Assembly (NCBI RefSeq): GCF_020804225.1
Contig: NZ_WJBI01000015.1
Location: forward strand, 25,757 to 89,756
Direction of reading: 5' to 3'
DNA from: Methanosarcina sp. DH2
GTDB taxonomy: Archaea > Halobacteriota > Methanosarcinia > Methanosarcinales > Methanosarcinaceae
Length of the DNA: 64,000 nt
In this document: in pieces, positions 1-64,000 of the stretch
Layout of the letters: the number at the start of each line of letters is the position of its first letter
Numbering within the stretch: the first letter of the stretch is position 1
Position numbers and translations under genes: made by a program
Notes under the pieces: model-generated
The model's input: only the letters and a program-made list of their open reading frames with translations
Databases searched by the model: none
Told to the model about the DNA's origin: nothing

Positions 1-371
1 AAGGTATGACGGTTCATCTGAAAGAATATGGTTTCATTAAAGTATTTAGGATAGTTTCCGGGGACGGAGACACGCAGTACTGGGCTACAGATGTACTGGA
101 TATGCAGGAAGAAAAAAGGAAAGATTTAGGGAAAAAAGCCTGGAAAATTGAAGAGTATCATAGAGGAATAAAGCAGTTTTGTGGAGTCGAAAGGTGTCAG
201 GCAAGAAGAAATAGTGTACAGAGAGCACATATTATGATGGCACTAAGAGCATTTCTAAGATTTGAAATGCAAAGAATAAAAACAGGAATTACATGGTTTG
301 AAACAAAGTTAAGCATTACAAGAAACGCTGTAAGTCAATATATCAGAAAACCAATATATGAATTAGATTAA
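1..371 (+). CDS. Transposase, C-terminal part (cut by window edge)
   Basis: The reading frame is open from the first bases, so the visible 121 or so residues are the C-terminal part of a longer protein. The stretch WKIEEYHRGIKQFCG followed by RCQAR is the kind of C-terminal catalytic-Glu region (Y..R..K) seen in DDE transposases of the IS4/IS701 group. The basic tail ends in YELD. Family assignment is from motif memory only. The element ends about 50 bases downstream, where it abuts a decayed secreted-protein gene, so it appears to have inserted there. Confidence 0.75.
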   Translation, partial: GMTVHLKEYGFIKVFRIVSGDGDTQYWATDVLDMQEEKRKDLGKKAWKIEEYHRGIKQFCGVERCQARRNSVQRAHIMMALRAFLRFEMQRIKTGITWFETKLSITRNAVSQYIRKPIYELD

Positions 372-391
372 AAAGTAAAAAACTCGAAAGC

Positions 392-408
392 TGCCTGCAA
401 AGCAGGCA
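392..408 (+). terminator. Hairpin after transposase
   Basis: This is a perfect 7-bp inverted repeat with an AAA loop, 21 bases after the transposase stop. There is no T-run after it, so it may be an IS-end structure and not a terminator. Confidence 0.35.
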
Positions 409-420
409 AGTGCGTAAGTC

Positions 421-444
421 CTATAATATTTTCCATCTTTTCAT
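421..444 (-). pseudogene. Seven-codon stump of secreted-protein gene
   Basis: On the minus strand ATG at 444-442 opens MKRWKIL and then hits TAG at 423-421, formed at the IS junction. The same seven residues start the signal peptide of the secreted-protein gene at 13319. Its promoter (TATA at 474-485) is retained, so this is the 5' stump of a paralogue interrupted by the insertion sequence. The promoter would now direct transcription antisense to the transposase gene. Confidence 0.65.
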
Positions 445-473
445 ATTACTACCCAAAAAAGGTTAAAAGCCCG

Positions 474-485
474 ACTATATATAAC
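474..485 (-). promoter_or_regulatory. Duplicated TATA box facing the IS
   Basis: The minus strand shows a TATATATAG-type box about 30 bases before the stump start codon at 444. It corresponds to the TATA box at 13353-13363 in the right-hand copy. It is probably still competent, although its gene is destroyed. Confidence 0.45.
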
Positions 486-683
486 TACTGTGCAAATTCT
501 CAAACAATCAGCATTCCTGTTATTATTAAATATTGTTACGAAATTAGAACAATTGACTGAAAAAAAGTCGCCGGATAACTCTTATCCAGCATATTTTATG
601 AAAAAAGAGATGCTGTGAGGATGTATTTTCGTCCTCAACGTCAGAATAAAATCGTAACTTTTATAAGCTATTCAGATAAGCAT

Positions 684-862
684 TCAGAGAAGCTGTTTTC
701 CGGCTCCCTCACCGGATCTGCACTCATAAACTTCTGTAATTTTCATAACGGCAAGGGCTTTTGCAGGGAACCTGTCCCCCATGCTTTTCACAGCCTTATA
801 CATTTTTTTGTAGTCTTCCCCTTTCGATTTGATTTCGAAGCCTCTTTTTATTCGGTAGCATT
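684..862 (-). pseudogene. Truncated copy of PNPOx-like FMN-binding protein
   Basis: The minus-strand frame from about 862 to the TGA at 686-684 encodes 59 codons that closely follow the C-terminal half of the intact protein at 13562-13969. Both contain GEDY, MGDRFPAKALAVMKITEVYEC and the ending GAGKQLL. The roughly 75 N-terminal codons are missing: similarity stops near 862, about 90 bases before the end of the ABC ATPase gene. The frame is still open, so the loss looks fairly recent. A plus-strand reading frame across this stretch is only its antisense. Confidence 0.8.
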
Positions 863-952
863 AGATTTTCAACTGCATACAATGTCTGTTCAAATATAAG
901 TTTTTTCCAAGCTCCAAGCAACTTTTTAAATGACAAAAACACTTTTTTATAT

Positions 953-1963
953 TTATGCTCCTTCAATAATTTTAAGGAACAGTTTCTGCAGATTCATTTC
1001 TTCTTCCTCGAACATGGATACTGTACCACCTGCTTTCCTGACAGCTTTTGCAATCTCCGTACGAAGCTTCGTCTCCGCATGTACTTGCAGAGTTTCGTCC
1101 TGAATTTCAAAGTCGGTCACCCCCTCCACATTTTTCACGGCTTCTGCTGCCTCAGAGAGCGGAATATCCTGAACCTCAAGCAAATAATGCAAACCCTCCT
1201 TTGCTCTGATTATATCCCGTAGGTCTTCGACCGACCCGACTGCCAGCAGTTTTCCTCTTGCGATTATTGCTATGCGGTCGCAGATCTCCTCAACTTCTTC
1301 CATGGAATGCGAACTCAGAAAAACGGTAACCCCTTTACTCCGGTTAAGGTCTTTTATAAGATCACGCATCATCTGAGCTCCAAGGGGATCGATGCCGCTT
1401 GTCGGCTCGTCAAGGAAAAGGACTGAAGGTTCATTAATAAGAGCCTGTGCAAGCCCGAAACGCTTACGCATGCCTGTGGAAAAACCGCCTGTTTTCTGGT
1501 CGATGGCACGGGTAAGGCCCACGGTTTCAAGTAAATTTACAATCCGTTTTTCCCTGACTTCGGATTCGATATCATAGAGTTTTGCATAAAAGCGAAGGTT
1601 CTGCCTTGCAGTGAGGTTGTCATAAAAACCGGCAGGTTCCGGAAGAACACCTGTTGTTTCCCTTATGTTTATTACCTCGCGGACAATATCAAAGCCTGCA
1701 ACTTTCCCGCTTCCTTCGCTTGGTTCAAGCAAACCGATTAGCATTTTCATGGTTGTGGTCTTACCAGCCCCGTTCGGGCCCACAAAGCCGAAAACTTCTC
1801 CTTTTCTTACCTGCAGGTTCAGATTATCAACCGCATGTATTTGATTCTCCTTCCCGAAAATTTTACTCAAATGAATGGTTTCTATAGCGAATTCATCTAC
1901 TTTCGGTACGATTTCGTTTAGTTCTAATTCCATGCTTATTGATTCCATACTCGTTGATTCCAT
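953..1963 (-). CDS. ABC transporter ATPase (NosF/NatA-like)
   Basis: This is the energy-supplying subunit for the ABC-2 permeases encoded upstream on the same strand. Walker A GPNGAGKTT lies at residues 62-70, the signature loop FSTGMRKR at 161-168, Walker B VLFLDEP at 181-187 and the switch His in SSHS near 219. The C-terminal ~90 residues form the extra domain common in ABC-2 drug/copper-type ATPases. It has 336 residues with an unusual N-terminus (MEST, MESI and MELE in series) before the domain. The start follows GGAAGGCG and lies one base after the stop of the NEW3 protein gene. It is the only ATPase in the nine-gene cluster, so it presumably serves all four permeases. Substrate unknown. 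Confidence 0.93.
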   Translation of the reverse strand: MESTSMESISMELELNEIVPKVDEFAIETIHLSKIFGKENQIHAVDNLNLQVRKGEVFGFVGPNGAGKTTTMKMLIGLLEPSEGSGKVAGFDIVREVINIRETTGVLPEPAGFYDNLTARQNLRFYAKLYDIESEVREKRIVNLLETVGLTRAIDQKTGGFSTGMRKRFGLAQALINEPSVLFLDEPTSGIDPLGAQMMRDLIKDLNRSKGVTVFLSSHSMEEVEEICDRIAIIARGKLLAVGSVEDLRDIIRAKEGLHYLLEVQDIPLSEAAEAVKNVEGVTDFEIQDETLQVHAETKLRTEIAKAVRKAGGTVSMFEEEEMNLQKLFLKIIEGA

Positions 1964-1964
1964 T

Positions 1965-3542
1965 TTATCGCCTTCCGAATTTACGTACTACAAAAACAAG
2001 CACAAGGACTGCAAATCCAAGCATTGCTATGCCTAGAAGTCCGCTACTTGCTGATTTTTCAACATTAACCTTGATACTTTTCTCAGAACTCACCAGGTCG
2101 TCACTCTTTGCCCGTATAAAAATTTCCTTAATACCGGAGCCGGCATTGGCATTTGCAGTTATCTCTACAGGAACACTTCTGGACTCTCCTGCTTCCAGCT
2201 CATCTATCGTTCCGAAACCCTGAATCTGCGCACTGATCCCATTTGCCTCATTAATTTCAAGAGTAACATCTTCCAGGTCTTCATCTCCTCTGTTTTCAAT
2301 ATTAACCCGGACTTCAGAAGAGCTGCCCGGATTCAGCGTCAATTCGCTGGGATTTGAATTGACTTTGAGCAGTTCCTCGTTTTCGATGTCGTTGTTAATG
2401 CCTACCTCAAGCTGCCGGGTAACTCTTTTATCCCCGCTCACCGCTGCTATTATGACCGGATAGAGTCCACTTGTGGCGTTTTGAGAAGGCTTGACCTTTA
2501 CTGTAAATTTCTGTTCTTCTCCTGCAGGAAGCATCAGGGAAGCAAGCCTTCCTTCCTTGTCTTCCTCGGTAAGAAATTCGGCTTTCCATCCTTCAGGTAA
2601 GCTTAAGACTTCAAGTTTCAGCTTAAGCGGTTGATCATACCGGTTTTTCAAAGAAACCGCAAATTCCGCAGTTTTTTCAGGTCGAATATCAAATCCCATT
2701 ATGTTGGAGTTCAGCTCTACGTACGCACTTAAATCCTCATCCAGGGAAAGTTCAGGGTTTATGCTTACGCTGAGCGGCAAAAATACACTCCGGTTTCCTT
2801 TTTCCGGGCATGCGGCTATCAAAATTTCGTAATCTCCTTTTGTTGCATTGAGCGGAGGATTTACAAGAATTTTAAACTCCTGGCTTCCATCTCCAGGAAC
2901 TCCTAATCTCGTAATTCTGGCTCCGTCAGTGGAAAGCAGATCAATTCCCCACTCCTCGGGTTTCGAAACCAGAAAAATCCGAAAGTTTGCTCTACTATCA
3001 TATTTATTTTCTACAAAAGCCCCGAAACTGACAGGAATCCCGGGATGGGTCTTTTTTCCAGGGATATCAGAATAAATCTCCAGGTTAGGCATTGCTGCCC
3101 TGTCAACCGTTACTGTAAATTCCCGAAAGATTGTATCAGAATTTGAAATATATTCCCCATAGGGCTTCAGACCTATTTTGATAGGATATTCTCCGTCCTT
3201 TGCATTTTCAGGAACTCTGATTTTAAGGATTAACTCCTTTTCACCAGCCTCTTTGGGCAGAGTTATGTGACTGACCTGGCTACCGTCGGCATAAATACCT
3301 GCAGTCCAGTTTTCAGGCACTTTACTTATGAAAAGCATGACCGATGTGCTCTTTGAGGTATTGTACCCTTTTTCCACAGTAAAGCTGAACTCTACAAGGT
3401 CCCCAGGTCTTGCAACCTTGCCACTGATGTCGTTCCCGACCGTGACCTGAGCGAAATCCGCTCCGGCCGGAAGAGACATGAGAGAGAATAGTGTGAGTAT
3501 TATCAACACGATTGGGAGGAACTTCTCTCTTATATCAAGCAC
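1965..3542 (-). CDS. Secreted membrane-anchored NEW3/Ig-like protein
   Basis: The protein is extracytoplasmic: it has a signal peptide at residues 1-28 (core IVLIILTLFSLMSL, then AGA), about four Ig-like beta domains and a C-terminal membrane segment near residues 500-521 followed by RKFGRR. The domains repeat the pattern of NEW3 (alpha-galactosidase-associated) folds, for example PGDLVEFSFTV, PVSFGAFVEN, TAEFAVSLKN and SSEVRVNIENRG, with 'LPEGW' or 'KPEEW' turns. It starts at GTG (3542) after GGAGGATATAA and overlaps the upstream permease by 8 bases, which suggests translational coupling. It may act as an external scaffold or binding subunit for the transporter. No enzyme motif is visible. 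Confidence 0.85.
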   Translation of the reverse strand: MLDIREKFLPIVLIILTLFSLMSLPAGADFAQVTVGNDISGKVARPGDLVEFSFTVEKGYNTSKSTSVMLFISKVPENWTAGIYADGSQVSHITLPKEAGEKELILKIRVPENAKDGEYPIKIGLKPYGEYISNSDTIFREFTVTVDRAAMPNLEIYSDIPGKKTHPGIPVSFGAFVENKYDSRANFRIFLVSKPEEWGIDLLSTDGARITRLGVPGDGSQEFKILVNPPLNATKGDYEILIAACPEKGNRSVFLPLSVSINPELSLDEDLSAYVELNSNIMGFDIRPEKTAEFAVSLKNRYDQPLKLKLEVLSLPEGWKAEFLTEEDKEGRLASLMLPAGEEQKFTVKVKPSQNATSGLYPVIIAAVSGDKRVTRQLEVGINNDIENEELLKVNSNPSELTLNPGSSSEVRVNIENRGDEDLEDVTLEINEANGISAQIQGFGTIDELEAGESRSVPVEITANANAGSGIKEIFIRAKSDDLVSSEKSIKVNVEKSASSGLLGIAMLGFAVLVLVFVVRKFGRR

Positions 3543-4446
3543 TTATATCCTCCCTCAAAAATTTCAGATACGCAGCTATCAGGAGGATTAGAGGAGCTGT
3601 GAACAGGACTGCAAGATTTGTCCAGAATTCTTTTAACCACTGAGCTAGAGTAAAACGAATATCCAGAATCCCACTTATGTTTTCCCTTTCTCCTCCTGCC
3701 CCCCATCCAAGGCTCGCTCTTCCAGTACTTAACTCTGCATAATGGTGCATTGGGGACAAAGCCGCAAGACTGTTAGTTATATCTAGGCTTCCAGCACTTA
3801 CTATAGGTTCAAGAGAATAACGGAAAAAAGTCAGTATCCAGGTAAACATAATACTAAGAGTTAACCAGATAACAATATTATAGACAATTGAGTCCGTAGA
3901 TTCTCTAATAAAGATAGAACAAACAAGCCCTATACCAAGGAATGACAGGGCATAAAGGAAAGTAAGAATAAACCAGACTGCAATTCTGTTTAATTCCATT
4001 AAGCTTACTTTTGTTCCCAGAAGGAGAATAATTGTTCCTAAGGAAATTCCGCTTGAGATCAGCATCACTACCAGGAGAAGAAGTACAGCTCCAAGCACTT
4101 TTCCAAGAATTATCGTGTCCCTGAATACGGGATGTGTTAACAAAACGTTCAAAGATGCTGATTTTCTTTCCTTTATTACGCTATCAAAGCTTAAGGAGAT
4201 ACCTATAAGTGGGCTGAACCAAGCCATCATTAATGAAGTATTATAAAATCCTTCAAGAACCGCTGATTGAGGTACAGGTATCTCGCCTATTTGGCTATAG
4301 AATTCTGTCTGAAGGATTTCTCTATATGTGACTGCAAATATTGCCAGTATTAAAGTTCCGAGTAAAGACAAAAAAATAGGACTCCAGAAGCTATCTGCAA
4401 ATTCTTTTTTGGCAATTATCAGAGCTTTTTCGAAATCGCAATTCAT
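3535..4446 (-). CDS. ABC-2 permease B' (NosY-like)
   Basis: This is a 303-residue integral membrane protein with about six hydrophobic segments. It shares with the three other permeases of the cluster the N-terminal KKEFADSFWSP motif and the cytoplasmic loop FDSVIKERKSASLN-LLTHPVFRD-II-GK, typical of NosY-type ABC-2 permeases. The extracytoplasmic segment LSPMHHYAELSTG pairs it with the permease at 7219-8136 (VSPLHHYSEVSVG), so this is the 'B' type of the duplicated block. It overlaps the NEW3 gene by 8 bases. Substrate unknown. Confidence 0.9.
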   Translation of the reverse strand: MNCDFEKALIIAKKEFADSFWSPIFLSLLGTLILAIFAVTYREILQTEFYSQIGEIPVPQSAVLEGFYNTSLMMAWFSPLIGISLSFDSVIKERKSASLNVLLTHPVFRDTIILGKVLGAVLLLLVVMLISSGISLGTIILLLGTKVSLMELNRIAVWFILTFLYALSFLGIGLVCSIFIRESTDSIVYNIVIWLTLSIMFTWILTFFRYSLEPIVSAGSLDITNSLAALSPMHHYAELSTGRASLGWGAGGERENISGILDIRFTLAQWLKEFWTNLAVLFTAPLILLIAAYLKFLREDISA

Positions 4447-4458
4447 TCTATCTTCCCC

Positions 4459-5349
4459 TCATATGTCTCTTCTAAGAAATGCTACATATGAAACTATAAA
4501 CATCAGTGAAGGTATGCCTGTCAATATCACCAGATTTGACCAATAATCAGCAAACCAGGTTCCAAGTCCAAATCTTGTGTCAAAAATTCCAAAAGTGTCT
4601 TTGCCTGATGAAATTCCAAAACTTCCATAACTTACACGGACTCCGGTTACGGCTTCAGCATAATAACTCGCAAGAGAAAGTTTTTGTAGGTCTTCACTCA
4701 TGGTCATGGCCTCTTCATTATTATTGAGGTCGACTATTAATTCCCCGGTGATAATAGATGAAGCAGCGGTAACTATAGCTCCGAAGATCAAAACCAGATT
4801 TATCCAAACTACAAGTCCGGAGATAAATGAGCTTTCGGAACTCTTAGAAATAACCGAAATTAACAGGCTGAAGGCAAAAAAACCTGAGAGATATAAGAAA
4901 GTGAGTAATGAAAAGATGAGGATCCGGTTTAGTTCAGAAAATCCAACATCTATCCCTGTTAATATCAGAAGTGTGCCTATTGAGGCGATGACCGAAATAA
5001 AAACTACAAAAATAAGAGCTCCAAGACCTCCTATGATTTTTCCACTTATGATATTGTCCCGGAAAACAGGATGTGTCAGCAATGTGTTCAATGATTTCGA
5101 ATTTTTTTCCCTAATGACCGAATCAAAGCCAAGGGAAAGGCCGAGGACAGGAAGAAAAAGTGTTATTACCTGGGCAATATCAAGAAAGCCAAATTCAAAT
5201 ATATTAAATCCGTTTTTTCCATAGTCAACACTCATTGAAAGAATGATCAATGTGAAAATTCCAAGTAACATCCTGAAACTAGGGCTGCATAGATGATCTG
5301 CAAATTCTTTCTGAGCAATGACCTCGATATTTCTCAGGTCTGCCTTCAC
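4459..5349 (-). CDS. ABC-2 permease A' (NosY-like)
   Basis: This is a multi-pass permease of about 296 residues with AQKEFADHLCSP near the N-terminus and the conserved loop FDSVIREKNSKSLN-LLTHPVFRDNII-GK. FEFGFLDIAQ and LQKLSLASYYAE group it with the permease at 8147 (type 'A'). The start is taken as GTG at 5349-5347, because GGAGG stands 8 bases before it and the GTG shares four bases (GTGA) with the stop codon of the upstream beta-propeller gene. A TTG at 5367 is possible but has no such site. The overlap implies coupled translation. Confidence 0.9.
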   Translation of the reverse strand: MKADLRNIEVIAQKEFADHLCSPSFRMLLGIFTLIILSMSVDYGKNGFNIFEFGFLDIAQVITLFLPVLGLSLGFDSVIREKNSKSLNTLLTHPVFRDNIISGKIIGGLGALIFVVFISVIASIGTLLILTGIDVGFSELNRILIFSLLTFLYLSGFFAFSLLISVISKSSESSFISGLVVWINLVLIFGAIVTAASSIITGELIVDLNNNEEAMTMSEDLQKLSLASYYAEAVTGVRVSYGSFGISSGKDTFGIFDTRFGLGTWFADYWSNLVILTGIPSLMFIVSYVAFLRRDI

Positions 5350-7151
5350 AGAAAAATCCTCCTGCAAATGAAAAAAAGAAGGAGCAGGACGACAGTAATT
5401 CCCCTGAAGCCCGGAACCTGAAATTCGGGCCTTGAATCTTCCTCTTTTTCAGAATCAGAAGATGTTTCCGAAACTACGGATTTTTCCGGAGATGCAGAGG
5501 AGTTCTCTTCCACGATAAGGACTTTACTTGCGGGTCTGTATCCTGCTTTGCTGGCATTTATCACATATTTTCCTTCAGCAGGACAGCTGTAGTTCAGAAA
5601 GCCTGAGCTGTTGGTAAAACCAATTTCTTGTTCATCAAGGGTTAGCAAAGCATCTGCAACAGGTTCCGACATGCAGTGGACTCTGAGTTCGCAGTTTTCT
5701 CCCCCAGTGGGCGTCAGGAAATCAATAGAAAGAGGGTCTTCGTATCCTCCGAGTTTTATTATAGATAAATCTGTGGGGTCGTTGCTAACGAGCAGTCTGC
5801 TCCCGTCAGGACTCCAGCCTTCTAGAAACCTATAATCTTTACCATCTTCAGTAAGTTGTATTTTTGTTGATCCGTCCGGAGTGAAAACAAAAATAGAACC
5901 TGATGAAATAAGACTGATGAAGTCTCCTGAAGGGTGCCATTCATAATCCGTTATTGCAGACGCGATAAGGTTTTTTTCACTTCCGTCAGGATTTATCGTA
6001 TAAAGATTATCGTCCTGTGCAAAAGCTATTTTATCTCCTTTAGGGCTCCAGCTGGGTTTGAAGATGATATATCCTGGAAATTCTTCAAGCAATTTTACAT
6101 TTTTTCCTGTAGAATCTGCCAGAAATATATTGACTCCGTCATCGTTTACGGTACTGAAAATCAGGCTTTTCCCATCTGGACTGAAACTAAAAACATCTTC
6201 ATTTCTGAAAAAAGATCCTGTTGAAAGTTGAACTTCATCTGTTCCATCAACTTTAATTGAATAGAGACCGAAATTATCATCAACATAGAAGATTCTGCTG
6301 TCATCAGGGTTCCAGGCAATCACTATCCCGTTATCCGCCAGTCTTTTATTCTCAGTTCCGTTCTCATTTATTATCCAGAGACCAGTTTCTTCGTCTTCGG
6401 TCTGGCCAGTAACGCTATACGCTATTTTTTTGCCATCGTTGCTCCACAGTGCAGCCTCTACACGATCAGATGTATCTGTAAGCTGCTTGAGCACATAGCC
6501 ATCCTGGTCAAGTAAATATAATTGATAATTCAGAGGGTCCAGATCCATTATTATAAGGGCTTTTGTACCTTCCGGATTCCACATAAAATTAGTTTGCCAT
6601 TCAATATTCAGAACATTTTCCTTTACTTCGTCAACTGATGTATAATTACATTTACCTGCAGTCTTGATCAATGTTTTATCCGGGTCTGCAATTACATAAA
6701 AGTCCCTTACTCTGGGAATATTTGAAAAAATTTCAATCCGGTTTCCATCCGGACTCCAGGATGTTTCCTGTGTCTGCAGGTTTTCCGGGATGTGCAGGCT
6801 CAGGGATTTTTCTTTTGTGTTGCTTGGAGTTGATGCAAGTTCTCGAATTCCGCTTCCATCTGCATTCAGCATATAAATTGCATGAAGAGTAGCTCCATAC
6901 TGAGAGTTAATAGATGCTTCTACCAGCAATTTGCTACTATCAGGACTCCATGAACCGCTAATTATGGGTTGTTCTTTGAGATTGGTTCCAGAAGATTCTA
7001 CAAGACTGTCAAAATAAGGGTTCACTATTTGTGATACGGACGTAATTTTTTCAACGCCCACACTAAGATTTTCAGATGAAGCTGCAAGACCTGTGGATGT
7101 GCTTGAAACAAACAGGATTAAAAGTAAGCTCATTTGCAATATCTTTCGCAT
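5346..7151 (-). CDS. Secreted beta-propeller (TolB/WD40-like) protein 1
   Basis: A signal peptide (MRKILQMSLLLILFVSS) is followed by about nine blade motifs of the WSPDG-S-L type (WSPDSSKLLV, WSPDGNRIEI, WNPEGTKALI, WSNDGKKIAY, WNPDDSRIFY, FSPDGKSLIF, WSPKGDKIAF and others). An Ig-like/PEGA-like beta domain follows (FTNSSGFLNYSC, GKYVINASKAGYRPASK). After an acidic Ser/Glu linker comes VPGFRG, a hydrophobic helix and RR, which resembles a PGF-CTERM archaeosortase signal. The start at 7151 is preferred because the signal peptide begins there with AAGGGA upstream; 7181 is an alternative. The protein should face the outside, anchored near the permeases. The gene's last bases double as the start region of permease A'. 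Confidence 0.88.
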   Translation of the reverse strand: MRKILQMSLLLILFVSSTSTGLAASSENLSVGVEKITSVSQIVNPYFDSLVESSGTNLKEQPIISGSWSPDSSKLLVEASINSQYGATLHAIYMLNADGSGIRELASTPSNTKEKSLSLHIPENLQTQETSWSPDGNRIEIFSNIPRVRDFYVIADPDKTLIKTAGKCNYTSVDEVKENVLNIEWQTNFMWNPEGTKALIIMDLDPLNYQLYLLDQDGYVLKQLTDTSDRVEAALWSNDGKKIAYSVTGQTEDEETGLWIINENGTENKRLADNGIVIAWNPDDSRIFYVDDNFGLYSIKVDGTDEVQLSTGSFFRNEDVFSFSPDGKSLIFSTVNDDGVNIFLADSTGKNVKLLEEFPGYIIFKPSWSPKGDKIAFAQDDNLYTINPDGSEKNLIASAITDYEWHPSGDFISLISSGSIFVFTPDGSTKIQLTEDGKDYRFLEGWSPDGSRLLVSNDPTDLSIIKLGGYEDPLSIDFLTPTGGENCELRVHCMSEPVADALLTLDEQEIGFTNSSGFLNYSCPAEGKYVINASKAGYRPASKVLIVEENSSASPEKSVVSETSSDSEKEEDSRPEFQVPGFRGITVVLLLLFFICRRIFL

Positions 7152-7218
7152 ATAATCCCTTATGAATGTAAATTTATTCATTTCTCGGCTTCCAGAATAT
7201 TTTAAAAAAATAAAAAAG

Positions 7219-8136
7219 TCAGGCATCTATATCCCTCCTTAAAAAAGTCAAAAATGAAAGAATAAAAAGCGGCAGAGGAGCTATAATTAAAAAGAGCAGA
7301 TTCGGCCAGAACTCACCAAACCATTGAAAAATAGTAAAGCGTGTATCAAAAATTCCCTTGATTACAGGTTCACTATTAACTCCTCCCCAGCTAAGATCAA
7401 TATCTCCGACTGATACTTCGCTGTAGTGATGAAGCGGTGAAACAGTTACCATTTTGGATGCCAATTCGAAAGGTTCGGATTGCCCGGTAACAATTGATGC
7501 AATTGCAATAATGATCGAGCCAGAAACAATGCAGATTGAAAGCCATATTATAACATTGTACACCAATGAATCCTCAGCATCATTGGACACGATAGATAAT
7601 AATATTGCAATTTCAGCGAAGATTAATACGTAAAAAAAATTGAAAATTATGGATACTATAATTCTTATGAATTCTGTTTCACTCATGGAAACGCCAGAGA
7701 GCATAAGAATGGTTCCGGCCGGAACTATCGTCGAAAAGATAATGACAGTCATAAGAACGCCCATTATCCCGACCATTTTACCAGCTATTATGTTATCTCT
7801 GAAAACCGGATGGGTCAAAAGTACGTTCAGGGACCCAGACTTTCTCTCTTTTACAATAGTGTCAAATCCCAGTGCAATTCCGATCAAAGGTGAGAACCAT
7901 CCGATTTGCCAAGTAACACTTCTGAAGCCGGACATTAATGTAAACTCACCTCCAGACTGCTCCACCATATATTCTCCCAAATATACACTTCGATATGAAA
8001 AAGCAAAAATTATCAGGGTATAGGTAGCAATTAAAGCTAAAAATAGTGAGCTTGATGTGATATCTGCAAATTCTTTTTGTGCAATTTGGAATATATTTTT
8101 TACATTTGGGATCATACTTTTTATTTGTCGGCTCAT
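7219..8136 (-). CDS. ABC-2 permease B (NosY-like)
   Basis: A 305-residue membrane protein. It has IAQKEFADITSSS near the N-terminus, the loop FDTIVKERKSGSLN-LLTHPVFRDNII-GK and the segment VSPLHHYSEVSVG shared with the permease at 3535. The start ATG follows GAGGGAAAGACG. It lies 10 bases after the type A permease gene and just before the first beta-propeller gene, which makes it the last member of the upstream propeller-A-B block. Confidence 0.9.
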   Translation of the reverse strand: MSRQIKSMIPNVKNIFQIAQKEFADITSSSLFLALIATYTLIIFAFSYRSVYLGEYMVEQSGGEFTLMSGFRSVTWQIGWFSPLIGIALGFDTIVKERKSGSLNVLLTHPVFRDNIIAGKMVGIMGVLMTVIIFSTIVPAGTILMLSGVSMSETEFIRIIVSIIFNFFYVLIFAEIAILLSIVSNDAEDSLVYNVIIWLSICIVSGSIIIAIASIVTGQSEPFELASKMVTVSPLHHYSEVSVGDIDLSWGGVNSEPVIKGIFDTRFTIFQWFGEFWPNLLFLIIAPLPLFILSFLTFLRRDIDA

Positions 8137-8146
8137 CGTCTTTCCC

Positions 8147-9046
8147 TCAGTTACTTATATCCTGCTTCAAAAAAGCCATAAAAGATATGATAAGCATGAT
8201 TAATGGTGCTGACAATAAAATTACTATATTTGTCCAGCATTCTCCCAGCCACTGGTTAAGCGTGTAACTTAGATCAAATATTCCTTTAACGGAGTCAGGA
8301 CCTATTTCCGAAACTCCTCCCCAGGTCATCTCTGGAACTCCGATCACAAGCTCCGAATAATAATGAACTGGAGTTAGTTTTTGAAGTTGTGCGTTGAGAG
8401 CCAACATGTTTTCATTGTTGCTGTAGTCAAAAATAGATTGACCAGTAACTGTTGTCGCAATCACAACGATAAGACCGCCGTATACAACGCATAAGATCAG
8501 CCATGCACAGATTCCATAACCCAGAGAATTGACCGCATTTTTTGAAACGATTGAGGTGAATATCCCCAGTAACAAAAAAAATGATAAATAAAGGTAGGTC
8601 AATACCGTAAATATGAATACTCTGCTCAATTCAGAAAAAGTTACTTGAATACCGGAAACGAGCAGTATAGTCCCTACTGACACTATTACAGAAATAAAAA
8701 CCACAAGCACAAGGGTTATCATTGCACCCAGGATCTTACCTGTGATGATGTTGTCCCTGTACAATGGATGGGTCAAGAGAACATTTAAAGAAGAAGATTT
8801 TTTTTCTTTGATTATGCTATCAAAACCGAGTGAAATTCCTAGCAAGGGCAGGAACACAGCAATAATCTGGGCTACATCAAGAAAGCCCATTTCAAATATA
8901 CTGAGACCATTTATTGAAGCGCGATAGCTAAAAGAAAACAAAATTATTGCAAAAACTGAAACCAGGGAAACAAATCTCGGGCTCCATAAGTTATCTGCAA
9001 ACTCTTTCTGTGCAACCACCAGGACATTTTTAATATTCACTTCCAT
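8147..9046 (-). CDS. ABC-2 permease A (NosY-like)
   Basis: A 299-residue integral membrane protein. It has VAQKEFADNLWSP near the N-terminus, FDSIIKEKKSSSLN-LLTHPLYRDNIITGK in the first cytoplasmic loop, and FEMGFLDVAQ and LQKLTPVHYYSE, all shared with the permease at 4459. The start follows AGGGGATATGA. Spacing to both neighbours is 10-25 bases, consistent with one transcript. It should pair with a type B permease to form the membrane channel of an ABC-2 transporter. Confidence 0.9.
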   Translation of the reverse strand: MEVNIKNVLVVAQKEFADNLWSPRFVSLVSVFAIILFSFSYRASINGLSIFEMGFLDVAQIIAVFLPLLGISLGFDSIIKEKKSSSLNVLLTHPLYRDNIITGKILGAMITLVLVVFISVIVSVGTILLVSGIQVTFSELSRVFIFTVLTYLYLSFFLLLGIFTSIVSKNAVNSLGYGICAWLILCVVYGGLIVVIATTVTGQSIFDYSNNENMLALNAQLQKLTPVHYYSELVIGVPEMTWGGVSEIGPDSVKGIFDLSYTLNQWLGECWTNIVILLSAPLIMLIISFMAFLKQDISN

Positions 9047-9068
9047 TCATATCCCCTGATTAACCTTA

Positions 9069-10988
9069 CTATTTTTTGTTTATTGTATGGAAATAAAATA
9101 GTACAGATATAAGCCCAAAACACGTTAAACATGCAGTAAATCCAGGCAGTTCTGCATCATTTGCATCTGGGGGAGTCACAATTTCCAGGGCAACTTTATC
9201 ACTGATTTCCTGTTCACCTGTATAACCTTTAACTGTGACTATCCGACTTGTGGTAGAGTACCCTTCTTTAACAGCTCTAATCTGAAACTCACCTTCTTTG
9301 CTAAACCTGTATACCAGAGCTCCTTTTTCGTCTGTTGTTCCAACAGATTCATTCCCTGCAAAAATGGTTACACCACCAATTTTTCCGGAACTTGACCTGA
9401 CTGAAATATTAATATCAGACTCGCTCACAGGACCTCTTTCAATTTCTATGAACATTGGCAAGTCATATTCAGGTAATTCCAGAAGATAATCCTGAGAAAC
9501 ATAATCCTTGTAGGAATTCTCCTCATCGGAAGAGGCTTCTGGAGAAAATGTCCTGGCAATGAGATAACGTCCAGCCGGACTCCAGCTTATCTCCTCAATA
9601 TAAGAAACGGGAAGTTGAATTGTCTTTAATTCTTTTGTGGACGCGTTGATTAAGGCTAACGTATTACTCTGAGTTTCATTTGCAACTCCAAGAACCAGGT
9701 CCCCTTTGTTATTCCAGGCATATCCGTTTTGAAATATGTCCCAGTGTTTTTCTCCTGAGCCGTCGCTGGACATTAAAACATACTCAATAATACCTCGATC
9801 AGATAATCTATTGTATTTACCGGAAGAGTGAGTTATTTCGATAAATTCTCCTGAAGGGCTTAAAGATACAACAAAATCACTGGAACTGCTGAACAACCGG
9901 GTTTTGCTGTCCCCATCAGCAGACATGGAATAGAGGGTATATATGCTTCCAGTCTCATTTTTCGAGAGTTCCTGAAATATAATATTATAACTGTCAGGCA
10001 ACCATCCATAAACAATACCGTAATTAAGAGATACCGGCCGATTGGATTGTTTATTTTCTACATCAATAATGTGTATATCAGAAATTAGCTTGCCAGACTC
10101 TTCATTCCCTATAAATTCGTATGCAGCAAGTTTGCTGCTATCAGGACTCCACGCAGTCCTGTCAAAGCAAATATTATCTGCTGAAAAAACTGTATTTACC
10201 TCATTGCTTGCAGGATTCAGAATGAAAAGATCTCCCTCTTCTGCAAAAACGACCTTTTTTCCATCAGGAGACCAGATAAAATCATTATTACTAAATTTAG
10301 TTTTATAATTCTTTACCGGAGTCTCTTCTGAAACATTATCTACCAGATCCAGAATAAACACAGATGATTCCTTATTTTCGTTAAAACCAGCATACAGCAG
10401 CTTATCACCTTTCGGAGACCATTCGTAGACAGGTCCCTCCAGTGAAATCTGTTCCTTTGCGAGCAAATCCAGACTTTCCGAGTCAACTACATTAATGTAG
10501 TGGGTTCCGCCAATAAAATGAACATTACCACCCGAAGATTCCTGATACATGAATGAATCTCCCGCGCGGTTCCATACTGGTATAGCTATTCCGTTGTGTC
10601 CATTTCTCTGGCGAGTATAAGGTGTGTTTTCGGCCCAGGCTATTAGTTTTTCCCCGGACCCGTCCCCATTTGCAAGGTACAGAGCCTGCACCTGTGCCAG
10701 TGTTGTCTGGCTCTCCTGATTCTTCGTACAGACATCAATTAATACAAAAACAAGAACACGAGTTCCGGAAGGGTCCCAGTAAAAAAATAATATCGGACTT
10801 CCATCTACATCAAGGCGGCTTTTGTCCACGCGGCTTAAAGCATCTTTACCAATAGTCTGATTGAGATCAGATACTAATGAGGCATCCATTGGATCAGAGC
10901 TTATGTTATCTGCAGAGGCTAAATCCATTGCAGAAATCATCAACACAAATATTAACAACATATACAATAGATTACATTTCCTATACAT
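9069..10988 (-). CDS. Secreted beta-propeller (TolB/WD40-like) protein 2
   Basis: Paralogue of the propeller at 5346, with 639 residues. A signal peptide (LLYMLLIFVLMISA) precedes about nine blades (WDPSGTRVLV, WNRAGDSFMY, WSPKGDKLLY, WSPDGKKVVF, WSPDSSKLAA, WLPDSYNIIF, WNNKGDLVLG, WSPAGRYLIA). An Ig-like/carboxypeptidase-regulatory type domain follows (GTTDEKGALVYRFSKEGEF, AVKEGYSTTSR). The tail ELPGFTACLTCFGLISVLFYF then KK fits a PGF-CTERM-like anchor. GGTGGA stands before the ATG. It probably folds as an extracytoplasmic sensor or binding protein for the ABC-2 system. No ligand is evident. Confidence 0.88.
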   Translation of the reverse strand: MYRKCNLLYMLLIFVLMISAMDLASADNISSDPMDASLVSDLNQTIGKDALSRVDKSRLDVDGSPILFFYWDPSGTRVLVFVLIDVCTKNQESQTTLAQVQALYLANGDGSGEKLIAWAENTPYTRQRNGHNGIAIPVWNRAGDSFMYQESSGGNVHFIGGTHYINVVDSESLDLLAKEQISLEGPVYEWSPKGDKLLYAGFNENKESSVFILDLVDNVSEETPVKNYKTKFSNNDFIWSPDGKKVVFAEEGDLFILNPASNEVNTVFSADNICFDRTAWSPDSSKLAAYEFIGNEESGKLISDIHIIDVENKQSNRPVSLNYGIVYGWLPDSYNIIFQELSKNETGSIYTLYSMSADGDSKTRLFSSSSDFVVSLSPSGEFIEITHSSGKYNRLSDRGIIEYVLMSSDGSGEKHWDIFQNGYAWNNKGDLVLGVANETQSNTLALINASTKELKTIQLPVSYIEEISWSPAGRYLIARTFSPEASSDEENSYKDYVSQDYLLELPEYDLPMFIEIERGPVSESDINISVRSSSGKIGGVTIFAGNESVGTTDEKGALVYRFSKEGEFQIRAVKEGYSTTSRIVTVKGYTGEQEISDKVALEIVTPPDANDAELPGFTACLTCFGLISVLFYFHTINKK

Positions 10989-11046
10989 TGTTCCACCATT
11001 TGCGAGTGAAAAAAATTAAAAGGAGAAAAGATCAATTTCCTTCTCT

Positions 11047-11463
11047 TTAATCAAGCTGCGGATTTCTTCCAGCGAGGAACTTGTATAGGCTATTTCCTCC
11101 ATCGATTTTAATTCGAGGCAAGGGATCAGTATACACATCGCCCCAATGGTCACTATAGGAGGAACTGACGCGTGCTGTATAAGAACTCGATGTTTTGTAC
11201 AGCCTCATATCCCCATTGGCACCATCAATAAATTGTTTCTCTAAATCTATGTACACATTCTCTCCAGTATATGCAGTAAACTTAAACCAGTCTGGCACAC
11301 TCGAACTTTTTACATAACTTCCATAAATCCAGAGAGTTCCTTCTGGGACACTAATTGTAGTCGCCTCACCATAGGTATGTCCAACTGCCATGGCGGTTCC
11401 CATGTTCAGAACTAGAATCGCTGCAAATAACATACCGATTTCAAGTTTTCTCTTTATTGTCAT
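11047..11463 (-). CDS. Small secreted protein, first gene of ABC cluster
   Basis: A predicted signal peptide (MLFAAILVLNMGTAMA) is followed by about 110 residues with a beta-rich pattern (ISVPEGTLWIYGSYV, DWFKFTAYTGENVYIDLEK, MRLYKTSS) reminiscent of PPC-type beta-sandwich domains. The last 20 residues (GGNSLYKFLAGRNPQLD) look unlike the rest. In the +1 frame the same DNA encodes MEEIAYTSSSLEEIRSLIKEKEID and a few more residues, a much more protein-like tail. A frameshift, or fusion to a gene remnant, is therefore possible. GCGAGGT precedes the start. It heads the transcript with the propeller and permease genes. Function not recognised. Confidence 0.65.
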   Translation of the reverse strand: MTIKRKLEIGMLFAAILVLNMGTAMAVGHTYGEATTISVPEGTLWIYGSYVKSSSVPDWFKFTAYTGENVYIDLEKQFIDGANGDMRLYKTSSSYTARVSSSYSDHWGDVYTDPLPRIKIDGGNSLYKFLAGRNPQLD

Positions 11464-11621
11464 ATATTTTTACCTCGCGATTTTGCTCCCGAGGCAGGAT
11501 TAGTAAGACTTAAATATTCTTAAGGTTAACATGACCATGCCTCCGGGCATATGGAGGTCAAGTGGATCCTTCAAAGAAAGTTTGACCTCCATAGAATTAC
11601 TACTAACACACTCTATATAAA
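11464..11621 (-). promoter_or_regulatory. Promoter and structured leader of the ABC cluster
   Basis: On the minus strand a TTTATATAG box lies at 11613-11621, so transcription should begin near 11590. The leader of about 125 bases contains a perfect 12-bp inverted repeat (TATGGAGGTCAA at 11550-11561 and its complement at 11582-11593, 20-base loop). It also holds an overlapping smaller hairpin, ATGCC-TCCG-GGCAT (11537-11550), next to a further TGACC/GGTCA pair. The alternatives are mutually exclusive, as in attenuators. The palindrome sits at the expected start site, so it could instead be a DNA operator. The rest of 11622-11800 shows no gene. Confidence 0.5.
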
Positions 11622-11800
11622 CCACAAAGTTTTTCGTCAGATCATTAAACAATCAGGATAGATATTGAATTTATGATTTCGTTTTTCAATGATAATATTT
11701 AATAGCACAAATCATTTGATGCTCCAGATAAAGTTCATATATAAACACAAAGCTGTACAATAAAAAATATTTTGGTTTATTTATGTTGAGCTTTAATTAC

Positions 11801-11931
11801 GAGCTTATCCTAAAACTCAGAATTTGCTTCTCAAATCTTATATTCCGAATAATCGACCAAGTTTCTAATCATGAAAAATAATCCTAAAAATTGTTAATGA
11901 GTATAAGTTAAATGGCTTTTAAGATAAGCTC
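11801..11931. repeat. MITE-like element C
   Basis: A 131-bp AT-rich segment is bounded by imperfect inverted ends GAGCTTATCCTAAAA and TTTTAAGATAAGCTC. It has the same size and similar ends as two elements at 26608-26739 and 26902-27031. There is no coding capacity. It lies in the spacer between the ABC cluster and its regulator. 11932-12079 holds nothing else recognisable. Confidence 0.55.
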
Positions 11932-12079
11932 TATTAGAAAATGAGGCAAATGAGCACTGAATTATACGAATAAAAACTACGTCTTTTTTTTGAGAAGGTT
12001 CATAATATAAATCTAGGAGAATGGAGGAGTCTAAGCGAAAAATGATAGAGTTTAAAGTACTTTCGTTTATTTGAGCCTA

Positions 12080-12835
12080 CTATTCAAACAATTTCATATC
12101 CTTTTTGATTACATCCCGATAAACAGAATTTATACTGTATGTTGTCTTCCTTCCTATTTTATTTTCTTCAATAAGATCTAACTCCTTTAATTGTTTAATA
12201 TACCAAGTAATTGCACCTTTGGAAATTCCTATTGTCCGGGCAAGATCTCCGTTAGTGTTACATTCTTCCTTTAATATCTTTGAAATTATCTTTAGAATCA
12301 TTTCATTTTGAAGGGCTGAAATAACCAGCTTTTCTTTTTCACTGTATGTGGAATTATTCTGGAAATATCGGAATTTTCCTAGATCATTGTGAACTTCGAT
12401 CATGTTTTCCATTTCTAGAATATTGAGATGATGGCATAGAGTCATCCGATTCAGACCCATATTATTTACAATCTCACTAACACAGACCCCAGGATTGGTT
12501 TTGATAAAGGAATATATATTCTTTCTCTTCAGAACTCCAACAGCATTTGAACGATCCGCCGCTCGAAACCCAAGTATTGCGAAAATAAGCTTTGTAGGAT
12601 ACAGTAGGGTATCTATTATCGATAAGATTTGCATAGTTGCCAGCCAAAGGAGGAACTGCCAGTAGGGTATTGGGATGACTTCAAGTTCTACTACCTCTTC
12701 TCCGTTAATTGAAGCTCCGGCTTGATTACTTGGAGCGGGGCTCACAATATATTCCGTAGCTCCGGCTGTAGTTGTTAAAAGAAAAAATAGTAAACAGATG
12801 GCAAGCTTCTTTTGAAGCTTAGTGCTGGTAAACAT
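12080..12835 (-). CDS. Membrane-tethered regulator with two winged helices
   Basis: A likely one-component transcription factor. The start is taken at ATG 12835 (MFTSTKLQKKL), so that it begins with a signal-anchor helix (LAICLLFFLLTTTAGA). A short external loop of about 35 residues follows (starting TEYIVSPAPSNQAG), then a second hydrophobic helix (FLLWLATMQILSIIDTLLY), leaving two consecutive winged-helix DNA-binding domains in the cytoplasm (SEIVNNMGLNRMTLCHHL; ARTIGISKGAITWYIKQL). It overlaps the end of the upstream secreted-protein gene by 17 bases. Its promoter is therefore probably the one before 13319. A role in regulating the neighbouring ABC cluster is inferred from position only. 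Confidence 0.8.
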   Translation of the reverse strand: MFTSTKLQKKLAICLLFFLLTTTAGATEYIVSPAPSNQAGASINGEEVVELEVIPIPYWQFLLWLATMQILSIIDTLLYPTKLIFAILGFRAADRSNAVGVLKRKNIYSFIKTNPGVCVSEIVNNMGLNRMTLCHHLNILEMENMIEVHNDLGKFRYFQNNSTYSEKEKLVISALQNEMILKIISKILKEECNTNGDLARTIGISKGAITWYIKQLKELDLIEENKIGRKTTYSINSVYRDVIKKDMKLFE

Positions 12836-13319
12836 TAAATGAGTAGTCCTCGGTTCCACTGACCGATTCTCCATAGATCTTAAACTTCCAGACTCCCTGT
12901 TCCATGTATCCCTGGGAGGGGTATATATTGAGGCGTATCCTACCGTTTATGCTTCCATCAGAATTATCACGGTAGGTTCCGATTTTGCTTCCTGAAGGGG
13001 TGTAAATGCTGAGAGTCAGGGAATCACTCGTATCTCCCCAATTCAAATCCACTTCAAGATAGTTTACTCCCGAGCCCACATTTACATTGTTAGTTATAGT
13101 CTGCCCCTGGCTTATGTACTGGGTTAATCACAAAGAAGAAATAAAATTCTCTGTATCAGAAGAATTTTCTATCCAGGGGCTAACAATGTACTCTATTCCA
13201 GCAGAAGCCGGAGCATCTACCGTGTTTGAATTTTCCGTGTGTTCCTCTTCAGCTGAAACCGCAGGCACAGCCATCAATCCTATAACGATGCATAATACTA
13301 ATATTTTCCATCTTTTCAT
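12819..13319 (-). pseudogene. Secreted protein gene broken by one in-frame TGA
   Basis: From ATG 13319 the frame encodes a signal peptide (MKRWKILVLCIVIGLMAVPAVSA) and a mature part starting EEEHTENS, with IEYIVSPW, to a TGA at 13130-13128. The same frame continues without shift (LTQYISQGQTITNN, then GSGVNYLEVDLNWGD, WKFKIYGESVSG, FNVYQH) to 12819. The region after the stop is a typical beta-sandwich, so one nonsense change splits a ~166-residue secreted protein. UGA is not the pyrrolysine codon of Methanosarcina. A downstream GTG restart at 13079 is possible but would lack a signal peptide. Homologues usually sit beside membrane wHTH genes, as here (inference). An assembly error is the alternative. 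Confidence 0.75.
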
Positions 13320-13739
13320 AATACTACCCAAAGAAATGGGTTAAAAGTCCGAATATATATAACTTCTGTGTAAGTCATCAAACAATCATCATATCTGTCT
13401 TTATGAAAGATTACTACTAAATTAAAAAGATCGTCTAAAAAAGGCGTAATGATACCCTTTACCCGGGATATTTCTTCAAAAAAATAGAGATTTAAGGATG
13501 TTTTTTCGTCCTCAGCATCAGGATAAAATAGTAAATTTTTTATATAGCCTCTTAAAGGCTTTCAGAGAAGCTGCTTTCCAGCTCCTGCACCGGATTTACA
13601 CTCGTAAACTTCCGTGATCTTCATGACAGCAAGGGCTTTTGCAGGGAACCGGTCTCCCATTTTCTTGACAGTTTTGTACATATTCTCGTAATCTTCCCCG
13701 TCCGTTTTAACTACAAAATCTCCCTTTATCTGGTAGCAG
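13302..13739. repeat. Right copy of ~440 bp direct repeat
   Basis: Partner of 424-862. It spans the first codons and promoter of the secreted gene, the intergenic region, and the 3' half of the intact PNPOx-like gene. Recombination between the copies would delete about 12.9 kb containing the ABC cluster and the regulator. Confidence 0.8.
13353..13363 (-). promoter_or_regulatory. TATA box for secreted gene and regulator
   Basis: The minus strand reads TTATATATATTC about 34-44 bases before the ATG at 13319, with GGTAG just before the start codon. The element is conserved in the left repeat copy (474-485). Confidence 0.55.
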
Positions 13740-13969
13740 CCCTTGACTTCAGGACCCCATACATAGATTGCTCCTCTCGGGTTTTCTTCAAGGTTCTGGC
13801 GAGTCTTGTGGAAGTAGTTATCTGCAATCCAGATAGTTTCTCTGTCTTCCTGGAGCTTGCAAAAACCAATTGGTATTACGTTCGGATCTCCATTTCTGGA
13901 GGCGGTTGCAAAGGGAAAAATCTTCATTTTTTCAAAATCTTCGACCATTTCACTGCTCAGTTTGACCAT
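13562..13969 (-). CDS. Pyridoxamine 5'-phosphate oxidase-like FMN-binding protein
   Basis: A 135-residue protein of the PNPOx-like split-barrel flavin-binding family. It has FPFATASRNGDPNVIPIGF near the N-terminus, TIWIADNYFHKTRQNLEENPRGAIYVW in the middle and a short C-terminal region typical of small archaeal members, which use FMN or F420-like cofactors. The specific substrate cannot be told. GGAGTG precedes the ATG. A truncated paralogue lies at 684-862. It is separate from the pdx genes downstream; the 14 kb spacer (13970-14266) is purine-rich and otherwise empty. Confidence 0.85.
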   Translation of the reverse strand: MVKLSSEMVEDFEKMKIFPFATASRNGDPNVIPIGFCKLQEDRETIWIADNYFHKTRQNLEENPRGAIYVWGPEVKGCYQIKGDFVVKTDGEDYENMYKTVKKMGDRFPAKALAVMKITEVYECKSGAGAGKQLL

Positions 13970-14266
13970 TTACTTCACTCCTTCATTGAAGCTTTTTTTA
14001 TTAATATGGATACAATGAATATATAACTTTGAAGGCATCAAAAACATAGAATGTTCAAAGGTTTCAGTTCTGCTTTTTTACCTGCAGGAAAAATATGCAG
14101 AAAAAAAGCCTAAAGGGAAGAAAAAAGTAAAGAAGCGTAGAGAAAAAATGACGAAATGCAATTAATGTAAAGAAAAAGAGATAGGGGTAAGAATAGAGAT
14201 AGGGAAAAGGAAAGAGATAAGGATCAGTTGCCGGAAACAAAACCGTGGACCTGACCCGTGTGCCTC

Positions 14267-14866
14267 TTAACAGTTGAGAATCTTGTCCAGGAAATACTGG
14301 TGGATGCGCAGATCATCGGTTAATTCCGGGTGAAAAGCAAGAGCCAGCACGTTTCCCTGTTCTGCAGCAATAATCATATCTCCAAGCCTGGAAAGAACCT
14401 TCACACCTGGCCCGCAACTTACGATTCCAGGAGCCCGGATAAACACGCCGGTAAAAGGAGAGTCAAAGATAGCTACTTCAAGTTTCGCCTCAAAGGAATC
14501 TCTTTGCCTCCCAAAAGCGTTTCTGTTGACTCTGGTATCCATTATCCCTAGCAGTTCCTGGCCTGTCTTCTCTACCTGCTGGTCTCCTTCCTTTGCAAGC
14601 ACGATAAGTCCTGCACAGGTCCCGAGGGTAGGAACTCCTTTTGCAGCCGCCTCCTTAATCTCTTCCGCAATTCCCTCGCGGGCAAGTAGCCTGCAAAGTG
14701 TTGTACTTTCTCCGCCAGGAATCACAATCCCGCTACACTTCGGGACAATTCCTTTATGCTTTATCTCAACTACCTCTGCATCTATTCCTCGTTTCTCAAG
14801 GGCTCTCCGTAAAGCATCAACATGCTCAGAAACCGCTCCCTGAATAGCGATTACACCTATTTTCAT
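14267..14866 (-). CDS. pdxT: Pyridoxal 5'-phosphate synthase glutaminase subunit PdxT
   Basis: Glutaminase subunit that releases ammonia from glutamine and passes it to PdxS for pyridoxal phosphate synthesis. Starting at MKIGVIAIQG (14866) it has 199 residues, the family's usual size. It shows the GGESTT oxyanion loop, the nucleophile Cys84 in GTCAG and the His179/Glu181 pair in FHPEL. The ten residues that could precede this Met have no family counterpart. It lies downstream of pdxS on the same strand, but 1.2 kb further on start to start, with a repeat-filled spacer of about 310 bases between the genes. Confidence 0.96.
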   Translation of the reverse strand: MKIGVIAIQGAVSEHVDALRRALEKRGIDAEVVEIKHKGIVPKCSGIVIPGGESTTLCRLLAREGIAEEIKEAAAKGVPTLGTCAGLIVLAKEGDQQVEKTGQELLGIMDTRVNRNAFGRQRDSFEAKLEVAIFDSPFTGVFIRAPGIVSCGPGVKVLSRLGDMIIAAEQGNVLALAFHPELTDDLRIHQYFLDKILNC

Positions 14867-15178
14867 TAAAAACACCATTTTCCAGAAATTAATCATTCAT
14901 TTGTTGACTCAAAAAATGTAAAAATTAAATTGATTCTACTCTTACAAACCTATAAGAATAAATCTGTTTTTAAAAAATTAAATTTTAGCCCCTTGAAAGA
15001 AGCTAATTTATAACGTAAATTAGTCCTTTTAGCTCAGCTCAATAGTAACCCGTAAATTAGTCCTTGAGTTTAGCTCACTGCAATAACTTCCAAAGTAGTC
15101 CTCTTGAGCGAAGCGAAAAGAACTGCGGGCTCCAGAATCGCAATTCGGGTGGCGCAACTCGGGATTACTTAGTGGATT
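14867..15178. repeat. pdxS-pdxT spacer with dispersed repeat, copy A
   Basis: The spacer holds an inverted copy of a dispersed intergenic repeat: AGTCCTCTTGAGCGAAGCGAAAAG at 15096 onward, running to about 15165 (TCGCAATTCGGG). This is the reverse complement of the module at 20608-20709. Two extra copies of its end (GTAAATTAGTCCTT) lie at about 15015 and 15053. The short tandem set suggests repeated insertion or slippage inside what is normally a tight operon. Confidence 0.6.
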
Positions 15179-16075
15179 TTACCAGCCGCGTTCCTGAAGG
15201 GCTTCCTCTACTGGAATCATATCTGCACAGATACCTTTCATACCTGCACCCACGCCTTTTGAGATTTCAGCGAGTTTTGCAGGGTTATCGTAGTTGTTTA
15301 CAGCTTCAACGATTGCTTTTGCCATCTTTTCGGGGTTTTCAGCTTTGAAAATTCCTGACCCGACAAAGACCCCGTCTGCACCAAGGCGCATCATAAGTGC
15401 GGCATCTGCAGGGGTTGCAACTCCGCCGGCTGCAAAGTTTACCACGGGCAAACGCTGCATTTTAGAGGTTTCAACTACAAGTTCTATCGGGGCTTCGATA
15501 TCCCTTGCAACCATTATAAGTTCTTCTTTGGTCTTGCCGGCAAGAGCACGAATTTCTCCCTGGATCTGCTTCATATGCTTTACTGCCTGGCTGACGTCGC
15601 CTGTTCCGGCTTCTCCTTTGGTCCGGATCATGGCTGCACCTTCGTTGATCCTGCGGAGAGCTTCTCCGAGGTTTCTGGCTCCGCAGACAAAAGGCACTGT
15701 AAACTGGGTCTTGTCTATGTGATAGAAAGGATCTGCAGGAGTAAGGACTTCGGATTCGTCAACCATGTCAACGCCAAGCGCCTCCAGGATTTCGGCTTCG
15801 ACAAAGTGTCCGATCCTTGCTTTTGCCATAACAGGAATGGTGACCGTATCAATGATCTGCTGGACAATTTCAGGGTCTGCCATCCGGGCAACTCCACCCT
15901 CTTTTCTAATATCTGCAGGGACAGCCTGAAGGGCCATAACAGCAACTGCTCCGGCTTCTTCTGCGATCCTGGCCTGTTCTGGAGTTGTAACGTCCATGAT
16001 CACACCCCCTTTCTGCATCCGTGCAAAGCCCCTCTTGATAAGTTCGGTCCCATGTCTCAATTTTTCAAAGTCCAT
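15179..16075 (-). CDS. pdxS: Pyridoxal 5'-phosphate synthase subunit PdxS
   Basis: Synthase subunit that condenses ribose 5-phosphate, glyceraldehyde 3-phosphate and PdxT-derived ammonia into pyridoxal phosphate. A TIM barrel of about 298 residues with the hallmark stretches [37 protein letters not shown], the lysine-bearing [15 protein letters not shown] and [10 protein letters not shown]. The start at 16075 (MDFEKL) is chosen because GAGG stands about nine bases upstream; ATG 16084 and TTG 16102 lie further up without better sites. The C-terminus (EEALQERGW) is intact. Confidence 0.97.
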
Positions 16076-16102
16076 GAATGTCATCCTCTTTGTTTTGATC
16101 AA

Positions 16103-16828
16103 ATCTGTAGTATATTGCCGTGAAAAATCTTTTCCACAGATGAAAAGGCTATAAGACCCTTTCCGCCAGTTACAACCAACAGGTTGCGATTTTTAGTTTG
16201 CTGTTTCTCCAGTGAATTGTGAATACGCTCAATAGTTAAAAGCATTATTTAAGCTATTCCTTAATTATAGAGCACAGATTAAATTAACTTAAAATGATTT
16301 AAAATTTGTTATCTTTTATACTGAGCATCAACATTGGTATTAACTGTCCTGTTTATCTGGCCTTTTTAACATCAGCTGTACTTTGAAGCCTTAAGTAGCC
16401 AATTTACAGTATTTTCTTAAAATATATTTATAAATAAATTTCCCAGTTTGATCTGGCTATCTCGAAATCATATGATTTAATCTTCCTAAGTGATTATATA
16501 ATTTAGTTCAATATATTACATGTATTATTATATAATACAGCACATAATTCTTGAGATAAAGTACAGGAAATGAGATTAAATCCGAATCTTCAACGCTCAG
16601 TTCTCCAATATAAAGTTTTTGTAAATTACCCGAGAGACAGGACGCAAAGATCTCTTTTAGAAGGTGTATGCTTCCCTCAATAACTCCTTTTCCTCAGATA
16701 AGTATACGAAAAGCTGTATGAAAAAAATAATTATAAGGCATGCAGAACCATTCAATATAGAGCATTTTTTCCGGGATGGTTCTGGATTTCAGAGATTTAC
16801 TGTTTATTTACTTCGGGGGAGTCAGAAG
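16103..16828. other. AT-rich spacer with divergent promoters
   Basis: No gene is seen. This region should carry the pdxS promoter (leftward) and the promoter of the surface protein at 16829 (rightward). A TTATATAATA box lies at about 16527-16536, and a TTTATAAATAAATTT run at about 16426. Neither can be assigned a start site from sequence alone. Confidence 0.4.
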
Positions 16829-18442
16829 ATGGGGATTAGACGTATGAAGGTATTATTGATATGTGCTTTTTTGTTTACTGTACTTACCGCGTTGCCAACA
16901 CATGCACAGATGGAACAGGGCGGGTCAGGTGCGGGGATAGGTTCTGGAATGATGCAGGGTTACGGTTTTGCGCAATATGACAGCAGATTTAATGGTTTTG
17001 GTTCGATGTCCTTTAAAGAAGTATCAGATAATTTCGGAGTCCCGGTTGAGGATGCCCTCTCTGACCTCGAACTTCCGGAAGATATGGACACGCAGCTCAC
17101 AGTTCTGGAGATTGAAGAGCTGTATGGTGTCTCAGGACAGGAACTTGCCAGTTACATGGCAATGAACATGCAGCAGGGGAATATGTCCCTGAATTCGAGG
17201 GAAAAACTCTTGATGCGTCAGCAGGCCATTCAGATAATGCGAGCCGGTAGAGGCAGGGGAATGTTTTTCATGCGGCAGGGGAGCTTTGCCTGCGGAAATT
17301 TTACCACCTTCAACTTCAACGAAAGCGGGAGAATAGAAAATTTCGCTGTAGGAGGAAACCTTCTCTTTGACTCTGTTGAGGTTTCGGGTTTTGAGTACCT
17401 TGACGAACAGATTACGGAAACAACAGTGTTTTACCAGGATATTGACAGCCAGATCCTTATTCAGGATTCCCCGATGGGAATTCTCCAAGTCAGGGCTTTT
17501 GCAAATAAAACCGTCACTTTTAACCTAGCAGATGGGGTAAAAGCAAGCCTGGAAAAGGATATTTCCAGTGAGCTTGAGAGTCTAGCTCCCATAAAAGTTA
17601 TCGCAAACAATTTTGAAGGATATCTGGTGTTTTTCAGGAATCCCTGTGCCGAGAACCCCGAAGGATCTATCAACGGGACTGATGCAGGGGTAAAGGGTGA
17701 CGAGATCACAGTCAATCTTATAGAAGATAGTGTGGTAATGTTCAGGGCAAGTCCCATGCAGCCTTCATTGATGCAAACCGGATACAGATACAGTCATGAT
17801 TATGCTTACATGAATCAGGTGCTTAACAGGGAAATAGCAACCGGAAATTTCGGAGCTGAGATAGCTTTCCGTGCAGGTTCGGATCAGGTTTCCGTTACAA
17901 ATTATGCTCCTGTTAACCTTAAGGTAAGGGACAGGGACCGAGACCGTATTGTGCTCTGTGTTGAATCAGAGATTCCGGATGGAAGAGTTATTAACATAAA
18001 TGTGGATAACGAAACCATCAATCTCACCAATCCCGAACTCCTGAGGATCAGATATGACGGTTCAATAATTGAAGAAGCTGACAATATTGATGAACTCTTT
18101 GAAAGCGGAAACAAATCGCTTTGCTACAGGCTGGAGGAAGATGGGACAGTTTCACTCGCGGTGTATATCCCACAGTTCTCGGGACATGAAATCATAATAG
18201 ACCTTGTATCCGAAGGAAAGGAGAGTGCAGCAGATGTATTCGAAACTGATGAACCGGCTCTGGATAAAAATGAATTAGATGGAGCCGATGAAGAAATAAA
18301 CGAAAATAAAGAAAGGGTTTTAGAAACTGGAGAGCCTAAAACTAAGAACGAAGAAAGTGATACAGAATCGTCTCCAGCTTTTGAATTATGGTTTGCAATC
18401 ACGGGCATGGCAGTAGCGTATGGGCTGAAGCACAGGGAATAA
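16829..18442 (+). CDS. Secreted surface protein with PGF-like anchor
   Basis: The start ATG at 16829 is chosen because GGGGGA lies nine bases upstream and a signal peptide follows (MKVLLICAFLFTVLTALPTHA). The mature part begins with a Gly/Met/Gln-rich stretch, then FGVPVEDALSDLELPEDMD (resembling short DUF-type helical motifs in archaeal surface proteins) and a long beta-rich region. An acidic Asp/Glu linker follows, then PAFELWFAITGMAVAYGL and a basic tail. That ending resembles PGF-CTERM sorting signals but has Ala in place of Gly. About 537 residues. No catalytic motif is seen; function not recognised. Confidence 0.75.
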   Translation: MGIRRMKVLLICAFLFTVLTALPTHAQMEQGGSGAGIGSGMMQGYGFAQYDSRFNGFGSMSFKEVSDNFGVPVEDALSDLELPEDMDTQLTVLEIEELYGVSGQELASYMAMNMQQGNMSLNSREKLLMRQQAIQIMRAGRGRGMFFMRQGSFACGNFTTFNFNESGRIENFAVGGNLLFDSVEVSGFEYLDEQITETTVFYQDIDSQILIQDSPMGILQVRAFANKTVTFNLADGVKASLEKDISSELESLAPIKVIANNFEGYLVFFRNPCAENPEGSINGTDAGVKGDEITVNLIEDSVVMFRASPMQPSLMQTGYRYSHDYAYMNQVLNREIATGNFGAEIAFRAGSDQVSVTNYAPVNLKVRDRDRDRIVLCVESEIPDGRVININVDNETINLTNPELLRIRYDGSIIEEADNIDELFESGNKSLCYRLEEDGTVSLAVYIPQFSGHEIIIDLVSEGKESAADVFETDEPALDKNELDGADEEINENKERVLETGEPKTKNEESDTESSPAFELWFAITGMAVAYGLKHRE

Positions 18443-18524
18443 AACTCAGAACCATATTGCCTTGCTAAATGGTAGAAATCTTCAAAAAATTGAAGATTTT
18501 ACCCAATTTATCCAGGATTCTTGT

Positions 18525-19556
18525 TTATTTCGCGTATTCTTTTACCCCATCTCTTCCGTACAGGTTAAGTTTCATACAGATACTTACAGAAATCCATATA
18601 GTAAATGCAGGAATGAAGCTCTTTAAGAACTCTATAAATGTAACTCCAAGGTAACTGGCAGTGTTGGTTGTGTCAAATCCTGTATCAAGAACAAGGGCAG
18701 ATACCCCAAACAACATGAGAGCAATAAATACCCTGGTAGCTCGCTGCCACATATCTCCGGTATCTTCCGGAAGCCCTTTATGCATTATGAGAAGATATGC
18801 TGCGTTCGTGCCAAGGAAATATCCTGCTACTTCGCCACTTATAAGGTACAGGGCTGTAAGAAGGAAAGGGATTAGGAACATGATTGAGTAAAAAAATAGA
18901 TTCTTCTGCCTGAAAACAGGTTCAAAATTCTCCTTTTTGAAAAAATCATCTTTTAACGGGCTTTTAAGGAAGCGCGTAAAAATAATAAGAATAATTAAAC
19001 CCAGGGCAGCTCCTCCCAGCACGTCTCCTAAAAAATGCCTCCCCAGGTATATCCTTGAAAAAGCTATGAGCAAAACTACTGCAGGAGCTAGCCTGCTGAT
19101 CGTTCTGCTGTTGAAGATGCTGGAGGTCCCTCCCCAGAGTGCGGTGGTAAGTGCGACATGCCCTGAAGGGAGACCGAAGGGAGAATCTGGAAATATCTCC
19201 TGAAGGCGAAAAGCCTTAAGAACCTCCCTGTCAGGAAGTTTAAAAAAGCCTGATTCCCCGCTTCCATTAAAAGGAGTGGTGTTTTTTATTCCATCTTCCA
19301 GGTTAATTACCCTGCGATCTACAAAATCCGGCCTTGGGAAGGCAATCATTACCTTAAAAACTTCGGTAATCAGGGCAGTCCAGAGCAACAGCTGGAAAAG
19401 AAGAAAACCTTTCTTAAAATCAATCCCGAAAGCAGTGATAATTATTATGCCGGCAAAAAAGGCGGGAGACCCCATTGAGGTTATCAAAACCATGAGGAAA
19501 GTAAACCATTCGGTTCCAAGGGACTGTAGGTAAAGTATAGGTTCGGTCTGGAACAA
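18525..19556 (-). CDS. PAP2-family membrane phosphatase
   Basis: An integral membrane phosphatase of the PAP2/phosphatidic-acid phosphatase superfamily, likely acting on a lipid (pyro)phosphate. All three family motifs are present: K-x6-RP (KVMIAFPRP), PSGH (LPSGHVALT) and SR-x5-H-x3-D (SRIYLGRHFLGD). At 343 residues it is longer than the usual ~200-250. The C-terminal ~150 residues contain further membrane helices (FFYSIMFLIPFLLTALYLI, FIALMLFGVSALVL). The gene is convergent with the surface-protein gene at 16829, with 82 bases between the stops. Confidence 0.9.
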   Translation of the reverse strand: MFQTEPILYLQSLGTEWFTFLMVLITSMGSPAFFAGIIIITAFGIDFKKGFLLFQLLLWTALITEVFKVMIAFPRPDFVDRRVINLEDGIKNTTPFNGSGESGFFKLPDREVLKAFRLQEIFPDSPFGLPSGHVALTTALWGGTSSIFNSRTISRLAPAVVLLIAFSRIYLGRHFLGDVLGGAALGLIILIIFTRFLKSPLKDDFFKKENFEPVFRQKNLFFYSIMFLIPFLLTALYLISGEVAGYFLGTNAAYLLIMHKGLPEDTGDMWQRATRVFIALMLFGVSALVLDTGFDTTNTASYLGVTFIEFLKSFIPAFTIWISVSICMKLNLYGRDGVKEYAK

Positions 19557-20028
19557 AGGACATAACTCCTGATAAATACGCGTAATATGAATTGTAGAAG
19601 CTTACAGCACCCGGAAACTGCCCACGTACTCAGAAAAAAATCTTCACTGTACTCAAAAGCTCCTCGACCGTAAAAGCCTCTGTTGATTTTATATTGAATT
19701 ATTTAAATGTTGCTTTCTAAATAGATGGAAACCGGAAGCTCAAACTTAAAGCTACAGACTGAAAACTTTCCTTCAGAGTATCTTTCTTCACATTCCCTGC
19801 AGATTATCCGAAAGCGCCTGCCTGACTGTTCATGCAGTATGTTTCCATCACATGAACAGCTGCTCTGTTTTGTCAGATTCTTAAAACTTGAAAAGCTATT
19901 TATTATTGTGACAGCAAATTATCGGTTGCTTTAATTTCATTATCTCTGAATCTAATAGAAATCCTCCCCGAAAATAGAAATTTCCTTCCTGAAGCGATCC
20001 ACTTACGAAAAATGAGGCTAATTATTTT
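19557..20028. other. Intergenic region, no gene seen
   Basis: This is the upstream region of the PAP2 gene (leftward) and of the small membrane protein at 20029 (rightward). Short open frames here lack ribosome sites and protein-like composition. A TTATTTAAATG run at about 19698 could be a promoter element. Confidence 0.3.
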
Positions 20029-20478
20029 ATGTTGAACCAGATAGATGACACCCGCAAGAAACGAGCAGTTATCATTTTCCTTGCCACCATTCTTTTCATC
20101 TCCATGAAAGGGTTTCTGTCTCCTGTAGTAGGTGTTGGCTTTGTTCTCCAGAAAGAAGTTATTGGGGTCAGTGGGGATCAAAAGGTTGTAATATTCCAGA
20201 GTGATATCGAAGGGATCCTGGCTGAAAACGATTCTCTCAGGCTACTCCTTCCTGAAGATTCCGAAAATCTCCAGATCAGTGAGATAACTGAAACCGAGCT
20301 TAAAAAAACGTACCCTGAGATCGAGTACATTGTTCACATGAGGCTATGTACTGAAGATTCGGTTCGAGAGTACAGAGTGAACAGAGAGGATTTCAATATC
20401 CTTAATATAGGCACTGTTGCCAGATTCGAAGTTTATCGCTCTGAAAGGACAGTAATCAGAAGAATTATTGAAGTTTAA
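20029..20478 (+). CDS. Small membrane-anchored hypothetical protein
   Basis: 149 residues. A positively charged N-terminus (DDTRKKR) precedes one hydrophobic segment (AVIIFLATILFISMKGFLSPVVGVGFVL), and the soluble domain that follows has alternating beta/alpha character (VVIFQSDIEGILAENDSLRLLLPED, YIVHMRLCTEDSVREY). The family was not recognised. No clear Shine-Dalgarno site precedes the ATG, so the start is uncertain. Stop followed by the dispersed repeat at 20608. Confidence 0.5.
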   Translation: MLNQIDDTRKKRAVIIFLATILFISMKGFLSPVVGVGFVLQKEVIGVSGDQKVVIFQSDIEGILAENDSLRLLLPEDSENLQISEITETELKKTYPEIEYIVHMRLCTEDSVREYRVNREDFNILNIGTVARFEVYRSERTVIRRIIEV

Positions 20479-20607
20479 TTTGTTCAAATGGCAGAAATGG
20501 AGAAACAGGATTTCAGAGCTTCCTTTATTTGTTTTTTTCCTTTTTCAGGCAGTCCATTTTTTTATTAACTGGCGCTTTTTGGGGTCAAAAAGAAATAATT
20601 GCTGGCT

Positions 20608-20709
20608 TGCCCGAATTGCGTCTCGCCCGAATTGCGTCTCGCCCGAATTGCGCCTCGGGAGTACGCGGTCCTTTTCGCTGCGCTTTGCTCCGCTCAAGAG
20701 GACTAATTT
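20608..20709 (+). repeat. Dispersed intergenic repeat, copy B
   Basis: Three tandem 16-bp units (GCCCGAATTGCGTCTC, last one slightly changed) lead into GGGAGTACGCGGTCCTTTTCGC, a run of CTTTGCTCCGCTC and the terminal AAGAGGACTAATTTA. The same terminal module occurs at 15096-15165 (inverted), 34971-35033, 52483-52548 and 52570-52754. Overlapping reading frames here are artefacts of the repeat. Confidence 0.65.
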
Positions 20710-20746
20710 ATGGCTTATAGCATTGAACTCCATTCAAGAGGATTAA

Positions 20747-21466
20747 ATTGATATTTTGATCAGTATAACCATATTCACCATACCAGACACAGAAAACAAA
20801 GCGGGGAAAATGCGCAGCTGTACAAAAAAAACAGAACCAAATGCTGTCCGGTCAGTTCTTTTTCGTTTTTTTGTATCCTTTTGACTGGTGGGGCCGGCAG
20901 GCTGGCGAAGGCACTTTATAATTTTAGATTAAAAGCAGTCCCTGAAGTCAGGAAAAATGCTTTTAAGGAAAAGTGGGCATTTCTTAGCATCAAGCTTCTC
21001 TTTAATTGTGAATTCATGCCAAACCTAATTTTATTCTTAAATCAGTAACGCTTTAGAGAACTATTTATTATGATAAGAAATTCGATTGATAATTAAGAAT
21101 ATGGATTAAGAGAAGCAATATTAATTTCGGGATGGTTGGCTGCAACCTGTCTGACAAAAAAGGAAGAGTCAAAAGATGAGTTTCCTGTTATTCTGAATGA
21201 ACTCAATCAATGGATAAGGGCTACAGGCTTTCGGTTAAAAGTTTTCGGTTAAAAATTTTCGGTTAAAAATTTTCAAATTTACCTTTTTTGAGGGAATTTA
21301 CTATTCCAAGTTTTATACTCTTCAATATATAATTGGTACATACTTATATTATGATTAATAAATTGCATGTAATTATAGTACGAACGGGGAATTTAATGTT
21401 CTGGAATTTATGATAATCATGAGAGCATGACATTCTCCGGTTGTAAGGTTAATATGAGGGGGTTAC
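20747..21466. other. Intergenic region before lipoprotein hydrolase
   Basis: Apart from the remnant at 21097-21252 and the TTTTCGGTTAAAAA direct repeats, nothing is recognised. A likely TATA element for the gene at 21467 is the TATATAATTGG run near 21327. Confidence 0.3.
21097..21252 (+). pseudogene. Possible gene remnant without start codon
   Basis: An open stretch of about 51 codons begins directly after a stop and reads EYGLREAILISGWLAATC, then KKEESKDEFPVILNELNQWIRATG, ending at TAA 21252. The composition is protein-like, but there is no start codon or ribosome site. It may be the 3' remnant of a lost gene. The end overlaps three short direct repeats (TTTTCGGTTAAAAA, 21228-21270). Confidence 0.25.
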
Positions 21467-22396
21467 ATGAATCGAACTAAACTACTAATAGTGTTTTTGT
21501 TTCTTGTAAGTTTTCTTGGAGCTACAGGCTGTGTGGAGTCTTCGGACTCAGATGAAGTGCCAGAAGAACCCGTTGATCCGGAACCAATCCCGGATGGGCC
21601 GGAGGCTGATGGAGGTGACGGAATTGAAATTGGGGGCAATGCTCTTGCTTCCGAGTCCAGGACTGTGAACTCTGAGACTGCAGAGGATTCAGGTCAGATT
21701 CGGACTCTCACAGTTAACATCACAAGCGAAGAGCAGGACTATCCGGCATATATTGCTGCTCCGGCTGCAGAGGGGAATTATTCGGCTGTGGTGCTGCTTC
21801 ATTCCTTTAACGGCCTTGAGCCAGGCTACCGTGATATGGTGGACAGGATGGCAGGTGACGGATTTGTCGTGGTTGCTCCTCAGTGGCAGACCTATTCCCG
21901 CTCACCTCCTGATTCAGAGGTAGAAGCCCTTGTCAGAAACAGCGTAACTTACCTGGAAAACAGGGATGATGTTGATCCGGAAAAACTGGGGCTTACCGGT
22001 TTTTGTGCAGGCGGCAGGTATACTATGCTCTTCCTGCCCCAGATTGAGGAGTTCGAATCTGGGGTTGCCTGGTATGGTTTTCCTTATTCAGGCGGGACTG
22101 ATACCCAGCCGGACGAGCCGGCAAGCCTAATAGACCAGATGGAAGACCCGGTCCTTGTCATCCACGGCACACGGGATGAGCCGAGCAGTATCTCAGATAT
22201 CTACAAATATGCAGGCGAACTGGATGCAGCTGACAAATATTTTGAACTGAAAGTTTACCAGGGGGAACCTCACGGCTTCATGATCGAAGAAGGAGAGCTT
22301 TCTGAAAGCTTCGTTGCACAGGACGCATATGAGGAGATGGTGGATTTCTTTGACAGGACGCTGAATTACAGGACACTGGATAATTCATCTGAGTGA
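21467..22396 (+). CDS. Dienelactone hydrolase-family lipoprotein
   Basis: An alpha/beta hydrolase anchored outside the membrane. The N-terminus is a lipoprotein signal with lipobox GATGC (Cys22), and an acidic Pro/Glu/Asp linker leads to the catalytic domain. The family triad is visible: nucleophile Cys in LTGFCAGGRY (Cys as in dienelactone hydrolases), Asp in HGTRDEPSS and His in GEPHGF. 309 residues is normal for a secreted DLH with a linker. GAGGGGGTTAC precedes the ATG. The natural substrate is unknown. Confidence 0.9.
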   Translation: MNRTKLLIVFLFLVSFLGATGCVESSDSDEVPEEPVDPEPIPDGPEADGGDGIEIGGNALASESRTVNSETAEDSGQIRTLTVNITSEEQDYPAYIAAPAAEGNYSAVVLLHSFNGLEPGYRDMVDRMAGDGFVVVAPQWQTYSRSPPDSEVEALVRNSVTYLENRDDVDPEKLGLTGFCAGGRYTMLFLPQIEEFESGVAWYGFPYSGGTDTQPDEPASLIDQMEDPVLVIHGTRDEPSSISDIYKYAGELDAADKYFELKVYQGEPHGFMIEEGELSESFVAQDAYEEMVDFFDRTLNYRTLDNSSE

Positions 22397-22668
22397 CCTG
22401 AGAGACATTATTTACCCCATCAATTCATTTTATTTTTATAAAAATAATAATTCATTCTATTTCTGTCAAAATAGAGATTTATATTTTGCCTATCTCCAGG
22501 ATTTCTCTTTTAATATGCTATTTTTATTTTTCATTATTACCGGAAGTAAAAATAACTTTGTAACTCCCGAATACGATTTTTCAAAAAAGAAATATAGCTT
22601 TAATATAGATTTAATATAGATTTAATTATTATAATTAATCAAAAATGCTTTTGCCAGGAACAAAGACT

Positions 22669-23721
22669 ATGGTAAACACACTTTCTCACCTGGGAATAGG
22701 TTTTCTCATTGCCCTGGCTTTAGGCCTGAAAGGAAGGAAAGTAAATATTGTGGCTTTTCTTTCCATACTTCCTGATCTGGACTTTATTCCATACTCGGTG
22801 TTTATATCTGTTAGCAGCAGCCTGACTCATGAGACCAGAATCCAGCTTTTCTATCTGTTCGGACACAGGGAGTTTATGCATTCAATCCTGTTCATTTTTC
22901 TGGTTATGCTTTTAATCTGGGTAAAAAGCAAAGACTGGATTCTTACTTTTGGAGGGTTTCAGGCCATTTTATCCCATGTTTACCTGGATTATATTACAAC
23001 CTGGAAAATGCGACCTTTCTATCCGTTCAGTACAGATGCATCCATAATGGGAGCAGCCTATTTCTATGATCCCCTGCTAAATTTACTTCCACTTCTGCCC
23101 CTCTCCATTGTAATTTTGAGAGGTTTGAAGAAAAGGGGAATAATAAATGGTAAATTCAATAACTTTTGCAGTTTTGTGAAAAGGAGTGATGATAAACTCT
23201 ACGCTTCTCTTATCCTTGTGCTCCTTGTCTGGATTATTTTTATGCCTGTTTCAAAAGCCCTTCTGATCAACCATATATCAGGGGTAGAAGAAGCTCAGAT
23301 AAGTTACCAGAATACTTATCCCGAATCAATGAGCAGGTTCCTGACTGCATACTCGTTTAACTCCACTCATTATAAAGTCCTGAAAGTCAGCTATCTTTCA
23401 GGAACCGAAAGGAGTGGGTACGTTGAAAAAATTTCAGTAAATGGAGACATCCCTGATGCTCCTGCCTATATTGAAAGAGCTGAGAAGCTCTATAGTGCTG
23501 GCGTTCCTCAGGAAATCGATTATCCGGTTTATGTGGTTTCTGAAGACAATGATTCTGTAATAGTGACCCTGACTGATGCAAGAAACCCATATGCTGAAAA
23601 CTGGGCTTATTTTAAATCAGTTTACAACTTTATTTTTGATAAGGATAGTGGAGAGTATCATGTTTATGCAAGTGTCCAGGGAGGGAGAGAAGAGAAGCTT
23701 GGTGAAAACTGGTTTGGGTGA
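22669..23721 (+). CDS. DUF457/YdjM-type membrane hydrolase, paralogue 1
   Basis: A membrane-bound, probably metal-dependent hydrolase of the YdjM/DUF457 family. Conserved His/Asp positions lie in NTLSHLGIG, LPDLDF, HREFMHS and SHVYLDY, within an N-terminal multi-helix membrane part. About 350 residues, with a further membrane helix (LILVLLVWIIFMP) and an extracytoplasmic C-terminal domain of 130 residues. The start at 22669 (MVNTLSH) matches its two paralogues at 24082 and 27786; an upstream ATG at 22645 would add eight residues. Substrate unknown. Confidence 0.85.
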   Translation: MVNTLSHLGIGFLIALALGLKGRKVNIVAFLSILPDLDFIPYSVFISVSSSLTHETRIQLFYLFGHREFMHSILFIFLVMLLIWVKSKDWILTFGGFQAILSHVYLDYITTWKMRPFYPFSTDASIMGAAYFYDPLLNLLPLLPLSIVILRGLKKRGIINGKFNNFCSFVKRSDDKLYASLILVLLVWIIFMPVSKALLINHISGVEEAQISYQNTYPESMSRFLTAYSFNSTHYKVLKVSYLSGTERSGYVEKISVNGDIPDAPAYIERAEKLYSAGVPQEIDYPVYVVSEDNDSVIVTLTDARNPYAENWAYFKSVYNFIFDKDSGEYHVYASVQGGREEKLGENWFG

Positions 23722-24081
23722 TCCTTTTTCAGAGAATTTTTTCAGGTGATCTATTTGGGTGACTCCTTAATCCTGAGGAAGAGCCGTATAAACAGGTTAT
23801 AAGTCCTGATAGGTTCTGAGTTCTGTTTTGTCTTTTTATCTTATATAGAGGTTAATTATTCATTTGTTTATATTAGGGAGTAATTATCCATTTGTTTATA
23901 TAATAGAAAGTAGATATAAGGGCAAAGTTATCATAGCATTAAAACTTCCTTATCCGGATCCATTCCCAAATTGTGGTTTTCTTACACCTCATTCAGCAAA
24001 AACACATCTCAATAACATCTGTTAATGCACACCTTAATAACATACTATTAATGCCACAGAACTTAAATTCATGGTAGATTT
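23722..24081. other. Spacer with short direct repeats
   Basis: Two imperfect copies of a ~30-bp unit containing ATTCATTTGTTTATAT (about 23858 and 23889) and AATAACAT repeats (about 24011-24045) are the only structure seen. The promoter of the second DUF457 gene should be here. Confidence 0.3.
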
Positions 24082-25287
24082 ATGGTAAATACACTTTCCC
24101 ATATTGGAATTGGTCTGCTCCTTGCCCATGTCCTAGGTCTTAAAGGAAAGAAGAGGCTTGGCCTGGTTCTCCTTTCTGTAATTCCTGACCTTGACTACCT
24201 CGGCTATTCGCTATTCACGCTCATCAGCGGCGGAGTAAGCCACGAGGCTCGAACCCAGCTTTTCTTTTTGCTGGGCCACAGGGAGTTTACACATTCGGTT
24301 TTTTTCGCTTTTATGGTCGCATTGCTCATCTTGCTTAAAACCAAAGACAGGGCTTTCACATTCGGAGGGTTTCTGGCTGTTTTCCTGCACATCTTCCTGG
24401 ACTACACTACAAGTGCGAAAATGCGGCCCTTCTATCCGTTCAGCACAAACGAGTCTGCCCTCAGGGCTATATATCCTTTCGACCCGGTGATAAATGTCCT
24501 TCCTCTGCTGCCTCTCTTCATCGTGGCTGCCGAATATATGAAAAACAGAAGACAGTGGGATACTAAAAACAAGGGTAGCTGGAACATTAAAAGCAAGGGT
24601 AGCTGGAGCGTTAAAAACAAGGATAACTGGAATATTAAAAGCAAAAACAAATGGAATCTAGAATTCAAAGACAGATGGAGCATTAGAAGCAGAGATATAT
24701 TGAATAGAAAATTAAGCAGACTAAACGGGTTCCATAGTTTCGTAAACAGGAACGAAGGCAAATTCTATGCCTCCTTTATTATAGTTCTCCTTATCTGGAC
24801 CACAATGTTCCCTGTTGCAAAAGTCTTCCTGGTAGACCGCATCTCCAGAGCAGAAGGGACCGAGATAAGTTACAACGACACCTACCCTATATCCATCGGC
24901 AAATTCCTTGCAACATATTCCTGCAGCGATTCCCAGTATAAACTCCTCGAAGTCAGCTACTGGTCAGGAGTTGAAAAAAGCTTTTATGTCGAAAAGGTAA
25001 CCGTAGCCGGGGATGTCCCGGACGCCTCTACTTATGCTGAAAGAGCCGGGAAACTCTACAGTAACTCGGTGCCTCAAGCGATCGATTACCCTGTTTATTC
25101 GGTTTCTGAAAAGGATGGGTATGTAACCGTAATTTTGAGCGATGCCAGAAATCCATATGTTAAAAACTGGCCTTATTTCGATACGGTTTACAGGTTCGTA
25201 TTTGACAGGGAGAGCGGAGAATATGAGGTATATGAGAGCCACTACGGTAGAGCAGAAAAGAAGCTCGATAAGAACTATTTTGAGTGA
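24082..25287 (+). CDS. DUF457/YdjM-type membrane hydrolase, paralogue 2 with repeat insert
   Basis: Paralogue of 22669 and 27786, with the same conserved His/Asp stretches (NTLSHIGIG, IPDLDY, HREFTHS, LHIFLDY) and the same C-terminal external domain (GVEKSFYVEKVTVAGDVPDAS). At 401 residues it is about 50 longer, because residues 159-205 contain six tandem eight-residue units of the form W-x-I-K-x-K-x-x with Trp at 159, 167, 175, 183, 191 and 199. The insert lies between the N-terminal helix bundle and the later membrane helix, so it should form a basic, Trp-studded cytoplasmic loop. Confidence 0.85.
   Translation: MVNTLSHIGIGLLLAHVLGLKGKKRLGLVLLSVIPDLDYLGYSLFTLISGGVSHEARTQLFFLLGHREFTHSVFFAFMVALLILLKTKDRAFTFGGFLAVFLHIFLDYTTSAKMRPFYPFSTNESALRAIYPFDPVINVLPLLPLFIVAAEYMKNRRQWDTKNKGSWNIKSKGSWSVKNKDNWNIKSKNKWNLEFKDRWSIRSRDILNRKLSRLNGFHSFVNRNEGKFYASFIIVLLIWTTMFPVAKVFLVDRISRAEGTEISYNDTYPISIGKFLATYSCSDSQYKLLEVSYWSGVEKSFYVEKVTVAGDVPDASTYAERAGKLYSNSVPQAIDYPVYSVSEKDGYVTVILSDARNPYVKNWPYFDTVYRFVFDRESGEYEVYESHYGRAEKKLDKNYFE
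24556..24699 (+). repeat. Six in-frame 24-bp tandem repeats
   Basis: Repeats of a 24-bp unit keep the reading frame and encode W-x-I-K-x-K-x-x. The paralogue at 27786 has only one comparable unit (KSKGKW), and the one at 22669 has none clear. The array therefore probably grew by slippage in this gene. Confidence 0.8.
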
Positions 25288-25505
25288 CTCATTTTGAGTG
25301 ATTCATTTTGAGCAATTCCGTAAGCAGGTAGATTTTATTGAAAATTTGCTTAATAAAAATAATATAATTTCCGATTGCAGCTTTCAGAAAATAAAAAGGC
25401 TGCAATAGGAATTAGCACATCGCGGGTAAAGAAATACTTCTCCCATTAGCAATTAAATAAGTTTCTGGCGCTGCGCTGGACTATGCCAGACTGGGGACAC
25501 CGGAA

Positions 25506-26129
25506 TTATTCCATGCCCATATTTTGAATTTTCTTGAAGTACTTGTCAATTTCTTCCCAGTTTACTATATTCCAGAACGCGTCTACGAATTTAGCCTTTT
25601 CATTTTTGTAATCGATATAGTAAGCGTGTTCCCACATGTCCAGAACCATCAAGACCGGATAATCCGGAATCAGGTTTACATTGTGCTTTTCGATCTGCAT
25701 GAGCCCAAGCCTTTTGGTATCATTGCAGTAAGTTAATGCCACCCAGCCGGAGCCTTCTACGCTTGTTGCAGTCTGCGTAAACTCCTTTTTAAACCTTTCA
25801 AAATTTCCGAAATCTTCTTTGATCACATCAGCCAGTTCGCCGACAGGTTCTTTGCTGGCGTTGCTTTCAGGAGTCATCTCCCACCAGAAGTAGTCGTGAA
25901 GGACGTGCCCTCCTAGGTTAAAAGACAGACCTTTTGCAGCGGATTTATAATCAAAATCCGTGCCTTCTTTCCTGGCTTTATCCATCATTTCCAGAAGCGA
26001 ATTCGCATTAGTCACATAAGCCTGATGGTGTTTGTCGTGGTGTATACGCAGCTGTTCTTCGGAAATATAAGGTGCGAGGTCTGCGTATCCATATTTCAAT
26101 GGTGGTAATTTGTACAATTCTTTAGCCAT
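25506..26129 (-). CDS. sodB: Iron/manganese superoxide dismutase
   Basis: Converts superoxide to hydrogen peroxide and oxygen; an oxygen-defence enzyme in the cytoplasm. 207 residues, the normal size. The four metal ligands are visible: His in LRIHHDKHH, His in [10 protein letters not shown], and Asp and His in [11 protein letters not shown]. The N-terminus [19 protein letters not shown] is typical. Fe is the likely metal by analogy with characterised Methanosarcina enzymes, but motif reading alone cannot decide. GAGGGTAG precedes the ATG. It stands alone, between two DUF457 genes. Confidence 0.96.
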
Positions 26130-26607
26130 ATTATCCTACCCTCTTGTAATCAATTGGTTTCGCAAAATTCGTACTGGAATATGGACCTGTACTTTCCAGT
26201 CCAGGAAACTTAGTTCCAGTTCAAGAAATCCCATTACAAATCCTGCTAACCAATTTTCCCCTTAACTACGTTAACAGAAATCTATTTTAAAATAAATCTA
26301 TCTCAAACCACTTTGCTGTTTGATCGTTTCAAATACATATTAAACTGCCATATGGCATTCTAAATGCAGAATATAGTTATACTTCACATCTATTTAAAGG
26401 TAAAAGATACAAACTATGAGATATTTTTGCAGAAAATATATCTGATATATTCATCAAAACGTTTGTGCTATAATTATTTATTTTCGCTTTCGGCAGGTGA
26501 ACGTAAAGATTCATTTTTATCTTTTACTGCCATTGATTATCTCAAATATTTGAATATTGTATCAGTATTGACCTTTTTTGCTATCTAACTAGGATTAAAA
26601 CTATTTT

Positions 26608-26739
26608 ATATCCGGTCTCAAAACCCATTTTAATTCTTTAACAGTTAATTTCTCAGAACTGATTTTGGAATCAGAGGCTTAATTGGCAATTCAAAATACG
26701 AGATCCAGAGATGCTAATTTTGAATTTTGGGATCGGCTC
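26608..26739. repeat. MITE-like element B
   Basis: About 132 bp. The right end TTTTGGGATCGGCTC matches the ends of elements A and C; the left end (TCCGGTCTCAAAACC) is decayed. The internal sequence parallels element A (CGAGA, CTAAT, GA-TTTT-GGATC near the right end). Confidence 0.5.
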
Positions 26740-26901
26740 TAAAATAAATTTTTTGTAAATAATATTTATTCCTTAATATAATTCGAAAATAAGAAATTTT
26801 TGTGAAATGACAAAATTCAATTGAATTAAAATAAAACCGCAAAAATATATCTGAAAATAAGACAATATAATTAGTACTAATTTTTCAAAAAAGTATTGAA
26901 T

Positions 26902-27031
26902 GAGCTGATCCCAAAACCAACTTTATTTCCACATCAATAAGAGTTTAAGAACTATTTTCCCAATCAAAAGATCGATTGATTATTCCAAATTCGAGATTTA
27001 GGGGCTTAATCGTGAGTTTTAGGATCAGCTC
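26902..27031. repeat. MITE-like element A
   Basis: A 130-bp element with nearly perfect terminal inverted repeats GAGCTGATCCCAAAAC and GTTTTAGGATCAGCTC, flanked on both sides by AAT (possible 3-bp target duplication). No coding capacity. It is the best-preserved of three copies in the window. Confidence 0.6.
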
Positions 27032-27193
27032 AATATTAAAAATATACTTCGTCCCATATTTTATAGGCCAAGTATCGTCGAATTTTGGATCTGATTAACC
27101 TTTCCGAATCGAAGCTGAAAATAGAACTTTTGAAAATGAAATTATAATTGACAAATAACTATCAGAATCAATAGTAAATAGGAGATGATTAAA

Positions 27194-27628
27194 GTGACAG
27201 TAGAGGAAAACCTGCAACTGATGATAACACTGGATGATGCATGGAACTCACAGGACTGGGATACATTCAAGAAACGTCATGCTGAAGAGACCGCCGTATA
27301 CTGGCCGGGTCAACCGGAACCAACAAGAGGAAGAAAAGCGCATCATGAAGAAGCTGTACAATTTTTTAAGACATTTCCGGACAACCATGTAGGGAACAGA
27401 CCTTATAAGGTGCTTTTTGGCCAGGGCGACTGGACCTGTTCTGTGGCTACATTCACGGGCACCATGAAGGGACCCATGATAGCGACCGATGGAAAGGAAA
27501 TTCCACCTACAAACAAGAAGTTTGAAGTTGAATTTTGTACGGTCGCTCACTGGAAAGATGGCGAAATCATCGAAGAAAAACTTTTCTACGACCTTATGTC
27601 ACTGATGAAGCAGATTGGCTTGATGTAA
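27194..27628 (+). CDS. SnoaL-like / NTF2-fold protein
   Basis: 144 residues with the SnoaL-type cone fold pattern: an N-terminal helix with AWNSQDWDTFKKRH, VYWPGQPEPTRGRKAHHEE, FPDNHV, then a beta sheet ending in CTVAHWKDGEIIEEKLFYD. Proteins of this fold include polyketide cyclases and many uncharacterised ones; no substrate can be named. The start is taken as GTG 27194, because GGAG (27181-27184) lies nine bases before it but directly touches the in-frame ATG at 27185. Confidence 0.8.
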   Translation: MTVEENLQLMITLDDAWNSQDWDTFKKRHAEETAVYWPGQPEPTRGRKAHHEEAVQFFKTFPDNHVGNRPYKVLFGQGDWTCSVATFTGTMKGPMIATDGKEIPPTNKKFEVEFCTVAHWKDGEIIEEKLFYDLMSLMKQIGLM

Positions 27629-27785
27629 GGAAGGAAATAATCAGTCGTTCAAATCTACCTGCGCTTTTGGTATCTTCTGCTTTTTGATATCCCCTACATT
27701 TTTGATTTTTCCTGCTTTTGGCAAGCCCTTTCAATTAAAGATATATATTTTCACAGTTCTCTCCCTTAATTAAGGGATAAAACAA

Positions 27786-28838
27786 ATGGTAAACACACTC
27801 TCCCACCTGGGAATTGGCCTTCTGATCGCTCTCGCCCTCGGCTTTAAAGGAAAGAAAAGAGGCACCCTTGCATTTTTATCAATCTTCCCTGACCTGGATT
27901 TCATCCCATACATCCTCTTTGCCCTCGCCAGTGACAGCGTAAGCCATGAGACCAGAAACCAGCTCTTTTACCTCCTGGGCCACAGGGAGTTCATGCATTC
28001 CATCCTTTTCATCCTGCTTGTCACGCTTTTCATCTGGATTAAAACAAAAGACCGCAGGTTCACAGCCGCCGGGTTTGCAGCCATTTTTTCCCACAGCTAC
28101 CTTGACTATGCCACCAGCTGGAAAATGCGCCCTCTCTACCCGTTCAGCACCGAATCATCCATAATGGGAGCCGTCTATTTCTTTGACCCCCTGGCAAACC
28201 TCCTCCCCCTGCTGCCTCTCTTTATCGTACTTATAGGATATGCGAAAAGTAAGGGAAAATGGAACGGAAAATTCAACAACTTCTGTACTTTTGTCACCAA
28301 TAACCGGCGCAGCCTCTACAGAACCCTTGCAGTTGTGCTTGTGGTCTGGCTTACAGTCCTGCCGGTAGCGAAATTTTTCCTTGTTAACCATATTTCTGAA
28401 GCAGAAGGGACAAAAATTAGCTACCAGGGAACTTACCCTGTCTCCTTCGGAAAATTCCTGGCCGCATATCCATATAACGATACGCATTACAAGATTATGG
28501 AAGTCAGCTACCTGTCAGGCATCGAAAGAAGCGATTATATCGAAAAAGTTAACTCAACCGGTGGCGCTCCTGATGCCTCTGCCTACGCAGAGAGAGCCGG
28601 GGAACTCTACAGCACAGCCGTTCCTCAGGAAATCGATTATCCTGTTTATTCGGTTTCCGAAGATAACGGTTCGGTAACTGTCCTGTTGAGCGATGCCAGG
28701 AATTCCTATGTTGAAAGGTGGGCGTATTTCAGGACGGTTTACAGGTTTGTTTTTGATAAGGAGAGCGGGGAATACAAGGCTTATGCGAGTGAACAGGAGG
28801 GAAGGGAGAGGAAATTGGAGGAGAATTATTTTGGGTGA
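27786..28838 (+). CDS. DUF457/YdjM-type membrane hydrolase, paralogue 3
   Basis: A 350-residue paralogue of 22669 and 24082 with NTLSHLGIG, FPDLDF, HREFMHS and SHSYLDY in the membrane part and the same external C-terminal domain (YLSGIERSDYIEKV, GAPDASAYAERAGELYS). Its codons are clearly more GC-rich than those of paralogue 1. The stop lies 13 bases inside the end of the oppositely oriented HD-Hsp90 gene, so the two genes overlap tail to tail. Confidence 0.85.
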   Translation: MVNTLSHLGIGLLIALALGFKGKKRGTLAFLSIFPDLDFIPYILFALASDSVSHETRNQLFYLLGHREFMHSILFILLVTLFIWIKTKDRRFTAAGFAAIFSHSYLDYATSWKMRPLYPFSTESSIMGAVYFFDPLANLLPLLPLFIVLIGYAKSKGKWNGKFNNFCTFVTNNRRSLYRTLAVVLVVWLTVLPVAKFFLVNHISEAEGTKISYQGTYPVSFGKFLAAYPYNDTHYKIMEVSYLSGIERSDYIEKVNSTGGAPDASAYAERAGELYSTAVPQEIDYPVYSVSEDNGSVTVLLSDARNSYVERWAYFRTVYRFVFDKESGEYKAYASEQEGRERKLEENYFG

Positions 28839-31801
28839 AATTTATTTTCAAAGTCACTTAATTCATAATTCCAGAACCAGGGGAGATCATTTAATGAAAA
28901 ACCAATAAAATCTTCGTCACGAGAAATGACTCCTAAGTCTTTTGCTTCTTCCCAATATTGTTCAACTGCTTCAAAGAATTCCTGAAATATTTCAGGGTAA
29001 TATTTCAAAATTCCAATTAGCATATAATTAAAATTAGCACTTTCCTCTAATCCGTGATTTCGTTTAAAAAAAGATGAGCGCGCTTTATCATATAAATGCC
29101 ACAAACAATTTTCAATGTTGGAGGCCAATATATCCATTGCTTTTGAAGCAGTTTCATCTTTTAGCTCTTTGCCTTTCAGAAGTCTTGCAAACAATGGATG
29201 ATGAGCATTATAGACGACCTTTTCAGGCTCCATAATAAATAAATCAGGTGGATGAACAAATAGTGGTGTTTTTTCTATCGTTGAATCACTATGCATTTGG
29301 CATGTGAACTTACGATAAGAAATAGAAAAAGTACCTTCACTTATTTTGTTGTTATTGAAAGTTTTGATTACTACACCTGGTATGGAAGTGAGATATATAT
29401 CAGATAAATTTCCCAAAGTATGCTCAAAAAAAATATTTCGTCGCCCTTTACCTTCTTCTTCATGCATCAAAAGAATTGCCTCTGTACCAACAAGACGCTT
29501 GGTCTCTTTTAATATAACTGTATCAGGTATTTTCTCTGGCCAGTCATTGATATCAGTAATTGCTAAGCTTGTTGCATTCAGGTTTTTCATCGTTTTGTAT
29601 ACTCTTTGTCCATTATCTGAAATCGTTAATAAAGGAGCATAATTCATAAAAAGATTTTTAATGTTGTCTTCAAACTCTTCTTCTCGATAAGTAAATCCTT
29701 GAGAATGTCCTCTATGCAAACTCAAGATTTTATTTTCCAATAATTCATTGACACATTTAATATATTCTTCAGATGGACTTGAATCTCTAAGTATTTTCAG
29801 GTATGTCTCAAATCCGTCCAAAAATTTAGATTGAATTCTATCAATTAATTTTCTATATTTTTCATCCTCTATTATATTTGACCGATTTGGAGACAATGAT
29901 ACTTTATAATGACCTGAAAGATTTATTGACGCTTGAATATCATAAAATAAATTACTAGGTAAGAGTTTATCGTAAGGAATTGAAAATCCTCTTTGGGCAA
30001 AAACGCTATAATTTGAGAGAGAAAATCTAGATTTACAAACTAGCAATTTTCCTTCAATGCCTTCTTTTTCGCCATCGAACGTAACTTCAAAGTATTCATT
30101 TATATTATTTGCATCATGTATTTTCTCACCTGGCAAATAAGGCTCATACGTCTCGATTTTCTCACTTGTCTCAATGACTATTGGGTACTCTATAAAAGGA
30201 GCAATTTCAGAGATTTTTTTAGTTAATGATGAAGGAGAAAAAGGATGATTAGGTTTCAAAGACAGAGTAATTTTAGTTCCAATTTGTGAACTAGTGGTCG
30301 GCCTTCGAATAAAGTAATCATAAGCAGTTGGAATTTCGACGTTTATAGGGTCAGGTGGATGTAATGGGTCAAGTGGTTTTCTCCTGCTTTCCACTCTAAA
30401 GTTGGAAGCTACCATAAAAATAGAGAGGATACCTATTCCGAACTCACTTACTGGATCAATTTCTACTCCTCTTGACCGGCATTCTGAACTGTTGTAATAA
30501 CTTTTTCCAATTTGCAAAAAGTAATTCTCGAAAATATACTCATCCATTCCAATTCCATTGTCTTCAATAATAAGTTCCCCGTTTTTCAAAGTAACTTTTA
30601 TAAACGGAACGAAAGAATTTCCTTCATTCTTTTCCATTGCTTCCCGATAACGAACAGCGTCTACAGAATTCTGTAAAAGTTCGCGGAGTGTTAAAGAAGG
30701 ATCTCCATATAATCTCTCCCCCATCAAAAGATCAATAACTCGATGAAAATCAAGTTTAAAATGGAAATCAGAATAGATATATTCATCATTAGATCTAATG
30801 TTCTCTTTTGTAACTGGTTTTAATAGATCTAGTCTATATTTTTCTGCTAATTTATCTTTATATCGTGAAGTTAAGAGGACACTTTCTTTACGTTCGGTTT
30901 CTATCGTGTCAATAAATTCTCGGAGTGCACGTTCGTAAATTGGATGTTCACATTCTGCTTCTACACTAATTTCTTCTGGAGAGATTTTGCAGCCAAGAAT
31001 CGAAAGATGTTTTTTCCACTCCTTTATGCTTGTTTCATCCTTTGGATTAATAAAATCAAGTAAACATCTGGGAGTACGTTCTGGATCAAGATCCAAAATG
31101 TCAGCTAAACGAAGTATGACAGATAAATACTGCGCATTAACATTCTGATCTCTAACCAGAGCATCACGACGCCAGCGTTTTGTATCGTAAAGATCTCTTA
31201 CAGGCAAACCGTGACTATCACATACTGCTTGCACTAATTTATAATATGGAACTCCTTTACATGATATGGGTGTTTGTTCCAACCCATATTTTTCTTTGAT
31301 TAATTCGCGCGAACGTTCTACGTGTTTTTTACGGAGAAATTCAGTAAAAAGTTTATCTTCAATAAATGTCGCTGAACGATGATCTTCATTCTTTTTGGCT
31401 TCATCAAGTTTAAGGCTTAATTCCTCATTAGAAACAAGAAGCTTAGAAAATTCGGGATCGTTTTTAATGATTTCTTCTCTTTCGTCCCGTGAAGCTGTCA
31501 TCCCTGCATCATGAAGGTATGCAGCGTAAATGAGTATAGACAACTCGATAATGTTTAAATTCTCAAGAGTATCTGAGGGTATTATTTTTCCCATCAGTTC
31601 TACTACTTTTGCGCTATGATTGGCATTATGCAGAGTGAATTCAGGCATGTTTTCAGGAATTCTTTCTAGTAAAGGAGTAATTTCACGAATGACTGAGATT
31701 ATATTTTCTGAAACTTCATGTTCCCCCGATGATTTTTCTTTTTCAAGAAGTTTCTTAAACAGTACTGTTTGTTGTAATCTCAGAATCGCATCTTCGGACA
31801 T
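28826..31801 (-). CDS. HD domain fused to Hsp90-type ATPase domain
   Basis: 991 residues. The N-terminal third carries a metal-dependent HD phosphohydrolase signature: His in HNANHSAKVVELMG, the HD pair in AAYLHDAGMT, a later His in RKKHVERSRELI and Asp in LRLADILDLDP. From about residue 355 a GHKL/Hsp90-type ATPase follows: N-box Asn in LRELLQNSVDAVRY, IEDNGIGMDEY, and a Gly-rich lid EFGIGILSIF. The remaining ~450 residues are unrecognised. GGAGAAAATAA precedes the ATG. The gene is visibly AT-richer than its neighbours and stands alone, which suggests acquisition. HD-plus-Hsp90-like proteins of this layout occur in bacteria and archaea, some in predicted conflict systems; function here unproven. 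Confidence 0.85.
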   Translation of the reverse strand: MSEDAILRLQQTVLFKKLLEKEKSSGEHEVSENIISVIREITPLLERIPENMPEFTLHNANHSAKVVELMGKIIPSDTLENLNIIELSILIYAAYLHDAGMTASRDEREEIIKNDPEFSKLLVSNEELSLKLDEAKKNEDHRSATFIEDKLFTEFLRKKHVERSRELIKEKYGLEQTPISCKGVPYYKLVQAVCDSHGLPVRDLYDTKRWRRDALVRDQNVNAQYLSVILRLADILDLDPERTPRCLLDFINPKDETSIKEWKKHLSILGCKISPEEISVEAECEHPIYERALREFIDTIETERKESVLLTSRYKDKLAEKYRLDLLKPVTKENIRSNDEYIYSDFHFKLDFHRVIDLLMGERLYGDPSLTLRELLQNSVDAVRYREAMEKNEGNSFVPFIKVTLKNGELIIEDNGIGMDEYIFENYFLQIGKSYYNSSECRSRGVEIDPVSEFGIGILSIFMVASNFRVESRRKPLDPLHPPDPINVEIPTAYDYFIRRPTTSSQIGTKITLSLKPNHPFSPSSLTKKISEIAPFIEYPIVIETSEKIETYEPYLPGEKIHDANNINEYFEVTFDGEKEGIEGKLLVCKSRFSLSNYSVFAQRGFSIPYDKLLPSNLFYDIQASINLSGHYKVSLSPNRSNIIEDEKYRKLIDRIQSKFLDGFETYLKILRDSSPSEEYIKCVNELLENKILSLHRGHSQGFTYREEEFEDNIKNLFMNYAPLLTISDNGQRVYKTMKNLNATSLAITDINDWPEKIPDTVILKETKRLVGTEAILLMHEEEGKGRRNIFFEHTLGNLSDIYLTSIPGVVIKTFNNNKISEGTFSISYRKFTCQMHSDSTIEKTPLFVHPPDLFIMEPEKVVYNAHHPLFARLLKGKELKDETASKAMDILASNIENCLWHLYDKARSSFFKRNHGLEESANFNYMLIGILKYYPEIFQEFFEAVEQYWEEAKDLGVISRDEDFIGFSLNDLPWFWNYELSDFENKFHPK

Positions 31802-32566
31802 TTATTTTCTCCTTTACTGTTTGCGATTCCTTTTGACGTATGACCTGATTAATTTTTTGTTTTTAATTTTACATGTTAGCTAAATACTTACACTTTTTTT
31901 CGCGCTTCTCCGCCTGCTTCGCAGTCGTATGGTGCCCTGTTTTTAAGAGGCATCGAAACTCAAACCAGCCTACAATTATGAAAATCCTGCAAAAATTAAC
32001 GGGCGATCAAGAATCATATTTCATTTTTAAACCTTACATTGCAATATACCATTCATTTATAAACACCTGTAAAATGCCAACGAAAGCTATATAAACAAAT
32101 TTTCAAGTCAGTAGCATAAGGCGAAGGAAAAAAATCTCTAGTGCTTCGATTCCAAAGTGAATTCCTTATTTAATGAGAAAATCCATGATCATTGAACAGA
32201 TCTAAACCTCAAGTTTTAAGAACCTACTTCGGAATCACAGTACTAGTAACAGTTTCAGCCTGAACCCGTCTTTAAATTAAAAAATACTGTAAAAACCGGT
32301 ACTCGACCTGTTCAAAAATCGATTCAAAAAAAGTGACACTGCAAAAATAAGTCCCCCGCCCGGTTCCCCTCCGGACTGAAACCCCGCCGTCGGAAATTTT
32401 CATATAATTTTTCACTCCGACGGAAGCTGGCTGACTTTTATCAGAAATAAATCTTGATATCTCGAAAGGGAGAGGCTATCTAAGTTTGCTTGTCAAACCG
32501 GCCTTAATTATGAAAATCCTGCAAAAAATTATGTATAGGTATACGAAAAAGCCTGATTATGCAGGG
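31802..32566. other. Spacer with hairpin element copy 1
   Basis: No gene. Upstream of the HD-Hsp90 gene (leftward) and downstream of the TPR gene. Contains two blocks also found in the spacer at 36.7-37.0 kb: 32025-32097 (CCTTACATT, ending in a TATATAAAC box) and 32315-32450. Confidence 0.45.
32315..32450. repeat. Hairpin-bearing intergenic element, copy 1
   Basis: Shares with 36722-36865 the blocks AAATCGATTCAAAAAAAG, GCAAAAATAAGTCCCCCGC, CCCCTCCGGACTGAAA and CTGGCTGA. A stem CCGTCGGA (32387-32394) with TCCGACGG (32416-32423) is perfect, with a 21-base loop. In copy 2 both stem arms differ but still pair, which argues for a conserved structure. Confidence 0.55.
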
Positions 32567-34882
32567 TTATTCATTACTATATCCCAGTTTTGCATTACTC
32601 TCCTTGGCTTTTGCAAGGTATTGAGCAGCTTCTTCAGTTTTGCCCATTTTTTCAAGTACACTAGAATATTTTTCCAGGATCATGGAGGAACGGGCAAGGT
32701 AATTAAAGTCCTCGGGATCGGTTTCAAGCTGTTTTGCATTTAAACTCATTGCTTCTTCGAGGGCTTCCTTTGCTTTTTCCAGATCGTTTTGGGCTAAGAA
32801 TGTGATTCCCATCTGGTGGAATGTGCCTTCAAGAACAGTTAAATAATTCAGATTTTAGGGGGTTTTTTCGTGTAATTTTTTGCGGAATGCAAGGGAACGT
32901 TCGAATTCTTCAATCGCCTCCTCATACATTTCGTTCTCTCTTAAGGTGATGCCCATCTTTTCAGCGAGTTCGGCAATCAATTCCTGATCTCCTATTGTTT
33001 CCGGTTTGACTGCCTGAAGTTTTTTCTCTGCTTTTTGAGCAAGCTCAAGGTACTCTTTGACAATACTGCTTTCTTTTCCTCGGGCTTCTTCCCCGAGTTT
33101 GAGAGTTGATCCCAGAAGATAAAGACCAATTATATGCCTGCTAAGATCTTCCAGATCTTCAGAAGATTTTTCCAGTAGTTTTTCATGAATATCAAGAGCC
33201 AGCCTGTGATAATGGGCTTCCTGCTCAATATCCCCTCTTTCAGAGTAAAGAAGTGCAAGGCTGGTGTAAGTTGCCGCAAGGTCTTTCCCATGTTCCCATT
33301 CTTCGGGGTCAAGGTCAAGCATACGCTGCTGGACTGCAAACAGTTTGCGGAACATCTCAACGGCCTTTTCATACTCCTCCAGGTTTTTGAACAATTTAAT
33401 TAAGTTGTTGAGGACTGTCTTGAGCCCTGAATAATGTATCTCCATTTCCGGTTCCAGCTCGAAATTGTTTTCAAGCACGGGCAGAGCATCCTCAAAGTAT
33501 TTCTGTGCTTTTTTTGGGTCTTCATCAAGATAGAGCTTTCCGATAGCAGCCTGTATCTCAGCCTTATATGTCTTAAAGTCCAGAGCATCGGGCTCTTTTT
33601 CCAGAAGGCTTTCGTAGATTTCGATTTCTTTTTCGTAGTAGCTCCTTGCTTTTTCGGTATCCCCCTGTTCTGCAAAGAGTTCTCCGAGGTCATCATAGGT
33701 ATCGGAGATATAAATTATGGGATTCAGGTCTTCAGGGTCTTCATCATGCAGGTTCTGGAAAATATCCAGTTTGTCTTTATAGCAGAGCTCCGCAGCCTCT
33801 AATTCCCCTATTTCTGAAAAACGACCCCCCAGGTCATCCAGGTACATTGCAATTTTTTTGTTGCGTGCAAATTCTGAAGGGTGGTTTATTATCAGGCCCC
33901 GGTAAATTTCCCTGGCTTTTGTGTAATTCTCTATTGACTTTTCGACGTCTTCGCTTTCGGAAAACGCAGTGCCGAAGTCTTCATAAATGTTGGCAAGGGA
34001 GATGGCATATGCATTATCCTCAGGAAACTCTTTACATAGATTTTCCATCAGTTCCACAGCTTCTTCGAAATAATTCTCTGCTGTTTCCAAATTATCCATG
34101 CCTGAATACAGGCTCCCAAGGTAGCTGCAGGTATAACTCAGGTAATATTCGGCCAGGCTATTTTCAGAGTCTTTCTCAATCATTTTTCTGTAAATGCCCT
34201 CTGCTCTGAGGTAATTGCCTTCGGCTTCCTCCAGGTATCCGGAATTCCGGAATAAATACCCGTAAAGCTCGACGTCCCCATCAAAGTCACCGAGAAGATC
34301 CGTCTCTTCAGACTCAAGCTCGAAGATTTTTTCGTAAATGTCTATTTTTTTATCGAAAAGCTTCACAGTCTCATTCATTAAGTGCCCTGAATGATAACAT
34401 AACCCCATATGGCCGATAATCTCCAGAAACCTCGAAAGCTGCTCCTTATTTTCAGGGTCTGATTTCACCAGTTTCTCAAATGTCCGGACAACTCTTTCGA
34501 GCTGTATTTTCATCGGTTCCAGCAACTCTTTAGCTCTTTCCTTATCATTGAGCTTGCCAAATGAACTCCCGATTTCCTCAATCGTATTGCTTATGAATTT
34601 TTGATAGTTCTCTTTCCCCGGCTCTCCTGAAAACAGAGGTCCGATAACTTTGAGGGCCTCCTCATAAAATTCCAGAGCTCCTTCAGGATCTCTAGCTTCA
34701 CTTATTGCATACCCCTTCAAAAATAAGGTGTGGAAAGAAATTTCAGGGTCTTTTTCTTTTTTCATGAGTTTATCAACATCTTTCAGGCTCTCAAGAGCCC
34801 TGTCATACTCTCCGTTTTCAATGAAAGTGGTTGCTTTGCTGAATAAACGATTCGCAGAATCCTGAAGCCGTCTTGATACCAT
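32567..34882 (-). pseudogene. TPR-repeat protein gene with one internal stop
   Basis: From ATG 34882 a TPR solenoid of 675 residues (repeats such as AEYYLSYTCSYLGSLYSGMDNLETAENYFEEAVEL, shown by A/G/Y positions every 34 residues) runs to TAA at 32857-32855. The same frame continues (NLNYLTVLEGTFHQ, then MGITFLAQNDLEKAKEALEEAM) to 32567. Changing the stop to GAA would read KTPENLNYL, so a single G-to-T change is the simplest cause. The first 675 residues may still function as a scaffold for protein-protein contacts. No enzymatic domain. A sequencing error would explain it equally. Confidence 0.75.
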
Positions 34883-35214
34883 AATTGCAGTTATTGTCCT
34901 GATACATAATTAATACCAACGAACCTCATTACTAATGAAACGGCCTGGCCGAGGTAGCAGAGTTGAGCCAGCAGAGTTGCGGCTCTGTAATGCGCTGCCG
35001 TGTCCCTCACTTCGTTCGCTCAAGCGGACTAAATAACCTCATTTTTATTTTCTCCCGGGCGGTTCTCCCCCGATCAGCTCTCTCGAACCGTTCGAAAACT
35101 CGATGGTCCACAGAGCCCCGGCAAAAGCTCTCGCAATCATTTTCTTAGAAAAATGGAAAGGTGGAGGCCGGGATTTCTAGAAAGGAAAGGCAGCAAAAAA
35201 TCCAGGCATTGTAA
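34883..35214 (+). repeat. Spacer with dispersed repeat, copy E
   Basis: 34971-35033 (GCAGAGTTGCGGCTCTG, then CACTTCGTTCGCTCAAGCGGACTAAATA) matches the second half of copy D near 52656-52718. The rest of the spacer (to 35214) has no feature; the TPR gene promoter should lie near its left end. Confidence 0.55.
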
Positions 35215-36501
35215 TTATTCAATTCCAAGAACCATCTTCCATAGAGAAACGTACCTGATCCCTTCTTCTTCTTTTTCCAGGTTTTTTGTGAGCAGTATAA
35301 GTTCAGAAACTTTCTCTCCGAATTGCTCTTTGAATTCCAGCAAAGCACTGGTTTCTCCGGTCCTTACGCGGTCTGTGTAGGTGCAATTTATTCCGTTGAG
35401 GGTTCCATCCCTGTTTTTGACTACGAAATCCACTTCTCTTTTTCCTTTCCAGTAAAAGAACTCTACTTTTCTCCGTTTCAATTCCAGAAAGACAAGGTTC
35501 TCTGCCAGTCTCCCTTCATCTGCAGAAAACGTGAAAGCTGCCGCGTTCCGAAGCCCGTTGTCTATGCAGTAGAGTTTTTTAGGCATCTGGGATGAGATAG
35601 AATCCTTTACCGAATACGAAAAGAAGTGCAACTGGTATATCAGGTAGGCCTGTTCCAGATAGAGCAGGTACTCTTTCAGGCTGTTGATAGAAAGTCCTGC
35701 AACCTTTGAGATTTTAGAATAACTCATCAGGGTCGAAACATTTGAAAGAGAATAGTTTGCAAGCTCGATCAGTTTTGCGCTTTCTCTGATCTTCTTCCCG
35801 GCTATAATATCCCGGAGGAGGATGCTGTTGAAATATTCAGTAAGCCGCATGTGGTTGATACCATTATCTTCCTCCAGGACAACTTCGGGAAAACCCCCTT
35901 TGAAAATATAGTTGTTAAAGTGGTGAAGAATTTCGTTTCTTTGGGTGTCAGTGTCCTTAATTTCAAATCCTGCAAAATCGAGAAACTCCTTAAATGAAAG
36001 GGGAAAAACATGCTGGGTGATCATCCTCCCTGTAAGGAGGGTAGAAAGCCTGTCCGAAAGCATGGTGCTGTTCGAACCCGTGAGCACGAACTTGAGCTCT
36101 TCCCCGTAGAGGTCGTAAAATTTCTTTACCCATTGTTCCCAGTTTTCTATATTCTGGATTTCATCCAGGAAAAGGTACTTTCGCCCTTTCGGGGCGTGCA
36201 ATTCGATATATTCGTCGAAGATTCGGTCGAGCAGCCCCACATTTTTGTCCTCGAAAGGCTCGTCGAGGTTGAAGTACAGGATATTTTCGGGTGCAACCCC
36301 TTTCCCTATCAGGTGGTCTATTGCCTGATACATAACTGTCGATTTCCCGCACCTCCTTACTCCGGTGATGCAGACTATCTCCCTGATGTCCAGAATCTTC
36401 AGGATTTTTTCAAGAGTATCCGGCCTGGAAATCCTTTTCCTGGAATCAGGAACTTCTCTCTCCGTCCACCAGGGATTCCACATCTTCATGAGCTGTTTCA
36501 T
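35215..36501 (-). CDS. AAA ATPase with DUF4143 domain
   Basis: A 428-residue member of the large archaeal/bacterial family with an N-terminal AAA ATPase (Walker A GVRRCGKSTV, Walker B YLFLDEIQNI, sensor LTGSNSTML) and a C-terminal DUF4143 domain, which has a nuclease-like VELK pattern (AENLVFLELKRR, YWKGKREVDFVV). The cellular role of the family is unknown. The ATG at 36501 lies only about 25 bases from a TATA box, so the message is probably leaderless; no Shine-Dalgarno site is present. Confidence 0.88.
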   Translation of the reverse strand: MKQLMKMWNPWWTEREVPDSRKRISRPDTLEKILKILDIREIVCITGVRRCGKSTVMYQAIDHLIGKGVAPENILYFNLDEPFEDKNVGLLDRIFDEYIELHAPKGRKYLFLDEIQNIENWEQWVKKFYDLYGEELKFVLTGSNSTMLSDRLSTLLTGRMITQHVFPLSFKEFLDFAGFEIKDTDTQRNEILHHFNNYIFKGGFPEVVLEEDNGINHMRLTEYFNSILLRDIIAGKKIRESAKLIELANYSLSNVSTLMSYSKISKVAGLSINSLKEYLLYLEQAYLIYQLHFFSYSVKDSISSQMPKKLYCIDNGLRNAAAFTFSADEGRLAENLVFLELKRRKVEFFYWKGKREVDFVVKNRDGTLNGINCTYTDRVRTGETSALLEFKEQFGEKVSELILLTKNLEKEEEGIRYVSLWKMVLGIE

Positions 36502-36520
36502 GAAGAAATATTTGCTCTGT

Positions 36521-36579
36521 GGTTATTTATACTTTTCATTATAATGAAAGGTTTTGATGCGAAAATAATCATTATAATG
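36521..36579 (-). promoter_or_regulatory. TATA box with paired CATTATAATG palindromes
   Basis: The minus strand shows TATAAATA at 36524-36531. Immediately upstream lie two copies of the palindrome CATTATAATG (36537-36546 and 36570-36579), the first extended to a perfect 16-bp palindrome TTTCATTATAATGAAA. Their centres are 33 bp apart, about three helical turns, so a dimeric regulator could bind both on one face and block TFB/TBP. The regulator is unknown. Confidence 0.5.
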
Positions 36580-36721
36580 AAACATATTTAAACGAATTCA
36601 ATTAGCTCAAATGGATAAAAATAAAAATAGAAACTATCCTTAGAAGGTTTGATAGATTTTTTCAGCTACCCGACTTAAAAGATATTTATTATCGGTTATT
36701 AACCTCAGATAGTTCTCAAAT

Positions 36722-36865
36722 AAATCGATTCAAAAAAAGCGACCCTGCAAAAATAAGTCCCCCGCTCGACGCCCCTCCGGACTGAAAGCCCGCCGCCTAA
36801 AGTTTTCATGTATATTTGCTATTTCGGCGAGAACTGGCTGATTTTTCTCAGAGACAAAAGCCAGA
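36722..36865. repeat. Hairpin-bearing intergenic element, copy 2
   Basis: Partner of 32315-32450, with the stem CGCC-TAAA (36794-36801) against TTTCGGCG (36822-36829), seven of eight pairs. The block order relative to the CCTTACATT block is reversed compared with copy 1. Confidence 0.55.
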
Positions 36866-37317
36866 AACAATCGGTCATAAGTTGTACTCTATTTTAAGCC
36901 TTACATTACAATTTCATATAATTATACAAAAGCTTGTAAATTGCCAGAGCAAACTATATAGACTCAAAAAGTGGGTTACGGGGGTTAGTTACTGAAAAAG
37001 CATTAGCAGAAGTATTCAGTGTACTTAGTTAAAAAAGCATATCGAATGATTACTATTAAGAAATGTGTGTTCTAGATAGTATATATAAATCGAAGTGGTA
37101 TACTATTTATATTCATTGAAGTTGAGATCTGGATATTCCAATCTCAAAATGAAAATGAATATGCTCAAATAGAAAAATTGGGTGTAGGGTAGCTTGCGGA
37201 GAATCATAAACGATGACAGATGTATCGTTTTATGGGATTTCAGTAGTAACTCTCTCCGCTGTCGCAATAAGTAAAAAATAATCTACCTTCCGCCTTCCCT
37301 TCAAGACTGAGACGAGA

Positions 37318-37353
37318 TGCCGGAAATCCCTCCCCAATAGGTTTATTCCGGCA
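37318..37353 (-). terminator. Hairpin downstream of gyrA
   Basis: TGCCGGAA (37318-37325) pairs perfectly with TTCCGGCA (37346-37353) across a 20-base loop, about 45 bases after the gyrA stop on the minus strand. It could end the gyrBA message, although T-runs are weak. Confidence 0.4.
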
Positions 37354-37398
37354 GGAAATTCGAGTGAAGGAAAACTATCCTTCACTCATTTCTGTTAT

Positions 37399-40296
37399 TC
37401 AGTACTCATCTTCATCTTCTTCTTCGGCTTCTTCTTCGGCTTCTTCTTCGTTTTCTTCCTCAGCCTCTATCTCTTCTACTTCTTCTCCCTCGGATTCGTC
37501 GATGTCTTCAAGTTCTTCGATTTCTTCGACTTCGTCCTCTTCGACCTCTATTTCAGATCCTGCTGCTTTTGCTTCTCTGGCTTTAAGGGCGGTCAGTTTC
37601 AGCTCCTCTTCGGCTTTTCCGTTTTTGATCCTTGCCATGCCAACGACTTTATCCCCGGCTTTCATGTTCATTATCCGTACTCCCTGTGTGTTTCTACCCT
37701 GAATGGAGATGTCTTTTGCAGGGATGCGGATGATGATGCCTTCGGAGCTGGTGATCATTAGCTCATCGTCTTCGGCTACGGATTTGACGTTCGAAACCGG
37801 GCCGTTCCTGATGTTGGTCACGATTGTAATCACGCCTTTTCCACCGCGGCGGTGCGCAGGATACTGGGAGTATTCCGTCCTTTTACCGAAGCCGTTTTCG
37901 GTTACTGTCAGGAGGGTTGTGGTTTCGTCGACCAGGTCCAGGCTGACTACTTCGTCGTCGGGGCCGTCAAGGGTCATGCCGCGTACGCCTCTTGCGGTCC
38001 TGCCCATGGGACGGACATCTTCTTCAGCAAAGCGGATGGCTTTGCCTTTCTTTGAGACTATAACAATTTCCTGTTTTCCGTCGGTAAGGAGAACTTTTAC
38101 AAGCTCGTCACCTTCATCAAGGCTGACTGCAATAATGCCGGCTTTCCTCGGGTTCCTGAACTCAGAGAGCGGGGTCTTCTTGATCGTACCTGCCCTTGTA
38201 GTCATAAGGAGGTATTTGTCTTCGGCAAACTGTTCCACAGAAATCATAGCATTGACCATTTCGCCTTCCTGAAGCTCAAGAAGGTTTACTATGGCTTTGC
38301 CTCTCGACTGGCGGGAGCTTTCCGGAATTTCGTAGACTTTCTGCCAGTAGAGCCTGCCCTTGTTTGTGAAGAAGAGAATATAATTGTGGGTTGACGAAAC
38401 GAAGAGATTTTCCACAAAGTCTTCTTCCTTCATTTCCATGCCGATAATCCCTCTGCCTCCGCGTCGCTGCATGGTATAGGTGTCAAGAGGAAGGCGCTTT
38501 ATGTAGCCGCTGTTTGTAATTGTGACCACAACGTCTTCTTCCGGGATCAGGTCTTCATCAGTCACATCTCCTGTGTACTGTATGATCTTTGTCCTGCGGG
38601 CGTCCCCATACTTTGCCCTGAGCTCAAGAAGTTCAGTCCTGATAATTTCATACTTAAGCTCATCGCTTTCCAGGATCTTTCTGAGTTCTGCGATCAAGTT
38701 TACAAGGCTTTCGAGTTCCTCAAGGATTTTCTGTGTCTCAAGCCCTGTGAGGCGCTGCAGGCGCATATCCAGGATAGCCTTTGCCTGAACTTCGTCAAGA
38801 GCGAAGTTTTCCATCAGGCCCTGCTTCGCTTCATCGCCATTTGCAGAACCCTTGATAAGAGCAACCACTTCGTCTATGTTGTCAAGGGCAATCCTTAATC
38901 CTTCAAGTATATGGGCCCTTTCTTCACTCTTTCTGAGATCGTAAAGCGTCCGCTTCTGGATTATTTCTATCCTGTGTTCCAGGTAAATTTCCAGAATCCG
39001 TTTAAGATTAAGCTCTTTGGGCTTTCCGTCAACAAGGGCAAGGTTGATGATCCCAAAACTGGTCTCCATCTGAGTGTGCTTGTAGAGCTGGTTTAAGATA
39101 ACATTGGCATTTATGCCTCTTGAAAGCTCGACTACAACCCTTATTCCGTCCCTGTCAGACTCGTCCCGAAGATCGGAAATTCCGACAATGACCTTATCCC
39201 TGACGAGCTGGGCAATGTTTTCGATCAGCCTCGCCTTGTTCACCTGGTAAGGGAGTTCGGTTACTATAATTTGCTGCCTGTCTTTTTTGAGTTCCTGAAT
39301 TTCGGCAACTGCCCTGATCTTTACAGGACCTCTTCCTGTTGTATATGCAGACCTTATGCCTGCTGTCCCGAGGATATGCGCACCTGTAGGAAAGTCCGGA
39401 CCCTTTACTACAGTCATCAGCTCCGAAACCGGTGTTTCCGGGTTTTCGATAAGCATCAGGGTCCCATCAATAACTTCAGTTATGTTATGGGGCGCCATAT
39501 TAGTTGCCATTCCGACAGCAATTCCGGTTGACCCGTTGATAAGCAGGTTTGGAAGCTTTGCAGGGAGGACTTCCGGCTCTTCCATGGACCCGTCATAGTT
39601 AGGTCTGAAAGGAACAGTTTCCTTATCAATGTCAGCCAGCATCTCCTCTGCAATCCTGTCCATACGGACTTCGGTGTATCGCATAGCTGCAGCCGAGTCC
39701 CCATCAATGGACCCGAAGTTTCCTTGCCCATCAATTAAAGGATAACGAAGTGAGAAAGTCTGGACCATACGCACAATACTGTCATAAACTGCAGAATCTC
39801 CATGCGGATGGTATTTACCAAGCACATCTCCTACAACACGGGCTGACTTTTTGTAGGGCTTTTCATGCGTAATCCCTGCTTCTTTCATGGAAAAAAGAAT
39901 CCTGCGGTGGACAGGCTTTAAGCCATCACGGGCATCCGGGAGAGCCCTTCCGACGATTACACTCATCGCATAGTTAATGTATGAGCGTTTCATCTCGTCG
40001 TCGATAAGGATGGAGGTGACTCCTGTCCTTTCTGGTTCTTCGTCCGGCTCTTCGGGTTCTTCATTCAACTCTTCGGGTTCTTCAGCCGGTTCTTCAGGGG
40101 CGGTGTCAGTTCCGGCTTCCTGCTCTTCAAATCCGGATTCATCGGCCGGTTCTTCGGCTGTAAGGCTGGACACTTCTTCTGTTTTGGGACCTTCACCAGG
40201 TACTTCCGGAATAAGGGTTGCCTGGTAAGATTTTTTAATTTCCGCTTCTGTCTTCATTTCTGAATCTGATTTGTTTTCTTCTTCATGTTCTGCCAT
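37399..40296 (-). CDS. gyrA: DNA gyrase subunit A with acidic extensions
   Basis: Cleaving and rejoining subunit of DNA gyrase, which introduces negative supercoils. The core is canonical: [22 protein letters not shown], catalytic Tyr207 in [10 protein letters not shown], and the GyrA box QRRGGRG required for DNA wrapping. At 965 residues it is longer than usual: about 95 extra acidic residues (rich in EEP and EPEE) precede the core, and about 60 acidic residues ([19 protein letters not shown]) follow. The long N-terminus is supported by GAGGTGGTG before the ATG at 40296. gyrB ends 12 bases upstream. Archaeal gyrases are regarded as bacterial acquisitions. Confidence 0.97.
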
Positions 40297-40307
40297 TTTT
40301 CACCACC

Positions 40308-42218
<1,911 letters not shown>

Positions 42219-42701
42219 TTATTCTCCATAAAAATCTGGTAAAATTATTTAATTGAAATCTCGTGACATGTTACACATTTTTAAAAACTCGCAGGAAAAC
42301 TCTGTTCAAAATAGAACCTTAAAAGTCGTGCCAATTCTCTAAGCCTTCGCTTTTTATTATGCTATTTTTATATTTAATTTTTATGTTTTCATCACGAAAC
42401 AAATTCATTATGCGCTCATACATTTTAAGCCTTTAGATCAGCCGCATATTTCGCCTGATTTTTCAGTCTCAACTCTCTCCTAAGAGGCAATTTTTAGCAT
42501 AATTTTATGTCCAGATATGCCCTTTTCAGACTAATTTTTTAATATGTCTTTGGTTTAAATAAATATTTGCTGTTCCGCAGGGGAAAATTTGCTTTTCTTC
42601 GGGTAGTCAGGGCGTAACTCGCGGCATTTCAAAAGCCTCGATAAGTATTTTTGTAACAGAATCCCAGCTTTTTTTCCTGGACATATCAGGCACATAATCA
42701 G

Positions 42702-42830
42702 ATCACTATATGGCAAAAGACTACTGTATAGCAAAAGCGTAACTGTATGGCAAAAGACTACTGTATAGCGAAAGCGTAACTGTATGGCAAAAGCATCACT
42801 ATATGGAAAAGTATCGTTGTACAGCAAAAG
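42702..42830. repeat. Seven tandem 18-19 bp repeats
   Basis: Units of the form ACTGTATGGCAAAAG alternate in length (18 and 19 bp), so the exact super-period is 37 bp. Seven copies, decaying at both ends. The array lies about 490 bases upstream of gyrB. A 90-codon minus-strand frame over it is a repeat artefact. The spacing and AT-richness recall iterons or regulator arrays, but no binding protein is known. Confidence 0.75.
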
Positions 42831-43127
42831 TGATCACTTAGATATATACATTTATTAGCAAATTACACATGATAGTATGCTTTATGAAAACAGCATACGA
42901 TTATGCAAACAGTGAATTTTCCATATATAAGCGATTGATACTTAGAGACTTGATCATACAGGTCATTCTTTAATTATATTTAGCTCCTCGAAACCTGCAG
43001 GTTCCAGCCAGCGCAAATTTCCGATTATCCACAGTACCCGGGATGATCCGGTTCACTGCCACGGTTCCGGTATTATTGAATTCCCTATACTGCTGTGTCC
43101 ATCTGATTTATAGGAAGAAGCGTAAAA

Positions 43128-43151
43128 CCCATGAAACCTTTATTTCATGGG
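43128..43151. other. Perfect 9-bp hairpin
   Basis: CCCATGAAA (43128-43136) pairs with TTTCATGGG (43143-43151), with a 6-base loop, and the pair is bracketed by AAGCGT direct repeats. Possible terminator or RNA domain; strand cannot be fixed. Confidence 0.4.
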
Positions 43152-43224
43152 ATATAAGCGTCAACTTCCATATATTTTTCAATTGTTGATTCTGCTAAAC
43201 TATTTTTCGTATTAAGTTAATTTA

Positions 43225-43475
43225 ATAGTAGATACTGTCACCACAACCCAAAATGCGAAAACCAAGCTGAGGGAGTTGGATAACAGGGTATCGTATACCT
43301 GAAGGGATCGGGAACATTAAGCCGGAGAAAACCGGAAGCTCTAAGCATCTCAAGTAATCTCACGATCATATTTTTATTTCACCTGTGGTACGCGGGGTAG
43401 AGCCTGTATGACTTGTCCTCAGTAGAGGGAAGGATGACTCAGGAGGCAGGTAAATCTTTAGTTTAGCGGTAGTTC
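43225..43475 (+). ncRNA. Structured region, candidate RNA or decayed group II intron
   Basis: This GC-richer stretch has several nested inverted repeats. At 43285-43301 CAGGGTAT-CGTATACCTG forms a bulged stem; at 43322-43334 CCGG-AGAAAA-CCGG. The 3' part has a long compound hairpin closed by ACCTG (43381-43385) with CAGGT (43447-43451), inside it TGACTTGTCC (43409-43418) against GGATGACTCA (43432-43441), and a CTC-AGTA-GAG tip. There is no open frame. The look (AAGCCGGAGAAAACCGGAAGCTC, GAGGGAAGGATGACTCAGG) recalls domain I of group II introns, but no domain V was found. Ends three bases from the top6A stop. Confidence 0.35.
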
Positions 43476-43478
43476 ACC

Positions 43479-44588
43479 TTACACCATTCCCAGTTCTTTA
43501 AGCCGGTTCGGAAGATATACCTCGGTTACGAAGTCTAGGCCTTTTCCTGCAAAAGCTTGTTGTTCAGCCTTCTTACCTATATCGAGCTGGAGCTGGATCT
43601 GCTCTTTCCAGTAATCAGTCTCAAAGCGAGGATCGGAAAGTTCACTCCTCAGTGCACTTACATCCTGCTCGGTGAGTTTGTCAGTTGAGAGTTCGTACTC
43701 CACAATATCCGAGGGCTGAAGTCCCAGGAATTTGGCTGCAGGTGTTGCCATGAATTCCGAAAGGTGAGCACTTTTTATGGCTCCGTAAGCAACAGATGCA
43801 TAGATCCTGTAAGACCATGGGTCGCCGTCAGTAAAAACTGCTACAGGGATCCCCAGCTCCTCGTTCATACGCTTGATCATCCTGCGGGTTGACCGAGCAG
43901 GCTGGCCCTTTAAGTGGACGAGAATCGCATTATAAGCCTCGTCAAACCCGTTTTCCATCAACCGTGCATACATACCGCCGGTTTCTATGGCTATAATCAT
44001 GCTTGCGTCGTTGCTCTTGAACTCGATATTTTCTACATTGAAAGGAATCTGATATCCACCTTCCCCTACATCCTTCTGGCAGTGGATATTCCGCTCCCCG
44101 CGCTTTGTCTGTTCCGAGATCTCAATCGGCCCGAACATAGTGGCTCCGTCTTCTTCAGGACGCATGTGGAAATACTCCCTCTGAAGGCTGGTCAGGAGTT
44201 CCAGGTCTTCGATCAGGCGGTCGCTTTCAGCCTGCTCTTTGAATTTGGCAGCATCCCAGCCCTCGGATATATAGTAAAGTTCTCGAAGTGTTGAGCCGCG
44301 GTTCTGGGAAAGGTGTTCGTTTATGAGGAAATCTGTCGCATAAGTAGTTTTCAGGAGCTGAAATGCGCCTTTTACGGTCTTTGCACTCCTTTCGCTCTCC
44401 CTATCCCCGTAGACCCAGACATCGCTCTCATCGGAATATTCTATGTTTGCCTTGGTCCGGCTCGGAAGGCTGACGCTCGGAATAATCTCATCTTCAAACT
44501 GGTTATAGATCTTTTCTGCAAGCTCAAGCAGCCTTTCCTTTGCCAGGGCATCTCCCTGTCTTGTTTTGCTATTTGATACTCTTGCCAT
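43479..44588 (-). CDS. top6A: DNA topoisomerase VI subunit A
   Basis: DNA-cleaving (Spo11-like) subunit of type IIB topoisomerase. The catalytic Tyr lies in [13 protein letters not shown], and the Toprim metal ligands in [10 protein letters not shown] and [18 protein letters not shown]. The start at ATG 44588 (MARVSN) is preferred: it gives 369 residues, the usual length, and AAAGGTG lies seven bases upstream. It begins one base after the stop of top6B, so the two are translated in tandem. Confidence 0.97.
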
Positions 44589-44589
44589 T

Positions 44590-46455
44590 TCAAACACCTT
44601 TAAACGCTTTTGCCCCGGTTACCAGTTCTTCTTCAAGCCCTTCTACAATCAGCTGGGGAAGTTTTCTGAGCTCTTCTTCGGTTGCAGATTCTATCCTGTA
44701 GCTGAGTACTTTTGAGGATCCTGCAGCTGCCGAAATCTCCCAGATGTAATCGTAATCATTGCCCATGGTCACAACCTTTGGCTCAGGTTTTACCCCGTTG
44801 ATTTTGCAGGGAAGCATTTCATGTACCCTGAAAGAATAAGCTGAGGTCCCGAAATTCTTGACCTTAATAGCCACATCTGCAGTCCCATCTCCGTTGCTTT
44901 TAACTTTCCTGTGCACAAGCAGGTTTCCCATGATTTTTGCAACAACAGGATTTATGTCAGGGACGTCCTTTTCCAGGATATTTGCAACCTTTACTGCCAT
45001 TTTCGGAAGCACCTTTGTAATTATAATCTCTTTTTCCCTGCGTTTCTTGAGGTTGCTCTGCTTGCTCAGGTAATGCTTGAGTTTTCTTGCAACTTCTTTG
45101 ATTGCGAGGTCCACTTCTTCTTTAATCACAGGGATATCTGCAATTGCATCCTTTGATTCGGAGGTAAAGGGCACGTTAATAGAAGCGACATGGATCAGGA
45201 GAAGGACAGGACCTACAGGAATCCCTCCTCCGGGCTGGTTTAAGCCATACTGCTTCCATTTGATGTCTTCTACGGCGTGCGTGGTTACACAGCCTCCCTG
45301 CTGATAAAGTAAAGGCACACGGTTTGCAAACCGCATGATACTTATTTTATCTTCCTTCGGGAGATTACCCCCATATGCAAGCCCGACTTCCACCACAAAG
45401 GGGTTTCCTGAGTAGACAGCCGGTTTTCGTGTGCTTGTAGCAATGAAGTCCACATTTGTTTCTTTTTCAAGCCCCCGGTAGATCAGCTCTTCTCCTATCG
45501 GGGAGAGGCAATCTGTAGGGGGGGCCATGATCTTTACTTTCCCAAAAGCTTCAATCAGCTTCCTTGCTTCGTGGCGGCCAAGTGCCTGGGGATCGATTTC
45601 GGGATCGAGCCCTGCAGCCTTGCAGATTTCCTCCGCAGTAAGCAGCCCGATCTTACAAAAAGAGTAACGGAGAAATGGGGAAAGCTTCTGGCGCTCCGTG
45701 TAATGGAGCATTTTCAGAAGGGTTCCAAGTTCGATACCTTCGGGATGAGGCAGGATTTCCTCGGCAGGGTCGGGCATTTTATCCGTAGCCCTTTCAAATA
45801 CTTCCTCGTTGCCGTCAGGGTCGATAAGAGTTATCCTGGCGTGGGGGTTTACAATTGCAGTGGCTTTAAGGTATTCGTAAATGGACTGCCTTCTCCCTTT
45901 TACGTAGGCAGCTTTCATCTCCAGTTCGACCTGGGTGCCATGTGGGCGGAACCAGTCCCTGACCTCATCTATCAGGATGTCAGGCTCATTGGTACTTGTA
46001 TTGATCATGAGCTCGTAATAGTGGGCAGGGGACGTTGAGCTGGTTTTTGAGAGGATTTTTGTGTGCCTGCCTGCAGTCATCTGGGAATAGAGCACTGCTG
46101 CCGAAATTCCTATTCCCTGCTGCCCCCGGCTTTGCTTGAGAGCATGGAACCTTGAACCGTAGAGCAGTTTTGCAAAGACTTTAGGGATCTGTTCTCTTAT
46201 AATTCCAGGACCGTTGTCTTCGATAATAACGGTTACATAATCCTGTCCTGTCCTCTCGACCTGAACAAGGATATCCGGCAGAATTCCGGCTTCCTCACAG
46301 GCATCAAGAGAATTGTCAACCGCTTCTTTTACGGTTGTTATAAGGCTTCGAGGCGCGGAGTCAAAACCCAGGATCTGCCTGTTCTTTTCAAAAAATTCTG
46401 CTACACTTATCGATTTTTGTTTTTTAGCGAGTTCTTCTGCAATGGGGGCTTCCAT
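44590..46455 (-). CDS. top6B: DNA topoisomerase VI subunit B
   Basis: ATPase subunit of topoisomerase VI, which relaxes supercoils and decatenates DNA. 621 residues: GHKL Bergerat fold ([42 protein letters not shown]), helix-2-turn-helix region, transducer, and a C-terminal Ig-like domain ([27 protein letters not shown]). The ATG follows GAGGTAAAAG. Adjacent downstream gene is top6A. Confidence 0.97.
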
Positions 46456-46784
46456 GGACTTTTACCTCAGGGCTGAAAAGTTGATCCGATGTTTAAAATG
46501 AATTTGATATTTAAAATAAATCTGCATTTAAAACAAATATGGTGCTAAAATATAGTAGATTATTTTTGACTCTGGTCTTATTTTTTACTTTTATTCTCAA
46601 AGAGGTTTTATAACAATTCTCAAAGTAGAATTTGCTGTCTAAATTCAAAGTAGAATTTGCTATCTGAAGCAGGATTTCTTTCATAATAAAAGTACAGGGT
46701 AATAAATATTAGCGCCTGCTAAAAAAGATAGCGATTCTTCCGGTTCGTTTCTGCCGGAGTCTGGTGCTTTCAGGCACCGGTTGC
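46456..46784. other. Spacer with short direct repeats
   Basis: Three TTTAAAATAAAT-like units (46490-46540) and two copies of TTCAAAGTAGAATTTGCT (about 46617 and 46645). The top6B promoter should be here. No gene. Confidence 0.35.
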
Positions 46785-47015
46785 TCAGAGTTCCGCACCG
46801 ACAATTGTCTGGGTTGCGGTTACATTCTCGCTTTCCCTTATCCTGTCTACCACGGCATTGAGGATGCTCAGGTCTTTGACATCTACGATTACGACAAAAT
46901 CGTATTCCCCGAAAACGTGGTAGACGTCTTTGATTCCTTCTATAGCCTTTAATTCCCTGTATGCTGCTTTTTCGTATCCGGGCAGCACGTTTATCATTGT
47001 GACTCCTATTACCAT
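46785..47015 (-). CDS. Stand-alone Lrp/AsnC ligand-binding (RAM) domain
   Basis: A 76-residue protein consisting only of the RAM domain of Lrp/AsnC regulators (VIGVTMINVLPGYEKAAYREL, VYHVFGEYDFVVIVDVKD, TQTIVGAEL), without the DNA-binding half. Such small proteins bind amino-acid-like effectors and may partner with full-length Lrp proteins (family knowledge). The start is ATG 47015 by comparison with the family; a TTG at 47024 would add three residues. No ribosome site is seen, so the message may be leaderless. Confidence 0.85.
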   Translation of the reverse strand: MVIGVTMINVLPGYEKAAYRELKAIEGIKDVYHVFGEYDFVVIVDVKDLSILNAVVDRIRESENVTATQTIVGAEL

Positions 47016-47118
47016 GGGTATCAATAAGAGGTAACGGCTGCAAGATATTTATTTTTATCCGACAACCCGGAGAAAAAGCTGTGAATTGGATAAGTACTTA
47101 ATATTCTACTTTTGGCTC

Positions 47119-47271
47119 ATGAAAAGGATATTCCCTAACGATAAAACCTATCAGATGAGTAAAAGATTAATTGAGAAGCAGTACAAAATGATTTCAGAGA
47201 AATACAAAGATGCTGACATTGAAGGATTGAAAGGCAGTAATAAAGCCGTTAAAATCCTAAGGATACAATAA
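47119..47271 (+). CDS. Small basic hypothetical protein
   Basis: 50 residues from ATG 47119 (MKRIFPNDKTYQMSKRLIEKQ, then YKDADIEGLKGSNKAVKI), Lys-rich with amphipathic helical character. No family recognised and no convincing ribosome site. It may be a remnant or a real small gene. Confidence 0.3.
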   Translation: MKRIFPNDKTYQMSKRLIEKQYKMISEKYKDADIEGLKGSNKAVKILRIQ

Positions 47272-47345
47272 AGAGTGCAGTGTCAGTTTTTGATACTGAT
47301 CTAATTGACTGTAAAAGCATTTAGAGGTAAATATGATCTCTGTCT

Positions 47346-48167
47346 CTATTCTGTATGCTGTATTTCTAGATTAAATTGTTTTTCGTCCAATTTCAGCAGA
47401 ACATGAATAGAAGCAAGGAAAGTATAAAACATCCAATCATACCAAATATCTTTGTCGTAATCGTTTTGTTGCTTTCTATTGAGATGGCGGATATCAAAAT
47501 TATTAATTATATTAAAGAGATTTTTTTCATCGGCTTTAGGTAGTCGTATATCACTTTTTTGAAGATATTCAAGAACATCAGCAAGTGTTCTTACAGCTTC
47601 TTTCTTATCTTCAACTGAAGAATTGTAGCGAGAAAACTTTGAAATTGAGTATTTTACCCTTAAATCAATATTTTCAGGATCATTTGTTTCAACAGCTTCT
47701 TTAATTAATGTTTCAAAGCCTGGGGATGAAAGCTTTTGGATTTTCCCATCTACAATTTCATAGCCAACTTTATCAATTTTGAAAATGTCATTTATATCAT
47801 TAATAGTATTATACAGTCTTATATTAAATCCTGTACTCTCCTTCTCTTTCATGTAGATAAAAAGCTCAATAGCTCTCAAAAAATCCTCTATGGAACAGTT
47901 TAGTAATAATTCGTTAATGGCTTTTTGGTCATCAAGTATATCAGAGATGTTTGGTATTCCCTTGTATTTGCTAATTTCATACCTTAAGTTATGATAATCA
48001 TCTGTTAACGGTCTTCCACTAAACGCCCCAATTTTTCCAAAAAGTACATTTTCAGAGACCACGAAAATGACTTTCTGTCTTGTTTCAGTAGGAATATTAT
48101 CATAACTGAGAAACATTTTTTTCTCTACTTCTTCTTTTTGACAAAAAAGATCTTTATGAATCATCAT
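47346..48167 (-). CDS. Hypothetical helical protein (possibly AbiJ/HEPN-like)
   Basis: 273 residues, largely helical, AT-rich. The opening FLSYDNIPTETRQKVIFVVSENV, the middle FLRAIELFIYMKEKE and the ending DWMFYTFLASIHVLLKLDE resemble the general layout of AbiJ N-terminal plus C-terminal helical (HEPN-like) proteins seen in abortive-infection genes. No R-x4-6-H catalytic motif could be placed, so this is only a suggestion. GGAGTCTTA precedes the ATG pair. Divergently placed from the pentapeptide-repeat gene, with 264 bases between. Confidence 0.55.
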   Translation of the reverse strand: MMIHKDLFCQKEEVEKKMFLSYDNIPTETRQKVIFVVSENVLFGKIGAFSGRPLTDDYHNLRYEISKYKGIPNISDILDDQKAINELLLNCSIEDFLRAIELFIYMKEKESTGFNIRLYNTINDINDIFKIDKVGYEIVDGKIQKLSSPGFETLIKEAVETNDPENIDLRVKYSISKFSRYNSSVEDKKEAVRTLADVLEYLQKSDIRLPKADEKNLFNIINNFDIRHLNRKQQNDYDKDIWYDWMFYTFLASIHVLLKLDEKQFNLEIQHTE

Positions 48168-48430
48168 TAAGACTCCATTTGTAGGAAAATATAATCATTG
48201 TTTCTTTGTTGAACTTTGGGTTTTAGCTTACAATTTATTTCTATAGGATTTCAGTTTTTCAATTATGTGAATAACTTCATATTCTCCTTATAAGCTTTGA
48301 ATATGTACACTTTTTTATGTTTACCTTAACTTTCGTTTCTATTTCTCATCCTTTGAGTATAAATGGCAATGTTTATTTTAGTTCACTATCGATTAAGAAC
48401 AGATAAACGTTTGTGGCAAAGGAAGAGTGC

Positions 48431-49810
48431 ATGGATTTAAGGGAAGCAGTTGAAAAATATAAACAATCTAAGATTCCTTCTTTATCTACAACATGTGAGA
48501 AGGCAAGCCATCATTCCAAAACATGTTTACTTATTGCTATTATTCTTTTCTTAATTTTTATCTATCTAATACAACAAGTTCCACACTGGCAAGTAGCTCA
48601 ATTTGGAATAACGAACCCAAAAGACTTAGCGGATGCTGAAAACAGTTACCGTGCTACATTAGCTCAAATATTTGGTGGTATTGCTATTGTTATTGGGCTT
48701 TACTACACATGGAGGAGAATCTCCATTGCTGAGGAAAATCTAATAGTTGCTCAAGAAAGTCAGATAACTGAACGCTTCACCAGAGCTATTGAACAGTTAG
48801 GGAATGAAAAAATTGAGATTCGGCTAGGCGGAATATACTCACTTGAGAGAATTTCACAAGAATCCGATAAAGATTACTGGCCAATAATGGAAATTTTAAC
48901 AGCTTATATTAGGAGCAACTCACCAGCTAAAGTAATTGAAATTAAAGATGATTTTCCATATTTTCAAGCTTCCGAAGATAAAAAAGATGAATTAGAAGTC
49001 ATGGATTTTCAACCTTTCAACGAATATGAAAAAGAAGAAGCGGAAGTAAATAAACTACCTTTAGACATTCAAGCGATACTTACTGTTATTGGAAGACGGA
49101 AGTATTCAATTTCCTCTGGTGAGCCTAGTTATCTGGATTTGAGAAAAACTAATCTAAGTAGATTTGTTCTTATAGGTGCTAACCTTGAAGGAGCTCTTCT
49201 TTACGAAGCTGATCTTCAAGAAGCTAGACTTCAACGTGCTAACCTTAAAGAAGCTAACCTTGAAGGAGCTTACCTTCAAAATAGTCTTCTTGTAAAAACT
49301 GATCTGCCTGATGCTATTCTAAAAAAGGCAAAACTTCAATGGGCTGACCTTTTTGGGGCTGTTCTAACAAATGCTAATCTTCAATTGGCTAATCTTGAAT
49401 ACGCTACCCTTTCAGATGCTAACCTTGAAAATGCTGACTTTGGACATGACACTGATTATAACTTTGAACGTTGGGGCGCCACTTGGGCTGCTGGGGCTAC
49501 TCTTGAAAATGCTTACCTTTATAATGCTAACCTTAAAAAAGCCAACCTTCGTGGGACTAATCTCAAAGGAGCTATCTTTAAAGAAGCTAACCTTGAAATG
49601 GCTAACTTGGAACATGCTGATCTTAAAGGAGCTGATCTTGAAGGAGCTAACCTTGAAGGAACTTACAATCTAACAATTGAGCAGCTTTCAAAAGTGAAAA
49701 CACTTTACAATGCAAAATTAGATGAGAAGCTAGAAAAGCTATTAAAAGAGAAGTATCCAGCCCTTTTTGAAAAATTTAAAGATAAACCTTTGTTTCCAGA
49801 TGAAATATAA
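48431..49810 (+). CDS. Membrane-anchored pentapeptide-repeat protein
   Basis: About 459 residues. Two membrane helices (LLIAIILFLIFIYLIQQV and LAQIFGGIAIVIGLYYTW) are followed by a soluble helical region (RFTRAIEQLGNEKIEIRLGGIYSLERIS, typical of this protein class) and then about 30 pentapeptide repeats of the A(D/N)Lxx type (ANLEGALLYEADLQEARLQRANLKEANL), broken once near GHDTDYNFERWG. The repeats should fold as a right-handed quadrilateral helix. ATG 48431 is favoured because GGAAGAG lies just upstream; GTG 48413 is the alternative. The repeat DNA itself is highly repetitive. Function unknown. Confidence 0.88.
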   Translation: MDLREAVEKYKQSKIPSLSTTCEKASHHSKTCLLIAIILFLIFIYLIQQVPHWQVAQFGITNPKDLADAENSYRATLAQIFGGIAIVIGLYYTWRRISIAEENLIVAQESQITERFTRAIEQLGNEKIEIRLGGIYSLERISQESDKDYWPIMEILTAYIRSNSPAKVIEIKDDFPYFQASEDKKDELEVMDFQPFNEYEKEEAEVNKLPLDIQAILTVIGRRKYSISSGEPSYLDLRKTNLSRFVLIGANLEGALLYEADLQEARLQRANLKEANLEGAYLQNSLLVKTDLPDAILKKAKLQWADLFGAVLTNANLQLANLEYATLSDANLENADFGHDTDYNFERWGATWAAGATLENAYLYNANLKKANLRGTNLKGAIFKEANLEMANLEHADLKGADLEGANLEGTYNLTIEQLSKVKTLYNAKLDEKLEKLLKEKYPALFEKFKDKPLFPDEI

Positions 49811-49921
49811 CGAGATTTCTTCAGTACCTAATATACCCCATACTGACAAATAAATTTTTCACATGTTAGGTTTTCGAGAGTTCCCCATTGTTTTAATATT
49901 ATCAGGGTATAATACAAGCGC

Positions 49922-50548
49922 ATGCCCTCTGAGTCGCACAGGGATGAAGACATCTTCGAATCCCAGTTTATAGACAAGTACCTCAGCGAGTACGCGAGTA
50001 TCTCTTCAATAGTACGTGAGGCGCTACCCTTTGAACTTTTGGCGACAGTAGGAGGAGTCATTGCCGGGATCATTCTTTCCGGGATGACCAGCGAACTTGA
50101 GATGATTCCCGGGTTAATTGTTATTTATCCTGGCGTTCTCGGGCTGCGCGGGAACATTTCATCAACCCTCGGCTCCAGGCTCGGCAGTGCAATTCATATG
50201 GGGCTGATCACTGACATCGACAGGAATAACCCCGAACTGACAAATAATATTGCAGGCTCCCTTCTCCTTGGTTTTATTATGGCGATCTTGCTCGGGTTTT
50301 TAGGGCATTTTGTCACCCTTGCCTTGGGATTTGAGAGTGCAGGGGCTTTTAAGCTTATCCTTATCTGTGCGATTTCTGCTCTCACATCCGGCGTAATCCT
50401 CTCTTTTGTTGCTGTCCTTCTTGCCATAGGCATGTTCAGGTTCGGCTTTGATCCCGATAATGTTGTCACGCCTTCAATTGCAACTATAGGGGATATCGTT
50501 TCCATGTTTATGCTTTTCCTCTCGGCAAAACTGGTGGTGATGCTTTGA
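49922..50548 (+). CDS. MgtE/SLC41-like cation transporter, first half
   Basis: 208 residues with about five membrane helices and the MgtE integral-domain pattern (LPFELLATVGGVIAGIIL, IYPGVLGLRGNISSTLGSRLGSAIHMG, FGFDPDNVVTPSIATIGDIVS). SLC41 proteins contain two such domains in one chain; here they are split into two genes. It lacks the cytoplasmic CBS/N domains of bacterial MgtE. The next gene overlaps its stop by four bases. Confidence 0.85.
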   Translation: MPSESHRDEDIFESQFIDKYLSEYASISSIVREALPFELLATVGGVIAGIILSGMTSELEMIPGLIVIYPGVLGLRGNISSTLGSRLGSAIHMGLITDIDRNNPELTNNIAGSLLLGFIMAILLGFLGHFVTLALGFESAGAFKLILICAISALTSGVILSFVAVLLAIGMFRFGFDPDNVVTPSIATIGDIVSMFMLFLSAKLVVML

Positions 50549-51123
50549 GAAAAGCCAGGGGGCAGACCAGTTATTACACTGTAAGGGGCATTGTCAAGCG
50601 CGGGATTCCAGTGCTTTCGATCACCTGTGTGATGGGGATCCTGGTAGGGCAGATCCTTAACACAAGAGAAAACAGCCTCCTTTCCATGCCTGCAATCCTG
50701 ATCCTTATCCCTTCTCTGATCAAGATCGGAGGGGATACCGGCAGTATGCTGGGTGCCCGGCTCTCATCGGCTTTCCATATGGGGCTTGGAGACCGGATTT
50801 ACAGAAACCCTGTGGTACACAACAGCGTTATTGCAGCATTAATTGTGGGCTTTGTCTCTTCAATTTCTGTCAGTGTGCTGGTTTACCTCGCAAGCAAATT
50901 TATGGGTTTCGGCATGCCTTTCATTACCCTGCTGGAAATCAGCCTCATTGCGGTTGTAATAGAACTTTCGGTGGTATACTCTGCAACAGTTGGCATTGCC
51001 TTTGCTTCCCACCGCTTCGGGATGGATCCTGATGATACTGTTATCCCCTTAATAGCAAGTCTTGGTGACCTTGTAGGAGTAATAGGAATCCTCATAGCCC
51101 TGCATTTGCTGAATATTTTATAA
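50545..51123 (+). CDS. MgtE/SLC41-like cation transporter, second half
   Basis: 192 residues, homologous to the preceding protein (MPAILILIPSLIKIGGDTGSMLGARLSSAFHMG, FGMDPDDTVIPLIASLGDLVG), with about five helices. It starts at TTG in a TTGA overlap with the upstream stop, and GGTGGTGATG stands just before. The two half-proteins probably form a heterodimeric Mg2+ or other divalent cation transporter. Confidence 0.85.
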   Translation: MRKARGQTSYYTVRGIVKRGIPVLSITCVMGILVGQILNTRENSLLSMPAILILIPSLIKIGGDTGSMLGARLSSAFHMGLGDRIYRNPVVHNSVIAALIVGFVSSISVSVLVYLASKFMGFGMPFITLLEISLIAVVIELSVVYSATVGIAFASHRFGMDPDDTVIPLIASLGDLVGVIGILIALHLLNIL

Positions 51124-51220
51124 ACTGGATGTGACTTAATACTATCACTTTTATCCGGGACATTTCTATTTAAGTTATAGAGAGTTCAATTTAGGAATAA
51201 TTCAAAAATTAATAATTACT

Positions 51221-52474
51221 ATGAGGTATATACCTCATACATACCAACAATCAGGTAGAGTTGATATAGAGACCATGTTCCCCAAAGAATTCAGATACAG
51301 TCCAAGGAATCTTATAGGCCTTTTGACTGAGATGAAGGATACCTCCGAACTCATGGTAGACCTGGCATATTCTGCAATGGTCTATGATGATGAGGACATC
51401 GCAGAAGAGGTGCTTAACCTTGAAGATAAGATGGATACCCTCGACTATCATATGAAGATGGCTGCAATGTTAAGCACGCGCAGGGTTGATGAGGCTGAAG
51501 AACTCCTGGGAGTCCTTAAGGTCGCTGCATCCTCGGAAAATATAGCAAACGCTGCAGGCGATATTGCCAAAATCGTCCTTATGAATATGGGAATTCCGAT
51601 GGAATTGAAGATAGCCCTGAGAGAAGCGGAAGAAACTATTGTAAGGGCAACCGTTGCTTCAGAATCTGTAATGGCCGGGCGTATTCTTGGAGACCTCGAG
51701 CTGGATATAGAGACCGGGATGTGGGTAATTGCAATCCGCAGAAGTGAGGACTGGATTTACGACCCTGATAAAGAAACCCGAATCCGCCAGGGAGATGTGT
51801 TAATTGCCAGAGGGCATGACGAAGGGGTTCCTATATTCTTTCAAATGGCGACAACAAGAAAATTTATTCCGAGGGAAATCGAGCACGATAAAGTCTTAAA
51901 GGACCTCGAACATGCCGTGGACATAATCGTGGACATGAAAAACATGTCTGAACTCTCGGTAGGACTTGCGTACTCTGCTATCCTTTTTGATAACGAAGAT
52001 ATCGCATACGAGGTCAGTGCCCTTGAGTCCGAAATGGATTCCATGAAGTACGAACTCCAGCACTGGGTGCTTGAAACCGCAAAACACGTTGAAGATGTAA
52101 ACCTGCTCAGGGGGATCCTGCACCTTGCCAGCGCCTCGGAAGCCATTTCAGATGCTGCCTATGGGATAGCAGATACTGTCCTCAGGGATATTGAGCTCCA
52201 CCCGATCATTACCCTTGCAGTTCGGAACTCAGAAGAGGTAATTACACGGCTACAGGTCGAAAAATGCTCTCCGATAGTTGGCAAGACCTTCTCGGAACTG
52301 AGACTCGAAACCGAAACCGGACTGCATGTAATGGCAATCAAGAGGGCTGAACGCTGGGTCTATGCTCCTAAAGGCAATACTACTGTCCAGGCAGGAGATA
52401 TGCTTATTGCCCGCGGTTCCAGGATTGGAGAAGGGGCGCTCATAGAGATGTGCGAGTGCAAGTTACGCCAGTAA
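51221..52474 (+). CDS. Double PhoU/TrkA-C regulatory protein
   Basis: 417 residues made of two similar halves, each a PhoU-like helical bundle (LTEMKDTSELMVDLAYSAMVYDDEDIAEEV; IVDMKNMSELSVGLAYSAILFDNEDIAYEV) followed by a TrkA-C/RCK-C domain (SVMAGRILGDLELDIETGMWVIAIRRSEDW; SPIVGKTFSELRLETETGLHVMAIKRAERW). TrkA-C domains bind small ligands and gate ion transporters. Placement 98 bases after the MgtE halves suggests it regulates them. The start at 51221 is not backed by a strong ribosome site; the domain starts by residue 25. Confidence 0.88.
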   Translation: MRYIPHTYQQSGRVDIETMFPKEFRYSPRNLIGLLTEMKDTSELMVDLAYSAMVYDDEDIAEEVLNLEDKMDTLDYHMKMAAMLSTRRVDEAEELLGVLKVAASSENIANAAGDIAKIVLMNMGIPMELKIALREAEETIVRATVASESVMAGRILGDLELDIETGMWVIAIRRSEDWIYDPDKETRIRQGDVLIARGHDEGVPIFFQMATTRKFIPREIEHDKVLKDLEHAVDIIVDMKNMSELSVGLAYSAILFDNEDIAYEVSALESEMDSMKYELQHWVLETAKHVEDVNLLRGILHLASASEAISDAAYGIADTVLRDIELHPIITLAVRNSEEVITRLQVEKCSPIVGKTFSELRLETETGLHVMAIKRAERWVYAPKGNTTVQAGDMLIARGSRIGEGALIEMCECKLRQ

Positions 52475-52482
52475 TATCACCC

Positions 52483-52548
52483 GAGTTTCGCTTCGGGAGC
52501 ACGAGGTCCTTTTCGCTACGCTTTGCTTCGCTCAAGAGGACTAATTTA
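52483..52548 (+). repeat. Dispersed intergenic repeat, copy C
   Basis: CGAGTTTCGCTTCGGGAGCAC, then GAGGTCCTTTTCGC, CTTTGCTTCGCTC and AAGAGGACTAATTTATAA. Near-identical in layout to the 3' half of copy B at 20650-20709. It begins seven bases after the PhoU/TrkA-C stop. Confidence 0.65.
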
Positions 52549-52569
52549 TAAAATCACAGATTTTCCCTT

Positions 52570-52754
52570 CCAAATTGCGCTTCGGGATCACAGGAAATCG
52601 AAGATTTCCTGGGAGTTGCACTGTAAGTGCAACAGTACGAGGTCCTTTTCGGCAGAGTTGCGGCTCTGAAGTGCGCTTTCCGTTTCACTCGCTTCACTCG
52701 CTCAAGCAGAATAATTGATGGGTTTAAGCAATGAGCTGCGCTCAAGAGGACTAA
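52570..52754 (+). repeat. Dispersed intergenic repeat, copy D with nested hairpins
   Basis: A copy of the dispersed repeat interrupted by two perfect hairpins: AGGAAATC-GAA-GATTTCCT (52592-52610) and GTTGCACT-GTA-AGTGCAAC (52615-52633). It continues with GCAGAGTTGCGGCTCTG and the Ser/Leu-like CGCTTCACTCGCTC run shared with copy E, and ends in GCTCAAGAGGACTAA at 52754. Confidence 0.6.
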
Positions 52755-53003
52755 GTGCCTATCCGAAAAGTCCCGTTGCTCTGAATGTTATGCATGCATA
52801 TGCTAAATGTAGCATAGCCATGTAATTTTCAATTTTCTTTTCCCATCTAATAAGCAGCCTTCTTTTTCGGTTTGGGGAGTGGGAGTAAAGGTTTGATTTT
52901 ATTCCAGAATTCATTAGAAATCTCGTAGTCGTAACTGATTTTACGTTTTGTCATTACAAAACATTACCATGAATTGTAATTTTTATATTTTTCGGATAGG
53001 CTC
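52755..53003 (-). mobile_element. Internally deleted IS5-family element
   Basis: Ends are 13-bp perfect inverted repeats GCCTATCCGAAAA (52757-52769) and TTTTCGGATAGGC (52989-53001); TAA lies on both sides as a possible target duplication. On the minus strand 52954-52849 encodes the start of an IS5-type transposase (MTKRKISYDYEISNEF, then WNKIKPLLP). The tail 52848-52759 encodes its last 30 residues (RWEKKIENYMAMLHLAYAC, then ITFRATGLFG). The central coding part, including the catalytic domain, is missing, so the element is non-autonomous, like a MITE in formation. Confidence 0.85.
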
Positions 53004-53508
53004 TAAGTTGCAAACTTCTCTTACCGGTATAGCAGTAGTTTGCTATACCGGATTGTTCCTATCACGCTCGACGCAGAAGAGCGGTTTTTCCCGTGAAAAA
53101 AGAGAGAAAAGAAGCAAGTAAAAGCTTAAAATAGTTTAAATTTGCCAAAAGGAGTAGAATTAAATTTTATCTAAAAAATATTCGCTCTCGACTTTCTTTT
53201 TATTCTTTCTTTTTATTCATTCTTTTTCCTCTTTTTCAGCACTCGTTTTTGTTCTTATTTGTTTTATTTTATTATTCAGGTCGCCAGATAAGCTAGCGGG
53301 CGCGTTTATAACCTGTGAATTAAAAACCGGTTTTTAGGGTCCACCAAAAAGAATTTCCTCAGCCCATTCAGGGTATTTTCCTTGATATCAGTTTCTCTCA
53401 ATAGCAACGCCATCTAATGGGTCAGTTTTGTATCTGACTAGAAGGAAGGTTACAGAATTATATGGTGCTTTTATACATCGGGTTACAATTACTCTATGGG
53501 AGTTTGAT

Positions 53509-54387
53509 ATGGTAATTGTTGGACTTTCGAGAAATAAGGACACCCTGGAATCCGTAAGAACAGCGGTGGAGCTTGCAGGTGGGCTTGGGATAAAGGAGGG
53601 AGCAACTGTATTGATCCGTCCGAACGCAAATACTGCAGACCCTGCTCCGGGTTCGACAAATCCCGAGGTGTTGAGGGGCGCTATCAGGGAAGTAAAAAGA
53701 TACAGCCCCGGAAAAATAATTGTGGCTGAGAAGTCGATGACGACCCTGAACACGGAGAAGGTGCTCAAAAGGTTGGGGCTCTGGCAGGTTGCGGAAGTTG
53801 AAGGAGTTGATGAGATCCTGACGTTTGACCATATGAAACGGGAACATATGGAACCCAGGAAGGCTTATTCCTGGCCGCTGGGATTTGATGTGCCTGAGTT
53901 TCTGGCGGCTATAGACTATACAATTGCTCTTCCGGTAATCAAGACCCACTGGACTGCAACGTTTACTATGGGCCTTAAGTCCCAGATCAGCATAACCGCA
54001 GACAGGGACCGGAGACAGCTTCCTCACGGGCAGGGGATGGATGTACTCTTCGGAAATATGATTGCCGAATCTAACCTTGTTTATAAGCCTGATTTCTATA
54101 TCTCGGATGCTACAAAATGTTTTGTGACCGAAGGCCCGAACATAGGGACTCTGCGAGAACCCGGGATTGTAATGGCGAGCAGGGATGTGATTGCAAACGA
54201 CATTGCAGGACTTGCCCTTCTGAAAACCCTGGGCACGGTCCCGAAGATCCAGATGAACTCGGTCTGGGCTCAGCCCCAGATCAAAAGGGCTGTGGAATTG
54301 GGATTGGGGGTGCAGAGTAAAGAAGAAATTACAGTAAAGGGTTCAGGAGTCGAGGAGATAAATGAGATTATTGACAGGCTTGCCTGA
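53509..54387 (+). CDS. DUF362 family protein
   Basis: About 293 residues starting at ATG 53509, chosen for GGGAG about nine bases upstream; the earlier in-frame ATG at 53428 would add an atypical 27-residue leader. DUF362 pattern: VLIRPNANTADPAPGSTNPEVLRG, IDYTIALPVIKTHWTATFTMGLKSQISI, NDIAGLALLKTLG. Unlike many DUF362 proteins it has no 4Fe-4S ferredoxin motif. Function unknown; some family members act in redox or cofactor roles. Confidence 0.85.
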   Translation: MVIVGLSRNKDTLESVRTAVELAGGLGIKEGATVLIRPNANTADPAPGSTNPEVLRGAIREVKRYSPGKIIVAEKSMTTLNTEKVLKRLGLWQVAEVEGVDEILTFDHMKREHMEPRKAYSWPLGFDVPEFLAAIDYTIALPVIKTHWTATFTMGLKSQISITADRDRRQLPHGQGMDVLFGNMIAESNLVYKPDFYISDATKCFVTEGPNIGTLREPGIVMASRDVIANDIAGLALLKTLGTVPKIQMNSVWAQPQIKRAVELGLGVQSKEEITVKGSGVEEINEIIDRLA

Positions 54388-54652
54388 CCTGCCCTTACAT
54401 GATGTAATCTGATAATAGTATCTGGAAGGTCTAGAAAGAAGATTTAAAGAATTTCAGAACTCCCTAAATTGCCATAGTTCCCGAGGTAGTCAGAGCTGGC
54501 AGGGGTGAAGGCCTGAGTGATTTAACAGGATGAAATCTCCTGCATCTGCAATACCCTTCGGCTTCAGATTTTTCAATGGCACGCAAATATGCTGATATAT
54601 CACCATAATTTATTTATTTTCGACGATCCCATAAATAATAGGGGTATTTTCT

Positions 54653-54859
54653 ATGAAATGTGAAATATGTGGAACAGAGAGCGATGCAAGATACTGCAAC
54701 GATTGTGGCAGAGTGATGAACGACGTTATAAGACGAGTAGGCGAAGCTCGCTGGGCAGCAATTGATGACTGCTCGTTTATTTATCCGCTTGTACGGCGCG
54801 TAGGGAAGGGAGAGGCAACAGTTAACGATATAATTCAGGCTCTTGAAGTTGAAGACTGA
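54653..54859 (+). CDS. Small zinc-ribbon protein
   Basis: 68 residues. An N-terminal zinc ribbon with two Cys pairs (CEICG and CNDCG, spaced 13 residues) is followed by a helical tail (AIDDCSFIYPLVRRVGKGEATVNDIIQALE). GGGGTATTTTCT precedes the ATG (weak ribosome site). Probably a nucleic-acid- or protein-binding adaptor; role unknown. Isolated between DUF362 and the PEBP lipoprotein. Confidence 0.7.
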   Translation: MKCEICGTESDARYCNDCGRVMNDVIRRVGEARWAAIDDCSFIYPLVRRVGKGEATVNDIIQALEVED

Positions 54860-55330
54860 TCTGTACTGTCTTCAGGACTTCAAACTTATCAGAAGATGGC
54901 TTTAAAGGTTGTCTGACCTGAAAAGTGTTCCTGAACTGAAGATAGTTCCTGAGCTGAAGATAGTTCCTGAGATGCAGTTTATTTTAACCTGATTTTCAGG
55001 TTACCGGAGGTACCGATAACGGTGACGTGGTCCGGGAATTTTGGGAGACGGATTAAAGCTGTATGGGAAGTAAAGTTAATAGAATTCAATAAAATAAGCC
55101 AGGTCCTTTTTCAGGGACCCAAGCTCTAAAGTCAGGTTTCAGGGCCCTAAGGTCAGGTTTCAGGGATCTAAGGTCAGGTTTCAGGGATCTAAGGTCAGGT
55201 TTCAGATTAGTTTAGACTACGGTCTTTCAGTTCAAATTCTAAAGTCGGGCTCCGAGGTAAAATCCTTAAGGTTATATCTCTTTAGCCTTAATATTATAGT
55301 GTCAGGCAATTTTCTCTGATCACAGAGACG
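54860..55330. repeat. Spacer with tandem repeats
   Basis: Three copies of ~19 bp (GAACTGAAGATAGTTCCT type, 54930-54978) and four copies of a 21-bp unit (CTAAGGTCAGGTTTCAGGGAT, 55126-55205). No gene. Possibly the PEBP promoter near 55290. Confidence 0.7.
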
Positions 55331-55924
55331 GTGCTATACATAAACAGAAAAGCCGGAACAGTTGTTTCAGCGTTCCTGTTTGCAGAAGTGCTCATAATTT
55401 CAGGATGTATTAAAAATGAACAGGTTGAAGCACCTGCAGATGAAGAATCTTCCAATGCCGGCAAAGGGGATGAGGATATGGACATCCAGACTATAAAGGT
55501 TTTTAGCAGCGCGTTTGAATCGAACAGTACTATTCCCAGGAAATATACGTGTAATGGGGAAAATATAAATCCTCCACTGGAATTCGCAAATATTCCGGAG
55601 GAAACTGAAAGTATGGTACTGATCATGGACGATCCTGATTCTTCCATGAATCCGTTTACACACTGGATCGTCTGGAATATCGAGCCGGTGGCAAAAATTG
55701 AGGAGGATAGTATCCCAGGGATTGAGGGAATGAATAACTTCAGGAAAATCGGCTACGGTGGGCCATGCCCTTCTTCAGGCACGCACAGATATTTCTTCAG
55801 GGTTTATGCGCTGGACAGGCAGCTTGAGCTCAAAGCAGGAGCAGGAAGAAAAGAGCTTGAAAGCGAAATGATAGGGCACATCATTGCCGAAGGGGAATTG
55901 ATGGGGAAATACGGTAAAACCTGA
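55331..55924 (+). CDS. PEBP-family (YbhB/Raf kinase inhibitor-like) lipoprotein
   Basis: 197 residues. GTG start, then a lipoprotein signal with lipobox LIISGC (Cys26), an acidic linker and a phosphatidylethanolamine-binding-protein domain: DDPDSSMNPFTHWIVWNI and GPCPSSGTHRYFFRVYALD, the two signature blocks of the family. PEBP proteins bind phospholipid or phosphorylated ligands; no specific partner can be named. The start is weakly supported (no clear Shine-Dalgarno site). Confidence 0.88.
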   Translation: MLYINRKAGTVVSAFLFAEVLIISGCIKNEQVEAPADEESSNAGKGDEDMDIQTIKVFSSAFESNSTIPRKYTCNGENINPPLEFANIPEETESMVLIMDDPDSSMNPFTHWIVWNIEPVAKIEEDSIPGIEGMNNFRKIGYGGPCPSSGTHRYFFRVYALDRQLELKAGAGRKELESEMIGHIIAEGELMGKYGKT

Positions 55925-56095
55925 TCATGGGAAGCAGTCTAAAAAATGATCGAAAAAAGGTCTTATCCTGAAAAGATAGGTCTTATCCTAATAAGATGTA
56001 CTTTATTATGCGGTATGGTTTTGATCATAAACAAACCCTGATATAAAGTAAGCCCTGATAAACCTGATTTCCGTGAAGATTAAGGGGGGAAGATA

Positions 56096-56662
56096 GTGGA
56101 AGGAAATAAAAAGGCTGAACAGAGTAACCCAACGTCTGAAGAAAGTACGGAAATATTTGAAAACCCCGGAGAAGGCCTGGAAAAGGCAACCTTTGCTGCA
56201 GGCTGTTTCTGGGGAATTGAAGAGGCTTTTCGGCAGGTTAAAGGTGTGGCTGCAACTGCGGTTGGATACAGCGGAGGGAATTTTAAAAAACCTACTTACG
56301 AGCAGGTCTGCACCCTTAACACCGGGCATGCAGAAGCTGTAAGGGTTATTTTCGATCCCGAAGTTGTTTCGTATAAGACCCTGCTGGATGTTTTCTGGAA
56401 AGTACACGACCCGACCACAAAAGATAGGCAGGGACCTGATGTCGGAAACCAGTACCGTTCCGTAATATTTTACCACAGCGAAGAGCAAAAGGCTGCTGCT
56501 CTCACCTCAAAGGAAGAACTCGAGAAGTCAGGATCTTTCAAAAACCCTATAGTAACCGAGATAGTGCCGGTTTCTGATTTCTATATGGCAGAAGATTACC
56601 ACCAGCAGTACTTTGAAAAAAAAGGATTTTTACAGAATGTACTCAGGAGCTTTAAAAAATAA
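56096..56662 (+). CDS. msrA: Peptide methionine sulfoxide reductase MsrA
   Basis: Repairs oxidised Met (S-sulfoxide) in proteins. 188 residues with the nucleophile Cys in [34 protein letters not shown] and [18 protein letters not shown] start preceded by GGGGGGA, an excellent ribosome site. A roughly 30-residue polar N-terminal extension ([15 protein letters not shown]) precedes the domain. Confidence 0.96.
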
Positions 56663-56938
56663 ATGATGGAGACAGGTTATAGGGACAAAAAAGTAGGGAA
56701 AAAGGCCTGGGCCCGTATGATAAAGTCATGCGCAGACTGTAAAGTAATAAACAGATTGTGTACAGTTGCGCACAGAACAGCATCAGACGTGCCTTAAACA
56801 ACCAGACAATAAGGGCAGTAAGCCGGATAGTACTGGGTAATAACTATACAGAGTCACGACATAAGCCGGAACTACAGGCTGATACAGTACAGACCATATA
56901 AAAAGATTAATTTAGAAGGATTCGCAAAGTAGTTCCGG

Positions 56939-57652
56939 ATGGAAAATGCAGTCTCCATAAGGAAGCTGTCAAAAGTTTTCGGGAAAACTCCTGTCCTGAA
57001 AGCCCTTGACCTTGACCTCAAAAAAGGCGAATTTGCGGTTATTTTTGGCCCTAACGGGGCTGGAAAAACCACTCTTTTGAAGTTGATCTCAACCCTGATT
57101 GAGCCTACCGGAGGCTCTATTATCGTGTCCGGGTTTAACACAACCGAAGAGCCGGAAAAAGCCCGTAAAGAAATAGGGATGCTTTCGCACGATTCCTATC
57201 TCTATGGAGACCTTACAGCAAAGGAAAATCTGCGTTTTTTCGGGCAGATGTACGGAATCAAAGATAAAGAACTCGGAGAGAGAATTTCACATTTCCTGGA
57301 AGATGTAGGGCTTGTAACAAAAGCAGACGAAAGAGTCAGCACTTTTTCAAGAGGAATGAAACAGCGTCTTTCCATTGCAAGAGCTCTGCTTCACAGGCCT
57401 TCCATCCTCCTTCTGGACGAACCTTATACAGGTCTTGATCCAGGAGCCTCACTGGTTTTCGAAAATATCCTTAAGAGCCCTGAATTTCAGGAGAGCACAA
57501 AATTAATGGTTTCCCATGATCTTGAGAGGGGTTTTGCCCTCTGCAACAGAGTCCTTATCCTGAATAAAGGAAGGTTTGTATACGATGGATTTAAGGAAAA
57601 TTTATCAGGGTTTGAGGGCTTCAAGGAAGAATGCGGCCCCATGATGGTGTAA
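56939..57652 (+). CDS. ccmA: Cytochrome c maturation ABC ATPase CcmA
   Basis: ATPase of the heme-handling CcmAB(C) complex. 237 residues; Walker A GPNGAGKTTLLK, signature FSRGMKQRLSIARAL, Walker B SILLLDEPYTG, switch MVSHD. The size and the downstream ccmB and ccmC genes support the heme-exporter assignment over a generic ABC ATPase. The start ATG lacks a strong ribosome site. 240 bases of spacer separate it from ccmB. Confidence 0.9.
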   Translation: MENAVSIRKLSKVFGKTPVLKALDLDLKKGEFAVIFGPNGAGKTTLLKLISTLIEPTGGSIIVSGFNTTEEPEKARKEIGMLSHDSYLYGDLTAKENLRFFGQMYGIKDKELGERISHFLEDVGLVTKADERVSTFSRGMKQRLSIARALLHRPSILLLDEPYTGLDPGASLVFENILKSPEFQESTKLMVSHDLERGFALCNRVLILNKGRFVYDGFKENLSGFEGFKEECGPMMV

Positions 57653-57892
57653 AGCCCGAAAGTTAAGAACGAAAGTAAAAATAAAAAATAAATTTAAAAA
57701 TGCGGATATTTAACAAATGCAAAGATTTAACAAATGAAAGTTTAACAAATGAAAATTTAACAAATGAAAGTTTAAAAAATTCAATGTTAAAAAATTCAAT
57801 GTTAAAAATAGAATATTAAAAAAATAAATATTAAAGAATAGATCTTGAATTCAAGATAAGATGACGGATAAAATGAAAACAGGAGCTTAAAA
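57653..57892. repeat. Tandem-repeat spacer between ccmA and ccmB
   Basis: Three to four copies of TTTAACAAATGAAAG (about 57708-57772) followed by two copies of AAAAAATTCAATGTT (57774-57804). AT-rich, no gene; may be an RNA processing or slippage region inside the operon. Confidence 0.6.
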
Positions 57893-58573
57893 ATGATCCG
57901 GAGCTATTATATTGCTGCAAAAGACCTTAAAGCCGAGTTCCGGACAAAACAGATGCTCAACTCAATGTTTATTTTCTCGCTTCTCGCACTTGTGGTCTTC
58001 AGCGTTTCATTTGGAGATTTTCTCGGGGACGCTGAGAAGGTTGAAAAACTTGCTCCCGGAGTTCTCTGGATTGCTTTTACTTTTGCCGGGATGCTCGGGC
58101 TTTCCAGGACTTTTGTCATGGAAACTGAGAACGGATGCCTTGAAGCACTTATGCTCTGTCCTGTGGACAAGGGTGCTATTTATACAGGGAAAATTCTCTC
58201 CAATCTTGCAATTGTATTTCTTATGGAAGCTGTAACCCTGCCTTTCTTTATCATACTTTTCAATTACAACCTGGATATCCGAACCTTACTCCTGCTCCTG
58301 CTAATCCTTTTACTCGGGACTTTCGGGTTTATTGCTGTCGGAACCCTGCTCTCTGCCCTTACCCTCGGCACCCGTACCAGAGAGCTCCTCCTGCCAGTCC
58401 TTCTCCTGCCTGTTCTCCTGCCTGTCCTGATTCCTTCAGTGGAGGCAACTGCCGGAGTTCTTGCCGGAAACAATATAGTAGATTTGTTTCCTGAAATCAG
58501 GCTGCTTGCAGTTTACGACCTTGTGTTTTTTGTGATCTCGCACCTGGTCTTTGAATACGTAGTCTCAGACTGA
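57893..58573 (+). CDS. ccmB: Heme exporter permease CcmB
   Basis: 226-residue membrane protein with about six helices and the CcmB pattern (AAKDLKAEFRTKQMLNSMFIFSLLALVVFS, LSRTFVMETENGCLEALMLCPVDKGAIYTGK, GNNIVDLFPEIRLLAVYDLVFF). It works with CcmA and CcmC to load heme for cytochrome c assembly. GGAG precedes the ATG. Confidence 0.93.
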   Translation: MIRSYYIAAKDLKAEFRTKQMLNSMFIFSLLALVVFSVSFGDFLGDAEKVEKLAPGVLWIAFTFAGMLGLSRTFVMETENGCLEALMLCPVDKGAIYTGKILSNLAIVFLMEAVTLPFFIILFNYNLDIRTLLLLLLILLLGTFGFIAVGTLLSALTLGTRTRELLLPVLLLPVLLPVLIPSVEATAGVLAGNNIVDLFPEIRLLAVYDLVFFVISHLVFEYVVSD

Positions 58574-59072
58574 GGTTTTTCTTGAAGGAAAAAAGAAGAA
58601 AAAGGAAAGAATGAGAAAAGTAAAGAGAAGAATGAGAAAAGTAAAGAGAAGAATGAGAAAAATAAAGAGAAGAATGAGAAAAATAAAGAGAAAAAAGGGA
58701 AAAGAAAAGAGAAGAAAGAGAGAAAAATAGTAAAGCAGAAGATGCTTCAAGAAAGCGATCAAAATAGAATCAATAATAAATAAAGTGAACCGATATATTC
58801 ACACACCTGTACGCGGCTGCTTCACAATGCACCTGCTGCTTCATATTGTGCGTTGTTAACTTTACATCCAGTCTCTTTATCCAATATTTTCATCCGATTT
58901 CTTTATCGAATCTCTTAATAGGTCAGCTTTGATGGCTGATCAGCCCTGGTGGGCTAAAGTTGACAGAATTTATAGTTCACTATATTACACATGAATAATA
59001 ATTATTCACAAATAAGTTAGTAACCTTCAGTATCATTATCGGAGTCGTGTTAATCTTAACCTATTAAAACAC
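58574..59072. repeat. Spacer before ccmC with purine tandem repeats
   Basis: Four copies of a 21-bp unit (AGAATGAGAAAAGTAAAGAGA) at 58608-58691, all purine on the plus strand. A small hairpin AGCCC-TGGT-GGGCT lies at about 58944-58957. Minus-strand reading frames here are repeat artefacts. Confidence 0.7.
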
Positions 59073-59795
59073 GTGAAAGAAATGACCTCAAGTTCCAGAA
59101 AAATCGGAGTGATGGCAGCTGCAACTGCCGGCGTAATGCTTCTTGCAACATATATGCTTTTCTTCTACCTGCCTCCAATCAGGGATGAATCAGGGGAGGT
59201 CCTGAGCGGAAGCTTCAGAATCTTTTTCTTCCACATGCCAATAGCAATTATTTCTTACCTGGCTTTTGGAATCTTATTTGTTGCAAGTATCCTCTACCTC
59301 AGGGAAAAGTCCCTTAAATGGGATATCTATGCCCGCTCGGCAGCCGAGGTAGGAACCCTTTTTGCATTCCTTGTGCTGGTAACAGGCTCGATCTGGGCAA
59401 AAGATGCCTGGGGCTGGTACTGGATCTGGGACATCAGGCTGACCACTTCCCTGGTCCTCTTCCTTGTTTACCTCGCGTATGCAATGCTCAGAAAATCCCT
59501 CGACGAATCTGAAAAAAGAGCCAGGCTCTCGGCAGTCTTCGGAATCCTGGGCTTCATGTCCGTACCCCTGAGTTTCTTTTCAATCCGGCTCTGGCGATCG
59601 GCTCACCCCCTTATGTTCGGAGGAAACACCGGCGGAAGTGGGGGAGGGCTTGAAGGGACAGCGCTTCAACTGACTCTCATTGTCAATTTCATAGCTTATT
59701 TCCTGCTTTTCCTTACCCTATTTTCTGTGAAAGTACAGAATGAGCGGATAGAAGAGGAACTTGACGCACGCAAATATGCTGAATTTGAAGCCTGA
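59073..59795 (+). CDS. ccmC: Heme-handling protein CcmC
   Basis: 240 residues, six membrane helices, with the tryptophan-rich heme-binding motif WGWYWIWDIRLT between helices and conserved His in FFFHMP and RSAHPL. Binds heme for transfer to the CcmE step. GTG start at 59073; ATG at 59082 is an alternative. No ccmE or ccmF is visible in the window, so the rest of the pathway must be elsewhere or absent. Confidence 0.93.
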   Translation: MKEMTSSSRKIGVMAAATAGVMLLATYMLFFYLPPIRDESGEVLSGSFRIFFFHMPIAIISYLAFGILFVASILYLREKSLKWDIYARSAAEVGTLFAFLVLVTGSIWAKDAWGWYWIWDIRLTTSLVLFLVYLAYAMLRKSLDESEKRARLSAVFGILGFMSVPLSFFSIRLWRSAHPLMFGGNTGGSGGGLEGTALQLTLIVNFIAYFLLFLTLFSVKVQNERIEEELDARKYAEFEA

Positions 59796-59916
59796 TCAGA
59801 AGGATCCATTTCAGTATATTATCTCCTTTTTCCTTTTTTTTCAAGCCGTATTACATAATTTTGATATATATCATACTGGATATAGATAATAACTTCTTTA
59901 TTTTTGAGGGAAGGTC

Positions 59917-60753
59917 ATGCGTATTAAAGTTCTAGCTGCAGCAGGGTTAATTTTGTTGGGAATTGTGGTTTTTTCTATATATTTGGGCTCCAACAATGAG
60001 AGTGTACCGGATGACAAAGGCATAATTCAAAAAATAGAGGTTAAAAACAGCAGTTTTCTTGAGGTTTCGGAAGATTGGGATGGTTTTGAAACAGTAATTA
60101 TAGATACCGACAAACTCAGGAAAGCCGCAGATAACGGACAAGTGACCCTCAGCTTAATGGGGGAGGAATTCGAGGTTAGAATCCAAGAGGTCTCCAGGCA
60201 AAATGGTAAGAATGGTGAAAACGCATACTTTTATATAGGATCTATTGTCGGCAGTAAACAAAGTAGAGCTGAGTTATATATAGAAGGAGAAATTTTTCAT
60301 GGGTCTGTTGAACTGGGAGAACCCTGGAATGTTACATACAACATTGCACATACTGATGAAAGATACAATGGGAAAATAGTCCACGTTATGTTTATGATAG
60401 ATTGGGAGAAGGAAAGGGAAAGGCTGGAACAGGAAGATATTGACCCCCTGCAGTTTTTCCTTATAAATAGTGATTCCAGGAAGCATGTGATATCTATCGA
60501 GATTTTTGATTTTAATAATAAATCCATATTCAAAGAGACCTACACACTGGGTTTCGAAGACGAGATATCCTCACCGAAAATAGATGCCGAACTGGGACAA
60601 TACAGGTATGAAATTATTCTGGATAATAATTCTACTTTTGAACAGAAAGTACAGGCGGATCACGCTACTAATCTGTGTTCTTCAGAAAAACTATACATCA
60701 ATCTAATAGATCATCCCGAATATCCGATGGAAATCGGAATTGAAGTTGCCTGA
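59917..60753 (+). CDS. Secreted/anchored hypothetical protein
   Basis: 278 residues: N-terminal membrane anchor (VLAAAGLILLGIVVFSIYLG), then a beta-rich domain (DWDGFETVIIDTDKLRK, FYIGSIVGSKQSRAELYIEGEIFHGSVELG) whose layout resembles the propeptide domain of secreted metalloproteases. A second beta-sandwich of about 100 residues follows (KHVISIEIFDFNNKSIFKETYTLGF). No protease motif is present. GAGGGAAGG precedes the ATG. Function unknown. Confidence 0.75.
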   Translation: MRIKVLAAAGLILLGIVVFSIYLGSNNESVPDDKGIIQKIEVKNSSFLEVSEDWDGFETVIIDTDKLRKAADNGQVTLSLMGEEFEVRIQEVSRQNGKNGENAYFYIGSIVGSKQSRAELYIEGEIFHGSVELGEPWNVTYNIAHTDERYNGKIVHVMFMIDWEKERERLEQEDIDPLQFFLINSDSRKHVISIEIFDFNNKSIFKETYTLGFEDEISSPKIDAELGQYRYEIILDNNSTFEQKVQADHATNLCSSEKLYINLIDHPEYPMEIGIEVA

Positions 60754-60879
60754 TTTATTTTCCCTTCTCTTTCCTTCCTTTTCCTCTCGCAGCTAAAAGA
60801 AACTTTGTGCCTGAATACGAAGCCTCTTTTTTCAGGAATCCTGGATAATTATTTACCCTCCTCTCCCCTATTTTTTCCC

Positions 60880-61983
60880 ATGATTTTCGACCCTATCACA
60901 GTCTGTAGCATGGAACTCCAGAACCGCATTGTAAGGTCCGCAACGCATGAATTCATGGCTGAAGAAGACGGGACGCCCACTTCCGGACTCGGAGATCTCT
61001 ATGAAGAACTTGCAAAAAATGAAGTCGGCTTAATAATAACTGGCTATTCTTATGTCCTTCCCGGCGGGCAGAGCGATGCTTCCCAGCAGGGAATTTATGA
61101 TGACAGGTTTATTGAGCCATACAGGAAGATTACGGATAGGGTACACAGATACAGAAGCAGGATAGTGCTTCAGATAGTACATGGAGGCAGGCAGGCAGAT
61201 GTTTCTGAAGAATATCCTACCCCTATGGCTCCCTCAGCAGTTAAAAACGGGCATTCGGCAACTATGCCGAAGGAAATGACCGAAGGAGAAATTCTGAAAG
61301 TGATTGAGGCATTCACACAGGCGGCTGTCCGGGCAAAAAAAGCAGGCTTTGATGGAGTGCAACTCCACTGTGCCCATGGTTTTCTCTTAAGCAATTTTAT
61401 CTCTCCTTATACTAACAGGCGGACCGATAGATGGGGAAGTTCCGTGGAAAACCGGGCAAGGATAGTCACGGAGATTGTAAGGCGCATAAAAGATGAGACT
61501 GGGGGCGATTTCCCGATTTTTGTCAAAATGAATGCAACGGATGGCTTCCAGCCCGGCACGGCGAAGGCAGAACTCGGGCTTGATATATCCCAGGCTGTGG
61601 AAACTGCAAAACTTCTGGAAAAAGCAGGTGTATGTGCAATCGAGGTCAGTGGAGGGATAAGCGAAGCAGGTGGAGTGACTATAAAGACCGCAATCAATTC
61701 TCCTGCTAAAGAGGCTTACTTTAAGGACTATTCCAAAATGATAAAAAGTGCAGTGAATATTCCTTTAATCCTTGTAGGAGGTATCAGGTCTCTTTCTGTT
61801 ATGGAAGACCTGCTTGAAAACGGGTTCGCAGACCTTATATCCATGAGCAGGACATTCATCAGCGAACCTGACCTTATTTTAAAACTTAAATCAGGAGAGG
61901 CTAAAAAGGCAAGGTGCGTGTCCTGCAACCTCTGTTTTGACCCCAGAGGTTTAAGGTGCAATTTCGAGTTTGATCGATTTTAA
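60880..61983 (+). CDS. NADH:flavin oxidoreductase / old yellow enzyme family
   Basis: About 368 residues from ATG 60880 (MIFDPITVCSMELQNRIVRSA), a more family-like start than the in-frame ATG at 60805. TIM-barrel FMN enzyme: GYSYVLPGG, LQIVHGGRQ, GVQLHCAHGFLLSNFISPYTN, RWGSSVENRARI, and phosphate-binding VGGIRS. The C-terminus CVSCNLCFDPRGLRC has four Cys, reminiscent of the Fe-S site of 2,4-dienoyl-CoA-type reductases, but the larger Fe-S/FAD domains are absent. Substrate unknown. Confidence 0.9.
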   Translation: MIFDPITVCSMELQNRIVRSATHEFMAEEDGTPTSGLGDLYEELAKNEVGLIITGYSYVLPGGQSDASQQGIYDDRFIEPYRKITDRVHRYRSRIVLQIVHGGRQADVSEEYPTPMAPSAVKNGHSATMPKEMTEGEILKVIEAFTQAAVRAKKAGFDGVQLHCAHGFLLSNFISPYTNRRTDRWGSSVENRARIVTEIVRRIKDETGGDFPIFVKMNATDGFQPGTAKAELGLDISQAVETAKLLEKAGVCAIEVSGGISEAGGVTIKTAINSPAKEAYFKDYSKMIKSAVNIPLILVGGIRSLSVMEDLLENGFADLISMSRTFISEPDLILKLKSGEAKKARCVSCNLCFDPRGLRCNFEFDRF

Positions 61984-62606
61984 AAAACTACAGTTATTTC
62001 CATTTCAAATACATTTTTTCCTTTTTCTGACTTTGTTTTTCTATTTTTTTCTATTTATTCTTTTTCTAGTTTTTTCTTTTTCTAGTTTTTCTTCCCTCTA
62101 ATTTGTTGATCATTCATCTTTATATAGTGATATTTTTGAGTAAAAAGAAAAAGGTGGCTGATTCTAAACTCTTAACTCTTGCCCTTACAATATAACCACG
62201 GGGTCAGGAAAGTATTTTTCTCCCTATGTTGAGTATTTCCTCATAGTATTGAATTTCCTTAATAGCAGCAGCGGGTTGCTTGTGGACTTGATTTACTGGT
62301 AGGCTGGCTACAGGTCTGTACGGCGCAGAAGAGAAATAGAATTTGATTTATGAGTATCCCGGAATAGATCAAACAAGCAATTACGAACCGCTAATTTTTT
62401 CTAATAACTCATTCTTTCTTCGAACTGTTTATTGGTTTTTGTTTACAATTGTTTTTTAATAATTACCTGGAAAAAGAGGGTCTGAACGTATATTTTTTAT
62501 AATAGATAGATACAAAAGAGATAAGCTTTACAGGCTGTTTATAGGGACTCTGGTTTACATTTTCTGCCGGGTCCGCGACTTAAAAATGTGTGTGAGGAAG
62601 AGAATA
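61984..62606. other. Spacer with T-rich terminator region
   Basis: Runs of TTTTTCTAGTTTTTTC (62035-62095) follow the reductase gene and probably terminate it. The rest, up to the XRE-cupin start, holds an AT-rich promoter region (TATATTTTTTATAATAGATAG near 62491) and no gene. Confidence 0.45.
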
Positions 62607-63185
62607 ATGTCAGAAGAGAACCGTGTCGGAAGTAAAATACGCCAGCTTAGAGAAGCCCAGGATATGACTGTTGAAGAACTGGCTGAAGCCAGTCAGAGCA
62701 ATGTGGAGTTAATCCAGCAGCTAGAAAACGGAGCCCTCGTTCCGTCCTTGACCCCTCTTTTAAAGATTGCCCGGGCTTTAGGCGTCCGCCTTGGTACTTT
62801 TCTGGACGACGTCCCCCAGAGCGGGCCTGTAGTCGTAAGGGCAGGACTATCCGAAAACGTGGTCCGTTTTTCCGGAAAGACCGAGAAGCCAAAGAAAAGT
62901 GCTCTTGAGTTTTACTCCCTTGCCTCGGACAAATCAGACCGCCATATGGAGCCTTTTATCATTGATATCCACCCTTCCCCTGAAGAAAGCCACAAACTCT
63001 CTTCTCACGAAGGGGAAGAATTCATTTATGTACTTTCTGGAGAAATTGAAATTTTCTATGGCAAGGACGTTCACAGGCTAAGTGTCGGAGACAGCATCTA
63101 TTATGATTCCATCGTCCCGCATGATGTCCATGCAGCAGGGAAAGAGGATGCAAGAATAATGGCTGTAGTCTATGCTCCTCTCTGA
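62607..63185 (+). CDS. XRE-family regulator with cupin domain
   Basis: About 192 residues: an N-terminal helix-turn-helix ([50 protein letters not shown]) and a C-terminal cupin with [31 protein letters not shown]. Such proteins sense a small metabolite and regulate adjacent genes. The start at ATG 62607 is supported by GAGGAAGAG just upstream. It heads a cluster with the thioesterase and acyl-CoA synthetase genes, so it may control them. Confidence 0.92.
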
Positions 63186-63294
63186 AAGCCTCAGCTAGGT
63201 GGGTAAGAGAGTAAAAACGTTACTTAAAAAAGCAGAAATTTAGATTAAAAAATTGGATAATTGAGTACAGATACTAAGAGTTAGGGAATCCAAA

Positions 63295-63750
63295 ATGTTC
63301 AGTATAAATGTTAGTCCGCGCTTTGGAGATATTGATGGGCTCGGGCATATAAACAACACAGTCCTTCCAGTATGGTTCGAAACGGGGAGAAACTCCATTT
63401 TCAGGCTTTTCTCGCCGGACCTTGACCTTAGCCCTGATGTATGGCACCTGATCCTTGTCAGAACTGAATTTGATTTTCTGAGGCAGATGTATTTCAGGTC
63501 CGACGTAGAGATCAGAACCTTCATTACAAAGATCGGGAACAGCTCCTTTACTGTCGGGCACGAGGCCTGGCAGGAAGGGGAACTTAAGGTAAGGGGTCAG
63601 GCAGTACTGGTTTATTATGATTTCAAACTCCAGAAAGCACTCCCCCTTCCGGATTCAATCCGCGAGATTTTAAAAAGGCATATTTTCCCTTCAATGGATG
63701 CCTCCTCAGCAGATGCGGAAACAGATACGGATTCTCCCTGCTCTATTTAA
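63295..63750 (+). CDS. 4HBT-family acyl-CoA thioesterase
   Basis: 151 residues of the hotdog fold: PRFGDIDGLGHINNTVLPVWFETGRN carries the family Asp/Gly-His-Asn active-site region. The rest fits 4-hydroxybenzoyl-CoA thioesterase-like proteins that hydrolyse acyl-CoA thioesters. Placed between an XRE-cupin regulator and an acyl-CoA synthetase, suggesting an acyl-CoA cycle or aromatic/fatty acid metabolism. No strong ribosome site is seen before the ATG. Confidence 0.9.
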   Translation: MFSINVSPRFGDIDGLGHINNTVLPVWFETGRNSIFRLFSPDLDLSPDVWHLILVRTEFDFLRQMYFRSDVEIRTFITKIGNSSFTVGHEAWQEGELKVRGQAVLVYYDFKLQKALPLPDSIREILKRHIFPSMDASSADAETDTDSPCSI

Positions 63751-63849
63751 ACATACTTCAGAAACGCCTTTAACTGGCCGGAATATAAAAACCCCATTCA
63801 TAAGCCAGAAGTTTCTGAAAGTAGTAGTCCAGAAGAAGAGGCTGAAACC

Positions 63850-64000
63850 ATGCATCTTATAGAAGATTCTCTTGGAGAATACTTTGAAAAACAGGTAGCT
63901 ATAGACCCTGATCATGAGTTTATGGTTTATCCGGACCGTAACCTGCGCTTTACTTACGGTCAATTCAACGAAAGAGTAAATAACCTTGCAAAAGGGCTGC
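63850..64000 (+). CDS. AMP-forming acyl-CoA synthetase, N-terminus (cut by window edge)
   Basis: The first 50 codons ([44 protein letters not shown]) match the N-terminal domain of AMP-dependent acyl-CoA synthetases/ligases. The ATP-binding motifs lie beyond the window. GAAGAGGCTGAAACC precedes the ATG. Same strand as the thioesterase, 99 bases after its stop. Confidence 0.85.

Follow-up and report, generated by a model that had tools for sequence, protein, structure and literature searches.

The window, a stretch of 64,000 nucleotides from Methanosarcina sp. DH2, carries an operon for an ABC-2-type system on its minus strand, between positions 953 and 11463. The ATPase, the NEW3 protein, the four permeases and the two β-propellers listed in a first-pass annotation of this DNA were all confirmed there. 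The repetition of the cassette, a small secreted protein (SSP) whose reading frame (11047–11463) falls within the same coordinates, a regulator pair and the wide spread of the NEW3-ATPase-permease core are additional to that annotation. The features are as follows.

11047–11463, minus strand: SSP, the small secreted protein of 138 aa whose gene opens the operon; signal peptide followed by about 110 residues, of no known family
10989–11046, minus strand: spacer between SSP and propeller A, with a terminator-like hairpin/T-run (TTTTTTT)
9069–10988, minus strand: propeller A; signal peptide, TolB/WD40-type β-propeller, Ig-like domain, and an anchor of LPGF, hydrophobic segment and KK
8147–9046, minus strand: permease 1 of cassette A, NosY-type ABC-2
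7219–8136, minus strand: permease 2 of cassette A, ABC2_membrane_2
5346–7226, minus strand: propeller B; TolB-like propeller (PD40, E 1e-16), Ig-like domain, and an anchor of VPGF, hydrophobic segment and RR
4459–5367, minus strand: permease 1 of cassette B, ABC2_membrane_2
3535–4446, minus strand: permease 2 of cassette B, ABC2_membrane_2
1965–3542, minus strand: NEW3 protein with a signal peptide, external NEW3/CARDB Ig-like domains (NPCBM_assoc, E 1e-23), one C-terminal transmembrane segment ending in KFGRR
953–1963, minus strand: ABC ATPase, DrrA/NosF/ABCA-like (ABC_tran, E 3e-29), motifs intact
12080–12874, minus strand: membrane-bound regulator with two winged helices, conserved beside the module
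12819–13360, minus strand: secreted PPC-domain partner of the regulator, with an in-frame TGA here and intact in relatives

In the order of transcription, the genes encode the SSP, propeller A, permease 1, permease 2, propeller B, a further permease 1 and permease 2, the NEW3 protein and the ATPase. The window contains a propeller-permease 1-permease 2 cassette twice, together with a single energizer composed of the NEW3 protein and the ATPase. Annotated genes overlap or are separated by no more than about 22 nt, except at the 58-nt spacer between SSP and propeller A, the sole long gap within the operon. All four permeases match ABC2_membrane_2 (E 7e-26 to 3e-33), the ATPase retains its Walker A (GPNGAGKT), signature (FSTGM), LFLDEP and LSSH motifs, and the FGRR tail of the NEW3 protein is invariant in 12 of 12 alignment rows. 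Homologs of propeller B start about 25 codons inside the annotated reading frame, and the ATG at 7226 is probably not the true start. Judged by eye, the sequence next to the 3′ end of the operon (6–371, plus strand) resembles a transposase fragment, and the genes upstream of the operon (13562–16102, minus strand) resemble those for a split-barrel protein that binds FMN and for pyridoxal phosphate synthase (PdxT/PdxS).

As previously proposed, the permeases are of the NosY type, NosY being their only relative in a profile search of the PDB (E 6.5e-20), and the ATPase is similar to those of the ABCA and NosF type (NosF, E 7e-46). In a maximum-likelihood tree of 73 permeases, the permease 1 and permease 2 positions formed two separate clades, with the window permeases at 8147–9046 and 4459–5367 in one half and those at 7219–8136 and 3535–4446 in the other. 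Across 31 cassettes, permease 1 and permease 2 distances were correlated with r = 0.955 and propeller distances followed those of either permease with r = 0.87–0.88, the maximum of the permutation null being about 0.22. Moreover, permease 1 and permease 2 are fused into one chain of 683 aa in a rumen Methanosarcinaceae locus (L144), and this natural fusion supports a permease heterodimer. The propellers diverge faster than the permeases, sharing 20% identity between cassettes A and B of the window as compared to 42–46% for the permeases. The TM2-TM3 loop, pointed out earlier as common to the four permeases, ranks with the best-conserved regions of the family, with an entropy of 0.81 bits (0.86 bits for the cytoplasmic N-terminus) versus 2.0–2.4 bits in the outside loops.

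The external genes encode propellers rather than NosD, in line with the replacement postulated at the outset. Propeller A gave weak Pfam matches; its AlphaFold model (mean pLDDT 81) consists of a propeller, an Ig-like domain and a C-terminal helix. Foldseek returned many propellers with high rmsd, the archaeal S-layer propeller 1l0q standing out by E-value and the nine-bladed eIF3b ranking among the better TM-scores, and the model suggests roughly 8–9 blades. The PGF-like anchors ascribed to these proteins are present in both window propellers, as a PGF motif followed by a hydrophobic stretch and a basic tail, and archaeosortase A (ArtA) is encoded in the same genome (260 bits). Of the 49 cassette propellers, however, only 26 have PGF at this place (PSF in 14, xGF in 6, other in 3). 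Many homologs carry PSF or SGF, and the NCBI PGF-CTERM model was not among the matches.

Both propellers were searched in 150 genomes of the order and a permease alignment in a genome collection of about 85,000 species, and the fetched loci were annotated. In this way, 49 distinct cassettes with linked propeller and permease genes were recovered from Methanosarcinaceae and Methanoperedens, and a NEW3 gene directly follows 22 of them; among the named carriers are Methanosarcina spelaei, Methanosarcina sp. KYL-1 and 2.H.T.1A.6, Methanolobus profundi, Methanococcoides seepicolus and Methanoperedens. The linkage of propellers to permeases, singled out beforehand in the first-pass annotation as one point on which its proposal could fail, recurs in many other genomes. 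Among 58 distinct propeller homologs in the fetched pieces, 25 lack adjacent permeases; these lie partly at contig or locus ends or form tandem propellers, and are truly unlinked in several Methanoperedens-type and other genomes. Tandem propellers preceding one permease pair, or propellers without permeases, were seen in L045, L091, L102 and L110 and are possible alternative outside subunits. A separate arrangement was found in six Methanoperedens-type loci (L055, L057–L061), where relatives of propeller B stand beside an HTH regulator with no ABC genes; in the one locus tested (L059), the neighbors are a DUF7343/MarR-type HTH protein and a weakly matching Ig-like (Transglut_C) protein.

NEW3-ATPase-permease triads devoid of propellers occur in Bathyarchaeota, ANME-1, Lachnospiraceae and Desulfobacterales (L145–L150, L153–L155, L163). 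This uncharacterized triad of archaea and bacteria shares with the window operon homologous NEW3, ATPase and permease genes side by side, but it lacks an outside propeller cassette in the loci read and usually has a single permease. Given its presence in both archaea and bacteria, the triad looks like the older core, to which the cassette was added. A propeller-free, independent permease-ATPase-NEW3 triad is also found in genome G133 (L215, at 5.37 Mb).

The outside slot of the cassette is swappable between unrelated proteins. It is occupied by a TolB-like propeller in Methanosarcinales and by an RCC1-type propeller in Methanocella (E 4e-96 to 1e-66 in three proteins), while two Methanocella cassettes bear an Ig-like protein of 277–280 aa. 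In Methanoperedens locus L142, an M28 peptidase (8352–9968; E 9e-36) with a C-terminal hydrophobic segment takes the propeller's place and is followed by a single permease, a NEW3 gene and an ATPase gene. That two propeller families are used in one slot suggests that the machine requires the propeller shape as such.

A gene for a small secreted protein comes first in most of the complete cassettes examined, and the SSP is a conserved component of the operon. Fourteen SSP homologs at the matching position share 32–48% identity with the window SSP, their alignment showing conserved D-W and D/F/G positions; more distant cassettes, including those of Methanocella, have secreted reading frames of 135–175 aa in first position with little sequence similarity. 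The SSP gave no Pfam, NCBIfam or PDB match, and AlphaFold with 8 sequences returned an unusable model (pLDDT 43). A bacteriocin-like identity of the secreted proteins was also considered and was dropped, as neither NCBIfam nor Pfam returned a match. In 13 of 16 loci, the SSP gene and its downstream neighbor are separated by a run of six or more T residues, often with a hairpin, against 2.1 expected from base shuffles that ignore relatedness and hence overstate significance. This element suggests that more SSP than transporter may be produced. The SSP being without a known fold, it is by position only the leading candidate for a ligand.

The assignment of one ATPase to four permeases was supported and could be extended to many genomes. 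Energizers were counted via NEW3 genes, used as a stand-in for family ATPases, with split matches of one NEW3 gene taken as one. The permease:NEW3 ratio is 4:1 in the genome of the window, 6:1 and 4:1 in the one- and two-contig genomes G133 and G137, and elsewhere 8:1 (G130), 12:1 (G057), 4:1 (G087) or 2:1 (G116, G127, G097 and G065). In the complete Methanocella-type genome G157 (3,179,916 bp), 8 cassettes account for 16 permeases, and there are 2 full-length NEW3 genes, both of which adjoin an ATPase gene, so that specific modules outnumber energizers in complete genomes (6:1, 4:1 and 16:2). No family ATPase lies alongside the G157 cassettes at about 1.41, 1.60, 1.93, 2.30 and 3.12 Mb; one lone-cassette locus of this genome has a weak ABC ATPase match several kb off. 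Ratios of up to 12:1 and 16:2 support the idea that one ATPase and one NEW3 protein serve several cassettes. ATPase-facing loops are conserved in ABC-2 proteins anyway, which weakens loop conservation as an argument for sharing; taken together, gene counts and loop conservation are in keeping with a shared ATPase and NEW3 protein and support, rather than prove, such sharing. The complete genome G132, in which one cassette but no NEW3 relative was found, speaks against it.

In many full loci, the module is flanked by the membrane-anchored double winged-helix regulator, usually with the secreted PPC-domain protein (PPC, E 5e-6) encoded just upstream, and the pair is kept beside the module from Methanocella to Methanosarcina. 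The in-frame TGA of the window copy of the partner gene (12819–13360, minus strand) lies about a third of the way into the gene.

Starting from the observed parts, their order, their co-inheritance and the ratio of cassettes to energizers, we tentatively propose a modular, NosDFY-like ABC-2 system with a shared ATPase and NEW3 protein and an outside ligand specific to each cassette, a reading to which we give slightly less than an even chance. The two different NosY-type permeases of a cassette would form a heterodimer, on whose extracellular loops the membrane-anchored propeller would dock from outside, and the SSP of each cassette would be the ligand or a ligand carrier. The cytoplasmic loops, which hardly vary, would allow one ATPase to bind any of the permease pairs, and a single NEW3 protein may act as an outer brace common to the cassettes. 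ATP hydrolysis would then move the propeller, and by this movement a molecule specific to the cassette would be bound, released, extracted or loaded at the cell surface, the direction, too, being presumed. The regulator and its secreted PPC-domain partner would switch the system on when an outside signal is met.

Among the alternatives, the one that fares best, though we consider it unlikely, is self-protection or peptide handling, in which the SSP would be antimicrobial-like, or such a molecule would be sensed, and the propeller and permease pair would clear the membrane. LanFEG combines one ABC-2 ATPase, two different permeases and a surface-anchored accessory binder, LanI (PMC4239024), and the same stoichiometry of one ATPase, two distinct permeases and an anchored outside partner is seen here. 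The multiplication of cassettes, the fast divergence of their outside parts, a regulator with an outside partner and the single peptidase in the outside slot also fit such a role. However, the published description of LanFEG (PMC4239024) includes neither a propeller nor a NEW3 protein, and there is no lantibiotic at the window locus and no obvious biosynthesis gene in the operon. The mature SSP, of about 110–130 aa, is without a bacteriocin match; against lantibiotic family models, the window ATPase scores 191 at a cut-off of 310 (galliderm model) and the permeases yield no match, with GldF and RbbA models matched weakly instead.

More doubtful still is a sensor complex akin to flux sensing by BceAB, in which permeases and propeller would detect an outside signal and inform the membrane-bound regulator with little transport. 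The conservation of the regulator and its secreted partner next to the module points in this direction, as do the Methanoperedens propeller relatives that adjoin a different HTH regulator without a permease. Yet the regulator already has an outside partner of its own, cassettes have expanded in several loci without matching regulator copies, and the ATPase motifs are intact. We consider it equally doubtful that orphan cassettes stand apart from the shared ATPase, being decaying copies or served by unrelated ABC ATPases. Some arrays have broken ATPase pieces nearby (139 aa in L044, 81 aa in L102), and the complete genome G132 has one cassette, no NEW3 relative and another ABC ATPase downstream, so that part of the orphan cassettes may be in decay or may depend on a different ATPase. 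Orphan cassettes nevertheless keep long, intact reading frames and co-diverge, and the pattern recurs in Methanocella with its 16 permeases and 2 NEW3 genes.

A role in delivering a metal or assembling a cofactor, on the model of NosDFY (the CuZ center of nitrous oxide reductase requires NosFY and NosD; PMC7558416), is very improbable: although NosY is the closest solved permease, neither a conserved Cys nor a ligand-like His/Met set occurs in the propellers, the NEW3 protein or the SSP, the only conserved outside His pair of the permeases is missing from the window permease at 4459–5367, and the window operon has no NosD β-helix partner, no nosZ or nosL, and no metalloenzyme or metal chaperone gene. 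The metal substrate suggested at first was thus not borne out. The present system shares with NosDFY the permease type, the ATPase type and a separate external partner, but differs in an anchored propeller in place of NosD, two distinct permeases per unit, a NEW3 subunit and several units per energizer. Anti-phage defense was also considered and was rejected, PADLOC giving only generic ATPase and HTH matches.

Returning to the modular system, we possibly, with close to an even chance, see here a plug-in archaeal ABC-2 platform, in which one ATPase and a NEW3 brace would energize many, partly unlinked cassettes of secreted protein, swappable module and heterodimeric permeases. Group II ECF transporters and multitask ATPases such as MsmX likewise couple one energizing module to several specific modules encoded elsewhere; those systems, however, are importers, whereas the present permeases have the ABC-2 fold and sharing is deduced from gene counts. 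Among exporter-type ABC systems, we know of none described with ATPase sharing of this kind. As the first-pass annotation had surmised, no description of the full gene set was found in open-licence PMC text; this combination of genes does exist, is conserved and, to the extent that it could be searched for, is undescribed.

If sharing is real, the system would mirror the ECF importers on the exporter side, and would do so in genetically tractable organisms (Methanosarcina); it would also offer a testable case of ABC-2 machines driving proteins outside the cell, and it would point to uncharacterized secreted proteins in methanogens and methane-oxidizing archaea. It may handle different surface molecules in a plug-in manner, each pump set having its own propeller and secreted protein.
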